Positions 1-64,000 of a DNA stretch of 64,000 bases are shown here, piece by piece. The stretch spans positions 1 through 64,000 of the forward strand of contig JAWQEG010004762.1 in assembly GCA_033782935.1 (NCBI GenBank), read 5' to 3'. Numbering within the stretch: position 1 is the first letter of the stretch; every line of letters begins with the position of its first letter. The DNA is from Petrolisthes cinctipes. Lineage: Eukaryota > Arthropoda > Malacostraca > Decapoda > Porcellanidae. Under the pieces are notes generated by a model. That model searched no databases. It was given only the letters and a program-made list of their open reading frames with translations, and was not told where the DNA came from. A program made the position numbers and the translations under genes.

Positions 1-1
1 G

Positions 2-481
2 TATAATTCCTTGGTCCGTCCCCTTATGGAGTATTGTGTTCAAGCCTGGTGCCCGTACTACCGGAAAGATATAGCAAAATTGGAACGAGTCCAACGTAGA
101 GTTACTAAAATGATACCAAGTCTGAGAAATAAAACGTACGATGAGCGGCTAAGTGAATTAAATCTATTCCCATTGATACAACGTAGACTAAGAGGTGACT
201 TAATCCAGGTATTTAAAATAATCAAAGGCATAGATAATATGGACTGCACCAAATATTTCACTATTGATCAATCAAACTACACGAGAGGAAACGGCTGCAA
301 AATCATAGGTAAATCTTTTAATTCGCACAAATCAAAGAATTTCTTTTCTAACCGGGTCGTCAACTTATGGAATGGGCTTCCCCGTAATGTAATAGACTGT
401 AACACCGTAGACAGCTTCAAACGTCGCTTAGATAAACACCTTGCGTCTAATCCCCGACTTACAATGTTTACTAATGAATAA
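2..481 (+). CDS. LINE ORF2 C-terminus, partial (post-RT domain)
   Basis: The reading frame enters from outside the window and ends at TAA 479-481. It encodes the C-terminal region that follows the RT domain in CR1/Jockey-type ORF2 proteins, recognisable by 'YCVQAWCPYY', 'LERVQRRVTKMIP', 'LRGDLIQVFKI' and 'NLWNGLP'. No frameshift or stop is seen. It differs from A and B at a few residues, so it is an independent copy and not an assembly repeat. The catalytic RT part lies outside the window. Confidence 0.88.
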   Translation, partial: YNSLVRPLMEYCVQAWCPYYRKDIAKLERVQRRVTKMIPSLRNKTYDERLSELNLFPLIQRRLRGDLIQVFKIIKGIDNMDCTKYFTIDQSNYTRGNGCKIIGKSFNSHKSKNFFSNRVVNLWNGLPRNVIDCNTVDSFKRRLDKHLASNPRLTMFTNE

Positions 482-729
482 TTTTTGCCCATTACAGGTG
501 GCAAGTTAGCCAAATTTCACCTACTTTCTATCTTTCCTATAAAATTTCCTTGTGGAGTATTTCTGCCAACCCACAAGGTTCCCATTCCTGACTTTATTTC
601 CTGTACGGCTCAGGCCGGAGGGATTGGAGGGTGGGGAGAGAGCCTTCTACTTTGCTATCCTTACCTACGACTATCACTGGGGAGTAATTCATTCTCTACC
701 AGTAACCTTCTAATCAGGTCACCTCGTGT

Positions 730-743
730 GGACCGTAAGGTCT
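730..743 (+). other. LINE 3' UTR hairpin with GTAA tetraloop (copy 0)
   Basis: GGACC-GTAA-GGTCT can form a 5-bp stem (outer pair G-U) capped by a GNRA-type tetraloop, about 35 nt before the terminal repeats. The same structure is found in A, B, C and D. By analogy with L2/UnaL2-type LINEs, where the RT recognises a 3' stem-loop, it may be the RT binding site (inference). Confidence 0.55.
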
Positions 744-775
744 GTTGTGCTCTGTGTTTCTATGTAGCTCTATGT

Positions 776-777
<2 letters not shown>

Positions 778-826
<49 letters not shown>
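778..826 (+). repeat. (CT)n microsatellite, junction copy 0 / element A
   Basis: About 24 uninterrupted CT dinucleotides. The left edge is the 3' terminal repeat of copy 0 and the right edge is directly the 5' end of element A. It is the first of the (CT)n junctions of the LINE train. Confidence 0.95.
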
Positions 827-828
<2 letters not shown>

Positions 829-879
829 TGAGGGAGTGACCGCTGTTCAGTGAAGACCCATTTGCGCCTACGTTCCGCT

Positions 880-1130
880 CCGTTCTAGCGCTTAGCGATT
901 CTGTGTTAAGTGATTGTGTGTTTCCTGCGTGTTAAGTGATTGTGTATTACTGTGTGGTATTTAAGTGCGCTAGTGTTCTGTGTGTTAAGTGATAGCGTGC
1001 TTTTTTTTAGAGTGGTTAGCATTCGTGTGTTAAGTGATAGCGTGTTTTTGTGAGTGATTAGCATTTCTGTGTTCTATACGTGCACTAGTGTTGGTATTTT
1101 GGGGTGGTACCTACGTATGCACCGTGCTAA
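880..1130 (+). repeat. Degenerate tandem repeats in the 5' UTR of element A
   Basis: Repeats of the theme GTGTTAAGTGAT(T/A)G(T/C)GTG, spaced about 30-50 nt and irregular. A related GTGTTAAGTG theme occurs in the 5' UTR of element B (7290-7670). LINE 5' UTRs often carry tandem promoter monomers; that role is inferred here. Confidence 0.55.
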
Positions 1131-1878
1131 GTGATTCAGTGTATTTTGTAAGGTATTAATATTTCCGTGTGATTACGTGCTTCTGGGTGCACCGTTTCAG
1201 TGCCGTGTGTGTGTGGTCCTCCCTATTCCGTGTGTTCACGAGTGTTCGAGTTGTGCTGTGTCCTCCGATTGCGTCTGTGTGTTTCCCGCTGTTATTGAGT
1301 GTTGTGTTGTGTTCCACGTGAGTGTACTGTGAATTGGTGTTCCCGAGTGTTTGTACATCTGCGTCTGTGTACCTGAGGCCGTGTGAGAAGCGAGAAGTGA
1401 ACACACCCCATCTCACATAAGTATTCTTTATAACCGTCCTTTTCCCATTCACCTAAATTTACCACAACTAACCATCTGTGTGCCATCTTCCGTATTGCTC
1501 CCTGTTCCATACTGTGTTTATTATTATTTCTGTTTATACAGGCCAACACACTAGTATTTCATAATCCCTTATTAATATTACATCGGTTTTATACCAATAT
1601 CGTCCCTTCTTATTAAATTGTCTACACGTTCGTGGTATCGTGTTCCGTGTGTTTATTATTTAGTATATTTTTACAGGCCTAGTTATTTGCTTCTTCACAT
1701 TTCTGTATTAACATTAATTCCTACCGTGCCACCTAATTAATTCTTATAATCCTCCTTTTTCCCTTTCGTGTTCCCTACTGTTATTAATACCAATTATATT
1801 TTTACAGGACTAAATATCTATCTTTATCATCAGCATCAATATATCTCTTTGTGTATTCCAATACTCTGAGTGCCTATT
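1131..1878 (+). other. Non-coding 5' UTR of element A, central part
   Basis: About 750 nt, T-rich and then T/A-rich, without a credible coding frame. Nothing beyond short runs was recognised. The stretches near 1530-1560 and 1660-1680 (TTATTTCTGTTTATACAGG and similar) resemble polypyrimidine-AG splice acceptors; comparable stretches occur in the 5' UTR of B (8220-8280). Confidence 0.4.
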
Positions 1879-1927
1879 TACCACACCTCACCTCACCTAA
1901 ATCCCCCCTCCCTACCAATACAAACCA

Positions 1928-2262
1928 CATCGTCTATGCTTGCGAGGTACTGAATTGTTCATACCCAAGTTTACCCCCTCACCTCACCACACCTCACCTC
2001 ACCTAAATCCCCCTCCCTACCGATACGAACCACATCGTCTATGCTTGCGAGGTACTGAATTGTTCATACCCAAGTTTACCCCCTCACCTCACCTAAATCC
2101 CCCCTCCCTACCGATACAAACCACATCGTCTATGCTTGCGAGGTACTGAATTGTTCATACCCAAGTTTACCCCCTCACCTCACCTAAATCCCCCCTCCCT
2201 ACCGATACAAACCACATCGTCTATGCTTGCGAGGTACTGAATTGTTCATACCCAAGTTCATA
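1928..2262 (+). repeat. 91-bp tandem repeat, 4 units, in 5' UTR of element A
   Basis: The motif CATCGTCTATGCTTGCGAGG begins at 1928, 2033, 2124 and 2215. The last two intervals are exactly 91 bp and the first is 105 bp. Each unit continues with TACTGAATTGTTCATACCCA and a C-rich ACCTCACC stretch. This organisation resembles promoter monomers in other LINE 5' UTRs. Confidence 0.9.
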
Positions 2263-2667
2263 GAAGCGCGCGATATACTGGTTTGGTCAAGTTATCGTTA
2301 TTATCGTTTGCACTGGCGACGTAGAAAAGTTTCAGGCAAGGCGTGCCTAGATCCAGTACCCTCACCTCACCTTACCTACCTCACCTGTCCTCGCCCTCAA
2401 CCCTACCTCTTCCCCACCCCCCCACCACCAACATACCTTAATCCTCCTTCCCTGCTGACACTAACCACATCTGGCTAATCCCAGCAAACTCACCTCACCT
2501 CTCCTTGGTAATTACCCCTCCCCAAGGGTAAGCTCACCTCTCCTTGGTAATTACCCACCATCCCCAAGGGTAAGCTCACCTACTAGATAATCCCCCCCCC
2601 CCTCCCTACTGACACTAACCCACCTCTTCATTTCAACAACCCCTCCTAACCCTATCTTTCTCCCTCC

Positions 2668-2870
2668 TTAATTAATAAATAAAAAAATAAATAAAAATAA
2701 TAAAAAAATAATAAATTGATTAATAAACTTATAAATAATTTAACAAATTAATAATTAATAAATTAATTAATAAATAAATTATCAAAATTCATAAATAAAT
2801 TAACAAAATTAACAAATAAATTAATAAATAAAAAAATAAATTAATTAATTAATTGGTAAATAAATTAATA
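2668..2870 (+). repeat. AT-only TTAATAAA-rich tract before ORF1 of element A
   Basis: Simple A/T sequence made of TTAATAAATAAA-like words, ending immediately before the CACCATGG start context of ORF1. Element B has the same tract expanded to about 850 bp (8716-9565). Confidence 0.9.
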
Positions 2871-2879
2871 AATATCACC

Positions 2880-3866
2880 ATGGCACCTCAACTAACCTGT
2901 TCGACCTGCTCTGGAACCTTCGGCCCAACAATTTTCGCGAACAGAGACGTCCTCATTTGTAGATTCTGCCAATTACGAGATGAGATGTCGACCGACCAGA
3001 AGGCAGCACAACGTAAGATAGACGCCTTGAGTGAGAAATTAGAAACGCTGCAGGAATTCACTACACTCAACGTGGGAGTGACACACACACCTATCGTACC
3101 CGTTGTCACAGCCCCTGTACAGACTGCCTCTACACCCTCACCGGCACCACCAACCACACCTTTACCTTCATCGGCACCATCAGCAATTTCTATTTCTCCA
3201 CGGGAGGAGTTCCGCGTAGTCAGGAGCAATTTACGACCCAGGAAAAACATCATACCCATCACCACATGCCAAAACCGCTTCAAGATCCTGGCACAAGATG
3301 ACGATGAAGATGACACCGAGGTCAGGCTGGTTGGTGACTCCATGGTGAGGGGTCAACTCACCGAGTTCTGTGGAAGGGCACCCAAGTCGAGGAAGCGTTT
3401 TTGCATCCCGGGTGGCGGCCTAGATGACGTAGTTGATACAGTGGACGATGTAACAAGCCTGGCCCCCGACAACACCACGTACGTCATCCACGTCGGAACC
3501 AACGACGTAATGAAAACCAGATCAGAGGACCTACTCAACAAGTACCGACAGATGATTAGGAAGTTCAAGGAAAAAACGAATAACATCATACTCTCTGGAA
3601 TCATCCCCCGCAGTCAAGCAGACACCCGTTTCTACAACAACGCTACCAGTATCAACCGACGACTTGCCAACATCTGTAACGAAGAGAACGTCGATTTCGT
3701 CAACACCTGGGACAACTTTTATTTTGATGACTCGTTGTTCTCAGATGATGGTGTCCATCTGAATCAGGTAGGAGCAGCCCGTTTTGGACGTTTGCTAAAC
3801 GACGCGGTCATCAACCATCATACAAAAAACGGGACTGCCCAGGTACGTCAAGGTCAGGTAACGTAA
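2880..3866 (+). CDS. LINE ORF1: CxxC zinc-knuckle plus SGNH-type esterase (element A)
   Basis: 328 aa, starting at ATG 2880 in an excellent CACCATGG context that is shared with B. The N-terminus has CSTC (about residues 7-10) and CRFC (about 28-31), a probable zinc knuckle. A short coiled-coil-like stretch follows ('AAQRKIDALSEKLETLQEF'), then a Pro/Thr/Ser linker. The C-terminal half is an SGNH/GDSL-like esterase with 'GDSM' (nucleophile Ser), 'HVGTND' (block III Asn) and 'DDGVHLN' (Asp/His). Esterase domains are known in CR1/L2 ORF1 proteins, where they may act on membranes or RNP assembly. The last codons carry the slippery site 3824-3830, so part of the product may continue as ORF2. Confidence 0.9.
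   Translation: MAPQLTCSTCSGTFGPTIFANRDVLICRFCQLRDEMSTDQKAAQRKIDALSEKLETLQEFTTLNVGVTHTPIVPVVTAPVQTASTPSPAPPTTPLPSSAPSAISISPREEFRVVRSNLRPRKNIIPITTCQNRFKILAQDDDEDDTEVRLVGDSMVRGQLTEFCGRAPKSRKRFCIPGGGLDDVVDTVDDVTSLAPDNTTYVIHVGTNDVMKTRSEDLLNKYRQMIRKFKEKTNNIILSGIIPRSQADTRFYNNATSINRRLANICNEENVDFVNTWDNFYFDDSLFSDDGVHLNQVGAARFGRLLNDAVINHHTKNGTAQVRQGQVT
3824..3830 (+). promoter_or_regulatory. Putative -1 ribosomal frameshift heptamer A_AAA_AAC (element A)
   Basis: In ORF1 phase the sequence reads acA AAA AAC, the canonical X_XXY_YYZ heptamer, 34 nt before the ORF1 stop codon. Slipping by -1 puts the ribosome in a frame that is open from 3830 through all of ORF2. ORF2 has no AUG until 4199, past the first endonuclease motifs. 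Only weak pairing potential is visible downstream (GGG/CCC directly after, TACGT/ACGTA further on), so the stimulatory element is unclear. Confidence 0.65.
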
Positions 3867-6700
3867 AACGAATAAACAGAATAAACCGAAATAGCTTAAA
3901 GGTATTTTACGTTAACGCTCGCAGCATCCATAACAAATTCACAGATCTAGAGGAAAAAACGCTCACAGAAAATTATGATATAATCGGCATTACAGAATCG
4001 TGGCTAAATACTGAAAATAGAGACTTCCTAGCAGAGTATAAAATTCCTGGCTACACAATATTTGAGAAAGGTCGAACAAATAAAAGGGGAGGCGGAGTTC
4101 TATTATATATTAAAGATGACCTCAAACCGATCCTATTATCAAAGCCCCATATCGCTAACGTAGACACACTATATATACTCATTAGAAATAAATTCGGGAT
4201 GAAACTTTTGTTAGCCTTATTATACAGACCCCCAGCTCAACCAGTACAAATCGACCGTGATATCTATGAACAAATTAACGAGATGAGTAACACGCAAGAG
4301 GCCGTAATTCTTGGCGATTTTAATTTACCAGTAACAAAGTGGGGAGAACCATTATCAGCTCACTATGGTCAAGACCTTTATACTAACTTACAAGAGAGCT
4401 CTCTTATCCAATTTGTTAATAGTCCAACTCGTGGAAATAACGTTCTTGACCTAATACTTGCCACAAAAGAAGACTTGATAGGGAATATTAACGTTGGTGA
4501 TGAATTTACTAATAGCGACCACCGCATAATCACATTCAGTATAAATTTCAATAGAAGCGAAATAAATTACAGCTACGAAAAAATCCCCGACTTTAGAAAA
4601 GCTAATTTTCACCAACTCAGAGCGATACTAAAAGATACCGATTGGAAATGTCTGCGAGACACTATTAACATTAATACACAATGGAACTTTTTCACTAATG
4701 CGTACGCAAAAGCGGTCAAAGATAGCATACCGTTAAAAAACCGACGTTCAGCACAAAACTTAAAGCCCAAGTGGTGGAGTAAAGAGATAGCCGACTGTTT
4801 ACGCGCCAAAATGAACGCCCATAATAGAGTAAAAATCACAGACGATAATAACGAGCGGGCCAAGTTTTCAGACTTACGAAGAAAAGCCAAAAAGTTAATC
4901 AAACAGAGTAAAAAGGCCATTGAAAAACACGTTGCAAATCAAAGTAAGACAAACCCGAAAGAGTTCTACAGTTATATTCGGCATAAGAAAGTACTCACGT
5001 CAACTATCGGACCACTACTTGATGAGAATGGGGACTTTACTACAGATGAAGAGCGAATGAGTGGTATCCTTAACACTTTCTTTGCATCAGTCTTTACTAC
5101 AGAAAACCCAAACAATATACCAGCAGTAACAACAGTCCAAAATGAAAACACCGAGGTATTAAGTAATATCAGCATAACAGAAAGTGACGTAATAAAATGT
5201 ATCGATAAATTAAATGTAAATAAGTCACCTGGGCCAGACACGATCTCCCCTCGCGTATTAAAGGAAGCAAAAAGCGAAATAGTAAAACCTCTGACTCTGC
5301 TCTTTAACTATTCTTTACACACTGGAACAATACCTGACGAATGGAAACTCGCTAACGTAACACCAATATTTAAAAAAGGCAGCAAATCTCTACCTAGCAA
5401 CTATCGCCCTATCAGCCTAACCTCAGTCGTATGCAAAATGCTAGAGACAATCATACGAGATAAACTTACAAATCACTTAGAGGAAAACAACTTACTTAGT
5501 GACACTCAACACGGTTTTCGTAATAAACGCTCTTGCCTAACGAACCTATTAGACTTTTTAAATGACATTTTCAATGAATATGATAAGAGTAAAGCAGTAG
5601 ACATAATTTATCTAGATTTCCAAAAGGCCTTTGACAAAGTTCCCCATAAACGCTTAATATCTAAACTAAAATCACACAGAATCCAAGGCGATACCGTAAG
5701 ATGGATAGAGAACTGGCTAAGAAACCGAAAACAACGCGTGGTAATAATTGGAAAATCTTCTAGTTGGACAGGCGTTACAAGTGGGGTGCCACAGGGGTCA
5801 GTTTTAGGGCCAATCCTATTCCTAGTTTACATAAACGACATAGACGAAGGCCTCTCATGCATAATATCGAAGTTTGCCGATGACACCAAAATTGCAAATA
5901 CAGTACTCACTAACGCACAGACTAAAGAAATGCAAGATAATCTCGATAAATTGTCAAATTGGGCGAAAACTTGGCAAATGTCCTTCAATTCAGATAAATG
6001 TAAAGTGCTCCACATCGGACATCATAACGTAGCAGCAAACTACTCGTTAAATGGTAAGCAACTTAAAAGCGTGGATCGAGAGACAGACTTAGGTGTAACA
6101 GTATCAAGTAACCTAAAACCCAGTCAGCAGTGTACGGAAGTAATTAAGAAAGCAAATAAAACTATCGGCTTTATCGGCAGAGCATTCGAGTATAAATCTA
6201 AAGACACAATCCTCACTTTGTATAATTCTTTGGTCCGTCCCCTTATGGAGTATTGTGTTCAAGCCTGGTGCCCGTATTACCAGAAAGATATAGCAAAATT
6301 GGAACGAGTCCAACGTAGAGTTACTAAAATGATACCAAGTCTGAGAAATAAAACGTACGATGAGCGGCTAAGCGAATTAAATCTATTCCCATTGACACAA
6401 CGTAGACTAAGAGGTGACTTAATCCAGGTATTTAAAATAATCAAAGGCATAGATAATATGGACTGCAACAAATATTTCACTATTGATCGATCAAACTACA
6501 CAAGAGGAAACGGCTGCAAAATCATAGGTAAATCTTTTAATTCGCACGAATCAAAGAATTTCTTTTTTAACCGAGTCGTCAACTTATGGAATGGGCTTCC
6601 CAGTAACGTAATTGACTGTAACACCGTAGACAGCTTCAAACGTCGCTTAGATAAACACCTTGCGTCTAATCCCCGACTTACAATGTTTACTAATGAATAA
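3830..6700 (+). CDS. LINE ORF2: APE endonuclease and reverse transcriptase (element A, intact)
   Basis: About 956 codons in the -1 frame of ORF1. There is no in-frame AUG before 4199, so I start the frame at the slippery site. The endonuclease shows 'VNARS', 'ITESWL' (catalytic Glu), 'RGGGVLLY', 'LGDFN' and 'NSDHR'. The RT shows 'KSPGPD', 'LANVTPIFKKG', 'NYRPISLTS', 'YLDFQKAFDKVPH', 'SGVPQGSVLGPILF' and the catalytic 'FADD' at 5873-5884. The C-terminal region follows with 'LERVQRRVTK'. No stop or frameshift is seen. The protein nicks the target and primes reverse transcription there; (CT)n repeats look like the target here. Confidence 0.9.
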   Translation, partial: RDCPGTSRSGNVKRINRINRNSLKVFYVNARSIHNKFTDLEEKTLTENYDIIGITESWLNTENRDFLAEYKIPGYTIFEKGRTNKRGGGVLLYIKDDLKPILLSKPHIANVDTLYILIRNKFGMKLLLALLYRPPAQPVQIDRDIYEQINEMSNTQEAVILGDFNLPVTKWGEPLSAHYGQDLYTNLQESSLIQFVNSPTRGNNVLDLILATKEDLIGNINVGDEFTNSDHRIITFSINFNRSEINYSYEKIPDFRKANFHQLRAILKDTDWKCLRDTININTQWNFFTNAYAKAVKDSIPLKNRRSAQNLKPKWWSKEIADCLRAKMNAHNRVKITDDNNERAKFSDLRRKAKKLIKQSKKAIEKHVANQSKTNPKEFYSYIRHKKVLTSTIGPLLDENGDFTTDEERMSGILNTFFASVFTTENPNNIPAVTTVQNENTEVLSNISITESDVIKCIDKLNVNKSPGPDTISPRVLKEAKSEIVKPLTLLFNYSLHTGTIPDEWKLANVTPIFKKGSKSLPSNYRPISLTSVVCKMLETIIRDKLTNHLEENNLLSDTQHGFRNKRSCLTNLLDFLNDIFNEYDKSKAVDIIYLDFQKAFDKVPHKRLISKLKSHRIQGDTVRWIENWLRNRKQRVVIIGKSSSWTGVTSGVPQGSVLGPILFLVYINDIDEGLSCIISKFADDTKIANTVLTNAQTKEMQDNLDKLSNWAKTWQMSFNSDKCKVLHIGHHNVAANYSLNGKQLKSVDRETDLGVTVSSNLKPSQQCTEVIKKANKTIGFIGRAFEYKSKDTILTLYNSLVRPLMEYCVQAWCPYYQKDIAKLERVQRRVTKMIPSLRNKTYDERLSELNLFPLTQRRLRGDLIQVFKIIKGIDNMDCNKYFTIDRSNYTRGNGCKIIGKSFNSHESKNFFFNRVVNLWNGLPSNVIDCNTVDSFKRRLDKHLASNPRLTMFTNE

Positions 6701-6952
6701 TTTTTGCCCATTACAGGTGGCAAGTTAGCCAAATTTCACCTACTTTCTATCTTTCCTATAAAAAAATTTCCTTGTGGAGTATTACTGCCAACCCCACAAG
6801 GTTCCCATTCCTGACTTTATTTCCTGTACGGTTCAGGCCGGAGGGAGTGGAGGGTGGGGAGAGAGCCTTCTACTTTGCTATCCTTACCTACGACTATCAC
6901 TGGGGAGTAATTCATTCTCTACCAGTAACCTTCTAATCAGGTCACCTCGTTT

Positions 6953-6966
6953 GGACCGTAAGGTCT
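6953..6966 (+). other. LINE 3' UTR hairpin with GTAA tetraloop (element A)
   Basis: Same GGACC-GTAA-GGTCT hairpin as in copies 0 and B, about 35 nt before the (CT)n tail. Confidence 0.55.
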
Positions 6967-6998
6967 GTTGTGGTCTGTGTTTCTATATGTCTATATGT

Positions 6999-7000
<2 letters not shown>

Positions 7001-7056
<56 letters not shown>
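7001..7056 (+). repeat. (CT)n microsatellite, junction element A / element B
   Basis: An uninterrupted CT run between the 3' terminal repeat of A and the 5' end of B, which begins with a short T run and GCCCGCTTGC. Confidence 0.95.
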
Positions 7057-7061
<5 letters not shown>

Positions 7062-7134
7062 GCCCGCTTGCTCTCGCTAGAGTCGCACGCTCGCTTTGTC
7101 CCGCGCAGCCGCCCTGATTCAGAACCCGTCCTTT

Positions 7135-7665
7135 GTGTTTTTGTGTGTATTTAAGTGGCCCAGTGTGTGTAATTCCGTTTGTGAATTTACGTGGCCCAGT
7201 GTGTGTGTGTATTGTAGTGGCCCAGTGTGTGTAATTCCGTTTGTGTATTTACGTGGCCCAGTGTTTGTGTGTATTTAAGTGGCCCAGTGTAATCCCGTTT
7301 GTTAAGTGCTGTGTGTGTATTTAAGTGGCCCAGTGTGTGTAATTCCGTTTGTGTATTTATGTGGCCCAGTGTGTGTGTGTATTTAAGTGGCCCAGTGTAA
7401 TCCCGTGTGTTAAGTGCTGTGTGTGCATTTACGTGGCCCAGTGTGTGTGTATTTAAGTGGCCCAGTGTAATCCCGTTTGTTAAGTGCTGTGTGTGTATTT
7501 AAGTGGCCCAGTGTGTGTATTTGCGTGGCCCAGTGTAATCCCGTTTGTTAAGTGCAGTGTGTGTATTCAAGTGGCCCAGTGTGTTAAGTATTTATACGTG
7601 GCCCAGTGTGTGTTTGGTGTGTTAAGTGTTTATACGTGGCCCAGTGTGTTTTGGTGTGTTAAGTG
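7135..7665 (+). repeat. GTGGCCCAGTGTG minisatellite in the 5' UTR of element B
   Basis: At least 15 occurrences of GTGGCCCAGTGT separated by 20-40 nt spacers such as ATTTAAGTG, AATTCCGTTTGTG and TTAAGTGCTGTGTG. It is a composite minisatellite occupying the start of the element, the position where LINE promoter monomers sit. Confidence 0.9.
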
Positions 7666-7689
7666 ATCTGTGTTATTGAGTGCGTGTGT

Positions 7690-8715
7690 TAGGAATTCGC
7701 GTTCCCGAGTGATTGTACGTCTGCATCTGTGTGTGGAGCGAGAAGGAACTCACAGCACATCACTTCTCACATAAGTATTCTTACTTAAAACAAAAAAACT
7801 TCATATCTCTCAATCTATTTTCTCTGTATTTTCCAGTTTTTACCCTCCCCCCCCCATCCCCTGACACCCCCCTCCCAACACCCACACCTCAACTCAACCG
7901 TCCTTTTCCTTATTTCCCCATCCCCCTCACCTGACCCAACTAAGCCTTTTTAATCTTGCTCTCACCACACCTTAATTTTAACCTGTCTACACGTCTGTAG
8001 TACCCTTTCCAACACTGTACTGTGTTCCACTATATATTAATATATATTGTCTAGACATTTGCATTTATATAATTCTGTATCCTTACTGTATTTAATAGTA
8101 ATTATTATTATTTTCTTTTTCTAGACCTAGTCATATTTTTATAATTCTATATTAATATTATTTCTGGTTCGTCTTACTTTATTTTACTAGTTTACATGTC
8201 CGTGGTTACTGTGTTTATTACTAATTCTACATTTCTACATTTATAACTTCACCAATAATTATTATATTCCTTTACAGGCATTTGCACTTTAACTTTACAG
8301 TATTAATATTTAATTTCATTCTCGGCGTATTCCTATACTTTGGTTGACCCTTTACCACCATCCCCCAGCCCCTATCTGACCCTAAATTCCCAAACCACAT
8401 TAACACCTGTACTTAATTTAACCGTCATGCTACCCACTAGTCTGATTGACACACTCACCTTACCTCACACACCCGTATACGAGTGTGTGTCTTTTCCCAG
8501 AATCCCAGCCCTTAGCTTACCTTGCGGTCATTTTCCACTCCTACCTCCTCACACCACCTTGGTAATTATCTCTACTCCCCACTAGATAATCCCCCCTCCC
8601 TGCTGTCACTAACCAGATAATCCTCCTTCCTACTGACATTAACTAGATAATCCCCCCTCACTACTGACACAAACTTCACCTTTCATTTCAACAACCCCTC
8701 CTACCCGTGTGTTAA
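7690..8715 (+). other. Non-coding 5' UTR of element B, central part
   Basis: T/C-rich, then C-rich near 7845-7930 and 8350-8690, with no credible coding frame. It contains repeated 'ACTAGATAATCCCCCCTCCCT'-like words (about 8580-8670) that have a counterpart in A at 2580-2610, showing that the two 5' UTRs are related near ORF1. Confidence 0.45.
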
Positions 8716-9565
8716 CTAAATTAATTAGTAAATAAATTATTTAATAAATAAATTAATAATTAACTAATAAACAAACTAACAATAGTTAACTAATAAATAA
8801 ATTAACAAATAAATTAATAAATAAGTTAATAAATAATTTAATAAATCAATAAAATAATACATTATTTAATAAATTAATAAATATATTAATAAATAAATTA
8901 CTTAATAAATAAATTAATAATTAACTAATAAACAAATTAACAATAATTAACTAATAAACAAATTAACAATAATTAACTAATAAACAAATTAACAATAATT
9001 AACTAATAAACAAATTAACAATAATTAACTAATAAACAAATTAACAATTAAATTAATACATAAATAAATAAATTAATTAATAAATAAATAAAATAATAAA
9101 CTATTAAATAAATTAATGAATTAATAAATAATTTAATAGATTAATAAATAATTCCATATATTAATAAATAATTTAATAAATTAATTAATAAACAGTTTTG
9201 ATAAATTAATTAATAAACCATTTTAATAAATTAATTAATAAACAATTTCAATAAATTAATTAATAAACCATTTTAATAAATTAATTAACAAACCATTTTA
9301 ATAAATTAATTAATAAACCATTTTAATAAATTATTTGATAAATCAATAAATAACTTAATAAATCAATAATAACTATTTAATATATTAATTAGTAAATATT
9401 TAATAAATTAATAAATTAATTAATAAATAATTTAATAAATAAATAAATTAACTAATAAACAATTTAATAAACTAATAGATAACTTAATAAATTAATAAAT
9501 AACATAATAAATAATTTAATAAATTAATAAATAATTTAACAAATTAACAATAAATTAATAAATAT
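8716..9565 (+). repeat. ~850-bp AT-only tract (TTAATAAA words) before ORF1 of element B
   Basis: Almost pure A/T made of AATTAATTAATAAAC and TAATAAATAATTTAA words. It includes a near-perfect run of AACAATAATTAACTAATAAAC units at 8940-9040 and ATTAATTAATAAACCATTTT units at 9180-9330. It is about four times longer than the matching tract in A. Confidence 0.92.
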
Positions 9566-9569
9566 CACC

Positions 9570-10529
9570 ATGGCACCTCAACTAACCTGTTCTACCTGCT
9601 CTGGTACTTTCGGCCCTACTATTTTCGCGAACAGAGACGTCCTTGTTTGTAGATTTTGCAACTTACGAGAGGATAATTTGACCGACTTGAAGGCAGCACA
9701 ACGCAAGATCGAGGCCTTGAGTGAGAAGTTGGAAACACTACAGGAATTCGTCACTCTCAACGTAGGAATGACATCGACGCCTACAGCACCCGTCGACACA
9801 GCCCCCGTACAGACTGCCTCTACACCCTTACCTCCACCGGCACCACCAACTACACCATCTCCACGGCAGGAGTTCCGCGTTGTCAGGAACAACATTCGAC
9901 CCACAAGGAACATTATACCCATCACTACGTGCCAGAACCGATTCAAGATCCTGGCCCAAGACGACGATGAAGACGACACCGAGGCCAGGCTGGTTGGTGA
10001 CTCCATGGTAAGGGGTCAACTCACCGAGTTTTGTGGCCGAGCACCCAAGTCGAGGAAGCGATTTTGCATCCCGGGTGGCGGCCTAGATGACGTGATTGAC
10101 TCAGTGGACGAAGTGACAAGCCTGGCCCCCGACAACACCACGTACGTCATCCACGTTGGAACCAACGATGTATTCAAGACCAGATCGGAAGAGCTCCTCA
10201 ACAAGTACCGACAGATGATTGCGAAGTTCAAGGAAAAGACGAACAACATCATCCTTTCTGGAATCATCCCCCGCAGACAAGCAGACACCCGTTTCTTCAA
10301 CACCGCTACTAGTATCAACCGACGACTTGCCAACATCTGCAACGAGGAGAACGTCGATTTCGTCAACACATGGGACAACTTTTATTTTGATGACTCGTTG
10401 TTCTCAGATGATGGTGTCCATCTGAATCAGGTAGGAGCAGCCCGTTTAGGACGTTTGCTAAACGACGCGGTCATCAACCATCGTACAAAAAACGGGACTG
10501 CCCAGGTACTTCAAGGTCAAGTAACATAA
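9570..10529 (+). CDS. LINE ORF1: CxxC zinc-knuckle plus SGNH-type esterase (element B)
   Basis: 319 aa, starting at ATG 9570 in the same CACCATGG context as A. Same plan: CSTC and CRFC knuckle, short coiled coil, a Pro-rich linker slightly shorter than in A, then the esterase with 'GDSM', 'HVGTND' and 'DDGVHLN'. The frame is intact. The end carries the slippery heptamer 10487-10493. Differences from A are scattered substitutions and indels in the linker, so the protein looks to be under constraint. Confidence 0.9.
   Translation: MAPQLTCSTCSGTFGPTIFANRDVLVCRFCNLREDNLTDLKAAQRKIEALSEKLETLQEFVTLNVGMTSTPTAPVDTAPVQTASTPLPPPAPPTTPSPRQEFRVVRNNIRPTRNIIPITTCQNRFKILAQDDDEDDTEARLVGDSMVRGQLTEFCGRAPKSRKRFCIPGGGLDDVIDSVDEVTSLAPDNTTYVIHVGTNDVFKTRSEELLNKYRQMIAKFKEKTNNIILSGIIPRRQADTRFFNTATSINRRLANICNEENVDFVNTWDNFYFDDSLFSDDGVHLNQVGAARLGRLLNDAVINHRTKNGTAQVLQGQVT
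10487..10493 (+). promoter_or_regulatory. Putative -1 frameshift heptamer A_AAA_AAC (element B)
   Basis: Same heptamer and phase as in A (acA AAA AAC GGG), 34 nt before the ORF1 stop. The -1 frame is open from 10493 into ORF2 even though the intergenic sequence differs from A by substitutions and an insertion. A possible 5-bp stem TACTT/AAGTA lies downstream but is not preserved in A. Confidence 0.65.
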
Positions 10530-13387
10530 TACGAACAAACAGAATAACACGGGCAAACGTGCAGTTACCCAACCGAAATAGTCTAAAGGTTTTTTATGTT
10601 AACGCTCGCAGCATCCATAACAAATTCACAGATCTAGAGGAAATAACGCTTACAGAAAATTATGATATAATCGGCATTACAGAATCGTGGCTAAATACTG
10701 AAAATATAGACTTCCTAGCAGAGTATAAAATTCCTGGCTATACAATATTTGAGAAAGGTCGAACTAATAAAAGGGGAGGCGGAGTACTATTATATATTAA
10801 AGATGACCTCAAACCGATCCTATTATCAAAGCCCCATATCGCTAACGTAGACACACTATATATACTCATTAGAAATAAATTCGGGATGAAACTTTTGTTA
10901 GCCTTACTATACAGACCCCCAGCTCAAGCAGTACAAACCGACCGTGATATCTATGAACAAATTAACGAGATGAGTAACACGCAAGAAGCCGTAATTCTTG
11001 GCGATTTTAATTTACCAGTAACAAAGTGGGGGGAACCATTATCAGCTCACTATGGTCAAGACCTTTATACTAACTTACAAGAGAGCTCTCTTATCCAATT
11101 TGTTAATAGTCCAACTCGTGGAAATAACGTTCTTGACCTAGTATTTGCAACAAAAGAAGACTTGATAGCGAATATTAACGTGGGTGATGAGTTTACTAAT
11201 AGTGACCACCGCATAATCACATTCAGTATAAATTTCAATAGAAGCGAAATAAATTACAGCTACGAAAAAATCCCCGACTTTAGAAAAGCTAATTTTCACC
11301 AACTCAGAGCGATACTAAAAGATACCGATTGGAAATGTCTGCGAGACACTATTAACATTAATACACAATGGAACTTTTTCACTAATGCATACGCAAAAGC
11401 GGTCAAAGATAGCATACCGTTAAAAAACCGACGTTCAGCACAAAACTTAAAGCCCAAGTGGTGGAGTAAAGAGATAGCCGACTGTTTACGCGCCAAAAAA
11501 AATGCCCATAATAGAGTAAAAATCACAAACGACAATAACGAGCTGGCCAAGTTTTCAGACTTACGAAGAAAAGCCAAAAAGTTAATCAAACAGAGTAAAA
11601 AGGCCATTGAAAAACACGTTGCAAATCAAAGTAAGACAAACCCGAAAGAGTTCTACAGTTATATTCGGCATAAGAAAGTACTCACGTCAACTATCGGACC
11701 ACCACTTGATGAGAATGGGGACTTTACTACAGATGAAGAGCGAATGAGTGGTATCCTTAACACTTTCTTTGCATCAGTCTTTACTACAGAAAACCCGAAC
11801 GATATACCAGCAGTAACAACAGTCCAAAACGAAAATACCGAGGTATTAAGTAATATCAGCATAACTGAAAGTGACGTAATAAAATGTATTGATAAATTAA
11901 ATGTAAATAAGTCACCTGGGCCAGACACGATCTCCCCTCGCGTATTAAAGGAAGCAAAAAGCTAAATAGTAAAACCTCTGACTCTGCTCTTTAACTATTC
12001 TTTACACACTGGAACAATACCTGACGAATGGAAACTCGCTAACGTAACACCAATATTTAAAAAAGGCAGCAAATCTCTACCTAGCAACTATCGCCCTATC
12101 AGCCTAACCTCAGTCGTATGCAAAATGCTAGAGACAATCATACGAGATAAACTTACAAATCACTTAGAGGAAAACAACTTACTTAGAGACACTCAACAAG
12201 GTTTTCGTAACAAACGCTCTTGCCTAACGAACCTATTAGACTTTTTAAATGACATTTTCAATGAATATGATAAGAGTAAAGCAGTAGACATAATTTATCT
12301 AGATTTCCAAAAGGCCTTTGACAAAGTTCCCCATAAACGCTTAATATCTAAACTAAAATCACACAGAATCCAAGGCGATACCGTAAGATGGATAGAGAAC
12401 TGGCTAAGAAACCGAAAACAACGCGTGGTAATAAATGGAAAATCTTCTAGTTGGACAGGCGTTGCAAGCGGGGTGCCACAGGGGTCAGTTTTAGGGCCAA
12501 TCCTATTCCTAGTTTACATAAACGACATAGACGAAGGCCTCTCATGCATAATATCGAAGTTTGCCGATGACACCAAAATTACAAATACAGTACTCACTAA
12601 CGCACAGACTAAAGAAATGCAAGATAATCTCGATAAATTGTCAAATTGGGCGAAAACTTGGCAAATGTCCTTCAATTCAGATAAATGTAAAGTGCTCCAC
12701 ATCGGACATCATAACGTAGCAGCAAACTACTCGTTAAATGGTAAGCAACTTAAAAGCGTGGATCGAGAGACAGACTTAGGGGTAACAGTATCAAGTAACC
12801 TAAAACCCAGTCAGCAGTGTACGGAAGTAATTAAGAAAGCAAATAAAACTATCGGCTTTATCGGCAGAGCATTCGAGTATAAATCTAAAGACACAATCCT
12901 CACTTTGTATAATTCCTTGGTCCGTCCCCTTATGGAGTATTGTGTTCAAGCCTGGTGCCCGTATTACCAGAAAGATATAGCAAAATTGGAACGAGTCCAA
13001 CGTAGAGTTACTAAAATGATACCAAGTCTGAGAAATAAAACGTACGATGAGCGGCTAAGCGAATTAAATCTATTCCCATTGACACAACGTAGACTGAGAG
13101 GTGACTTAATCCAGGTATTTAAAATAATCAAAGGCATTGATAATATGGACTGCAACAAATATTTCACTATTGATCAATCAAACTACACGAGAGGAAACGG
13201 CTGCAAAATCATAGGCAAATCTTTTAACTCGCACGAATCAAAGAATTTCTTTTTTAACCGAGTCGTCAACTTATGGAATGGGCTTCCCCGTAACGTAATT
13301 GACTGTAACACCGTAGACAGCTTCAAACGTCGCTTAGATAAACACCTTGCGTCTAATCCCCGACTTACAATGTTTACTAATGAATAA
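10493..13387 (+). pseudogene. LINE ORF2 with a premature TAA (element B)
   Basis: Same domains as ORF2 of A: endonuclease motifs 'NARS', 'ITESWL', 'GDFN', 'SDHR', and RT with 'FADD' at 12560-12571. The TAA at 11963-11965 replaces the Glu codon GAA that A has after 'KEAKS', cutting the protein between endonuclease and RT. After it the frame is open to the normal stop at 13385-13387. This single lesion makes B defective for RT, probably recently, because the rest is undamaged. No AUG exists near the 5' end of the frame. Confidence 0.9.
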
Positions 13388-13639
13388 TTTTTGCCCATTA
13401 CAGGTGGCAAGTTAGCCAAATTTCACCTACTTTCTATCTTTCCTATACAAAAATTTCCTTGTGGAGTATTTCTGCCAACCCCACAAGGTTCCCATTCCTG
13501 ACTTTATTTCCTGTACGGCTCATGCCGGAGGGAGTGGAGGGTGGGGAGAGAGCCTTCTACTTTGCTATCCTTACCTACGACTATCACTGGGGAGTAATTC
13601 ATTCTCTACCAGTAACCTTCTAATCAGGTCACCTCGTTT

Positions 13640-13653
13640 GGACCGTAAGGTCT
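13640..13653 (+). other. LINE 3' UTR hairpin with GTAA tetraloop (element B)
   Basis: GGACC-GTAA-GGTCT again, just before the terminal repeat and the long (CT)n tail. Confidence 0.55.
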
Positions 13654-13675
13654 GTTGTGGTCTGTGTTTCTATGT

Positions 13676-13848
<173 letters not shown>

Positions 13849-14282
13849 GTGACCGTTCTTATGTGCCTAAAGGCTCGACTGCTCTTTGGTGAGAGAGCTT
13901 TCGTGCCTTGCTGGCTGCCAGGCCAGTAAAAGATCTCGGATTAAGTCGTGGACATTTAGTTTTACTATTTGCTTTAAGTTTGGCCGCGGATGGAGGATTA
14001 GTAGGGATTAGTAGGACGACGGTTACACTTCAAGCACCCCTGTCGAAAAATCAGAGTCCCATTTACTTAGGACTCTTGTGCTGCTCAGTTGGGAGCTGCG
14101 GCACGATTGGGGCCGTCCGACCCAGGGGAGACCTTAGGGTTGGTGTGCTTGGCTCATAAGGTTTCTGTTGGCCGAACGACCGAAAACCTTCTGGAAGTAG
14201 GCGGATGAGACTTATGCGAGACCAAATCACACTACCCTTTCTTTTATATTATTGGTCTGAAATTGAATTGAATTAGAGCGAG

Positions 14283-15576
14283 ATGACTGGTCCATCAGCA
14301 AGAAAATTTACATGTACTACATGCAAGGTGTACCGCTGGTTTGAGGACTTCAGCGGGGAGGAGTGCGAGCGACCTAGACTCCTCGAGTGTCTGCGACTTT
14401 TGCAAACTCGAGGAGAGGTTGATGAAGCACATCTCACTGCTCACGAAGGAGAACAACTCCCTAAAGGAGGAAGTTCTCCGAATGGACTCGCAGAGGTGTG
14501 ACTGCCATGTGAGAGACAAGGCAGTCCAAGGAGCTTCTTCACCGGAGAGCTCCACCACGGCGGTAAAGAAGAAGAAGAAGAAGAACATGAAAAAGAACAA
14601 CAAGAAGAAGAACAACAAGAAGAAGAACAGCAACAATGAAGAGGGAGAAGAGACTGCAGAAGGAAAAGAGACTGCAGAAAAGTGTGATGGAAAAGAGGAG
14701 GGGAATATGGAGAAGGAAGAAAAACCCAAGAAGACAATTGAGGAGGGATTAGAGGAAAGTGAGGAATCAAACAAGAAGGAAAAGAAAATGAAGAAGGAAA
14801 AGAAGACGAAGAAGAAGCAACCTGGAGGAAGTGACGAGCCCGGCAGGAATTCAAAACACTCTCGGGTTCCTCACAAGGCATCTCGTGCTCCTACCAAGGA
14901 GAGGCCTGTGGATATACACATTGTAGGTGATTCCCAGGCACGAGGGCTGGAACCCCTAATGGCAGATCGCCTTCACACTTCTGTGAAGGTGAATTGTTTG
15001 CCAGGTTGTGGCAATGCTGACCTCCGAAAGGAAGTTGAGAGGATCCAAACGTCCAGATCTGCTGTCATTGCACTCATGGTGAGTGGTAATGACATCTACC
15101 TGAGAAATGGTAGAGTAGGCATGACCGAAGGAGTCCTCTCGGATGTGCTCGGTGCAGTAGACGACTGTGGGTCAAAAACCCGCAGAAGGGTAGTTGTTGG
15201 CATTCTCCCAAGGAGAGGCCCTTTAGGGACTGCTCTGTCAAAGAACATTGCAGTAAATCAGCGCCTGGCTGATTTGTGTACTGCCGAGGGGGTGTTCTTT
15301 GTGGACCCCTACACCTCACTCTTTGGTAGAGACGACCTCTACCAGAGGGATGGAACACATCTCTCACTAAAGGGGAAAGAAGTGCTTTCCAAATTAATGG
15401 AAGACGCCGTCCGACGATGTCTCAGGAGCACTCGACCGAGCGTGGAGGAGAGCCCTCGTCGCTATGCTAGAGTGACCCCAGAGAAGACATTCGCTGAGAT
15501 CCTGAAGAAGGATATCCCCAGCACTACCAAGACAATTACCAAGACAATTACCAAACCGGGAAACGGAAGAGTATAG
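14283..15576 (+). pseudogene. LINE ORF1, family 2: zinc-knuckle, Lys/Glu-rich linker, esterase (frameshifted)
   Basis: Starts at ATG 14283 ('MTGPSARKFTCTTCK'), giving the first CxxC. The second CxxC ('CDFCKLEERL') is in another frame that is open to 15576. A +1/-2-type shift between about 14341 and 14390 therefore separates the two halves of the knuckle; I cannot place it to the base. Then come a coiled-coil-like part, a long Lys/Glu-rich linker (about 14560-14830) and the esterase with 'VGDSQARG', 'VSGND' and 'RDGTHLS'. The linker replaces the Pro-rich linker of family 1. Confidence 0.82.
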
Positions 15577-15602
15577 GGAGCCCTGCAGTTGTGGGTTCCC
15601 TG
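15558..15602 (+). promoter_or_regulatory. Putative -1 frameshift signal: G_GGA_AAC plus stem-loop (element C)
   Basis: In ORF1 phase the sequence reads ccG GGA AAC, a canonical heptamer at 15558-15564. A 9-nt spacer (15565-15573) follows, then a stem of 10 consecutive pairs: 15574-15583 (TAGGGAGCCC) with 15593-15602 (GGGTTCCCTG), two of them G-U, closing a 9-nt loop. The ORF1 stop TAG (15574-15576) is inside the stem. The -1 frame is open from 15564 into ORF2, which lacks a nearby AUG. All three textbook parts of a -1 PRF site are present with standard spacing. Confidence 0.75.
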
Positions 15603-18338
15603 AAGGTTCTATTGTTCAACGCCAGGTCCATCCGAAACAAGTTTTTGGAACTGCGGGCCCTCGTTGCGACAGAGGAACCCGAGATGGTGGCCATAACGGA
15701 GTCATGGTTGAGAACCTCAGACAGAGATCTTGAAGGGGAATTCGTGATTCCAGGCTACCAACTCTTCCACAAAGATAGAGAGGACAGAGGGGGTGGTGGT
15801 GTGCTGTTGTATGTAAGGAACTCCATCAAATCGATGACCTGCAACATCACATCGAACCACGAGCTCCTTGGAGTTGACCTAGAAATAGGCACTGCAAAAT
15901 ACAGAACCCTGCTGCTTTATAGACCCCCTGGACAACTCAATGAGATGGACAGGGACCTATACCAGTTGCTGGGTGAACTAGTGGACGGCAGGGTGTGCAT
16001 CCTTATGGGGGACTTCAACACACATGTTGACTGGGAAACCAGAGAGCCCTCTGCCGAGAACACACCACTCTTGGAGTTTGTAAATGATGAATTCCTCACT
16101 CAATGGGTAAGGGAGCCAACAAGAGGTGCTAACATACTCGACTTGGTCCTCACCTCCGAGGATGACATCATTCAAGACCTCTCTGTAAATGAAGAAATAG
16201 GTGGAAGCGACCACAAGCTTATAAGATTTTCAGTTAAGGTCCCTAATATGGAGTCCGTGACCCCGGTGCATAGAAAATTAGACATGGGGAGAGCGGACTT
16301 TGCAGGTCTTCGTGAAGGCGTTGCTGAAATGAAACTAGAGGAGGGAGAGAGTGCTGATGATCTGTGGAGGTCATTCTTGTCTTCCTTCATGGAACTTCAG
16401 TCGCGCTTTATTCCTCTGAAGGGAACAGGTCAGAAGTTCATTCAACCTAAGTGGTTTAATCGGGAAATCCGTAACCTACTAAGGGAGAGGAGAACTGCGT
16501 ATCGTCGAGCGAAGGCATCTGGGGACTTTGACGGTCATAGAAGACTGAATCGAAACGTGAAGTCCAAAATAAGGGCGGCTAAGCGTGCTGAGGAGGTCCG
16601 TGTGGCTAGACTCTGCAAAGAGAACCCCAAGGAGTTTTTCAGTTATGTGAATGGCCGTAAACCAATCCGACGCAGGATCGGTCCCTTGGTGAATGAGGAT
16701 GGAGCATTGATGCACTCTGATGCAGAAAATGCTAACCTCTTAAATGAGTACTTCTCTTCAGTGTTCTCTGAGGAGAGTGGTCCCATTCCCGAACCTTTGG
16801 ACTCCTTCAGTGAGAAGTTGGAGTCAATGGTCTTCACCCAAGAAGAAATCGAGAGAAAAATAATCGAATTAAAAGCAAACAAGTCCCCCGGTCCGGATGG
16901 GTTCTTACCTAGAGTGTTGAAAGAAGTGCATGGTGAAGTATGACGGCACCTGTGCATGGTCTTCAACAGGATAATCCAGACTGGATGCGTTCCTAGAGAC
17001 TGGCGTGAGGCAGAGGTGACTCCTATCTTCAAGAAGGGAGATGCTAGCCAACCGTCAAACTACAGACCCATCAGTTTAACCTCGATAGTCTGTAAACTCA
17101 TGGAGAGCATCATGGTGGACAAAATAACAGCACACTTAGAATCAAATTTGCTACTGAGGGGTTCCCAGCATGGGTTCCGGCAGCACCGGTCATGCCTCAC
17201 AAATCTGGTGGAATTCTTCCATTTTGTTTTCAGTGAGCATGATCGGGATAAAGCGGTCGATGTTGTCTACTTAGACTTTCAGAAAGCCTTTGATAAGGTA
17301 CCCCACCGCCGCCTCCTTCGGAAAGTGCGTGCACTGGGCATAGACGGAAATGTGGCAAATTGGATAGAGAACTGGCTAAGTGACAGACGGCAGCGGGTGG
17401 TAGTGAATGGACAGGCTTCAGAGTGGGTGCCCGTTACTAGCGGTGTTCCCCAAGGTTCTGTTCTGGGACCACTACTGTTTATCATCTATGTTAATGACGT
17501 GGATGGTGACATGGTTGCCAAGATTTCCAAATTCGCCGATGATACTAAGCTTGGTATGAATGTCGCGAAAGAAGGAAATACTACCCGCTTACAAGAAGAT
17601 CTTAGGAAGATCGGGGAGTGGTCTGACACATGGCAAATGCCATTTAACGTGAACAAATGCAAAGTTATGCATATAGGCCACAGAAACCCCCGAACAGAGT
17701 ATAACCTTAAGGGCAATGCTCTCGTAAGCACTGATACTGAGAAAGACTTGGGTGTAACTATCACCAGTGACCTCAAGTTCTCAAAGCAGTGTATTGAGGC
17801 TGAGAAGAAAGCCCAAAGGATGTTAGGGTACATAAAGCGACAGTTTGGATACCGGAACAAGGAGATAGTACTTTGTCTGTACAATTCCCTTGTCCGACCG
17901 CACCTGGAGTATGCAGTCCAGTTTTGGAGTCCTTCTTACCGGAAGGATATCGCGAGATTGGAACGAGTGCAAGCCAGGGCAACCAAACTTATACCCTCTC
18001 TTAGACACAAGAGCTATAAAGATCGGTTGGTAGAACTCGACCTGTTCTCTTTGGAAACCCGGAGACTGCGTGGTCAGCTTATCGAAGTGTTTAAAATACT
18101 ACGAGGCTTTGACAATGTAGACTACAGGGACATTTTCCAACTCAGTGAGGGCACAACCAGGAATCATGGCTACAAACTTGAACTAAAGCGATACAACCGT
18201 GATCTGTGTGGTAAGTTCTTTACATACAGCATCTGCGGTACTTGGAACGCGCTTCCTGCTGATGTGGTCAACAGCAACTCTGTGGATCAGTTCAAGTCCA
18301 GATTAGACAAAGCCTTAAACCACCGTCTAGGTGTTTAA
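15564..18338 (+). pseudogene. LINE ORF2, family 2: endonuclease-RT with an in-frame TGA (element C)
   Basis: About 924 codons in the -1 frame of ORF1. Endonuclease motifs: 'FNARS', 'ITESWL', 'RGGGGVLLY', 'MGDFN', 'GSDHK'. RT motifs: 'KSPGPDG', 'VTPIFKKG', 'NYRPISLTS', 'YLDFQKAFDKVPH', 'SGVPQGSVLGPLLF', catalytic 'FADD' at 17532-17543. The TGA at 16941-16943 interrupts 'EVHGEV*RHLCMVFNR'; the same TGA is in copy D. Everything else is open to the TAA at 18336-18338. The TGA probably replaces an Arg CGA (inference from the CpG context). Confidence 0.88.
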
Positions 18339-18432
18339 GCCGTTGTGCGAGTGTTCCTTGATGGTTTCACATGACACATTCGAGGACGGTCGCCTACTTG
18401 CGCAACTAAACCCACAGGTACCCTCTTTGTAT

Positions 18433-18446
18433 GGATCGTAAGGTCC
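18433..18446 (+). other. LINE 3' UTR hairpin with GTAA tetraloop (element C)
   Basis: GGATC-GTAA-GGTCC: same loop as family 1, with the stem kept by a T-G pair and a G-C outer pair instead of C-G and G-U. Confidence 0.55.
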
Positions 18447-18479
18447 CCTAGGGTACTTCTTTTCCTTGTAACTCCTTGT

Positions 18480-18481
<2 letters not shown>

Positions 18482-18535
<54 letters not shown>
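18482..18535 (+). repeat. (CT)n microsatellite, junction element C / element D
   Basis: Uninterrupted CT run. The right edge joins directly to an internal ORF2 sequence of family 2 (TTTGCAGGTCTTC), that is, a 5'-truncated copy. Confidence 0.95.
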
Positions 18536-18537
<2 letters not shown>

Positions 18538-18539
<2 letters not shown>

Positions 18540-20575
18540 AGGTCTTCGTGAAGGCATTGCTGAAATGGAACTAGAGGAGGGAGAGAGTGCTGATGATCTG
18601 TGGAGGTCATTCTTGTCTTCCTTCATGGAACTTCAGTCGCGCTTTATTCCTCTGAAGGGAACAGGTCAGAAGTTCATTCAACCTAAGTGGTTTAATCGGG
18701 AAATCCGTAACCTACTAAGGGAGAGGAGAACTGCGTATCGTCGAGCGAAGGCATCTGGGGACTTTGACGGTCATAGAAGACTGAATCGAAACGTGAAGTC
18801 CAAAATAAGGGCGGCTAAGCGTGCTGAGGAGGTCCGTGTGGCTAGACTCTGCAAAGAGAACCCCAAGGAGTTTTTCAGTTATGTGAATGGCCGTAAACCA
18901 ATCCGACGCAGGATCGGTCCCTTGGTGAATGAGGATGGAGCATTGATGCACTCTGATGCAGAAAATGCTAACCTCTTAAATGAGTACTTCTCTTCAGTGT
19001 TCTCTGAGGAGAGTGGTCCCATTCCCGAACCTTTGGACTCCTTCAGTGAGAAGTTGGAGTCAATGGTCTTCACCCAAGAAGAAATCGAGAGAAAAATAAT
19101 CGAATTAAAAGCAAACAAGTCCCCCGGTCCGGATGGGTTCTTACCTAGAGTGTTGAAAGAAGTGCATGGTGAAGTATGACGGCACCTGTGCATGGTCTTC
19201 AACAGGATAATCCAGACTGGATGCGTTCCTAGAGACTGGCGTGAGGCAGAGGTGACTCCTATCTTCAAGAAGGGAGATGCTAGCCAACCGTCAAACTACA
19301 GACCCATCAGTTTAACCTCGATAGTCTGTAAACTCATGGAGAGCATCATGGTGGACAAAATAACAGCACACTTAGAATCAAATTTGCTACTGAGGGGTTC
19401 CCAGCATGGGTTCCGGCAGCACCGGTCATGCCTCACAAATCTGGTGGAATTCTTCCATTTTGTTTTCAGTGAGCATGATCGGGATAAAGCGGTCGATGTT
19501 GTCTACTTAGACTTTCAGAAAGCCTTTGATAAGGTACCCCACCGCCGCCTCCTTCGGAAAGTGCGTGCACTGGGCATAGACGGAAATGTGGCAAATTGGA
19601 TAGAGAACTGGCTAAGTGACAGACGGCAGCGGGTGGTAGTGAATGGACAGGCTTCAGAGTGGGTGCCCGTTACTAGAGGTGTTCCCCAAGGTTCTGTTCT
19701 GGGACCACTACTGTTTATCATCTATGTTAATGACGTGGATGGTGACATGGTTGCCAAGATTTCCAAATTCGCCGAATGATACTAAGCTTGGTATGAATGT
19801 CGCGAAAGAAGGAAATACTACCCGCTTACAAGAAGATCTTAGGAAGATCGGGGAGTGGTCTGACACATGGCAAATGCCATTTAACGTGAACAAATGCAAA
19901 GTTATGCATATAGGCCACAGAAACCCCCGAACAGAGTATAACCTTAAGGGCAATGCTCTCGTAAGCACTGATACTGAGAAAGACTTGGGTGTAACTATCA
20001 CCAGTGACCTCAAGTTCTCAAAGCAGTGTATTGAGGCTGAGAAGAAAGCCCAAAGGATGTTAGGGTACATAAAGCGACAGTTTGGATACCGGAACAAGGA
20101 GATAGTACTTTGTCTGTACAATTCCCTTGTCCGACCGCACCTGGAGTATGCAGTCCAGTTTTGGAGTCCTTCTTACCGGAAGGATATCGCGAGATTGGAA
20201 CGAGTGCAAGCCAGGGCAACCAAACTTATACCCTCTCTTAGACACAAGAGCTATAAAGATCGGTTGGTAGAACTCGACCTGTTCTCTTTGGAAACCCGGA
20301 GACTGCGTGGTCAGCTTATCGAAGTGTTTAAAATACTACGAGGCTTTGACAATGTAGACTACAGGGACATTTTCCAACTCAGTGAGGGCACAACCAGGAA
20401 TCATGGCTACAAACTTGAACTAAAGCGATACAACCGTGATCTGTGTGGTAAGTTCTTTACATACAGCATCTGCGGTACTTGGAACGCGCTTCCTGCTGAT
20501 GTGGTCAACAGCAACTCTGTGGATCAGTTCAAGTCCAGATTAGACAAAGCCTTAAACCACCATCTAGGTGTTTAA
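18538..20575 (+). pseudogene. LINE ORF2 fragment, family 2 (element D)
   Basis: Lacks the endonuclease and starts in the endonuclease-RT linker ('GLREGIAEMELEEGE'). Carries the same TGA as C (19177-19179). One inserted A changes the catalytic FADD codons: at 19771-19779 the sequence reads GCC GAA TGA, so the frame is lost exactly at the RT active site and continues in another frame to 20575. One Ser-to-Arg change precedes 'GVPQGS'. It is dead on arrival or decayed since. Confidence 0.9.
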
Positions 20576-20669
20576 GCCGTTGTGCGAGTGTTCCTTGATG
20601 GTTTCACATGACACATTCGAGGACGGTCGCCTACTTGCGCAACTAAACCCACAGGTACCCTCTTTGTAT

Positions 20670-20683
20670 GGATCGTAAGGTCC
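20670..20683 (+). other. LINE 3' UTR hairpin with GTAA tetraloop (element D)
   Basis: GGATC-GTAA-GGTCC, same as in C. Confidence 0.5.
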
Positions 20684-20716
20684 CCTAGGGTACTTCTTTT
20701 CCTTGTAACTCCTTGT

Positions 20717-20870
<154 letters not shown>

Positions 20871-20989
20871 GAGTTTCTGTGGCTGGTGAGAAGGCTAACA
20901 ATTGTTTCTGTGTATATGATAAATTATACAGTATTCATCTGAGGTGGTGAGGTGTACCAGTACTGTATTTATTGACCAAGTGTAGTGCC

Positions 20990-21215
20990 AGAAAAAAATG
21001 TTGTCTTATGTTGTTATTGTCCCAGGGCAGAATGGCCTCCTGCCCCACACACCCCTGGTACACTCTGGTCACAGTGAAAAAACAAATTAAAATAAAGGAG
21101 GGGCTGTATGTCCCTATATGTCTGTATGTCCCTATATGTGTGGGCTACTGAAGCACATCCCAGGGTAATGGGACCACAGCTTACTGGACCAGGGAGTCTG
21201 GGGGGAAGGTCTTTG
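20990..21215 (-). mobile_element. Partial (AAC)n-tailed SINE-like repeat, type II
   Basis: Matches the 3' part of the complete insertion at 28047-28612: 'CCCAGGGCAGAATGGCCTCC', 'CCCTGGTACACTCTGGTC', 'AAATTAAAATAAAGGAGGGG', 'GGGACCA(C/G)AGCTTACTGGAC'. On the minus strand its tail would be the (AAC)n remnant near 21000. It is shorter than the full copy and contains a local repeat of TGTATGTCCCTATATG. Confidence 0.75.
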
Positions 21216-21289
21216 TGTCTTATGTTGGAGTTGTCATTATATGGTCATTGTTTACATCTTCCTTCTTCCTTCCTGACTCATACAGGTGA

Positions 21290-21403
21290 TGTACACCTTC
21301 ACCAGATGGCATTACTGTTGACCCACACTGCCTCAGGAGCTCGGGGCTGTTCGGCCAGAAACCTTGTGGAACTACAACAACAACAACAACAACCACAACC
21401 ACA
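21290..21403 (+). mobile_element. 3' end of an (AAC)n-tailed SINE, type I
   Basis: Ends in TCGGCCAGAAACC TTGTGGAACTAC followed by (AAC)n. The same end, 'GGCCAGACA..TGGGGAACTAC(AAC)n', occurs at 23577-23646 (+), 43913 (-) and 48422 (-). Only about 100 bp of body are present; it is 5'-truncated. Confidence 0.7.
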
Positions 21404-21448
21404 CTGAAGTTTTTGAGGGCCGGCATTTCCTTAGTACCAATGGATGGA

Positions 21449-21533
21449 GTGGTATACAAGGGAGTGGTATACAAGGGAGTGGTATACAAGGGAGTGGTAT
21501 ACAATGGAGTGGTATACAAGGGAGTGGTATACA
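21449..21533 (+). repeat. 15-bp minisatellite GTGGTATACAAGGGA
   Basis: Six tandem units of GGAGTGGTATACAA(G/T)G, nearly identical. GTATAC is palindromic in every unit. Confidence 0.92.
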
Positions 21534-21671
21534 ACTTTGGTACCACACTCTGTACTCTTCATTACCTCACACTCACTAACCAGGTAAACAATATACTGTA
21601 CAGTTGGCGGCAAAAGTCCTGTCGCCTCACTTGCTTCACCGAGGCACACGAAGTTCATAGACTCCAGATTA

Positions 21672-21850
21672 TTAAGGGGGTGTGGGAGTAGGGGACAGGC
21701 TTGGAGGGGGGGGGGTGCAGGAATATGGGGACAGGCTTGGGGTGGGTAGAAAGCCTGTCCCCTATTCCCGCACCCCGCAAACCCCTCCCAAGCCTGTCCC
21801 CTATTCCCACACACCCCCAAGCCTGTCCCCTTATTCCTGCACCCCCTTAA
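21672..21850. mobile_element. Foldback minisatellite element, copy 1
   Basis: Starts TTAAGGGGGTGTGGGAGTAG and ends CTGCACCCCCTTAA. Its left arm is G-rich (GGGGACAGGCTTGG) and its right arm is the complement (CCAAGCCTGTCCCC), joined at a centre with GGGTAGAAAGCC at 21727-21762. The whole copy can fold on itself. Five more copies with the same ends and centre lie between 23.8 and 34.4 kb. Confidence 0.82.
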
Positions 21851-22249
21851 GTGTATAAAAGGTATGTATTTCTTGAGTCCATGAATACTGTGTTGTCTCA
21901 TTGAAGCAGGGAAGGTGACACACCACTTCTGCCCAACACTGTACATTTTCTTGTATCATTTGGTCAAACTATATTTCCTTCCTCTTACTGTACATTTTCT
22001 TATGATTGCCAGACACTTTTAAAACTAAGCACAGCAAATATTTCCCTACAAGACAGAAGTTAAAGATCAGATAATATTAAAAAAAAAGTACTGATGGTTC
22101 TCAAACTGTGTTCCACGGAACCCCAGGGCTCCGTGGCAAAAAATTATATTTATTTATTTATTTGACCACGAATGGATTAAATGAAATATTTTGCATTTGA
22201 GAGAGAGAGAGGTAAGAATTGTGATGGTGAGTACTAAACTTTGCACTTT

Positions 22250-22565
22250 CATTTAGTGGTGTGTGTGTATGTGTATTGGGAAGGGTTCCACACTTTCATT
22301 TAGTCGTGTGTGTGTATGTGTATTGGGAAGGGTTCCACACTTTCATTTAGTAATGTGTGTGTATGTGTATTGGGAAGGGTTCCACACTTTCATTTAGTCG
22401 TGTGTGTGTATGTGTATTGGGAAGGGTTCCACACTTTCATTTAGTCGTGTGTGTGTATGTGTATTGGGAAGGGTTCCACACTTTCATTTAGTCGTGTGTG
22501 TGTATGTGTATTGGGAAGGATTCCACACTTTCATTTAGTCATGTGTGTATGTGTATTGGGAAGGG
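22250..22565 (+). repeat. 47-bp minisatellite
   Basis: About seven units of 'CACTTTCATTTAGTCGTGTG TGTGTATGTG TATTGGGAAGGGTTC', period about 47 bp, with single-base differences between units. Confidence 0.92.
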
Positions 22566-22936
22566 TTGCACCTATATTTGGTGAGGGGGTCACTGAGGGT
22601 TCCTCCAAGTACCAGCATATGTCAAAGGGTTCTGTTAGTTGGAAAAGTTTGAGAACCACTGGTCTAGAATAATGGTGATTTTTACATTATTTGAGTTAAG
22701 TCTAATCCTATGATCTAAGATGTGAGCTGTTGGTTAAATTTTCATTAACATAGAATTTATCCTTTAACCTACATTGAGAAAAATGATCTAGAATCAGTAA
22801 TTCTCTTTAGTCTTCTCATGTACAGTACTGTACTTACATTTTGTTTTCTCAATCTATTTCTGTTAACTTATGAAATGTAAGCAGCTGTTTGTGTTTTGTT
22901 AAAGATTGTATTAAATGTTCAAGTACAGTACCACTC

Positions 22937-22984
22937 AATAATAATAATAATAATGATAGTAATAATAATAGTAATAGTAATAAT

Positions 22985-23016
<32 letters not shown>

Positions 23017-23022
23017 TAATAG

Positions 23023-23053
<31 letters not shown>

Positions 23054-23135
23054 AGTAGTAGTAATAATAATAGTAATAATAATAGTAATAATAAAAACAA
23101 TTATAATAATAATAGTAATAATAATAATATTAACC
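22937..23135 (+). repeat. Imperfect (AAT)n tract with AGT/AAA interruptions
   Basis: About 200 bp of AAT triplets interrupted by AGT, AAA and GAT triplets. Long open frames through it are low-complexity artefacts. Confidence 0.95.
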
Positions 23136-23334
23136 TAATTGGCCAGTATGATTTATATAATATACAGTTTGTATGTATGTAGTTTGGAGGAATCATTTGC
23201 TCCAGATTTCTTATTATTTATATATCACCTTAACACTAATTTATTTGTTTACTTTACAGATGAATTAACCTTAATGCATTTCTTCACTTATCTTTGTGCA
23301 TCCATAAATTAAATAGGTTGTATTTTGTTATTAC

Positions 23335-23530
23335 AGAGTTGTAGAGTGGAGTTGTAATATAGAGAGTTGTGGAGTGGAGTTGTAATAGAGACAAGAGATA
23401 TAGAAGTAACTTCATCCATAAATTAAATAGGTTGTAATTTGATACAGAGTTGTGGAGTTGTACAAGAGACTAAGGAACCTTCATTGTTTGTTTGTTGTCC
23501 ACTGTGTTCTTCCTTCCATCAACAACAACA
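23335..23530 (+). repeat. Dispersed ~110-bp repeat (AAATTAAATAGGTTG ... CATCAACAAC)
   Basis: Contains two local copies of 'CATAAATTAAATAGGTTGTA'. The run from 'ACAGAGTTGTGGAG' to 'CCTTCCATCAACAAC' has a clear relative at 36345-36450. Function and class unknown. Confidence 0.6.
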
Positions 23531-23576
23531 ACAGTACAACCATCAATAACAACAACAACAGCAGCATTTACTATAG

Positions 23577-23646
23577 GAGCTCTGGGGATGCTTGGCCAGA
23601 CACCTTGAGGAACTACAACTACAACTATAACAACAACAACAACATC
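23577..23646 (+). mobile_element. 3' end of an (AAC)n-tailed SINE, type I
   Basis: 'GGCCAGACACCTTGAGGAAC' followed by TACAACTACAAC and (AAC)n. A short 5'-truncated copy. Confidence 0.65.
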
Positions 23647-23796
23647 AACAACAACAGTAAGTGCTTATGGAATTACATTGATATATTTGTTGTTGTTGGT
23701 TGTAATAGTTTGGTTGGAGGGAGTGAGTGAGTTGGTCCACATTTACTACCATACAATAACAGACTGTATGTCAACTTTATATTAAGGTGACACAAC

Positions 23797-24126
23797 TTTG
23801 GAGGGGTTTAGAGGGGTGCGGGAGTAGGGGACAGGCTTGGGGGGTGTTTTGGGGGGTGCGGGAATAGGGGACAAGCTTTCTACCCATCCAAAGCCTGTCC
23901 CCCTATTCCCACACACCCCCAAGCCTGTCCCCCTACTCCCGCACCCCCCAAGCCTGTCCCCCTACTCCCGCACCCCCCAAGCCTGTCCCCCTACTCCCGC
24001 ACCCCCCAAGCCTGTCCCCCTACTCCTGCACCCCCCAAGCCTGTCCCCCTACTCCCGCACCCCCCAAGCCTGTCCCCCTATTCCCGCACCCCCCAAGCCT
24101 GTCCCCCTACTCCCACAACCCCTTAA
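23797..24126. mobile_element. Foldback minisatellite element, copy 2
   Basis: G-rich left arm (GGGGTGCGGGAGTAGGGG), centre CTTTCTACCCATCC at 23867-23902, then a right arm of about eight 28-bp units (CCCAAGCCTGTCCCCCTACT plus CCCGCACC) ending CCCTTAA. The right arm is longer than the left, so the minisatellite expanded after the foldback formed. Confidence 0.82.
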
Positions 24127-24421
24127 CACCAGCTCTGTACTATCCTATACAGTCAGGGTCAATAGTCCTGCATCACCAATGAAAACAGCCTCAATAAATG
24201 GTGTGAAACTATAACTGTTGGTGTGTGTAATAATGAATGGTTGATAAGGTTCACTCTCATGGCTCACTTTCAGTCACCCCCCAATGCAGCACTTTTGACC
24301 CTGACTATACCCAGCAAAAATTTCCCGTTGTAATGACATCACTACTGGGAAGGAGTTGGTTGACCTGATTACATTTCTCCCAGGTGGTGGCAGGCATACA
24401 TACACTACTATCTTCATTCTT

Positions 24422-24462
24422 TCATTGTTTATATATATATATATATATATTTTTTTTTTTTT
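24422..24462 (+). repeat. (TA)n followed by a T run
   Basis: About ten TA dinucleotides and then 12 T. Simple repeat. Confidence 0.9.
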
Positions 24463-24648
24463 ATGCACATTGAGCAAAATATCGTTGGAATGTCAGGATT
24501 TGTGTAATTTAAGTAGAGAATATAACATTTCATCAGCCAAGCATGAGTATATTATTATTATTAAGACAAGTTCCAGAGTACTGTACTGAAACTGAAACTT
24601 CTTTACTGTACTGTTACATTACACCTATGATTTTACACATATAAATCC

Positions 24649-24809
24649 TTAAGGGGGGAGTTTTGTGTTGGTAAATCTGGAGCAACTGAATCCTCCAAAC
24701 TATTCCAATCAACAGAACACTATTATTTTTACTCTTCTGTTCCTGTTTCCTGGCATACTTTTTAGGAATCAAGGCACTCCAACATTCCAAAAAAGAATTA
24801 CCACCTTAA
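24649..24809. mobile_element. TTAA-flanked CCTCCAAA MITE, full-length copy
   Basis: Both ends are TTAA. Inside are inverted motifs: 'ATCCTCCAAACTATTCCA' near the left end and 'CATACTTTTTAGGAATCAAG' near the right, degenerate here. About 160 bp with no coding capacity. The same unit is found at 38086-38242 and 41640-41798 and in pieces between 35.1 and 38.2 kb. Confidence 0.75.
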
Positions 24810-25185
24810 TAATATAATTTCAAACTATAATTATGAAAGGTAGTGCAATTTCAATGTGTTTATTCTTGTCTCATGGGACTAATTTTTATGATGTACACTC
24901 TTACCAAAAGATATCCCCCCACTTTCACATGGAAACAATCTTTTTGAGTAAATGAGAATGCTCAGTGATGGTTTTTGTGCATAGAAACCATCATTATCAG
25001 TTTTCTTTTCTCCAGAAAGTAAAAAAGAAAGCAAAAAATATAAATTAATAACATACCCAGCCATTGAAAAAACTGTGAATTAGCAGCCACCATGCCTGCT
25101 ACTCTTTTCTCTGCTTCCACCTTTCTGTTACTGATGTGAGATTGTTGTTTGTCATGCTGCTATGTGAATGTGATGACAAATAATT

Positions 25186-25413
25186 TTAAGGGGGTGAGGG
25201 AATATGGGGACAGGCTTGGGGGGAGTTTAGGGGGGTGCAGGAGTAGGAGACAGGCATGGGGGGTGGTTTAAGGGGTGCGGGAGTAGGGGAACAGGCTTGG
25301 GGGGGGGGTGCGGGAATAGGGGACGGGCTTTCTACCCACCCCAAGCCTGTCCCCCTATTCCCGCACCCCCCAAACCCCCCCCAAGCCTGTCCCCTACTCC
25401 CGCACCCCCTTCA
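25186..25413. mobile_element. Foldback minisatellite element, copy 3
   Basis: Begins TTAAGGGGGTGAGGGAATAT; centre GGCTTTCTACCCACCCC at 25317-25355; ends CTCCCGCACCCCCTTCA, where the terminal TTAA has changed to TTCA. Left arm has three G-rich units, right arm two C-rich units. Confidence 0.82.
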
Positions 25414-25847
25414 TACTGTAATGTCATGCTCATTGGGTTGTTGGTATTCTTAGAGTACAGTGTAGATTATTACATGGACCTGATAATAGTATATTATTAA
25501 TATGAAAAGTATTTTTCTTTTCAAGTGACCATACAAAGGAACCAGTGTCATTATTATTGTGGTACAGGATGTGTGTGTAAGAGAGAGAGAGAGAGAGTGT
25601 GTGTGTTTGTGGGGTACTGGATGTTATTTACCTTCCACTTGAATATGGTACAATTAAGGGAAGTGATTGTGTTGATAATTGGAGGCTACATATTCCTTTA
25701 CTCTCTGCTATAATGTACCACCAACACTGACCTAGTTTGTTATATGGCACAGTTTGGAGGATCTGTAGCCAAGAATTTTCCAACACTATCTTATTCCCTA
25801 AAGGGTTCACCACACTAGCACCTCTTTCTTTGTCTTCTCAGGACAGA

Positions 25848-26130
25848 TTTGCTCAATATATCCCTGTGTGTGTACATAGATATCTGTCTGGGGCAATACT
25901 TGAACATTTTCCTACACCAAATTAATGTTAATATTGTCTATCTATCTATCTATAGTGTGTGTGTGTACATAGATATCTGTCTTGGACAATACCTGTTCAT
26001 TTGCCTACACCAAATTAGTGTTAATATTGTCTATCTATCTATCTATAGTGTGTGTGTGTACATAGATATCTGTCTTGGACAATACCTGTTCATTTGCCTA
26101 CACCAAATTATTAATGTTAATATTGTCATT
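25848..26130 (+). repeat. ~97-bp tandem repeat, 3 units, with (CTAT)n
   Basis: Each unit has GTGTGTACATAGATATCTGT, 'CTACACCAAATTA' and 'TGTTAATATTGTC', separated by CTATCTATCTATAG. Units two and three are nearly identical. Confidence 0.88.
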
Positions 26131-26184
26131 ACAGCCATTTGGTGAAGATGTGATGACAAGAGTTCCTCACCTGTAGTACCCATG

Positions 26185-26365
26185 GTGTGTGTGTGTGTGT
26201 CTTGGTGATGGTTGGAGTGGGCTGTCATCCAGAAACCACCTGCTTCAGATCTCATGCTTTGACTCAGGTGGGCTGTGTGTGTGTGTATGTGTGTCATGGT
26301 GATGGTTTGGGTGTTGTCCTGAAACTGTCTGCTTTGAATCTTACACTTTGACTCAGGTGGTCTGG
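26185..26365 (+). repeat. ~100-bp duplication with (GT)n
   Basis: Two diverged units with 'GGTGATGGTT', 'CTGCTTCAGATCTCATGC'-like and 'TTTGACTCAGGTGG' motifs separated by a GT run. Confidence 0.7.
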
Positions 26366-26534
26366 GTATTGTGGATTGCCAGTGTATAGTAATATTACAG
26401 GTTGTATTTTTCACTGGAATTTGCTGGAATCATTACCTAGAAAAGGTTAATTAATTTGTCATGTGTTTGTTTGTATTCTCATATGGTTAGGTTAATTATT
26501 TTATCTATGATATGGGACTAAATATGATGATATC

Positions 26535-26960
26535 ATCATCATCATCATCTACATTTAACGTACCAATTCCCTTAAGGGGCTGGATGAGCCATGAGTTTCT
26601 CCCACTCCCTTCAGTCATACACATCATTTTCTACTTCAATATTTAGTGTTCACACAACACTTCCAGGTTTTCCTTGGCCTTCACACTGGTCTTCTCCCTG
26701 GTACTTATAGCTCAATAGATCTTCTCATTATATGGCCCTCCTCCCTTCTCTTGACATGACCAAACCATCTCAGTGTAAACCTCCTTAACACATTTAACAC
26801 ATCTGTCACATCACATATTCTTAACACCTAGTCATTTAATACCCTATCTTCCCATCTCACATGTGACATATATCTCACCATTCTACAATAATTTTGCTTT
26901 ATCTTTCTCTCAGCTTCTTTATTTACTGGCCACGTTTCCACACCATACATACAGTAACAT
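26535..26960 (-). pseudogene. RTE-like LINE, C-terminal ORF2 remnant
   Basis: Read on the minus strand, the sequence encodes the RTE C-terminal region, seen as the complement of 'AAACCATCTCAGTG' (LRWFGH-like), which is also present in the clear RTE copies at 42.2 kb and 43.8 kb. Frames are broken. It is the 3' part of the antisense RTE copy whose 5' part reaches 29,345. Confidence 0.65.
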
Positions 26961-27300
26961 TCATCTCACACAAGTCACCATACATACATACATACACCTT
27001 TGTCCTGCAACTCTGTAATTTCTCTCCACTTTTGTTGCCATGCAGCTGCTATTGTTGTTGTTGTCACTGCAGCCTTCACTACAGACTCACAACACAGTAT
27101 ATCCCCCATATAGGTAACAACAAAACTGATCGACAACAATGTGTAAACTTACTTCCTCCATCCCCCCCCCCCCAGCCTCTGCTTCTCTCCCACCTCTGTC
27201 ACATTCTGGACACTTGTAGTTTTCTCCTGCCTGATTCACATTCCTCAACCCACAACACCTCAAGTAAAACCAATAGTTACAACCACTATAAAATATGGAG

Positions 27301-27516
27301 TTAAGGGGGTGCGGGGGTAGGGGGACAGTCTTGGGGGGTGCGGGAATAGGGGAACAGGCTTGGGATGGGTAGAAAGCCTGCCCCCTATTCCCTCACCCCC
27401 CTAAACCCCCCCCCCAAGCCTGTCCCCCTACTCCCGCACCCCCCAAGCCTGTCCCCTACTCCTGCACCCCCCTAAACCACCCCCAAGCCTGTCCCCCTAT
27501 TCCTGCACCCCTTTAA
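27301..27516. mobile_element. Foldback minisatellite element, copy 4
   Basis: Starts TTAAGGGGGTGCGGGGGTAG, centre GGGATGGGTAGAAAGCCTG (27340-27382; reverse orientation like copy 1), ends GCACCCCTTTAA. It lies inside the antisense RTE remnant and so inserted into, or grew within, it. Confidence 0.82.
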
Positions 27517-27559
27517 CACCCATCATCACCACTCTGTCACAATAGCTATACATAGAAAC

Positions 27560-28034
27560 CTTCCCCTGTGTTGTCTCTCCATAGGTTCCTTTCCTATAAC
27601 CAACACTTGGGTCTTCTCTTCATATTTATCTTCAAGCCTCTCCTTTCCATTCCACTTTTACCATCTGTTGAACCTATCAACCATTTCTTCTTCTTCACTC
27701 CTTGTCATTATCACCAGATCATCAGTATTATATCAACTCACCACAACCCTCCCTTCTCTCTCTTCCCTTGTCACTTCTTCCATTACCACAATAAAGAACA
27801 AAGGACTCAGGGCTGCTCCTTCATGAACTCCCACCTTTATCTCAAACTCATCTGATATTCCTACTCCAGTCTTAACTCTTGATCTGGTGTTCACATACAA
27901 AGCCATCACCAAATTTATCAGCCTCTCTGGAACTTTTTGTCTCCTTAAAGCTCATCTGATTGCCACTCTTGGAACTCTATCAAATGCCTTCTCCAGATCT
28001 ACAAAAAACATTATACAACATTTTCTTCTCTGCA
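27560..28034 (-). pseudogene. RTE-like LINE reverse transcriptase remnant (palm region)
   Basis: The minus strand reads, across frames, 'LEKAFDRVPR', 'NTRSRVKTGVGISDEF', 'VHEGAALSPL' and an ADD-like site, the order of motifs in RTE-clade RTs. Several stops and indels. It is interrupted at 28035 by the SINE insertion and resumes at 28613. Confidence 0.75.
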
Positions 28035-28046
28035 TACTTCTCCTGT

Positions 28047-28612
28047 TGTTGTTGTTGATGTTCTCCCGGGGCAGAATGGCCTCCTGCCCCACAAACCCCT
28101 GGTACACTCTGGTCGCAGTGAAAAACAAATTAAAATAAAGGAGGGGCTGGCCCTATATGCCTGGGCTACCGAAGCACATCCCAAGGAAATGGGACCAGAG
28201 CTTACTGGACCAGGGAGTCTGGGGGCCTCCGACCGCCAGGGAGATTGGGGGGAAGGCTTTGATCCCACAGCCAGTGCTGTGGGCCCAAGTCCACGTTACC
28301 ACAAGAGCTACAAGTGGGGCCGTACCTTCCATGAGACCAGCCCTGAAGGGACCATAAGGGGGAGGGAGTTTACACTGCTGCATGCAAAGGGAAATGCATC
28401 CCCGTGTGCTGGCGGCCCACACAGCAGTGAAAAAAAAAAAAAAAAAAAAAAAAAGGCGTCCGGTTGCAGTACACCTCACATGGATTTTTAATCCATGTGG
28501 GCAGATCTCGTCAAATCCACTAGAAAGTGACCAGATCCTACAACAATCTTTATTCTAGCCCTGTGGGGGATAACTAATATTCACAGAGAATAAAGTCAGC
28601 CCCACTGGGCCC
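28047..28612 (-). mobile_element. Complete type II SINE-like element with 12-bp target duplication
   Basis: Flanked by TACTTCTCCTGT at 28035-28046 and 28613-28624. On the minus strand it starts GGGCCCAGTGGGGCTGACTT and ends in (AAC)n. Inside are a 23-nt T run (minus sense; 28432-28454), an inverted repeat CACATGGATT/AATCCATGTG at 28477-28499 and a body shared with 20990-21215 and 52500-52540. The head is not a tRNA I can recognise. Length 566 bp, long for a SINE. It split an RTE remnant. Confidence 0.85.
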
Positions 28613-28624
28613 TACTTCTCCTGT

Positions 28625-29345
28625 ATATTGCCTCATTATAAATATTGCATCTATCGTTGACTTTCCCTTTTGAAAACCAAACTGGCACTCATCAATCCTA
28701 ACTAACTTCCTCAATCTGTACTCCAGTACCTTCTCCCATAGCTTCATTCCATGTTCCAGTAGCCTCACTCCCCTGTATTTTCAGCAATACAAAGCATCTC
28801 CTTTCCCTTTATAAATAGAGATTGTAAAACTCTCACCCCATTCCTCTGGCATCTCCTCCTCTTCCTGTACTTGTTTGAACACTTTTGTCACCCCTCTGAT
28901 CCCAATGTGACCAGATGCCTTCATTATATGGACTGTCAATCCTGATGGTCCTGGCGCCTTCCCTAGTTTCATCTTATCCATTACACGTTTGACCTTCTCT
29001 TCAGTAACCTCCTCCACTGGCCCTTCTACTTTGTCTACATCATCTATTTCATAAGGGTTTTCCTCATTTAGCAGTTCCTGAAAATACTTCCTCCATCTCT
29101 CCTTCACCACTTGCTCCTCCCTCAAAATGCTTGTGTTTTCATCTTTAACACATCTGGCTCCAACAAACACATCCTTTCTTTCCTTCCTCATTTGCTTTGT
29201 TACTTCGAACATTTTCTTTCTATACCTTCTGTACTATCAATATTCCTATTCCATTCTTGCCAAGCTTTTTCTTTTACTTCTGCTACCACCACTGCCCTCT
29301 TAGACTATCTTCACTTCTCCCTAGAGAAGTATCTTTACACCTAAT
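28625..29345 (-). pseudogene. RTE-like LINE, linker and N-terminal RT remnant
   Basis: The minus strand is open over 29212-28781 and then 28768-28574 with a break at 28775. Recognisable parts are 'RWRKYFQELLNEENP', 'MKLGKAPGPSGLTV', 'PEEWGESFTISIYKGKG', 'LRKLVRIDECQFGFQKGKST' and 'AIFIMRQ', the classic RTE order. The gap removes the conserved 'YRGI' part. Together with 27560-28034 and 26535-26960 it forms one antisense RTE copy interrupted by a foldback element and a SINE. Confidence 0.85.
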
Positions 29346-29359
29346 TTTAACTCATTAAT

Positions 29360-29943
29360 ATAAGGGGGTGTGGCAATAGGGAGGACAGGGTTTGGGGGGT
29401 GCGGGAGTAGGGGAACAGGCTTGGGGGGGGGGGGGTTAGGGGGCTGCGGGAATATGGGACAGGCTTTCTACCCACCCCAAGCCTGTCCCCCTATTCCAGC
29501 ACCTCCCCCCCCAAGCCTGTCCCCCTACTCCCGCACCCCCCCCCCAGTCCCCCCAAGCCGGTCCCCCTATTCCTGCACCCCCCTCTCCCTAGTCCCCCCC
29601 CAAGACTGTCCCCCTATTCCCGCACCCCCTGCACCAGTCCCCCCCCAAGCCTGTCCCCTTACTCCCGCACCCCCCAAGCCTGTCCCCTATTCCCCCCCCA
29701 AGCCTGTCCCCTATTCCCCCCCCCAAGCCTGTCCCCTATTCCCCCCCCCCAAGCCTGTCCCCCTATTCCCGCACCCCCCCTAGTCCCCCCCAAGCCTGTC
29801 CCCCTATTCCCGCAACCCCCCCCCCTCCCAGTCCCCCCCAAGCCTGTCCTCCTATTCCTGCACCCTCCCAAGCCTGTCCCCCTATTCCCGCACCCCCCCC
29901 GTCCCCCCCCCCAAGCCTGTCCCCTACTCCTGCACCCCCTTAA
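29360..29943. mobile_element. Foldback minisatellite element, copy 5 (expanded)
   Basis: Left arm starts ATAAGGGGGTGTGGCAATAG; centre GGCTTTCTACCCACCCC at 29455-29485; right arm has more than a dozen variable units of CCCAAGCCTGTCCCCCTATT plus C runs; ends GCACCCCCTTAA. G/C asymmetry is extreme, and the G-strand offers many G-quadruplex patterns. Confidence 0.82.
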
Positions 29944-30054
29944 TCACACAAACATTATTATTATACATACATTTCTTTACATATATTATTATGATAGTTA
30001 ATATAACAAAGTAAGGTTCATATCCTTCTTGTGACCATCTCAGTCACCTCACAC

Positions 30055-30136
30055 AGTGTACAGCCACAATCAAATATCCACCAACACTTTCCTTCCATCG
30101 TAGTAAATATCTTGTTAATAAAGAACAACACATTGT
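30055..30136 (+). mobile_element. Fragment of the mariner-like CAGCCACAATC MITE
   Basis: 'TGTACAGCCACAATCAAATA' through 'CCTTCCATCGTAGTAAATA' and 'TAATAAAGAACAACAC' match one half of the MITE at 49899-50114. Confidence 0.75.
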
Positions 30137-32142
30137 ACCCGTCCTGATTTTGTCTCTTCGAAGAATCTGGTACAGTACCTTGTTCCGGAGTTGTTGTAGT
30201 TGGTTGTGGTAGCTAGCTCGGTGGCGTGGTGGTGTTCAGTCAAGGTTGGAAATAAACTTTAGTAAGTAAAATTAAGATTTACTTTATTTATTAATTCTAA
30301 GGGAGTTTTGTGCCCTGTCTTGTCTTGTTTTAATGGAGTACAGAGAAGATGTCTTTTGACTGTTTCGATCTTGAGTCCCTAACTAAAGCTATCTTGGTCA
30401 GTTTATATTCATTCTGTACTTGGAGATGCCAGTAATGTCTAGATACATTATTACCTGTTTGAAAAAAAGGGAAGGTCTAGTTAAGCTCCACCCCTTTCTC
30501 TTCTCTCTCCCTCTCTTACTTTCTCTGTCTCTCTCTCTCTCTTACTCTCTTTTGTGAGTGAAGGTACAAACATCATTTGTGACCTGAGAGCACTGGGTTT
30601 GGAGAGATGAAAATAAGATAGGGAAAGTTAATGGTCTTGTAAAAGCGTGATTTTTGTCCCCTTACTTTACTCTTAGATATTACTATTTTACTCTACTTTT
30701 GGAGGGAAACAAAAACCCACTGCCTTCAACAAAACAAAAAGCCACCAGTGCATGCTACTACTCTATCCTATATCTGGATCAACCCGGTCTGGGAAAAAAA
30801 AGAACAAGAGACTGATGAGGAACCGGACAAGTCCAGTCCCTTCTCAGTACGAGGTATACGCTGCCACCACCAGACCAAAGTTGATCAGAGGAACCAAGTG
30901 AGCACACACCGGAAGGGTAGCGTAGCGTTAGCTTATTTAGGCACGTGAGTAAGCAACCCAGACTACAGTTCTAACGGGGGTACGATCAGTTATATGAATT
31001 AGGAATCTATTATTTTCTAATAAGGAACACAGTCTATTTGTTATTTCGGTGACGAAAATACTCAGACAATGTAAAAACTCGTTTATTGTATCAACCTATT
31101 TGGTACGAGTACTACATAATCACAATAATAATAATTTCTGTCCCCCCCCCCCTCCCTTGCTAATATTACCTACTCCCCGTTCTGTCACCTAGGACAGGAA
31201 TAATTCCGTGTCTCGCCAGTTGACAGAGCTAAGTACATATAAACAAAATATTACAACAAGGCCTAAACATAGTTAATACAATAAAAAAAAAACACATCCT
31301 AATCTCAACACTATAATAATGAAATAATATAATTGCCAGCAAATGTTCTTAATTTTCTTTGGTACCACGTGGTTCACTTTACACCAAGGGAGAATGCTAT
31401 TTAATGGCTGTCACCCAGCAGAGACGAGACCAGAATGAGCTTGAGAAAAAACAACATACTTTACTTACTATGTCTGAATGTGAACACACAATATTCTTTA
31501 GTTAGTTATATCCCATCACGGGACTAATAGATTCACCACACTATATTCACAATACAATATTTATGATGAGAGCGAGTTTAGCTCCTACCTGTCACCCAGC
31601 AGAGACGAGACCAGAATGAGGTAGAAGCAACGCAGGGTACTGCCTCGTCATCTCCCCCACTCTCACTCTCTTAAGCAAAGTAGTGACCACTCTCATCTCA
31701 ATTTCTGACAAATTCATCAGTTCCACCCTTACTGGTGTATATAGTTACACAACATTATTTATACATATTAGTGACCTCAAATGCATTGCTTTCTCCCTCG
31801 TTTAAAGCTTTATATTACTGTAATTCACATATTCACGGCATGTATTGTTCCGCCAACAAGAAAATTTACTGTCCCGACTTTAGTCCCTAACTAATTGAAT
31901 TAATTTTCTAAGTAAGTTACAATTAAATGCCGGTAACAGTATAGGAATGTTAGCTTCGTAATTATACATTATAATTATAAATGCAGGTTATTCCCTGTCT
32001 CCAATAAATTATTTTACATTCATTTCTTAAATCACCACGTATTTCTCTATCCCTATCAATCTACCTAAGTTTCAATTATTCCTCTCTTTAACCTATTTAC
32101 ATAACTATAATCCTTAATTCTATTTTCCTCATATTAACATTT
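30137..32142. other. No recognisable gene; unassigned sequence with a spaced repeat
   Basis: About 2 kb, moderately AT-rich. The motif 'TGTCACCCAGCAGAGACGAG' occurs twice, about 180 bp apart (31409 and 31589), each followed by ACCAGAATGAG. A short open frame at 30748-30948 has no features I recognise. It may be a decayed retroelement with terminal repeats, but I saw neither polymerase motifs nor clear LTR ends. Confidence 0.35.
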
Positions 32143-32385
32143 CGGGTTGAAGAAGCCCACCACCGAGATTATTCGTTAGTGACAATCTCCGCCTGGCTAC
32201 TCCCTACAATTTTACACTTATTTCGTGTTGAAGAAGCCCACCACCGAGATTATTCGTTAGTGACAATCTCCGCCTGGCTACTCCCTACAATTTTACACTT
32301 ATTTCGTGTTGAAGAAGCCCACCACCGAGATTATTCGTCAGTGATAATCTCAGCCTGGCTACTCCCTACTATCCTACACTAAAAC
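32143..32385 (+). repeat. 82-bp tandem repeat, 3 units
   Basis: Units begin at about 32143, 32225 and 32307 with 'TTGAAGAAGCCCACCACCGA' and continue through 'TCTCCGCCTGGCTACTCCCT'. The first two are identical over almost their full length and the third differs at a few bases. Confidence 0.92.
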
Positions 32386-32682
32386 CCTATTCTAATACAT
32401 ATTCATATATTATACCCGTAAATATCCTAAATAACAATACATATAAAATAGGGGTGTTACAGTCTGAGGGGGATGCAAATAGGTAAATTAATGGTGTTTT
32501 GGTATAAAAATAGATGAGAGAGTGTATGTTCTGTATGTGTGTGTGTGTGTGTGTGTTTGTGTGTTTGACCAACTTGGGTGGTATGGCCAGGTGTCTATGT
32601 TCTGCAGCTACCTGGATTTGACCTGCTGTCTGGTAAACAGATTGTGAGGTATTTTTAGTTGACCCTTTTCTTCTACCTGCTC

Positions 32683-33125
32683 TTAACCCTTAAATGCATA
32701 TTGACCAAATATCACGTCACCGCGAATTTAGGCCTTGAAGCCGATTGACGTAATATAAAGCCGGTAGAAAAAAAACTGCTTGGGCTATATCTAGCCACTT
32801 CATTGGTAACACTGGTTAGGTTGGGCCTTCAGTGAGTGGTGTGAGAGGGAAATGGTTCACTTGTCATATATACGCAATGAAAATACGCTCGCTCACGTTT
32901 TATAATTTTTAGGGGGGTTTTAGGGGTAACTACTTTATTACTCATCGCGCTGCTGTACGCAAACCAGTAGACCTAGGAAACTTTAGTTTACAGATTCTGG
33001 TGTGTAAAATCAAGCTCTACAAATCTGTAATAACAAAATTTACCTAAACGAAACTTTAAAAATCACCCTGTTTTTGCGGTTCACGCTCCAGTAGCGTTAG
33101 GGGGATTGCGGTTCTTAGGGGTTAA
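32683..33125. mobile_element. Possible piggyBac-like MITE (TTAACCC...GGGGTTAA)
   Basis: Bounded by TTAA at 32683-32686 and 33122-33125, with CCCTTAAATGC inside the left end and TTCTTAGGGG inside the right. TTAA duplications and TTAACCCTTT-like ends are typical of piggyBac. The terminal inverted repeat is weak beyond the first bases, so this is tentative. Confidence 0.45.
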
Positions 33126-33137
33126 TGGCTTTTACGG

Positions 33138-33460
33138 TGTACAACGTGTATAATTTTGCACCACCTAATAATAATAATAATAATAATAATAATCATCTTG
33201 TTAATAAAGAATAACACGTGTATAATTTTGCACCACCTCATAATAATAATAATAATAATATCCACCCACACTTTCCTTCCATCGTAGTAAATATCTTGGT
33301 AATAAAGAACAATACGTGTATGATTTTGCACCACCTCATAATAATAATTGAGGGGGTTGAATTGACGTAAGGTGTTGTATTTATATTTGATATGATACTG
33401 ATTTATTTGTACGATAGAAGGAAAGTGTCGGTGGATATTTGACTGTGGCTGTAACAACAC
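33138..33460. mobile_element. Mariner-like CAGCCACAATC MITE, rearranged copies
   Basis: Contains repeated pieces of the MITE: 'TTTTGCACCACCT' with (AAT)n three times, 'CCACACTTTCCTTCCATCG' and, at the right end, 'ATTTGACTGTGGCTGTAAC'. It looks like nested or slipped copies around AAT repeats. Confidence 0.7.
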
Positions 33461-33542
33461 TACCCATCCACAACTTACTATTTACAAACTATCTACACTC
33501 TGAGTGACAATACTTTTTTAAGGAATTGTACAACAGTACAGT

Positions 33543-33606
33543 CTACAGTATTTATTTTCAAGTGTCATAAATAATTATTTATGACACTTGAAAATAAATA
33601 CTGTAG
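33543..33606. repeat. Perfect 64-bp palindrome
   Basis: 32-nt arms with no spacer: left CTACAGTATTTATTTTCAAG then TGTCATAAATAA, right its exact reverse complement. The symmetry continues imperfectly for 4 more bases on each side (CAGT/GCTG). Confidence 0.95.
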
Positions 33607-34079
33607 GCTGTTAGGAAGAATAAATGTCATTATATTGTGTGTGTATAACTTTACAGAATATAGTAGGTGATAGAGTGTTGAGAATTTATTATTAACAAAA
33701 GAAAACAATTGATTGAAATGAAAATATATAACACTTATATTTATTTTGGTTGTATTAATAGCAGGTTGTGTAGTGAAGTTGTTATGAAGAGTTGATTGAA
33801 TTTGAATATACTGTATAACACTTATATGTACTTTGGTTGTATTACAGGTTGTGTTGTGAAGTTATCAAGACATACATTAGCATCTCATCATTGACTGACT
33901 CACATCACTCTGGCCACCAATAACATCCATGGTGAGTTGATATATTTTTTGAGGACATCATCACATTATAACACTTTCATACCTGGCCATATTTTTATTT
34001 ATTCACTCATTTATTCATAGAAGTAATTCATTTATTTATTTATTCCTTCATTCATTGGGTGGTATTCAAGAACATTGAT

Positions 34080-34205
34080 GGTGTTGGTACTGGTACAATG
34101 ACTGTGTTGTTGTCTATGGAGTCATGGTACCAGTACTACACTATGGTACCAGTACCACACCATGGTACCAGTACCACACCATGGTATACACCACCAATGT
34201 TCTTG
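34080..34205 (+). repeat. GGTACCAGTACCACACCAT repeats, palindromic
   Basis: Three or four units containing ATGGTACCAGTACCACAC. The flanks 'GAACATTGATGGTGTTGGTA' and 'CACCACCAATGTTCTTGAAT' are inverted repeats, so the block can form a hairpin of about 140 nt. Confidence 0.8.
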
Positions 34206-34225
34206 AATATAACCCATTCATTTAT

Positions 34226-34416
34226 TTAAGGGGGTGCGAGAATAGGGGACAGGCTTGGGGAGGGGGGTTTAGGGAGGTTTGGGGGGTGCGGGAGTAGGGG
34301 GACAGGCTTTGGGGGGGTGCAGGAATAGGGGGACAGGCTCTCTACCCACCCCAAGCCTGTCCCCCTATTCACGCACCCCCCCCCCAAGCCTGTCCCCTAC
34401 TCCTGCACCCCCTTAA
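34226..34416. mobile_element. Foldback minisatellite element, copy 6
   Basis: TTAAGGGGGTGCGAGAATAG at the left end, centre GGCTCTCTACCCACCCC at 34332-34356, CTGCACCCCCTTAA at the right end. Its right TTAA is shared with the next element. Confidence 0.85.
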
Positions 34417-35018
34417 CCCTCAAAGACATTCGCACCCCCTGTCAGGATATGGAAGTGGCTTAACATGTTGTGGCTTGACTACTTTTGAAGATGCCACCCA
34501 GGCACCCCAGCTATGTGCAGTCTTTGGCTAGGCCTGGCTATGGAAGGGTGTGTGCGCCAGCTCGCTCTCCCATGGTGAGAGATAAATTGCGAAAGGAGTC
34601 CATCAGACTCACATATGCTGTAAAGGTATAACTAATTATTTCCATTATTTTTAAATGGGTAAATTAGGCTAACACATGCAATACACAGCTATGGGACCTG
34701 AGAAGCACCATACGAAATTTCAGAGCTTAATTCCTATTAGTGGCCTACTTATGATTTTTTGTCAAGAAATTGCATTTTTTTTTTTCATTTTTTTTTTTTT
34801 TTACTTTCTTTAGTCCTCCATTAAGAATATATATTTTTGCATAATTACTTAAGTAAGTGATTGATACTAAAGTAGAGGAGTTAATCTTTCTTTTCATGGT
34901 CTGAAAAGCAATTAAAATTGATTACAACTTTGTGTTGTGATTTTTCTTAATAGGAGTCTGTCACACTCAACATATGCTATTCTAGGTGTGTCCAATAACG
35001 TATGCCTTGAAGGGTTAA
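34413..35018. mobile_element. piggyBac-like MITE, ~600 bp
   Basis: TTAA at both ends (34413-34416, 35015-35018). Terminal repeats: CCCTCAAAGACATTCG on the left versus CGTATGCCTTGAAGGG on the right (inverted, with mismatches). Inner inverted or repeated words 'GGAGTCCATCAGACTCACATATGCT' (split at about 34597-34620) and 'GGAGTCTGTCACACTCAACATATGCT'. No coding capacity. Confidence 0.65.
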
Positions 35019-35099
35019 GTACAGTAATTTACTCATATTTGGATTAATATGGTCCACTGGTTAAGGACACATTTTATGGTTGGTGAAAAGGAATGTTTG

Positions 35100-35266
35100 T
35101 GAATCCTCCAAACTATTCCAAGCAACAGAACACCATTATTTTTGCTCTTCTGGTCCTGTTTTCTGGCATACCTTGGAGGAATCAAGGCACTCCAATGTAA
35201 CAAAAGTTAATTAACCCCTTAAGGACAAATTCTATTGTTGGTGAAAAGGAAGGTTTATAATTCCTC

Positions 35267-35297
<31 letters not shown>

Positions 35298-35780
35298 ATT
35301 ATAATAACAGTAACATTCCTCCAAACTATGCCATGAAACAGACTCCCTTAATGGTACTAATACTGGATGTGTTTCATGGTATAGTTTTATCGGAGGAATC
35401 AGTTTCCCACCAATTCACCAACAAGATAATTTAAGGTATAAGTACAGTATTGGTAAATCTGGAGCAACTGAATCCTCCAAACTATTCCAAGCAACAGAAC
35501 AAACACCATTATTTTTGTTCATATGGTTCTGTTTCGTGACATACTTTGGAGGAATCAAGGCACTCCAATGTAATTCTGGAGCAAATGATTCCTCCAAACT
35601 ATTCCTGTTGTTTCCTGGCATACTTTGGAGGAATCAAGACACTCCAATATAAATCTGGAGCAACTGAATCCTCCAAACTATTTTTTCAAGCAACAGAACA
35701 CTATTATTTTTGTTTATATGGTGCTGTTTCCTGACATACTCTGGAGGAATCAGTTTCCTACCAATTCACCAACAAGTGAA
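35100..35780. mobile_element. Cluster of CCTCCAAA MITE copies
   Basis: At least four partial or complete inverted pairs of 'AATCCTCCAAACTATTCCA' and 'CATACTTTGGAGGAATCA' at about 35103-35195, 35215-35430 (with a CA repeat inside), 35465-35575, 35583-35645 and 35665-35755. Spacers repeat 'AACAGAACACCATTATTTTT' and 'CTGTTTCCTGGCATA'. Confidence 0.75.
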
Positions 35781-35902
35781 TCTCCCATTAAGGAAGTGTT
35801 GTTATTGTTGTATATTGTGGAGTTATTGTCTGATATGTATAACACCTGACTGACTGGTTGACTGGTTGGCTGGTACTCTCAATGGTGTGGTGAGGGCAGA
35901 AT

Positions 35903-36250
35903 CCTCCTTTCCCTTCTCTTCTTGTCCCTTCCATTCCCTCTCCCTCCTTTCCTTCTCTTCTCTTCTTGTCCCTTCCATTCCCTCTCCCTCCTTTCCTTCT
36001 CTTCTCTTCTTGTCCCTTCCATTCCCTCTCCCTCCTTTCCTTCTCTCCTCTTCTTGTCCCTTCCATTCCCTCTCCCTCCTTTCCTTCTCTCCTCTTCTTG
36101 TCCCTTCCATTCCCTCTCCCTCCTTTCCTTCTCTCCTCTTCTTGTCCCTTCCATTCCCTCCCTCCCTTCCCTTCCCATCCCTTCCATTCCCTCCCTCTTT
36201 CCCTTCCCTTTCCTCACCTTCCCCTTCCCTTTCCTCACCTTCCCTTCCTT
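35903..36250 (+). repeat. 44-bp polypyrimidine minisatellite
   Basis: About six units of TTGTCCCTTCCATTCCCTCT plus CCCTCCTTTCCTTCTCTTCTC. Almost pure C/T on the plus strand over 350 bp. Long frames on both strands here are repeat artefacts. Confidence 0.93.
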
Positions 36251-36628
36251 CCATTTCTCGCACTCCTCCTGCTCCATGTTTGCCAAAGTATTGATAATGT
36301 CTTGCAGTAATTCTAAAGTAATAATTCATTTGTATTATGTACCATGCATAAATTAATTAGGTTGTATTTTGTTACAGATTTGTGGAGTGCAGTTGTACAA
36401 GAGACTTAACAACCTTCATTATTCACTGTGTTCATCTTTCCATCAACAACTACTACTACTACAACTATACAAGTATCACTTGTTACTGTGAGTGTTTTAT
36501 GAAGTTACTGTGTGTGTGATGTTTCTCTTCACACACATAATATGTTGTTGTTGTTATAATACATCTGTGTGTGTGTGTGTGTGTGTATTTGTCACACACA
36601 CACACACACAGTATTATAATAACACTAA

Positions 36629-36864
36629 GGGTCGATTCCACAGTGGTATTTGTTTGTTAGCTTCCCACCCAACCACACTTGTCAGTCTTAATTATATCCA
36701 ACAAACTCAATCTTCATATCCACAAAATATGTCAGGGAGTTTCATTACCACCTTAGTTTGATGGTGGTCATCAAATTCATCCAATAATTCACTCAGGAGT
36801 CATTTACACAGTTCAGTTTCTTTGGTTAGGGTGCTTGCAAACCAAAACTAACACTGGAATCGGT
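36629..36864. mobile_element. GGGTC MITE, copy 1
   Basis: Left end GGGTCGATTCCACAGTGG, right end CACTGGAATCGGTAC, with an inner 'TTTGTTTGTTAGCTTCCCA' opposite 'GCTTGCAAACCAAAAC'. A second copy with a better-preserved right end is at 39824-40066. Confidence 0.7.
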
Positions 36865-36879
36865 ACTAAGGAGATAATA

Positions 36880-37022
36880 CACTTTTGGTACATTGGAGCA
36901 TCTTGATTCCTCCAAAGTATGTCAGGAAACAACATGACCATGGTGTCCTGTTGTTGCTTGGAATAGTTTGGAGGAATCAATTGCTCCAGATTTACCACCA
37001 ACAATGTACTATCCCCATAAGT
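36880..37022. mobile_element. CCTCCAAA MITE copy
   Basis: 'TTGATTCCTCCAAAGTATG' and 'CATAGTTTGGAGGAATCAA'-type inverted pair around a 'GTCCTGTTGTTGCTTGGAAT' spacer, that is, in the opposite orientation to 38086-38242. Confidence 0.7.
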
Positions 37023-37024
37023 TA

Positions 37025-37270
37025 TATTTGAACCCTTACAGGTATAAAATTATCACTGATGATTTAATATTTGTCTGTGTGTGTGTGAGTGAGTGATATC
37101 TCTCTTTCTCACACACACACACAGACAGTATTATAACATCAATAATTTTTACTCTTTTAATGATAATATTTGTCTGTATGTCTGTGAGTGATATCTCTCT
37201 CACACACACACACACAGTATTATAATAACATCAATAATTTTTACTTGAACCCTACACCCTTACAGGTATA
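37025..37270 (+). repeat. ~110-bp duplication with GT/CA and TATCTCTCT
   Basis: Two units of 'TACAGGTATAAA', 'AATATTTGTCTGTGTGTG', 'GAGTGATATCTCTCT', a CA run and 'AGTATTATAA.AACATCAATAATTTTTACT'. Opposed GT and CA runs make each unit foldable. Confidence 0.75.
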
Positions 37271-37419
37271 AATTAATTAATATATTCACCTGGTAGGATG
37301 GTAATTGTTTATATTATTTATATTTTTTTTAAATAAAATATATTATTTAATAATATTTGTATTTATTTGTTTCCTGTTATTTACACTATTATTAGAGAGA
37401 TCTTGTTTTGTTTTCTTCT

Positions 37420-37530
37420 CCTTCTCCTCCTCTCTCTTGTGTTGTTCTCTTCTTCTCTCTCTTGTGTTGTTCTCTTCTTCTCTCTCTTGTGTTGTTGTTC
37501 TTCTCCTCTCTCTCCCTCTCCTCTCACCAC
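37420..37530 (+). repeat. CT-rich minisatellite CTCTCTTGTGTTGTTCTCTT
   Basis: Three or four units of about 29 bp. Confidence 0.85.
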
Positions 37531-37571
37531 ACACCTGTAAAATAAACAAATTAATTAGTGTTAAGGTGATA

Positions 37572-38085
37572 TAGAACAAATCTGGAGCAAATGATTCCTC
37601 CAAACTACAGAACACCATTATTATATTGTTATTTTAATTATTATTATTATTATTGTTTCCTGGCATACTTTGGAGGAATCAAGAAACTCCTAATGTAATT
37701 CTGGAGCAAATGATTCCTCCAAACTATTTTTCCATGCAACAGAACACCATTAATTTTGTTCATTTGGTGGAATCAAGAAACTTCAGTACAGTATATGAAA
37801 TGTGTATGTTTCTAAATCAAAGCTATATACATACAAAAACAATTGGAGGAAAATGGGTCCTTCAAATATTGCCACGAAACACACACACCTATATGGAAGG
37901 AGGAATCAGAAGCCTCCAAACACACACACACACACACCTATATGGAAGGAGGTTGTTTGGTGGCATAATCTGGAGGAATCAGAAGCCTCCAAACACACAC
38001 ACATACCTATATGGAAGGAGGTTGTTTCATGACATAGTCAGGAGGAATCAGAAGCCTCCAATTTTCCTACACAATCACAAGGTCC
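37572..38085. mobile_element. CCTCCAAA MITE cluster, rearranged
   Basis: Several 'GATTCCTCCAAAC' / 'TTTGGAGGAATCA' pairs at 37590-37690 and 37700-37780, then three units of 'AGGAATCAGAAGCCTCCAAA' with CA runs at 37895-38060. Confidence 0.65.
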
Positions 38086-38242
38086 TTAAGGGGAGATTCT
38101 ATTTTTGGTAAATTGGAAGGCTACTGATTCCTCCAAACTATTCCAAGCAACAGAACACCATTATTTTTGTTCATCTGGTCCTGTTTCCTGGCATACTTTG
38201 GAGGAATCACAGACCTTCCAATTTACCTTAATTTTCCCTTAA
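38086..38242. mobile_element. TTAA-flanked CCTCCAAA MITE, best full-length copy
   Basis: TTAA at both ends. Arms: TTAAGGGGAGATT, GGTAAATTGGAAGG and GATTCCTCCAAACTAT on the left; CATACTTTGGAGGAATC, CCTTCCAATTTACC and TTCCCTTAA on the right. Total 157 bp with inverted repeats over about 50 bp per arm. The TTAA boundary suggests a piggyBac-type source, not proven. Confidence 0.8.
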
Positions 38243-38245
38243 ACT

Positions 38246-38935
38246 AAGAGAGCCATATAGAAATAATAATAATGTGAGCTTTAATAATAATAAGAGCCAT
38301 ACAGAAAGATTTGTACAGTCAGAGACAAATGTGAACCTGTAATTTATCACCAACAAGTATGTATGGTTGTTGATAGCTGGGTGTTGTTTTGGAGTGTTTG
38401 GATGGACTGATGAGTGAGTGGAGTATAGATATTCAGATGGGTGGATGTCAGGAGGTCGTGCATGCAGCTGAGTGTTGTTTTTGAGTGTTTGGATGGACTG
38501 ATGAGTGATTTGAGTATGGATGTGTTTCTGGAGATTGGTTTGGGGTGGGCAGGGTGTAAGAGATGATAGTATTTGTGTATGGTATCGTGTACTGGGTGTT
38601 GTTTTGATGTTCCTTGGCATGTGTGGGTGTTGTGCCATGTAGTGTAGTGGATGGTGTGGGTTTGTGGAGGCTGCAGCAAGTGTTTGTGTGCCTCTCATGT
38701 CAAGGTGATCCTTGATTTTGAGGACTTTGGTTTCATAGTGTAGGTGGTCTGTAGGTGTGGTAGCTGTGCAGCCTGTGATTGTCTTTAGGGCTCTGTTCTG
38801 TATGGTTTGAAGGGTGTTGTGATGAGTCTCAGTGAGGTTTGAAGCCCAGGCAGGGCTTGCATAATCCATCACTGATCGAATATATTGTTTGTATACTGTG
38901 ATTGTGGATTCTTTGTTGTGTCCGAATGTTGTGCT
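38246..38935 (-). pseudogene. Jockey/CR1-type LINE ORF2, C-terminal fragment
   Basis: Minus strand starts 'MMDYASPAWASNLTETHH', then 'LQTIQNRALKTITGC' and 'KIKDHLDMRGTQ', a post-RT region typical of Jockey/CR1-type LINEs. Open over about 214 codons with the true C-terminus uncertain. It is 5'-truncated at about 38935 and ends leftwards in TAATAATAAT-rich sequence, perhaps its 3' tail. RT domain absent. Confidence 0.75.
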
Positions 38936-38965
38936 GGCAATTTATAGTAATTTATCCCTAAGAAT

Positions 38966-39025
38966 AAAGATCAAAGATCAAAGTGTAGTATCTGTTTTTA
39001 TCAGCTTAATATCTGATACGATCCC
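38966..39025 (+). pseudogene. U2 snRNA 5'-region fossil
   Basis: AAGATCAAAGTGTAGTATCT, then GTTTTTATCAGCTTAATATC and TGATACG match the U2 snRNA 5' half, including GTAGTA (branch-point recognition). The first ~20 nt and the rest of U2 are missing. The match ends at CCCCATGT followed by A8. Probably a truncated retrocopy or part of a SINE head; not functional. Confidence 0.8.
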
Positions 39026-39038
39026 CATGTAAAAAAAA

Positions 39039-39300
39039 GGGGGTACTGATGGTGTAATGGTTAGCACACTCGCCTCGCAAGCGAGAGATCTTGGGTTCGA
39101 TCCCCAGGTCAGTGGAATTGTTGGAAAAATTTCCAAGCCCCCTATGTCCCTGTTTACCTAGCAGTAAGTAGGTACCCGGCTGTAAGAGCAAGGATAGCAA
39201 CCTTGTAGGCTGGGGGAAGATGTGTTGATGTAACAAGACTTGACTGCCTTAATGACCAACACTATGAGTCGATAGGCATAAAGCCGTAAACCCTCCTCCC
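39039..39300 (+). mobile_element. tRNA-Ala-derived SINE
   Basis: The head 39044-39116 can fold as a tRNA: acceptor TACTGAT/GTCAGTG, anticodon stem CTCGC/GCGAG with loop CTCGCAA (CGC, Ala), T arm TTGGG/CCCAG with box B GGTTCGATCC. The body follows ('GTGGAATTGTTGG', 'TTTACCTAGCAGTAAGTAGG', 'TGTAAGAGCAAGGATA'), the same as in the SINE at 43913-44592. The tail near 39290 is unclear. Confidence 0.88.
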
Positions 39301-39409
39301 TCCCTAAGGTCCATTCATATATAATAATAAGCAACACATTAATTAAGGAGAGATTATCTTGTTGGTGAATTGGAAAGTCTCTGATTCCTACAAACTATGT
39401 CAGAAAATA

Positions 39410-39735
39410 CTATCTATCTATCTATTGCCAGACGCCTCAATCCCCGAAGGAGTGGCCACCAATGAATCGCCTCCATGAACCCCTGTTCCCTGTTAACTGG
39501 CGTCCCTCCTCCCACCCCATACCACTCTCCCTCACATACCTCTCAACTCCATCCCTCCACCAAACTCTCCCTCACATACCTCTCAACTCCATCCCTCCAC
39601 CTCACTCTCGGTCTGACCCTCCCCCTCTGTCCCTCCATCTCACTCTCTTAACCAACCTCTCGCTTCCCATACGCTCCACATGACTGAACCACCTCAAGGT
39701 GTTCCTTTTCACACTCTCCAACACGTCCACACACA
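39410..39735 (-). pseudogene. RTE-like LINE 3' end remnant with (GATA)n tail
   Basis: (CTAT)n at 39414-39426 followed by 'GCCAGACGCCTCAATCCCCG' resembles the 3' end of the RTE copy at 41.95 kb ((CTAT)n, 'GCTCCGACGCCTCGCTCCCT'). The CT-rich part is the antisense C-terminal coding region, strongly decayed. Confidence 0.6.
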
Positions 39736-39823
39736 CACCACATCCACAATGATACTAATAAGGAATGTGTTTTGTTGTATGGTTTGAAGGAATCAGAGAC
39801 AACACAATTGGAACTATGTCATT

Positions 39824-40066
39824 GGGTCACTTCCACAGTGGTATTGGTTTGTTAGCTTCCCAACCAACCACATCTGTAAGGCTTCATTATTTTCCAAAAG
39901 CTGAATATCCACATTCACAAAATCTATCCAACAGTTAGATAATAATTATCACTGTATAGTTTACTCACCAAATTCATTATATAATTCACCCATAAGTCAT
40001 TTGCACGGCTAACATTCTTTCGTTTGCATGCTTACAAACCAATACCAACCACTGTGGAATGGACCC
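39824..40066. mobile_element. GGGTC MITE, copy 2 (243 bp)
   Basis: Left terminus GGGTCACTTCCACAGTGG then TATTGGTTTGTTAGC; right terminus TTACAAACCAATACCAACCA then CTGTGGAATGGACCC; about 33-bp imperfect inverted repeats. Flanked by ATT on both sides (39821-39823, 40067-40069), a possible 3-bp target duplication as in Harbinger-type elements. Non-coding. Confidence 0.8.
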
Positions 40067-40194
40067 ATTAAGACATCATACAAATAGGACACAAGATTTG
40101 TTTTAACTTGACTCATCTGTTTTATGTAGACAGACATTATGGCTGATGACTAAACAACAATATTACTCCCACATCTTGAATACAGTAGTGGTAT

Positions 40195-40500
40195 CATTTC
40201 AAGTATCATGATTAAAATTAATTTAAATTACCAGCTGCTTCTCACCTGCTTTGTAACACCTCAGTGATGATCATGGATAGATAGATATTGAGGAAGGGAA
40301 CAAGAAACCTTCACTAAACACATCATGATTAAAATTAATTTAAATACCTGCTGCTTCTCACCTGCTTTGTAACACCTCAGTAATGACATAGATAGATAGA
40401 TAGATAGACATTGAGGAAGGATAGATAGATGGATAGATAGATAGACATTGAGGAAGGGAACAAGAAACCTTCACTAAACATATCATGATCAAAATTAATT
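40195..40500 (+). repeat. ~125-bp tandem repeat with (GATA)n, 3 units
   Basis: Units share 'ATCATGATTAAAATTAATTT', 'GCTGCTTCTCACCTGCTTTG', a GATA run, 'ATTGAGGAAGGGAACAAGAA' and ACCTTCACTAAACA. Confidence 0.88.
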
Positions 40501-41130
40501 TAACTCCCATTTTGTATCATTCAAATTTTTCTGATACATTTTTTTCTCACTTCCCTTCCTTGTTTCTTTCCAATTACAGCTTTCACAATGCTGTATTCTT
40601 TAAGCATCTTACTTACAATCTAATAAACAAATTTTTTTAATGATTCCCCACTGAAAGATTTCATGCTGTGGGAAGCAATATACAAAATTTCCATCTCACC
40701 TATTTTGTGCAACGTTGCTGAGTGGTTCTGGTGTGTGTGTGAATGAGTCAATCTAGTGTTGACACAATGGTTGTAAAGTTAGGGTGGTGGTTGGTTGCTG
40801 GTAGATGGTTTCTGGGCACTCCATGGTGGGCAGGGAGGCAATAACCCTGTAGGTAGGAAAAGTAAGTATATTATTTGTTTACCAAAGAAAATGAGGATGA
40901 CATGGAGTGCTTTCATACATAATACAGGTAGTTCCATCACATACAAAAATATAAAATAATCACTTTCTCTATTTTATCACAAACAACCTAAGTACATAAA
41001 ATAATTACCTTCCTAATCTTATCTATTTATTAATATATGATGCAGCCAAAAAAAAATTTCCTGTCACAACCTCGACCTTTTTTATGTTCATGACCTCACA
41101 AAAAGAAAACACTACAGATATTTCAATATA
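40501..41130. other. No recognisable feature
   Basis: AT-rich sequence without coding potential or clear repeats. I see nothing to name here. Confidence 0.4.
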
Positions 41131-41133
41131 TGT

Positions 41134-41300
41134 ACAGCCACAATCAAATAACCACCACCACTATCCTTCCATCTTACAAATAAATCAGTATCATATCAAA
41201 ATATAATCATACAACACCTTATGTCAACTCAACCCCCTCAATTATTATTATGAGGTGCTGCAATATCATACACGTGTTGTTCCTTATAACCAAGATGTTG

Positions 41301-41338
<38 letters not shown>

Positions 41339-41387
41339 GAGGTGCTACAATATCATACACGTGTTGTTCTTTATTACCAAGATATTG

Positions 41388-41428
<41 letters not shown>

Positions 41429-41512
41429 GAGGTGCTACAAAATCATACATGTGTTGTTCTTTATTACCAAGATATTTACTAGGATGGAAGGAAAGTGTTG
41501 GTGGATATATGA
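41134..41512. mobile_element. Mariner-like CAGCCACAATC MITE with two (ATT)n expansions
   Basis: Left end TGTACAGCCACAATCAAATA, right part 'GGATGGAAGGAAAGTGTTGG' (the outermost right end is degenerate). The segment 'GAGGTGCTACAATATCATAC' with 'GTTGTTCTTTATTACCAAGA' is present three times, separated by (ATT)n runs, so slippage enlarged the element from about 220 to 380 bp. Confidence 0.75.
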
Positions 41513-41639
41513 TTGATACGGTCCCTGGACTGATAATTATGGGATAGAAAGGTTAGTACCAGAGCAGAGTGAAAGACATGATATATCTTTCAGTGATAAG
41601 ACCAGAGATCATAATTATATGGCTCAGAGATGTGGCCTG

Positions 41640-41798
41640 TTAAGGGGGAAAGTTTGTGTTGGTAAATCTGGAGCAACTGAATCCTCCAAACTATTCCAAG
41701 CAACATAACACCATTACTTTTGCTCTTCTGGTCGTTTCCTGGCATACTTTGGAGAAATCAAGGCACTCCAATGTACCAAAAAAGAATTACCACCTTAA
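41640..41798. mobile_element. TTAA-flanked CCTCCAAA MITE, full-length copy
   Basis: TTAAGGGGGAAAGTTTGTG at the left end and GAATTACCACCTTAA at the right, with 'AATCCTCCAAACTATTCCA' and 'CATACTTTGGAGAAATCA' inside. 159 bp. Both ends match the copy at 24649-24809. Confidence 0.78.
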
Positions 41799-41939
41799 TT
41801 AAGGGACCCTGTGATGTAGTGATAAAATTGAAGGTTAGTGAGTCCTTCAAACATTGCCACCAAACACCACCTATATTGAAGGAGCTTGTTTCATGCCATA
41901 GGTGGGAGGAATCAGAAGCCTAAGAGCCTAAATCATCAC

Positions 41940-42995
41940 TATCTATCTATCTATCTATAGCTCCGACGCCTCGCTCCCTCCGGGAACTCCCACCAAGGGG
42001 GTGGCCACGGCAGAAGAGTCTCCAGTTCCCCATGTTCCAGCACTCCCTCCTTACTTGGTCCATCCCCCCTCCCCCTCTCACACTTCTCTCTCTCACATAC
42101 TCTTCCACTCTGTTCTGCCATCTAACTGGAGGTCTGCCTCTCACACCAGGTGCCACAACTTCACTTCCATACACCTTCTTTACAAACTCCTCACCTTGCA
42201 TTCTCTCTACATGTCCAAACCATCTCAGTGTATTACACTTCACTCTCTCTACCACTCCACACTCAATACCGATTGCCTTCTCACTCATACCACACCTCTC
42301 ATACACACTCTCATTACTTTCTCCATCCCACCTAGTAAGTCCACATGCTCCTCTCAGATAACTCATTTCCACAGCACCTATTCTAGACTGATGAGCCCTA
42401 CTCCATGTCCATGTCTCTGATGCATATGTCAGTGTTGGCAGGATTATACTGTTTCGTAGTCCCCTTTTCACTTCCATACTCACACTTCTACCCTTCATAA
42501 TCCTCCCCAGTGATCCTATGACCTGCCTGCCCCTCACTGCTCTCTCCCTGATTTCTCCTTCCATACTCCCATGTTTACACAGAACTGTTTCCAGATACCT
42601 GAATTCCCTCACCTCCTCCATCTTATCATCCCCTAAAGTTATCTCACATTTCGTCCCAGTTGGTACAGCCACTCTATAGGGTGTCGCAAAGTAAATTACT
42701 TCTGTTTTGGTCCTCTCAAATACCATCACCTTACTCCTACCAACATTCACCTTCAATTTTCTTCGTTTACACACAGACTGGAACTCATCCACCACCCTCT
42801 GTAACTCCATTTTACTCTCAGCCATCAATACAGTGTCATCCGCAAATAAACTTGCCACCAAGGACCAATTTGCTTCATTCAGCCTCAATTTCACCCCTAG
42901 GCCATTCACTTTGGCTTTCATCTCTCTCATACAACCATCCATATATATATTGAACAGCCATGGTGACATAACACATCCCTGTCTCAGCCCTACAC
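41940..42995 (-). pseudogene. RTE-like LINE ORF2 C-terminal half, 5'-truncated
   Basis: Minus strand open for about 350 codons: 'STSGVGLRQGCVMSPWLFNIYMD', catalytic 'FADDTVLMAES', 'KSKVMVF'-like region, 'TYASETWTW', 'CGLTRWDGESNESVYERC', 'LRWFGHVERM', ending '...GAIDR' and running into (GATA)n at 41941-41958. RTE elements usually end in such short repeats. The endonuclease and RT fingers are missing. Long open frame, so fairly young. Confidence 0.88.
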
Positions 42996-42999
42996 CTGA

Positions 43000-43898
43000 G
43001 GTTGAATGGAGTAGATTGGTCCTTGGTTGCAAGCTTATTTGCGGATGACACTGTGCTGCTGGCTGAGAGTGAAAGGGAGTTACAGAGGGTGGTGGATGAG
43101 TTTCAGTCCGTGTGTAAGCAAAGAAAACTGAAGGTGAATGTTGGTAAGAGTAAGGTGATGGTATTTGAGAGGACCAAAACAGAAGTAATTGACTTTGCTA
43201 CACCCTATAGAATGGCTGTACCAACTGGGACTGAATGTGAGATAACTTTAGGGGGTGAGAGGGTGGATGAGGTGAGGGAATTCAAGTAACTGGGAACAGT
43301 TCTGTGTAAACATGGAAGGAAAAATCAGGGAGAGAGCAGTGAGGGGCAGGCAGTTCATAATATCACTGGGGAGGATTATGAAGGGTAGAAGTGTGAGTAT
43401 GGAAGTGAAAAAGGGACTGAGAAATAGTATAATCCTGCCAATACTGACATATGCGTTAGAGACATGGACATGGAGTAGGGCTCATCAGTCTAGAATAGGT
43501 GCTGTGGAAATGAGTTACTTGAGAGGAGCATGTGGACTTACTAGGTGGGATGGAGAAAGTAATGAGTGTGTATATGTATGAGAGATGTAGAATAGGTGCA
43601 GTGGAAATGAGTTACTTGAGAGGAGTATGTGGACTTACTAGGTGGGATGGAGAAAGAAATGAGTGTGTATGAGAGGTGTGGTATGAGTGAGAAGGCAGTT
43701 GGTATTGAGTGTGGAGTGGTTGAGAGAGTGAAGTGTAATACATTGAGATGGTTTGAACATGTAGAGAGAATGCAAAGTGTGGAGTTTGTAAAGAAGGTGT
43801 ATGGAAGTATGGAGTGGTTGAGAGAGTGAAGCGTAATACACTGAGGTGGTTTGGACATGTGGAGAGAATGCAAAGTGTGGAGTTTGTAAAGAAGGTGT
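43000..43898 (+). pseudogene. RTE-like LINE ORF2 fragment, inverted partner
   Basis: Plus strand begins 'GVDWSLVASLFADDTVLLAES', then 'KVNVGKSKVMVFERTKTEV'. It breaks at 43287 (TAA after 'REFK'), is open again in another frame from 43312 and has an internal tandem duplication around 43560-43680 and 43740-43900. It continues after the SINE, at 44607. It abuts the minus-strand RTE copy head to head at about 42,996-43,000. Confidence 0.82.
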
Positions 43899-43912
43899 AT
43901 GGAAGTGAAGTT

Positions 43913-44592
43913 GTTGTTGTTGTTGTTGTAGTTCCCCAGACTGTCTGGCCGAGCAGTCCCGAGTCTGGTTGACCGAAACCGTGCAGATGCTCGGACCCCC
44001 AAATGGGAGTCAGGGTGATAGTGAGGTCTGTTTCTTCGAAAGCAGCAGACGAGGGGACTGCTGGCTCACGGGCATGTATCCCTGGGCCAACATTCCCACC
44101 GTCTGTAGTCTTCCTTGTTGTGCCACCCAATCTGGCGATCTCGTCGGCTACCCAGAAGGAATGAGAGATAGTAAGGAGACAGACAGAACAGGCCAGGGTG
44201 TGGTAGAGGATGCCAGATTCCTCATTTCTGGATAGAACCAGCCCTCACCAGTGTGTTGCTGAGTAGTTGAGATGTGTGCTGGGTAGTTGAGAAGTGTGAT
44301 GGGTAATTTGCACCAACACATCTTCCCTCACCAGTGTTTGCTGGGTAGTTGAGAACTGTGCTGGGTAGTTTTTTACATCAACACATCTTCCTCTAGCCAT
44401 CAACACGTCTTCCCCCAGCTTACAAGGTAGCATGTTATCCTTGCTCTTACAGCCAGGTACCTATTTACTGCTAGGTGAACAGGGACATTGGGGGCTGGGA
44501 AAATTGTCCAACAATTCCACTGACCCAGGAATTGAACCCGGGATCTCTCGCATGCCAGGCGAGTGTGCTAACCGCTATACCATCAGCACCCC
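43913..44592 (-). mobile_element. Complete 680-bp tRNA-Ala SINE with 14-bp target duplication
   Basis: Flanked by ATGGAAGTGAAGTT at 43899-43912 and 44593-44606. Minus strand: Ala-tRNA-like head (anticodon loop CTGGCAT, GGC), body shared with 39039-39300, internal repeats of 'CAACTACCCAGCA(C/A)A' (44260-44400), a unique part, then the type I 3' end 'GGCCAGACAGTCTGGGGAAC' and (AAC)n. It sits inside the plus-strand RTE fragment. It links the tRNA head and the (AAC)n end into one family. Confidence 0.88.
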
Positions 44593-44606
44593 ATGGAAGT
44601 GAAGTT

Positions 44607-44818
44607 ATGGGACCTGGTGTGAGAGGCAGACCTCCGGTTAGATGGCAGAACAGAGTGGAAGAGTATGTGAGAGAGAGAAGTGTGAGGGGGGAGGGGGGAT
44701 GGAGAAAGTGAGGAGGGAGTGCGTTAACAGGGAAAACTGGAGACTCTTCTGTCGTGGCCACCCCCTTGGTGGGAGTTCCTGGAGGGAGCGAGGCGTCGGA
44801 GCTATAGGTAAATAGATA
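44607..44818 (+). pseudogene. RTE-like LINE 3' end, continuation after the SINE
   Basis: 'MGPGVRGRPPVRWQNRVEEY' equivalent, then 'NWRLFCRGHPLGGSSWRE' and 'GVGAI' in a broken frame. It ends with a short ATAGATAGA-like tail at about 44805-44820, mirroring the minus copy at 41.95 kb. Confidence 0.82.
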
Positions 44819-44819
44819 G

Positions 44820-45455
44820 AACAGGACACATAACAAAACACAGAAGGACACACACCAGGACACATAACAAAACACAGAAGGAAACACACACACACATACA
44901 ACAGGACACATAACAAAACACAGAAGGAAACGCACACACACACAACAGGACACATACCAAAACACAGAAGGAAACACACACACACGCACACAACAGGACA
45001 CATAACAAAACACAGAAGGAAACACACACACACACAACAGGACACATAACAAAACACAGAAGGAAACACACACACACACACACACACACAACAGGACACA
45101 TAACAACACAGAAGGAAAAACACACACACACAAAACAGGACACATAACAATACACACAAGGAAACACACACACACCAGGACACATACCAAAATACAGAAG
45201 GAAACAACACACACACACACCAGTACACATACCAAAATACAGAAGGAAACAACACACACACACTAGTACACATACCAAAATACAAGACGAAACAACACAC
45301 ACACACACACACACACACCAGTACACATACCAAAATACAGAAGGAAACAACACACTCACACACACACACACACATAACAGGACACATACCAAAACACAGA
45401 AGGAAACATTACAACACACACACATACCAAAACACACACACACACAGCAGGACAC
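44820..45455 (+). repeat. ~42-bp CA-rich minisatellite
   Basis: About 14 units of 'AGGACACATA.CAAAACACAG' + 'AAGGAAACACACACACACA'. Long Cys/Val-rich frames on the minus strand (up to about 250 codons) are produced by this repeat. Confidence 0.95.
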
Positions 45456-45459
45456 ATTA

Positions 45460-46845
45460 AGACAGCCTCAAAAATATCAGCTACTTAGTAACAATTACTT
45501 TCAGTACCTCAGTGTAAAAAACAATGGCGAAGGACATGGATAGTGAGACGTACTAGAATTTAGACAGGAAGATAGAGGGAATCAGTGATGTGGTGACAGA
45601 GAGGAGGATAGGAACTTAAGAAGGAGTGGGAGAGAGGGGGGGGGGAGTGAGTACGGATGGACCGGGGTACAGGAGGAGGAGGGAGGGAGGAAAGGCGAGG
45701 CGGTAAGAGAAAGAATAGTGACGTCACTCCATAAATATTGCGATTTTAGACCAATGGCGAAAGAACGATTAGAAGATCAGTGACGATTATAATTATTTTG
45801 TATAAATAAATTTTCTTGTATAAGCATACTACAGAAGCAGATGAAGAAGCGAGCGGTGTGTGATTGTTATAATCCATTAAATTTGTTTTTGTAATTCTTG
45901 CCCGTGTGGAGAAATAGATGCATTATGACTCAGCAGTTCTCCTGCTTACCACTCATTCATAACAGTTTAACCTAGCAAACTCAGATACATAATCAACTAC
46001 TATTTAGAACTCTCGCTGTTAAAAGCAATATGTTGAATCGTACGTTTGGCAGCTACCGGCGCCATCCCACCTGGAGGCAGGCGACTGGCAGAGAGGCTAG
46101 AAGCCGCTAGATAGACCGGAGAAATTGTGATAGTACCACACTCTTTTCAACTTTTCAAAGTTATTCTATAACGTACCTACATCTAAACTATACCCATAGA
46201 ATGCTAAAAAAATGTAGTTTCTTAAGCGAAATAGTATATTTTATTATTATTTACCAATTCTCCATTTTAATCTAATATTTCAGTACGAGAATAACTTTTC
46301 ACATATTCTCCATGGCAGTCGTATATATTATACCTGTAATATCTTTCTTAATAGGAAACTGAACACTTTTTGGCATATATCAGTTAAAAGCTAAGAAAAT
46401 TTGGCCTCTAATGAAATCTGAAATACCACAGTATATGTTATAGTGTGGTCATATCAAGTTGATGAAGTGAAGTAACGGTCAACAGATTATTCGTGTTTAC
46501 CTTACGCGTGACATTATTACCTATACTTTAAAGGCAATTATCTCGCTTAAGTAGGCGTGGCGCTCGACTGGTTGTAACACTCAGCCACTCATATAATATA
46601 GTATATGGTAATTTCAGGAAACGAGGAGTGATGAAAATATGTCCTTCCATCCTCACTGTTTGAGGAAAAATGACTGTTGGTAGATGGGTGGGCTGGGGGT
46701 GGTCCCTTGGCTCTCACTCTCACTGTTGATTGCCACAACCTACCTTGTTAGAGTCCGTGCAAATTTAAAAACTGTGCTGTCCAAAAAGTCCTACACCTGT
46801 GGTGCTCCATACTTGTTGCTAGTGTTGAAATTTCTCTACACCCGC
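45460..46845. other. No gene recognised; low-repeat stretch
   Basis: About 1.4 kb with fewer repeats than the surroundings. It contains 'GACCAATGGCGAAAGAACG' and 'GAAAAACAATGGCGAAGG'-like words and a purine-rich part (45590-45720), but no ORF, splice pattern or RNA gene that I can support. Confidence 0.4.
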
Positions 46846-47432
46846 AATTTAAGGGTCAACTATACTTCCTTTATCTTATATTGGACACTGGAGCACTCTA
46901 AAACCTGACTTCACTTCCCCCCCGGGCCAGCCCACCCCCTCCTAACCCTATTCTCTGTATTGGAATATTTTTTTTGTTTATTGTTGAAATTGATAACAAT
47001 TCCTTATCATGGTATGTAATTAACGCAATAAAAATGAAACAGAAATACAATAATGCTTTTTGACACAAATACAGAGCCGTTTCAATAGCCACTTATATAA
47101 TATTATAAAATTAATGAGAGGTGTGCAAAGTGAGCTCTCAAGCAATGGAGGGAATGAGGGAGGGTGGAGAAAGGGGAAGTTACTCTGCACACAACCTTTG
47201 TATGTCTGTCTTATAAGCATTTCAGTTATTACAGCAGGTCTATTTAGCCGGCATTTATTATTAATAACGTTGCCTTGACATGCCGATATACATTAACTAT
47301 TAAGTTTCTCTCTTGGCTATGAAACGTGTGTGGTCTACCTGATGTATTTATAGCCGAGCATGTGTCTTCCATCTCTCATGACTGGCAGATGACTGAAGTG
47401 ACGGCTTGGCCCTTCACCACTTAAATTATATA

Positions 47433-49251
47433 CCGTAAAACACCCTAACTTCGGACATTTTTTGCATGTTTTAGTGAATAACTCTGTTAATAATGGTGCA
47501 ATTTTATTCCTGTTGGTGTAATGTGGTAGCCAGGTAGAGTACCTACTAATTCCATATAATTAAAAAAAAATTAAGGACGCTAAATTTGTGTTTTTTTTTC
47601 AACTTTCCAGTGTCCGAATTTAGGCAGAAATTTCCTATAGGCAACCACTACGAAACTGGCGGGTGTAGAAGCAGCGCTGCCACATCTGGTCTGTCAGAAT
47701 GGGATTACCCAGGGCCCAGGGCAGTAGATTAGCAGTCCTTCACCTGAATCTCCTCCCTCCCCTCCTTAGCCTACTCTTTCTTCATCTGTATTTTATGTGT
47801 CTGTTTGTCCCTCTGCATAGTGATGGATGTGCTTCTGAATTATCCATTTTTTATTATTTTTACGTCTGTTTACTATTTGTACATTTATTTGTACATACCC
47901 CTTCCTTTTGCCTCCCTTGTGTGTGTGTGTGTGTGTGTGTTTTGGGGGGAGGAGAGGGAGGGCGCTGGGTAGGGTGATGTCAGGACTCCATTGAGGTAAG
48001 GATTAATGGCAGGTGTAAGTAGGGAAGGGCTATGACTTGTGTGTGTGTGTGTGTGTGTGTATAGAAGGAAGACTTGATAGGATTTTGTACGTGGTGAATA
48101 TTTTCTTCTGCAAAGTACGAATTTAGGTAGAAAATTATTTCCTTCTCACTACTATGGAGCCAGTGTGGGTGGTGAGCAGGGGTATGTGTTCTTCCTTCCA
48201 TTGTGGAGTCTAAAGGAGAAGTGACCTGACTCACCTCATTAATTTTCTGAACCCGCTCTCACCATTTAAAGACAATATTTATAGAATCAGTGCACCACTG
48301 TACCAAAACGTTGCCATTTTGGTGTGGTTTTTGATAGAGTGATGTGGGTTGGAAAGCCAAATGTGGCAGCACTGCTTGGGCGAAATCCCTGATCCTGCCC
48401 CACTGAAACCGCCAGTTTCCTAGTTGTTGTTGAAGTTCCTCAGGCTGTCTGGTTGAGCAGCCCTGAGCTCCTGAGAAAGGCCATGGCCTGAACCGGGCTT
48501 TCCCACAGTGCCCTCAGAGAGTTGTATGTTGTGTTGTTGGCGAGTGTGGCTGTGTGTGTTGCAGTCTTCAATAATGTGTTTAATAGAATGGGGTGCTGTG
48601 TTGCATCCCAGACAGGCATCTCCTTGTGGTTGACTATAACTTGGGACAGCTCTTACCAACTTGGGACAGGGTTGTACTTTCCCTTTAAACATGAGAATGG
48701 TTAACAGCATCCATCTCTGGACATGCTGGCTCAACTTCCAACACCTGACGAGTTTTTAAAAAATGTAAAAAAAAAAAAAAAAAAAATTTGCCGCATTCCT
48801 GGCCCGAGTTATACATATATAAAGAGATATATCCAAAAATAACTTCCTTTTCAAGCACATAAATTGAGATCACAATAAGTTGCATCATATCACATTGTAG
48901 TGAGGTTTCCTTGGCATAGATCCAACTAAGAACTATTCAAAAACTTTTCTAGCCGAAAAAACAAAATAAAGAAACGCATTGCAATTGAAACTCTTTGTTC
49001 TGTGTGAACAAAGTTTTGCAGGGGTAAAAAATGCAGACTTTTTTTTCATTGCATTTGTCAAATATTTTCACCCACACATATTCAAGCCATTGTATTAGAA
49101 TTTATACATAATAGTCTTTGAACATTCCCCTAACTAACACCATCAATATTTTTTGCAAATATAGCACTCTCTTCCAGTACAGTTGAATTATTACATTGTT
49201 TCGTGAAATGTCCGAAGTTATGGCACAGTCCAAAGTTAGGGTGTTTTACGG
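47433..49251. mobile_element. Non-autonomous DNA transposon with CCGTAAAACACCCTAACTT ends
   Basis: 19-bp perfect terminal inverted repeats at 47433-47451 and 49233-49251, each bordered by TA. A second internal inverted pair is 'AAACTGGCGG' with 'GCGCTGCCACATCTGG' (about 47650) and 'AATGTGGCAGCACTGC' with 'AAACCGCCAGTTT' (about 48360-48415). TA duplication points to the Tc1/mariner/pogo superfamily. No transposase frame seen. Confidence 0.75.
48422..48745 (-). mobile_element. (AAC)n-tailed SINE, type I, partial
   Basis: Minus strand ends 'GGCTGCTCAACCAGACAGCC' with TGAGGAACTTCAACAACAAC at 48422-48470, the type I end, with a diverged body up to about 48745. Inserted in the DNA transposon above. 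Confidence 0.6.
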
Positions 49252-49575
49252 TACATCATTTTGTCATTGAAATACGTGACCGATGTCGGCTTTATTTTTA
49301 TTTTTTTTTGTGTAATACGTACTCAATACCTATTTATTTGTGTCAAAAAGCATTATAGTATTTCTGTTAACATGTTTATTGCATCAGTTATGTCGTATGA
49401 CAAGGTATGGTTATCAATTTCAACAATAAAAAAAAAATATTCATATACGGGTAGTAGGGGAAGGAGAGGGGGGGGTGGGTGGGTTGCCAGTACAGGTGTC
49501 CTGGTCGGGGGGAAAGTGGAGTCGGGAGGTTTTAGACAGCTCCAGAGTCCAATATAAAATGAATGAAGTATAGTT

Positions 49576-49795
49576 AACTCTCATTTTACACTTGTATTTT
49601 GGGTGTGTAATGTAGTGTGTGTAATGAAACTGTGTACAGGAAACCCTCATTGTACAGTACACTGGTATTATGGGTGTTTAATATAATGTACAATAAGTGT
49701 TTACAGTACATGCATTCATTACACACACTCTATTTCACATACATAATGCCAGTGTAAAATGAGAATTTACTGTATAACACTCACCAATGACGAGA
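49576..49795. mobile_element. Small palindromic element (CATTTTACACT...AGTGTAAAATG)
   Basis: 'AACTCTCATTTTACACTTGT' near the left end and 'CCAGTGTAAAATGAGAATTT' near the right form inverted repeats with further internal symmetry (TGTACAGTACAC, GTGTAATGAA/TTCATTACACAC). About 200 bp, non-coding. Confidence 0.55.
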
Positions 49796-49898
49796 TACAC
49801 TTTGTGTTACCATGACAACTTGGGGTGAACTACACTTGGAATGATCACATTACATGTAACACACACAGTAACAGTGTGGTTGAAAACACTGAGTGTGT

Positions 49899-50114
49899 AC
49901 AGCCACAATCAAATAACCAACGACACTTTCCTTCCATCATGCAAATAAATCAATATCATTTCAAAATATAACCAAACAACACCTAATATCAACTCAACCC
50001 CCTCAATTATTATTATGAGGTACTGCAAAATCATATACGTGTTGTTCTTTATTACCAAGATATTTACTATGATGGAAGGAAAGTGTGGGTGGATATTTGA
50101 TTGTGGCTGTACAA
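49899..50114. mobile_element. Mariner-like CAGCCACAATC MITE, reference copy
   Basis: TACAGCCACAATCAAATAAC at the left end and ATATTTGATTGTGGCTGTA at the right, then TTTCCTTCCATC/GATGGAAGGAAA inside: about 40-bp terminal inverted repeats, flanking TA. 216 bp, non-coding. Related copies at 30055, 33138 and 41134. Confidence 0.85.
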
Positions 50115-50173
50115 CAGTGTTAAATATACATTAAAAAAAACAAAAAAAACATGTGAACTAGCCTTGTTCCTTA

Positions 50174-50350
<177 letters not shown>

Positions 50351-50491
50351 TTATATCATTGACAAAAAGGCTCAGTAAATAACTTATATATATGTAAAGA
50401 AGGCCACTGATATAAGAAGAATAAATTGATCATAAACCAGAATATATCATTGAGAAGAAGAGAAAACAAAAATATCTCAGTAAATTATGTA

Positions 50492-51660
50492 TACAGTAAA
50501 CCCTCGTTAACTCGGATCAATTGGGGTGAGATCCTTGGCGAATTATCCGAAGATCCGAGGGCAAAAATTTGATGCGTACAACTGACCGCACGTACACCCG
50601 CACTCAAAACTAGATGTGTTTTCACTCATATCTCTGGTTCCCTTACACAGCTGCGCACACACAAAAACATGACAATTTTACAAAAAAGGATATAATACTG
50701 CAGAAATATATCTAATAATGTATATTAACATGAAATAAAGTATTGTCGTGTGGTGTGAAGGTAGGTGAGCAAGTATGGGAATCAGAGCTGGTATCAGTCA
50801 GGGGTACTTGTTGCCACACCCACAAATTATTCACGCGATTTTTGTGATTTTTTTATGCTTGCTTCTTGTACAGTAATCTCCTTTCAATGGCACTGAAGAG
50901 AAAGCTTTCAAGTGATATTAGTAGTGATGAAAAAAAAAGATCATCACATTACGTGAAAAAGTCTATATTGTTAAAGAAAAAGAGAAAAGGCCATGCTTTA
51001 GGATTGATCCAAATAACTATAGCAACCATAATTATAGACAAAGAGTGCATCTTATCTCATGTTAAAGATGCATCTCCTATGCAGTCAACTATAATACCAG
51101 CAAAGATAAAATTTATTAATGGATAATGGATCACTATGTGGAGTCACAAATGACCGATGCATATGTGGCTCCGTTGCTCACTTGGCAGTGATGCAGCCAA
51201 TTGTATATCATTGTAAATGATATAATATTATATAATAACATGGTTAATGTAACACTACATGGAGTCACGGTGGTACTACCGTTATGACCAATACACATGT
51301 GACTCCATGGTTCGCTTGGCAGTGACATAGCCAATTATATATCACTACATCACCATTTTTCAGACAGTAAAGTTAACAAAAATTCAAAACACTGTGTTTC
51401 TTATACATACCTGGTATGATAAAAGCATGTATAACTTTTTTATGATCAGTCGACATTGGGTATAAATGTATGGTATAGAGATGGTATTTGCAGTTTTGTA
51501 GAAAATTAACTTGTGTCATTTCTCAGGCTGTAGGCCTTTGTGACGATGCACTTGGAAAATTCCCACGTAAGTCAGATACACACCCGAGTTATAGATAAGC
51601 ATCTGAGACACTGGTGGTGTCCGAGTTATCCAATGTCCAACTTACCAAGGGTTTACGGTA
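50492..51660. mobile_element. pogo/Tigger-like DNA transposon remnant
   Basis: Left end TACAGTAAACCCTCGTTAAC then TCGGATCAATTGGG; right end GTCCGAGTTATCCAATGTCC then AACTTACCAAGGGTTTACGGTA. These are inverted and TA-bordered, of the Tigger/pogo style. About 1.17 kb. It lies in an MCM3 intron and carries the 5' part of a transposase gene. Two internal repeats 'ATGTGGAGTCACAAATGACC'-like and 'ACATGGAGTCACGGTGGTAC' at 51134-51335. Confidence 0.8.
50887..51126 (+). pseudogene. Tigger/pogo-type transposase, N-terminal remnant
   Basis: 79 codons from ATG 50887: 'MALKRKLSSDISSDEKKRS', then the helix-turn-helix (Psq/CENP-B-like) region 'GLIQITIATIIIDKECILSH' and 'VKDASPMQSTI'. In the family this part binds the terminal repeats. 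The DDE catalytic domain is missing and the frame is degenerate, so it cannot move the element. Confidence 0.8.
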
Positions 51661-51721
51661 CTCTATATAAATCTGGTAATTTTTACATTTCCTAAAATGT
51701 TACCTGAGAATTTTTTTTTCC

Positions 51722-51935
51722 TTTATTAAGGATTTTTACATTTCAGCATTTTTACATTTACAAACTAACCTATTGTTTTGAGAATTGTATTCATTTATAA
51801 ACTAACCTTTTGTCTTGAGAATTTATTGCATTTACAAACTAACACTTTGCTTTGAGAAATTTTTACTCATTGAGAATTTTTTCATACATTTACAAACTAA
51901 CCTTTTGTTTTGAGAATTTTTTACATTTATGGACA
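51722..51935 (-). repeat. Tandem repeats that copy the end of an MCM3 exon and its splice donor
   Basis: Four units of 'ACATTTACAAACTAACCTTT' + TGTTTTGAGAATTTTT (about 35-50 bp each). The rightmost unit is the real exon end ('FSKQK' codons) and donor GTTAGT at 51901; the units to its left are intronic copies of it with variant donors (GGTTAGT, AGTGTTAGT, AGGTTAGT). Confidence 0.82.
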
Positions 51936-52066
51936 TCATCAGTGGATATCTGTGGTGACACTTCCTTATTCATGAGTATAACATTGTTGGCCAGCAGTAT
52001 GGTACGGAAGGTGCCGCTGGTGAAGGCACCTTGTTTGTTCGGAAGGCAACGATAGATTCCAACAAC
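51902..52066 (-). CDS. Mcm3: MCM3 exon (OB-fold, '[12 protein letters not shown]...')
   Basis: 165 nt, 55 codons, phase 0 at both ends. Acceptor CTTAG before 52066; donor GTTAGT after 51902. Encodes [20 protein letters not shown] then [13 protein letters not shown] and '[15 protein letters not shown]', the last part of the MCM N-terminal OB-fold domain and the start of the linker to the AAA+ domain. The final 20 nt have been tandemly copied into the intron, offering several competing splice donors. Confidence 0.95.
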
Positions 52067-52499
52067 CTAAGAAAAAAAAAAAATAATTATATACAATTCC
52101 CAAAACCTAAATAAAAAGATAATTATATACCAACAACATAAGGACAAAAAATTTATTATAATGTACTGCCATTTTAAATACTTATAACCTAAATAAAATA
52201 GAAAATACTTATATATCAACACCCTAAACAAAAAATACATATATATACTGTATATGAAAAACCTAAATAAAAAAAATTATATATCAACAACCTAAGGAAA
52301 AAAATTATATACCAACAACATAACGAAAAGAAATAATCAAATATTGTAGTGTCATTTTATATAGCAACAATATAAAAATTATAGTTGTGCGTTTTGATTA
52401 TAGATGGAAAAAAAATTATATAATAGTGTGCTTTCATAATACAGTACAGCACCAAGGTTGTTAATACCAACAACCTACAGCAAAGAAAGTTATATTGTA

Positions 52500-52545
52500 G
52501 TGTTGTTGTTGATGTTCTCCCACAGACCCCTGGTACACTCAACCT
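52500..52545 (-). mobile_element. Short type II SINE 3' fragment
   Basis: 'GTTGTTGTTGATGTTCTCCC' then ACCCCTGGTACACTC, as in 28047-28110. In an MCM3 intron. Confidence 0.6.
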
Positions 52546-52714
52546 GCCTCAACCTGACCACAGCCCTCACTCAAAGAAATCTATCAATAACAGATTCCAA
52601 GTGCCTGTTTAGACTGATTTTCTCCACACACACACACACACACACACAGTATAGCCTGAACGAACCAGTCTATGCAGGCCACTGAACAGGCTGGTCTGTG
52701 TGTCTATGGACCCC

Positions 52715-52800
52715 TTTAGAGTGCCTCCATTCCTCCAGAGTATGCCAGGAAACACAACCAAACATAAATAATGGTGACATGAATAGTTTGGGGAATTAAT
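52715..52800. mobile_element. Partial CCTCCAAA MITE
   Basis: 'GCCTCCATTCCTCCAGAGTA' + TGCCAGGAAAC, then ATAGTTTGGGGAATTAATCC. A degraded copy outside the main cluster. Confidence 0.5.
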
Positions 52801-52966
52801 CCCCCCCCCCCTCCCGGCACATTTAAAATTTAAATAACAAACAAGTAAATATATATGTACAACACTAAAGAAAATCAAATAAATGGTAATAATAACAATA
52901 AAAAAATAACAAAAACACAAATATAAAAAATAAAAATAAATAAATAAATGATAAAAATATCAATTA

Positions 52967-53194
<228 letters not shown>

Positions 53195-53239
53195 TTATCA
53201 TACATTTACAATGCCTGTAGATTTAGAAAAGATATACAA

Positions 53240-53930
53240 GATATCTATAAAGACATTGAACACCCTTGCCTCAACCATACACTAATTTCAAACTTTTCAC
53301 TCAAATCCTCATTTACCTGTACACATGCTTTTGCCTCACTATAAAAGGCCTCAAGCGCCTACCAACACCGTAAATCCTTAGCACATCTGCCATAGCTCTC
53401 TTATTAACCCTATTCATATGTCTTTTCCTGGTGCTCTAGGTCCATAAAAGCAGTACACAGCTTCCTACCCTTTCCACTACATTTTCCACTGTTGATTTTA
53501 ATGCAAATATCTGGTCCACACATCCTCTACCCTTTCTGAACCCTCCCTGCTCCTCACTAACTTTATTCCCTGTTACTTCTATCAGTCTTTCAGTAAGATC
53601 CTTCCCATACACCTTCCCCGGTACACTAAGAAGGCTTATTTCCATATAGCTACCACACTCATCCTTACTCCCCTTCCCTTTATACAGAGGCACAATAATG
53701 GCTCTCCCCCAATCCTCTGGCACCTCTCCCTGCCTCAGAGCCAATGTGCATATAAGTAACATCCACTCTACCACTACCTCCCCCCCACACTTCAATATTT
53801 CTGCAGTTATCCCATCCACCACAGAGGTCTTGCTCATCTTCAACCTTCCTATTGCTTTCCTAACCTCTTCCCTCCCTATTTCTCCCTGTGTATCCGCGCC
53901 CGCGACACGCCCACGGGTGGAGGAGAATAC
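53240..53930 (-). pseudogene. RTE-like LINE, RT fragment in an MCM3 intron
   Basis: Minus strand 53930-53450 reads 'EIGREEVRKAIGRLKMSKTS', 'EVPEDWGRAIIVPLYKGKGS', 'LSVPGKVYGKDLTERLIEVT' and 'EEQGGFRKGRGCVDQIFALK'; the palm part continues in broken frames to about 53250 ('LEAFYSEAKACVQVN'). Motif order is that of RTE/BovB-type RTs. The 'N-Y-R-G/P' loop is changed to 'SYMEI'. Same strand as MCM3. Confidence 0.85.
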
Positions 53931-54530
53931 CGTTAGGATTGAAAGCAGTTCATACCAGTTAACCAGACATAACATTCTTCAAATTGTGTTGACTTGACAG
54001 CGTGGTAGGAACTTTCCGTGCTGAGCTCCTGATTGCTAGACTCCACCCTATAATTATTTCTATGTTATGCTCTATGCTACAATAATCACCATATTGTCAT
54101 CTTGTGTATAGAGAAAGGGCCAATATATATTTACTCATATTATTCTTATATAAGCCTGTATCCAACATGTATATACTTCAAATATAACTTTAGCATTATC
54201 AATCCCACCGTTACAATCTCTCATGTACGGTGGTTGTGGTACATGAGTGAGGAGTGAGAGGGGAAAGGTGCAGTTAATGCCTTGCCCTCAGTGAGAGAGG
54301 TCTTCCTCTCTAGTACTTATACTCGTACATATTTTTGGCACGACAGGAATAAGGTGTCTCTTATAATCTGTAATCTTGTAACCTGATATACCTCGGTAAA
54401 TAGAGACAAGTCCAAGTTTTTACTCTAAACCTTGAGTAATTCCCCTTAGTTCCCCAGACAGACTACGGGTGGTAAATTGACACCAGCCCATGTAAGTAAG
54501 TGAGAGTCCAGCAGGCATTTCCACAGGTAC
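53931..54530. other. Unassigned segment between two RTE pieces
   Basis: About 600 bp separating the RTE RT and linker pieces, so probably an insertion. It contains 'GGAGGAGAATACCGTTAGGA' and no recognised motif, poly(A) or clear target duplication. Confidence 0.35.
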
Positions 54531-54639
54531 ACCAACACAACAGTGGACGACACCAGGGATACACCTGTACACCCTGTTGTCTACCACCTGCCTCTATCCC
54601 CATGCATGTCACCACAGCCTCCCCTCCCTTCCCCTCATT

Positions 54640-55480
54640 CACCAAATGATCAAAATGCCTTTCCTACACTTCTTTCACTTCGACTCACAGTGACTCCATC
54701 CTCTCTCTTCATTCTCATGCTCCCTGACTTTCCTTCTCCCATTTCTCTTTCGACCTCCTTCCAGAATAATTTCTTGATCTCCTTAAACTTCTCACTCAGT
54801 TTCCTACCAAACTCTTCATCTGCTCTCTTTATACTCTCACTCACCATTCTAATCACCTGTTTCTTACATACATTGTATTCCCTCTTCCACCTCTTTCTCT
54901 CCTCCTCTGACACATTCCTCTGCAGTGTTCTCGTATATGCCTTCCTCTTCTTCTCTATTGCATCTTTCACTTTACCACAGCCATTTTTTTCTGACGCTGC
55001 TGGTCGGACAATTTATGCCACAATATGTCTGGTTCCAGCCTCTGTGTGAACGAGGCCTAATCCTCCTGCCACTCTCAAACTTCCTCAAACATCCATTCAG
55101 CTCCTCCCAGAATTCTCTCGTCCTCTTTCTTCCTGTGTTGCTCTTCTCATTCACTGTTGCACATACACAAAGATGCATACTTCACTAATCCAATCTTTCC
55201 TGTCATCCACTACTCTTGTCCCACATGATCTATGTTCATCAACTTTCTTCCACATCATTGGTCCCTCCCTCTTCCTTTACATTTCTCATCCATGCCTAAC
55301 CATATTGTGCCTCCTTCCATTCCCGACATAATCACACTCTCTCCTCCACTCCTCATTCTTTCACATGGGTCTCAGCGACACCCATCACATCCAATCCTCC
55401 ATTCTTAAAACATTCAACTACCTCTCACCTTTTAGTATTATCCATCATCCCATTCACAATCATAGTCACCACTCTCCTAC
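54640..55480 (-). pseudogene. RTE-like LINE, endonuclease-RT linker remnant
   Basis: Minus strand 54970-54650 is open: 'RNVSEEERKRWKREYNVCKK', 'MVSESIKRADEEFGRKLSEK', 'FKEIKKLFWKEVEREMG'. Further upstream (55170-55000) 'REFWEELNGCLRKFESGRR'. This is the charged linker between endonuclease and RT in RTE ORF2. The endonuclease itself (55200-55480) is too decayed to read. Confidence 0.75.
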
Positions 55481-55936
55481 AGGGAAGCCCAGACTCACCT
55501 CCCTACCCACAGCCACGGTTGGTCACCCACTGATGGCTGGCAAGGCCAATGCAGCGCTCATTTCCCAAGGGACGCAAGCCATCAGCATTGTCAGAAGGGT
55601 TTACAATCAGTGTTAAAAGAGGATAAAATTCTATAAAGAAATTTACAGCTTCTAAAACCGATATGTGCGGCAAGGTAATTCCAACCTCCCACACCACCTC
55701 CCTTTTTATAAAACATGATAAAAAGTGGAGGTGTGACCCGAGGTTGTCACGTGGAAACAGGGTAAGGCTTACCTAACCCATCCTGAGGTTATACTTTTCC
55801 CAATACTGACAGCTAACTACTGAACAACAACATTCACCTTAACCTCATTGGTTACAATACTGCCACTGTGCAAAGCTATAAGTTGGGTCAGGTTAGGTTA
55901 GGTCAGGTCAGGATAAACAACAAAATGTTCACTTAC

Positions 55937-56077
55937 CATCATCGTCTTTAGTTGGGTATATTGCTGATGAAGGGAAGGGGTCATATGAAGTCATGTCAGT
56001 ATAACGTCATTCAAGGGTTTTCTTAGTGGCTGGACAATAGTGTACTGACCTCACCACCTTAGGTCTTACCAACGAAC
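55937..56077 (-). CDS. Mcm3: MCM3 exon carrying an in-frame TGA
   Basis: 141 nt. Acceptor TTGAACAG before 56077; donor GTAAGT after 55937. Two bases complete the Cys codon from the previous exon, then SLVRPKVVRSVHYCPATKKT, 'LE', TGA, 'RYTDMTSYDPFPSSAIYPTK' and 'DDDG'. The family has Arg ('ERRY') where the TGA (56009-56007) stands; CGA to TGA is a CpG transition. Splice sites and phase are perfect and the rest is conserved. It is either a null allele, a duplicated decaying gene or a sequence error. Confidence 0.92.
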
Positions 56078-56249
56078 CTGTTCAACAATATAACATAAAT
56101 TAACTAAAACATTAATAATAAGGCCTATTTCATATACTGTATCAATATATACATATAGTTAATACACACACATACATACATACATACACCAGACCTTCAT
56201 CTCCACAATGGAGGTAGCCCTGTCCGGTCACACACACTCCAAACACAAA

Positions 56250-56352
56250 TGTCCAAACGTACAACTCCCCCTCCACACACACTCCATATTACAATACTCC
56301 AATCCCCATTGAAGGATACAACTCCCCCTCCACACACACTCCATATTACAAT
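56250..56352 (+). repeat. 57-bp minisatellite, left part (split by a LINE)
   Basis: Nearly two units of CCAATCCCCATTGAAGGATA + CAACTCCCCCTCCACACACA + CTCCATATTACAATACT. The array continues on the other side of the LINE at 59722. Confidence 0.9.
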
Positions 56353-59300
56353 TTTTTTTTTTTTTTTTTTTTTTACATATAGTGAGTGGAGGAAAGGAAG
56401 AAACAAATAAATAAATGGTTCCATTTGCCTATTGGCATCCTCCACTCATAAAATATTTAAAGCAACTGGATTTAAATTGCTGGGGGTTATAACTTGCTGG
56501 AAAACATTCCCTTGGAAGAGAATTCCACAGGGAAGTAGTACGGGGAGTAAATGAATTTTTGTAAGCAGTTGTCCTGCAACGTGGAGGAGTCAGTGTAAAC
56601 TCATGCGCATTCTCAGCTGCCCTAGTCCTCCGTGGGAAGACGTGAAGGGGTGGTATAATCAGGGCAAGTTCATCCGAACATTTCTTATAAAAGTATCTAT
56701 AAAATAGTGCAAGGGAAGCAACATTTCTACGTACTGATAAGGGAGGGAATTCATTAGTGATCATAGGATTATTGATCAGTCTGATAGCTCTGCTTTGAAT
56801 TTTATCTAATTGTCTTAACACCACCGATCCACAACCAGCCCACAGAGGTGAACAATATTCCATCTGGGAATGCACATGACTCTTATATATTACTGCTAAC
56901 TGCTCGTCAGTCAAATAATTACAAGCTCTGTATAAAAGTCCCATCTTCCTAGATGCAGTTTTGGCAATGGATTTTACATAGGGAGTCCAACTGAGGTTTT
57001 CATTTAAAGTTACACCAAGGAGATCAATGCTGTGGGACTTGGGAATATTTGTATTATTGAAAATAATGTGAGAATCTTGATTATCTGATCTATTTGAGAA
57101 CAGGATGTATTTAGTTTTATTTGCATTGAAAGAAACTAGGTTGTTTTGTCCCCAATCAAAGATCTTCGTTAAGTCTTCATTTAATGAAATTGAAGTGGCA
57201 AGTTTGTATTCTAAAATATTGTGTTGAGTAAAACTATCATTAAATGAGAAGGAACTGTGAATAGTTGAATCATCAGCATAGGAGTGAATTGAATTCTGAG
57301 TAACTGACAAAAGATCATTAATATGAATGAGGAACAAAGTTGGAGCCAAGACCGCTCCTTGAGGAACACCAGCATTAATGGGATGAAAGTCGGAATACAG
57401 ACCATCTACCATCACACGTAATTTTCTGTTGCTAAGATATGAATTAATTAGAGGAACAAAAGATTGAAGGCCATAATGTGGAAGCTTAGACAGTAATGAT
57501 CTGTGCCATACTCTGTCAAAGGCTTTAGATATATCAAGGCAAATTGTGTGAGTCTCTCCATGTTTATCAGTTGATTGGAATATGTTATCTGTGAAATAAC
57601 AGAGCAGATCCACAGTAGATCGTCTCTGTCTAAAGCCATATTGCTTATCATTTAGCAGATGATTTTTCTCAAGGTGTTTTACAAAGTGATTGTTAAGAAC
57701 TATTTCAAATATTTTACCGAGAGTAGACGTGATGGCAATTGGTCTGTAATTTGATGGATTTGCGGTAGCTCCTTTTTTGGGAATTGGTTGTACATTGGCT
57801 TCTTTCCAGGCGGCTGGGAAGGACGAGGTATGGAGACATACACGAAATAATTTTGAGAGAATTGGAGCTAATTCTTTTGAGCAATTTTTTAATACAGTGG
57901 GAGGAATTTCATCTGGCCCTGAAGCTTTGTCGATAGATAGATTCTCCAAAATGATCCGCACTTGTCTTGTATGAATTATTAAGGGTGGACTTTCTGGGGA
58001 GTTAAAATTCAAAATGGGAGTGTTTTGAGCAGTGTCATTGAGGTTTGAATTTGTGGCGAAGATATTGGCCAAAATATTTGCTTTACCACATGGATCACAT
58101 ATGAGATTTCCATTGCTATTCTTTAAAGGGGGAATAGATGAACCATGGTTGAAGTTAGATTTGAATGAGTTTACTGTTGACCAAAAGATCTTATTATCAT
58201 TAGGATTATTCAGTAATTTATTGACTTGTTTATGTATGAAGTTAGATTTGGCTAAATTAGTTACAGCTTTAGCATGGCATCTGACAATTTTGAAATAATT
58301 GTATGACTGAAGAGTTTTCGACTTTGTATAGGCATTATAGGCTATTGATTTTTGTTTTGTAGCTCTGGCACAGCTGTGATCAAACCATTTTGGAGAGTTA
58401 GATCTTTTTGAGTATTGTTGGTGAGGGATATATGTTTCCATTCCTATTTTTATAAAGTCAGTAATATGGTTCAGGAAGCTATCTGGGTCAGTAGAGTAAA
58501 ATGATGACCAAGGAATGTTAATTAAAAAGTCTCGGAACCCCACCCAATCTGCAGCATCATAGTGCCATTTGGTCACTCGGATGGGTTCAGAGTGGATGGG
58601 TAGGGAGGAGTGGGAACAGGAGACTGCAATGAGGCAATGGTCTGAGGATCCAAGAGGGGACTTCACTTCTACACTATATGTTTCGGGATTGGTAGTAAGA
58701 AACAGATCAAGTAGGTGCGGTCTATGTTCTGGATTATCAGGTATGCGAGTAGGGTGCTTGATTAGTTGGGTGAGATTGAATGAGTCTGCGAATAACTCGC
58801 ATTCAAGCCCAGGTTCATCAGTTCTGGCCGAATGAGTGAGCCACTCAACATTGTGGACATTAAAATCACCCAGTAAGGATATATCAGATGCAGCATTAAT
58901 GTTTAAATCAGAAAGAATGGAGGTCAGGGAATCAAAGAGGCTATTATCTGGGGAGGCATTTGGTGATCGGTAAATACAACAATAATATTTAACTGAGCCT
59001 GAAAAATTTAGCTTGTAAATTGAGTAATCAAAATCTGGTGATGTGAGATTGAAAATGTTCTCCAAGGATAATGTTGATCTAGCAAAACAGCAAACGCCTC
59101 CCTTTGATCTAAAATTAGACATTAAAATATAGCCTGGAAAGTTGTAGTTAGTCAGGTCAGAAGAGGGAGTGACCTGGCATTCAGTGAGGAAAAGAATATT
59201 AGGGGTTTCGGTTTGAAGAAGTAGGTGTATCGAGTTAATGTTGGAGTGAAGCCCCCGAATATTTGCAAACATAATTAATTCATTGTGCTGACGAGCAGTT

Positions 59301-59721
59301 GTTTTATGCATCATGGCTGGTGCTGACACAGTCGCGTGATGACGACCGGGAGGGCCCTGTGTCAAAGACCCAGCCCTGCCGGTGGTGGTCATCCGAGAAA
59401 CCACCGCGCTTGCTCTAAGAGTTGCGTCAGCCATGGTATGAAGTTTTAAAATGTGTTTGCGCTTGTATTGTTTTTCATGTTGAGTTGTGAGAAGTTGGTA
59501 TGTTAATGTCAAGGATAGGAGTGTAAGTGAATGTAGTTTGTATGGATGTGTGTGTAGTGTAAGGGATTACCTGGCTCCCCATAGATGTGTGAGGCAGAAG
59601 ATGTGTAACCAGCAACTGAGGCCTGGGGGAAAAAATGGAATCAGGTACTTCCTTGAATCTCCCATTGCCTCAGCGGTAGTACCTCCCTGGGTGGGGCTAC
59701 CTAACCCCTACTACATACCTC
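56353..59721 (-). mobile_element. Non-LTR retrotransposon (one-ORF LINE), about 3.37 kb, poly(A)-tailed
   Basis: On the minus strand: a 5' part 59721-59513, one long ORF (59512-56429), a short 3' UTR and a poly(A) tail (T run 56353-56374 on the plus strand). Inserted in a minisatellite array inside an MCM3 intron, same orientation as the gene. No separate ORF1 is visible, so it either lacks one or is 5'-truncated just upstream of ORF2. Apart from that it looks young. Confidence 0.9.
56429..59512 (-). CDS. LINE ORF2: APE endonuclease and reverse transcriptase, intact
   Basis: 1027 codons without stop or frameshift. The real start may be Met1 or Met27. Endonuclease begins at about residue 80 ('MFANIRGLHSN'), with 'LTECQV' (Glu), 'LLGDFN' at 215-218 and 'SSDHC' at 289-293. 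RT has 'KASGPDEIPP', 'ANVQPIPKKG', 'NYRPIAITS', 'CLDISKAFDRVWH', 'AGVPQGAVLAPTLF' and the catalytic 'YADD' at 745-748 (57280-57269). The C-terminus has 'MEYCSPLWAGC' and 'SLWNSLPRECFP'. Jockey/I-superfamily type; I cannot fix the clade by eye. No CCHC knuckle seen. Confidence 0.9.
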   Translation of the reverse strand: MTLTYQLLTTQHEKQYKRKHILKLHTMADATLRASAVVSRMTTTGRAGSLTQGPPGRHHATVSAPAMMHKTTARQHNELIMFANIRGLHSNINSIHLLLQTETPNILFLTECQVTPSSDLTNYNFPGYILMSNFRSKGGVCCFARSTLSLENIFNLTSPDFDYSIYKLNFSGSVKYYCCIYRSPNASPDNSLFDSLTSILSDLNINAASDISLLGDFNVHNVEWLTHSARTDEPGLECELFADSFNLTQLIKHPTRIPDNPEHRPHLLDLFLTTNPETYSVEVKSPLGSSDHCLIAVSCSHSSLPIHSEPIRVTKWHYDAADWVGFRDFLINIPWSSFYSTDPDSFLNHITDFIKIGMETYIPHQQYSKRSNSPKWFDHSCARATKQKSIAYNAYTKSKTLQSYNYFKIVRCHAKAVTNLAKSNFIHKQVNKLLNNPNDNKIFWSTVNSFKSNFNHGSSIPPLKNSNGNLICDPCGKANILANIFATNSNLNDTAQNTPILNFNSPESPPLIIHTRQVRIILENLSIDKASGPDEIPPTVLKNCSKELAPILSKLFRVCLHTSSFPAAWKEANVQPIPKKGATANPSNYRPIAITSTLGKIFEIVLNNHFVKHLEKNHLLNDKQYGFRQRRSTVDLLCYFTDNIFQSTDKHGETHTICLDISKAFDRVWHRSLLSKLPHYGLQSFVPLINSYLSNRKLRVMVDGLYSDFHPINAGVPQGAVLAPTLFLIHINDLLSVTQNSIHSYADDSTIHSSFSFNDSFTQHNILEYKLATSISLNEDLTKIFDWGQNNLVSFNANKTKYILFSNRSDNQDSHIIFNNTNIPKSHSIDLLGVTLNENLSWTPYVKSIAKTASRKMGLLYRACNYLTDEQLAVIYKSHVHSQMEYCSPLWAGCGSVVLRQLDKIQSRAIRLINNPMITNEFPPLSVRRNVASLALFYRYFYKKCSDELALIIPPLHVFPRRTRAAENAHEFTLTPPRCRTTAYKNSFTPRTTSLWNSLPRECFPASYNPQQFKSSCFKYFMSGGCQ

Positions 59722-59976
59722 AATCCCCATTGAAGGATACAACTCCCCCTCCACACACACTCCATATTACAATACTCCAATCCTCATTGAAGGATACAAC
59801 TCCCCCTCCACACACACTCCATATTACAATACCCCAATCCCCATTGAAGGATACAACTCCCCCTCCACACACACTCCATATTACAATACCCCAATCCCCA
59901 TTGAAGGATACAACTCCCCCCCCACACACACTCCATATTACAATACCCCAATCCCCATTGAAGGAGGGAGCAAACC
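59722..59976 (+). repeat. 57-bp minisatellite, right part
   Basis: Four to five units of the same 57-bp repeat as at 56250-56352, ending in GAAGGAGGGAGCAAACCCC. Confidence 0.92.
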
Positions 59977-60013
59977 CCACAGCAAAACTGCATCTCCTTG
60001 AGACTATAAGGGG

Positions 60014-60497
60014 TACAGTCTGCAAAAAAAAGTTTTGGAACCGGGGTACCCCTTTGACAGTGTGATGTAATGTTGGTACTCCTGACTGGGGAGTGTCATA
60101 CCTCCTCCACCCTCCCAGTGCCCCAGGCCACTGTCCCTCAGTGGCTCATGGGCATTCAAGGAGGGATAATGTTGTTTCACCCAGTGCTATTATTTCTGGG
60201 TATTTCACGGTTATTTTTGTTCCAAAATATTCAAACGCATTTCCTTATGTTTAATAATGAATAGTCAAATAGTAAGAGTTCTTGAACACTCAAAATTTAA
60301 TTTAAAATCAGCTAAACTTTTGATAGAAAAAAGTTGTCACTGCCGCGGCCCGCACATTATAGGCCGGGGCGAAGACGATATTCATCCCAGATGACACGAG
60401 GCACCAGCTGCCCAGTCAGTGCAGTACTAACCCTACACTGCTTACCCAGGTTAAAATTAATGTAGGGGTGGTTCCAAAACTTTGTTTGCAGACTGTA
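60014..60497. mobile_element. Mariner-like MITE, CAGTCTGCAAAAAAA ends, copy 1 (480 bp)
   Basis: TA at 60014-60015 and 60496-60497. Terminal inverted repeats CAGTCTGCAAAAAAAAGTTT + TGGAACC versus GGTTCCAAAACTTTG + TTTGCAGACTG. The same element occurs as 63316-63781 with CAGTCGGC ends. Non-coding. In MCM3 intron. Confidence 0.88.
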
Positions 60498-61029
60498 CAG
60501 CTATGTTTGCATCCATAGTGTGTATATATACACCTCGGTCTCATATAGAACGTGTTCGTATAGAACGAGCGACCAAAATATTAGCTTAAAATTATTTTAC
60601 AAAACGATTGCATCCATAGAGAACGGGTGGCGAAAATAAGTGAAGCAAATCCGAGGAGTTCTTATACAAAACGAGCGAAATCATAATGAACGTGCCAGGA
60701 AATGATATCACTGGTGTCTGTACAGTGTGGGTGAGTGTGATAACGCCACTTCTCCTGCTCCTTCCCACTACCCAGTGTTGCCAGGTGCAAGGAAATTTCT
60801 GTTTTAGGGAATATTGAAATCCACACGGGGAAATTATATAAAGATTGTTCAAAAGTAAACAGGGAAAGTCTTACCAAAAGAAATACCAAAAAGACCGTCA
60901 ATGTTCAAGAGTAAACAGGGAATTATTGAGGCATAAAGGGAAATTCTAAAGTTGAAGTTAGGGAAATTTCGTGTTTGACTCGCTCGTTTTTAGTTATTAC
61001 GAGTTAACCACCAGCTTCAACACTCAGTC

Positions 61030-61155
61030 ATGCCAGGTGGTGCATTTACAAAACGGAAGGCCATTTCCTTCGATATAAAGAAGGAAGTTATTTCTCGGAA
61101 AGAGAAAGGAGAAGGAAACACCAGCGTATGGTTAATAAAAGAAAACAAACGATGA
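61030..61155 (+). pseudogene. pogo-type transposase N-terminus, truncated
   Basis: 41 codons from ATG to TGA: MPGGAFTKRKAISFDIKKEV then ISRKEKGEGNTSVW. 'R-K-x-I-S-F-D-I-K-K-E-V-I' followed by a gap resembles the start of the Psq helix-turn-helix of Tigger/Jerky-type transposases. The remainder of the transposase is gone. Confidence 0.7.
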
Positions 61156-61159
61156 TCAC

Positions 61160-61178
61160 GCACTATCCCCCCCCCCCT
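61160..61178 (+). repeat. Short C-rich run
   Basis: CTATCCCCCCCCCCTACC in the remnant above; simple repeat. Confidence 0.6.
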
Positions 61179-61465
61179 ACCACCTCCACCACCACGGATG
61201 CCGCCGACTTGTCTCAGTCACATGAGTCACCTGCCAAAACCTTAATACGAATTGTAAAATGCAGTTTATATACATCCCTGTACAGTAGGATTAAGGCAAG
61301 AAACACCTTGAAAAGTATTTTATGTTAATTTCAGGGACAATTTTGGTGATTGATCGACCAAATGTGATTTTCCCCATAGGTTACATGTATCACATAGAAC
61401 GATTTCACATAGAACGACGTCTTCTATCGACCTATTGGACATTCTATACGAGACCGAGGTGTATA

Positions 61466-61502
61466 TATATAATATATAAATATATATATATATATATATA
61501 TC
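61466..61502 (+). repeat. (TA)n tract
   Basis: TATATATA run directly after the pogo-like element; also serves as the tail of the SINE that follows on the minus strand. Confidence 0.85.
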
Positions 61503-61785
61503 AGGCATTCATCTCCATGCTCCGGACGTAACCCTTTGCCAGGAAAATCTTTTAGAGGAGGTATTTCCTGTGCCCCTCGCTCTGTGGCTAGTACACCAAA
61601 CAGGACCCAGGTCAGTTTGGGCCATGGCTGTCTAAGCAGGAAGGCCTTAGACAGCCTACTCAGACCCCCCACCCCCTGCTCACAAGGGTGGTAACCTCTG
61701 GCAACATTGAGAGATATTTAGTGTCCCGAGCAGGACCATAGAAACTGCAGCCGGGCACTCTACCACAGTGCTAGCCACAGCCTAA
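61503..61785 (-). mobile_element. tRNA-like SINE with (TA)n tail
   Basis: The minus strand starts 'GGCTGTGGCTAGCACTGTGG' + TAGAGTGCCCGGCTGCAG, which matches an A box with a D-arm. The B box is degenerate (GGTCCTGCTC). The body continues to 'GGAGCATGGAGATGAATGCC' and runs into TA repeats. Different family from the Ala-tRNA SINE. Confidence 0.6.
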
Positions 61786-62089
61786 TAAAACTATAGAAAA
61801 AATCTATTAAAATAACAATGGTACAATATATGGTACTTAGGTCCCATGCATTCCTGAATGTGTGTTTAACACTGTATTGTACACACACCGTTTTCAACCA
61901 TACCATTACCATGTGTGTTGTGACTAGTGATCATTCCATGTGTAGTTAACCAGGAGTTGTTATGTTAACACAAAGTTCATCTCATCATTGGTTAGTGTTA
62001 GTTAATAATGCAACACACTGCCTTCATAACATAGTGGTAACCACTGTGTGTATATGTGTGTGTATGTTACAGTCAGACTGTGAAACTAA

Positions 62090-62435
62090 TTATTTCATGA
62101 AACGTCTAAATACTTGTCATCATCATTACGTTGATGTCACAACATCCTTAAGGAGCTGCAAAAATGAATATTTTTGAATGTATGTCATATTTTGTGGTAT
62201 ATCCTGTTATGGTACATACTGTGACAGTATTTTTATAAAGGATTTTTTATAATATAGTTTTATTTTCATTGTACTAGGCTTAAACAAATAGGTATTTCAT
62301 GTAATGAATTGACCAAATACAGTATTCAGTCACTTCATGAAAAGACTAAAGTTTTTACACATTTCGTGAAATGACTGAGCATATCAGTCATTCCACAGAA
62401 AAACTCAAGTGTTCAGACATTTCACGAATATGACT
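62090..62435. repeat. Cluster of TTTCRTGAAA half-palindromes
   Basis: TTTCATGAAACG (62093), CTTCATGAAAAG (62332), TTTCGTGAAATG (62361), ATTCCACAGAAA (62388) and TTTCACGAATATG (62421). The last four are spaced about 28-32 nt and each is followed by AC(T/C)(G/A/T). Origin unknown. Confidence 0.45.
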
Positions 62436-62875
62436 ATTGTCGTGGCAAACGAGTCTGACCCTTTTATTATCATACCCTGGCAACACTACATGTATACACA
62501 GCGCCCGAATTAATGCATTATTGATATGGTATAGTGTAAATAAGAATTAACAACATAATTGCTATTCAAACAGCCAATTATACTGTCAGTAATGAAGAAT
62601 ACCATCGACTACAGTTGATTTTGAGTATGAGATAACTCATACTACTGTATTTGAATTATTATTTATGAAATATATGAGGAACTTAGTACTGTGATGATTG
62701 TATCGACTCACGACTTCGTCATTATATTCAGCTTATGTAGGCAGAATGTGGATAATTCTCCGTTTATTTAGTTTACAAAAAGAAACAGGATCTAACACTT
62801 GGTGAAAAAAAAAAGGACATGTGATATTTATATAATTATGGTATTTCTATGGTAATTATATTAGAGTCTACTCAC

Positions 62876-63084
62876 ACTTGGTAACAATGCCTTCTACACA
62901 CACCAGATTACCAAGGTGTCTGGCATTGAGTGTTCTTGGTGAAACATGTTTACTCCCTAAGCTTCCTTCAAAACCAACAAACAGTTCCTCTTGTGTCTTG
63001 GCATAGTTAGTGGCCACGGATGAAACGTATTCCTTCAGGGCTCGGTGAAAGGCTGGAAGCTCTTCATGTGCTGCATTTAGAAGC
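62876..63084 (-). CDS. Mcm3: MCM3 exon (N-terminal domain, '[19 protein letters not shown]...')
   Basis: 209 nt. Acceptor TTGTTCCAG before 63084; donor GTGAGT after 62876. One base completes a codon from an exon outside the window; then [20 protein letters not shown], '[20 protein letters not shown]', [20 protein letters not shown] and 'CVEGIVTK' plus the first base of Cys. This is the MCM3 N-terminal A-domain and the beginning of the OB fold. Phase joins exactly to 56077. The true N-terminus lies to the right of the window. Confidence 0.95.
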
Positions 63085-63109
63085 CTGGAACAATTGAAAA
63101 GAAAAAATA

Positions 63110-63315
63110 ACATATACTGTATAATATTCCTTTGAAAGCCACATTTAAAAAGTGACATGTATTCCTTTAGGGCTCGGTGAAAGGCTACAAGAATTCAAGA
63201 AGTTACATATATTCCTTTGAAAGACACATTACAAAAGTTACGTATATTCCTTTGTAAGCTGCATTTAGAAGCATGCAAGAAAAAAATTAAAAGTTACATT
63301 TATTCCTTTGTAACG
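63110..63315 (-). repeat. Degenerate tandem copies of the MCM3 exon edge and intron
   Basis: Units of 'TTACATATATTCCTTTG(A/T)AAG' + CTGCATTTAGAAG. The unit at 63161-63190 holds 'CCTTTAGGGCTCGGTGAAAG', which is coding sequence of the exon at 63084-62876. The array continues at 63782-64000 beyond the MITE. Confidence 0.72.
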
Positions 63316-63781
63316 TACAGTCGGCAAAAAAAGTTTAGTTACCATCCTTTTAACAGTGTGATGTAATGATGGTAGGCCTGGTGTGACGCGAGTGTCTTAT
63401 ATATATACCTCCGTCACCCTCAGTGCTCCTCAGTGTCTATTGGGCAGGGGAGTAGGAATGACGTTCTTTACCCAGTGCTACTTTTTCTGGGTATTTCACG
63501 GTTATTCTTGTTCTAAAATATTCACACACATTTCTTTATGTTTAATAATGAATAGTTAAATAGCAAGAGTTCTTGAACACTCAAAATTTAATTTAAAATC
63601 AGCTAGCTAAACTATTGATATAAAAAAGTTGTCACTGACGCAGCCCGAGTATTATAGGCCGGGTGAAGACAATACCAGTCTCGGATGACGAGGCAACACC
63701 TGCCCAGTAGGCCGAGTACCAATCTTACCAAGGTTATGATTAATGTAGGGGTGGTAACGAAACTTTTTTTTGCCGACTATA
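63316..63781. mobile_element. Mariner-like MITE, CAGTCGGCAAAAAAA ends, copy 2
   Basis: TA-bordered, 462 bp, aligned along its whole length with 60016-60495 ('GTATTTCACGGTTATT', 'AATAATGAATAGT', 'GTTCTTGAACACTCAAAATT', 'GTCACTG(C/A)CGC(G/A)GCCCG'). The ends have CAGTCGGC instead of CAGTCTGC. Inserted within the exon-edge repeat array. Confidence 0.88.
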
Positions 63782-63815
63782 CATTAAAAAAAGTTACATA
63801 CTGTATATATTCCTT

Positions 63816-63839
63816 AAAAAAAAAAAAAAAAAAAAAAAA
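63816..63839 (+). repeat. A-run
   Basis: About 24 A residues within the repeat array; simple repeat. Confidence 0.9.
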
Positions 63840-63867
63840 CTTGTAAGCCACATTTAAAAGGTGACGC

Positions 63868-63932
63868 GTAATCCTTCAGAGCTTGGTGAAAGGCTGGAAG
63901 CTCCTCATATGCTGCATTTAGAAGATTGTAAG
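63868..63932 (-). pseudogene. Partial duplicate of an MCM3 exon
   Basis: On the minus strand it encodes LLNAAYEELPAFHQALKDY, clearly copied from the exon at 63084-62876 ([19 protein letters not shown]). The 3' splice site AG is lost (AATC instead of CAGG at the edge) and the copy ends after about 65 nt, so it cannot serve as an exon as it stands. Changes are H-to-Y, R-to-Q and E-to-D. Confidence 0.82.
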
Positions 63933-64000
63933 AAAAGAATTAAAAGTTACATATATTCCTTTGTAAGCTGCATTAATAAAAGTTACATATATAATCCTTC

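Follow-up and report, generated by a model that had tools for sequence, protein, structure and literature searches.

The site at position 15558 of the window (the whole 64-kb stretch of Petrolisthes cinctipes DNA that we analysed) is very probably a -1 programmed ribosomal frameshift signal; we give this a probability of roughly 0.84. The element that carries it appears to be an esterase-type, CR1/L2-like LINE (we judge its class from its domains and from the names given to its matches), and its endonuclease and reverse transcriptase (EN-RT) would be made as a fusion of ORF1 and ORF2. A sequence-only reading of this DNA had already proposed an ORF1-ORF2 fusion by frameshifting, and both the conservation of the heptamer and the absence of an ORF2 AUG support that proposal.

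In the proposed mechanism, most ribosomes would end ORF1 of this LINE (family 2) at 15574-15576, and a fraction would be held at G_GGA_AAC by the stem-loop. There, both tRNAs would slip back by one base (from GGA AAC to GGG AAA), and translation would go on in ORF2. The product would be a fusion of ORF1, endonuclease and RT, made at a low, set ratio. The same mode would operate in a second family in the window (family 1, with A_AAA_AAC) and in a distant relative, L001 (with U_UUU_UUA). That ribosomes slip here, how often they do so, what the stem contributes and that the fusion serves as the working EN-RT are all inferred.

LINEs of two families lie within the first 21 kb of the window (Table 1), and their ORF2s match the Pfam domains Exo_endo_phos, Exo_endo_phos_2 and RVT_1, that is, an APE-type endonuclease and a reverse transcriptase. 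The 3' ends of all five copies, in both families, have a GTAACT-like sequence and then (CT)n, and several copies stand head to tail with (CT)n at the joins. Elsewhere in the genome, family-2 ORF1s occur at regular spacing on single contigs (C8530 and C5439). The shared (CT)n ends and the regular spacing suggest that these LINEs may insert into (CT)n microsatellites. Another LINE type is present as a 1045-codon open frame on the minus strand at 56429-59566; it is EN-RT-like by eye, and it lies far from the other elements in the tree of ORF2 proteins.

Table 1. Positions of the LINE features of the window, by family
Feature	Position	Strand	Remark
Family 1, 3' part only	1-769		
Family 1 copy 1, element	about 2.6-7.0 kb		
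Family 1 copy 1, ORF1, esterase	2853-3866	+	Lipase_GDSL_2, E 1.1e-12
Family 1 copy 1, slippery heptamer A_AAA_AAC	3824-3830	+	in ORF1 phase
Family 1 copy 1, ORF2, EN-RT	3749-6700	+	-1 frame, open
Family 1 copy 2, element	about 9.3-13.7 kb		
Family 1 copy 2, ORF1	9540-10529	+	
Family 1 copy 2, slippery heptamer A_AAA_AAC	10487-10493	+	in ORF1 phase
Family 1 copy 2, ORF2	10412-13387	+	-1 frame, one internal stop (11963-11965)
Family 2, junction-bearing copy, element	about 13.8-18.5 kb		
Family 2, ORF1	14287-15576	+	stop to stop
Family 2, slippery heptamer G_GGA_AAC	15558-15564	+	in ORF1 phase
Family 2, spacer	15565-15573	+	9 nt
Family 2, stem-loop	15574-15602	+	9-nt loop; opens with the ORF1 stop TAG
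Family 2, ORF2, endonuclease and reverse transcriptase	15498-18338	+	-1 frame, broken by TGA (16941-16943)
Family 2, second copy	18534-20717	+	5'-truncated, without the junction
(CT)n-associated LINE ends	778-825, 7001-7056, 13678-13846, 18482-18535, 20719-20829		

The family-2 junction and its genomic copies

ORF1 of family 2 has a cysteine-containing N-terminus, a lysine-rich linker and an SGNH/GDSL esterase domain. Its Pfam match to Lipase_GDSL_2 (E = 2.7e-6) scores 28.5 bits, under the Pfam cut-off of 32.9, and its profile matches PDB 4c1b_A with E = 2.4e-15. We take 4c1b to be the esterase of ZfL2-1; the title of that entry names the ORF1-encoded protein only.

The end of this ORF1 reads CCG GGA AAC GGA AGA GTA TAG, with a heptamer of the form X_XXY_YYZ. 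The sequence-only reading had described an in-phase heptamer, a 9-nt spacer, a stem of 10 pairs and an ORF1 stop inside the stem, and all of these are present where it had placed them. The 10 pairs are consecutive (15574-15583 with 15593-15602), two of them are G-U, and the stem opens with the three bases of the TAG. Its account of ORF2, as open in the -1 frame with no nearby AUG, is also correct: the frame is open from 15498, and the first Met codon (by hand count) is at 15684. This is beyond the motif NARSIRN, which presumably holds the catalytic asparagine of the endonuclease. We found no ORF2-frame AUG ahead of the endonuclease core (the NARS motif) in either window family. Nor does the ORF2 frame of family 2 or family 1 have an AUG that overlaps or adjoins the ORF1 stop, of the kind that SART1 uses.

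The 40 nt on the 3' side of the heptamer are predicted to fold into a hairpin of -17.6 kcal/mol (z = -3.3), which was equalled by 8 of 1000 dinucleotide shuffles. Longer stretches dilute this signal (26 of 1000 shuffles at 60 nt; z = -0.7 at 80 nt). Across the 427 in-phase positions of the family-2 ORF1, 13 (including the site itself) have a 40-nt downstream fold that is equally stable, and three have an in-phase canonical heptamer, one inside the 24-position overlap with ORF2 and two outside it. Because there are three such heptamers in 427 positions, the heptamer and its phase are unremarkable in one sequence. So, judged on its single sequence, the family-2 signal is suggestive, no more, and we see the case against chance as resting on conservation in relatives, not on the one sequence.

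A search of the junction against Rfam gave no match above threshold. The best match was to a gag/pro frameshift site that starts at 15558, but with 16.7 bits against a threshold of 43 (E = 0.82). We also considered whether the family-2 loop might form a pseudoknot with 15649-15654 through 6 Watson-Crick pairs. We rejected it, as it is no better than chance: an equal result came from 72 of 1000 shuffles and from 10 of 128 other stretches. Directly upstream of the heptamer, at 15525-15554, a 12-nt unit is present in 2.5 repeats; 38 of 40 scored genomic places have one unit fewer (389 nt matched to the 401-nt query).

Searches of the organism's own assembly (1,484,209,624 bases in 9385 contigs) yielded 58 family-2 loci, the window included. 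The heptamer is GGGAAAC in 54 of them and GGGAAAT, GAGAAAC or AGGAAAC in one each, and in the remaining locus the stretch is deleted. Thus, a canonical heptamer is kept in 55 of the 58. Using the junction as the query, which favours intact sites, accounts for 28 of these loci (28 of 40 scored places); among the 30 found with a protein query (L033-L062, the best 30 of 103 places), 27 keep the heptamer. In 52 of the 58 loci, the heptamer is in phase and the ORF1 stop is at the same distance. Three further loci have the heptamer behind an ORF1 that is broken upstream, which makes the phase unreadable.

All 58 copies have identical paired bases in the stem. This is no sign of selection because the copies are too young: 205 of 1271 29-nt windows are equally invariant, so we rejected family 2's own copies as a source of evidence for selection on the stem. 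The in-frame TGA at 16941-16943 in ORF2 is present in only 2 of 33 readable copies (the window and L006), and the other 31 have a sense codon. We therefore rejected readthrough or recoding of UGA at 16941 and view this stop as a local nonsense change. The second family-2 copy in the window has an in-frame TGA in ORF2 at 19177-19179.

The same layout in family 1 and L001

The signal is broader than the sequence-only reading had seen, as it is also found in family 1 within the window and in L001. In family 1, A_AAA_AAC is the sole in-phase canonical heptamer of each ORF1 (335 and 327 positions). The profile of family-1 ORF1 homologues matches PDB 4c1b_A with E = 4.9e-30. From 119 ORF1 matches in the genome, we picked 20 further copies by hand to span identities and lengths. 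All 20 have an in-phase heptamer (18 AAAAAAC and, in L063 and L070, AAAAAAT), so that, with the two window copies, the heptamer is kept in 22 of 22. In all 20, the ORF1 stop lies 11 codons past the N codon. In 19 of them, the -1 frame stays open through the rest of the retrieved sequence, and in L082 it stops after 15 codons.

There is no stable local hairpin after the family-1 heptamer. The downstream fold ranks 107th of 335 positions in one copy and 150th of 327 in the other, and its z is positive or near zero at most lengths. If family 1 shifts, it may use no simple hairpin, or it may use a structure beyond the hairpins that we modelled. Family 1 has two subfamilies, which differ by an in-frame insertion between the heptamer and the EN core, about 40-70 nt past the heptamer.

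Outside this genome, a search of genome_contigs with the ORF1 alignment gave no match, and a search with the ORF2 alignment gave L001, L002 and L003. L001 is a LINE on a contig that is filed under an archaeal MAG, a label that we attribute to contamination. Its ORF1 has an esterase-like end (CGR-F-L-V-stop), U_UUU_UUA is in phase at 480-486, and its ORF2 is in the -1 frame. After an 8-nt spacer there is a predicted hairpin of -16.1 kcal/mol; over 40 nt, 10 of 1000 shuffles were as stable, and the site ranks 2nd of 161. L002 and L003 have a different type of ORF1, and their ORF2 is in the same frame behind a single stop codon. We rejected them as carriers of the -1 signal because ORF2 and ORF1 share a frame; their layout may point to another lineage that relies on readthrough or reinitiation. 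Scans of viral_contigs gave no usable LINE relative (one contig, L004, matched at its edge), and in a tblastn search of plasmids and phages, the matches among the rows shown were below 60% identity and covered less than 35% of the query.

In a tree of ORF2 proteins that was built without named reference elements, family 1, family 2 and L001 are in different groups with 100/100 support. We are unsure of the position of L001 because it is a long branch joined to other long branches. When copy 1 of family 1, family 2 and L001 are pooled, their ORF1s have 5 in-phase heptamers at 923 positions. Three of the 5 are within the roughly 70 positions where ORF1 and ORF2 overlap (37, 24 and, for L001, about 9 by hand), with a probability near 0.004 (calculated by hand).

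Slippery codons in homologous proteins

Most of the homologues are protein records only. Our search with the family-1 ORF1 gave 142 proteins, and our counts are from the 120 listed. KN is present at the aligned dipeptide in 107 of these 120. The position before KN is taken by S, A, T, R, Q, P or L, all of which have an NNA codon (107 of 107), and KN is followed by G, A, E, D or V in 94 of 107. In 100 of 107, the stop is 9-11 codons past the N of KN, and the columns that flank KN are far more variable than KN itself. The 13 listed homologues that lack KN, one of which is cut off, are P0005, P0009, P0015, P0017, P0018 (whose tail is not homologous), P0022 (with KS), P0052, P0053 and a group of five with an FF pair, preceded by H, R or Y, three residues upstream (P0061, P0066, P0067, P0075 and P0086). 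Because H, R and Y have an NNT codon, U_UUU_UUY is possible in the FF group, and these elements, which are seen as protein only, could use it.

For family 2, the ORF1 search gave 11 proteins, of which P0130 is cut short and 10 reach the C-terminus. All 10 complete proteins have GN behind a hypervariable stretch, as [SQ]GN followed by three residues in nine of them and by four in P0131. So the homologues of both families keep the residues of the slippery codons.

The search with ORF2 gave 524 proteins, and again our counts are from the 120 listed. Seven listed family-1-like homologues have over 30 residues ahead of the catalytic asparagine. Six of them have KKR and P0168 has KKI; KKR fits the -1 reading of A AAA AAC G, which demands it. 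The longest contig is given as 3081 nt for P0063 as well as for P0158, and in each case a joint reading of both frames permits AAAAAAC alone as the heptamer. The called start is past the catalytic asparagine in 49 of 82 listed family-1-like homologues and 1-5 residues before it in 16 more; among the 38 more distant listed homologues, it is past the asparagine in 8. (These are the gene-caller starts in the records, and callers may accept GTG or TTG too.)

Some relatives have the two ORFs in a single frame. P0227 (1426 amino acids, from a JGI metagenome) combines a region with a GDS motif, an OTU domain (PF02338) and EN-RT. L054 and P0020, which may be dead copies, also have joined ORF1-ORF2 frames, and because of these three cases a fusion protein is plausible. 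The junction of L054 (G000:C2749:112052-113248, minus strand) has a deletion that removes the heptamer, and ORF1 and ORF2 form one open frame of 1100 codons. The named protein matches to ORF1 and ORF2 are from Petrolisthes, Portunus, Scylla, the crab-infecting microsporidian Enterospora canceri and a small number of bacterial MAG entries.

It seems likely that deeply separated lineages of LINEs with an esterase ORF1, many of them from decapods, make EN-RT only as a Gag-Pol-like -1 fusion. The heptamers would have been exchanged (A_AAA_AAC, G_GGA_AAC, U_UUU_UUA and perhaps U_UUU_UUY), with phase and place kept.

Other explanations and known systems

How the second ORF of LINEs is translated is a long-standing question, and in the cases studied the answer was reinitiation (PMC2881922, PMC5972666). 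By that route, translation of the family-2 ORF1 would end at 15574 and ORF2 would restart nearby, helped by downstream structure; SART1 has such an overlapping stop-start site with structure downstream (PMC5972666). The called start of the homologue P0231 aligns, by hand, with the family-2 ORF1 stop, and in L001 a separate ORF2 start is possible because a -1-frame AUG lies after the ORF1 stop and upstream of the EN core. However, termination-reinitiation as described for SART1 and L1 needs an ORF2 start codon and yields two proteins, which seems inconsistent with the lack of an AUG before the EN core in the window families. It also leaves unexplained why three lineages have an in-phase XXXYYYZ upstream of the stop, and we consider it improbable. 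We also considered that KN and GN might be a C-terminal protein motif of ORF1, with ORF2 translated from a different RNA, or by initiation that is internal or at a non-AUG codon. The conservation in homologues, being seen at the protein level only, would be expected of such a motif, but KN, GN and the FL of L001 are chemically unlike, and each is spelt by an in-phase canonical heptamer where the DNA is known. Furthermore, a protein motif would not account for the NNA codon that is always available to the variable residue before KN, or for the KKR of the -1 reading in 6 of 7 listed proteins. This explanation is very unlikely, and we favour frameshifting because the three dipeptides share no chemistry, only XXXYYYZ in phase.

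Transcriptional slippage at A or T runs could produce RNAs with joined frames, and family 1 and L001 do have A6 and T6 runs. But GGGAAAC of family 2 has no run of more than three, and both phase and spacer would be irrelevant to slippage of this kind, which we find scarcely credible here. To a chance heptamer in a decaying element we give next to no weight: the ORF2 of the window copy of family 2 does have a stop, and its ORF1 has two other in-phase canonical heptamers outside the overlap, but three lineages each have one heptamer in a short overlap, and within variable tails KN (107 of 120 listed) and GN (10 of 10) are conspicuous. We reject chance because homologues conserve the codons.

Many retroviruses make Gag-Pol by frameshifting, and GGGAAAC, AAAAAAC and UUUUUUA are all used by retroviruses. 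The sites described here resemble those for Gag-Pol in retroviruses and LTR retrotransposons in having X_XXY_YYZ in phase at the end of ORF1, a short spacer, a polymerase ORF in the -1 frame and, in family 2 and L001, a stem. The signal itself is a classical -1 frameshift site; the novelty lies in the element that carries it (a LINE whose ORF1 encodes an esterase) and in the product that we predict. Here the signal sits in a non-LTR element, an esterase-type ORF1 protein stands upstream in place of Gag, and the downstream part is an APE endonuclease with a reverse transcriptase. Pfam found no protease domain in the LINE ORFs, so the predicted fusion may stay uncut.

With an SGNH esterase in ORF1 and EN-RT in ORF2, these elements are similar to ZfL2-1 and the other LINEs of CR1/L2 lineages with an esterase-type (type IV) ORF1. 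In the available parts of the two papers on such LINEs, this ORF1 type is reported from many animal phyla (PMC3905857) and only from vertebrate subgroups of the set considered in PMC4120745; the word frameshift occurs 0 times in either paper. For SART1, and as proposed for L1, expression of ORF2 needs translation of ORF1 and downstream structure (PMC5972666, PMC2881922). A shift of frame has also been invoked for other non-LTR elements. From consensus sequences, a +1 shift or reinitiation, or stop readthrough, was suggested for LINEs of Paramecium (PMC5405496), and a frameshift is proposed for the gag gene of HeT-A of Drosophila, which has no RT (PMC5009743). In the accessible text of the open PMC literature, outside of which lie Repbase notes, preprints and most subscription papers, we found no description of -1 frameshifting for ORF2 of CR1/L2/Jockey-type LINEs, and it is not described in the available portions of PMC4700185, PMC7175516, PMC1925062 or PMC5408684.

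A conserved Gag-Pol-style frameshift, if true, would be a different answer to how LINE ORF2 is translated, one in which the ratio of ORF1 protein to RT is fixed. Our proposal predicts an esterase-EN-RT fusion protein, and with families that have intact signals in hand, a simple reporter test is feasible. If our proposal is correct, then the esterase-EN-RT polyprotein would be the acting enzyme of these LINEs, and the ratio of esterase to RT would be set by the ribosome.
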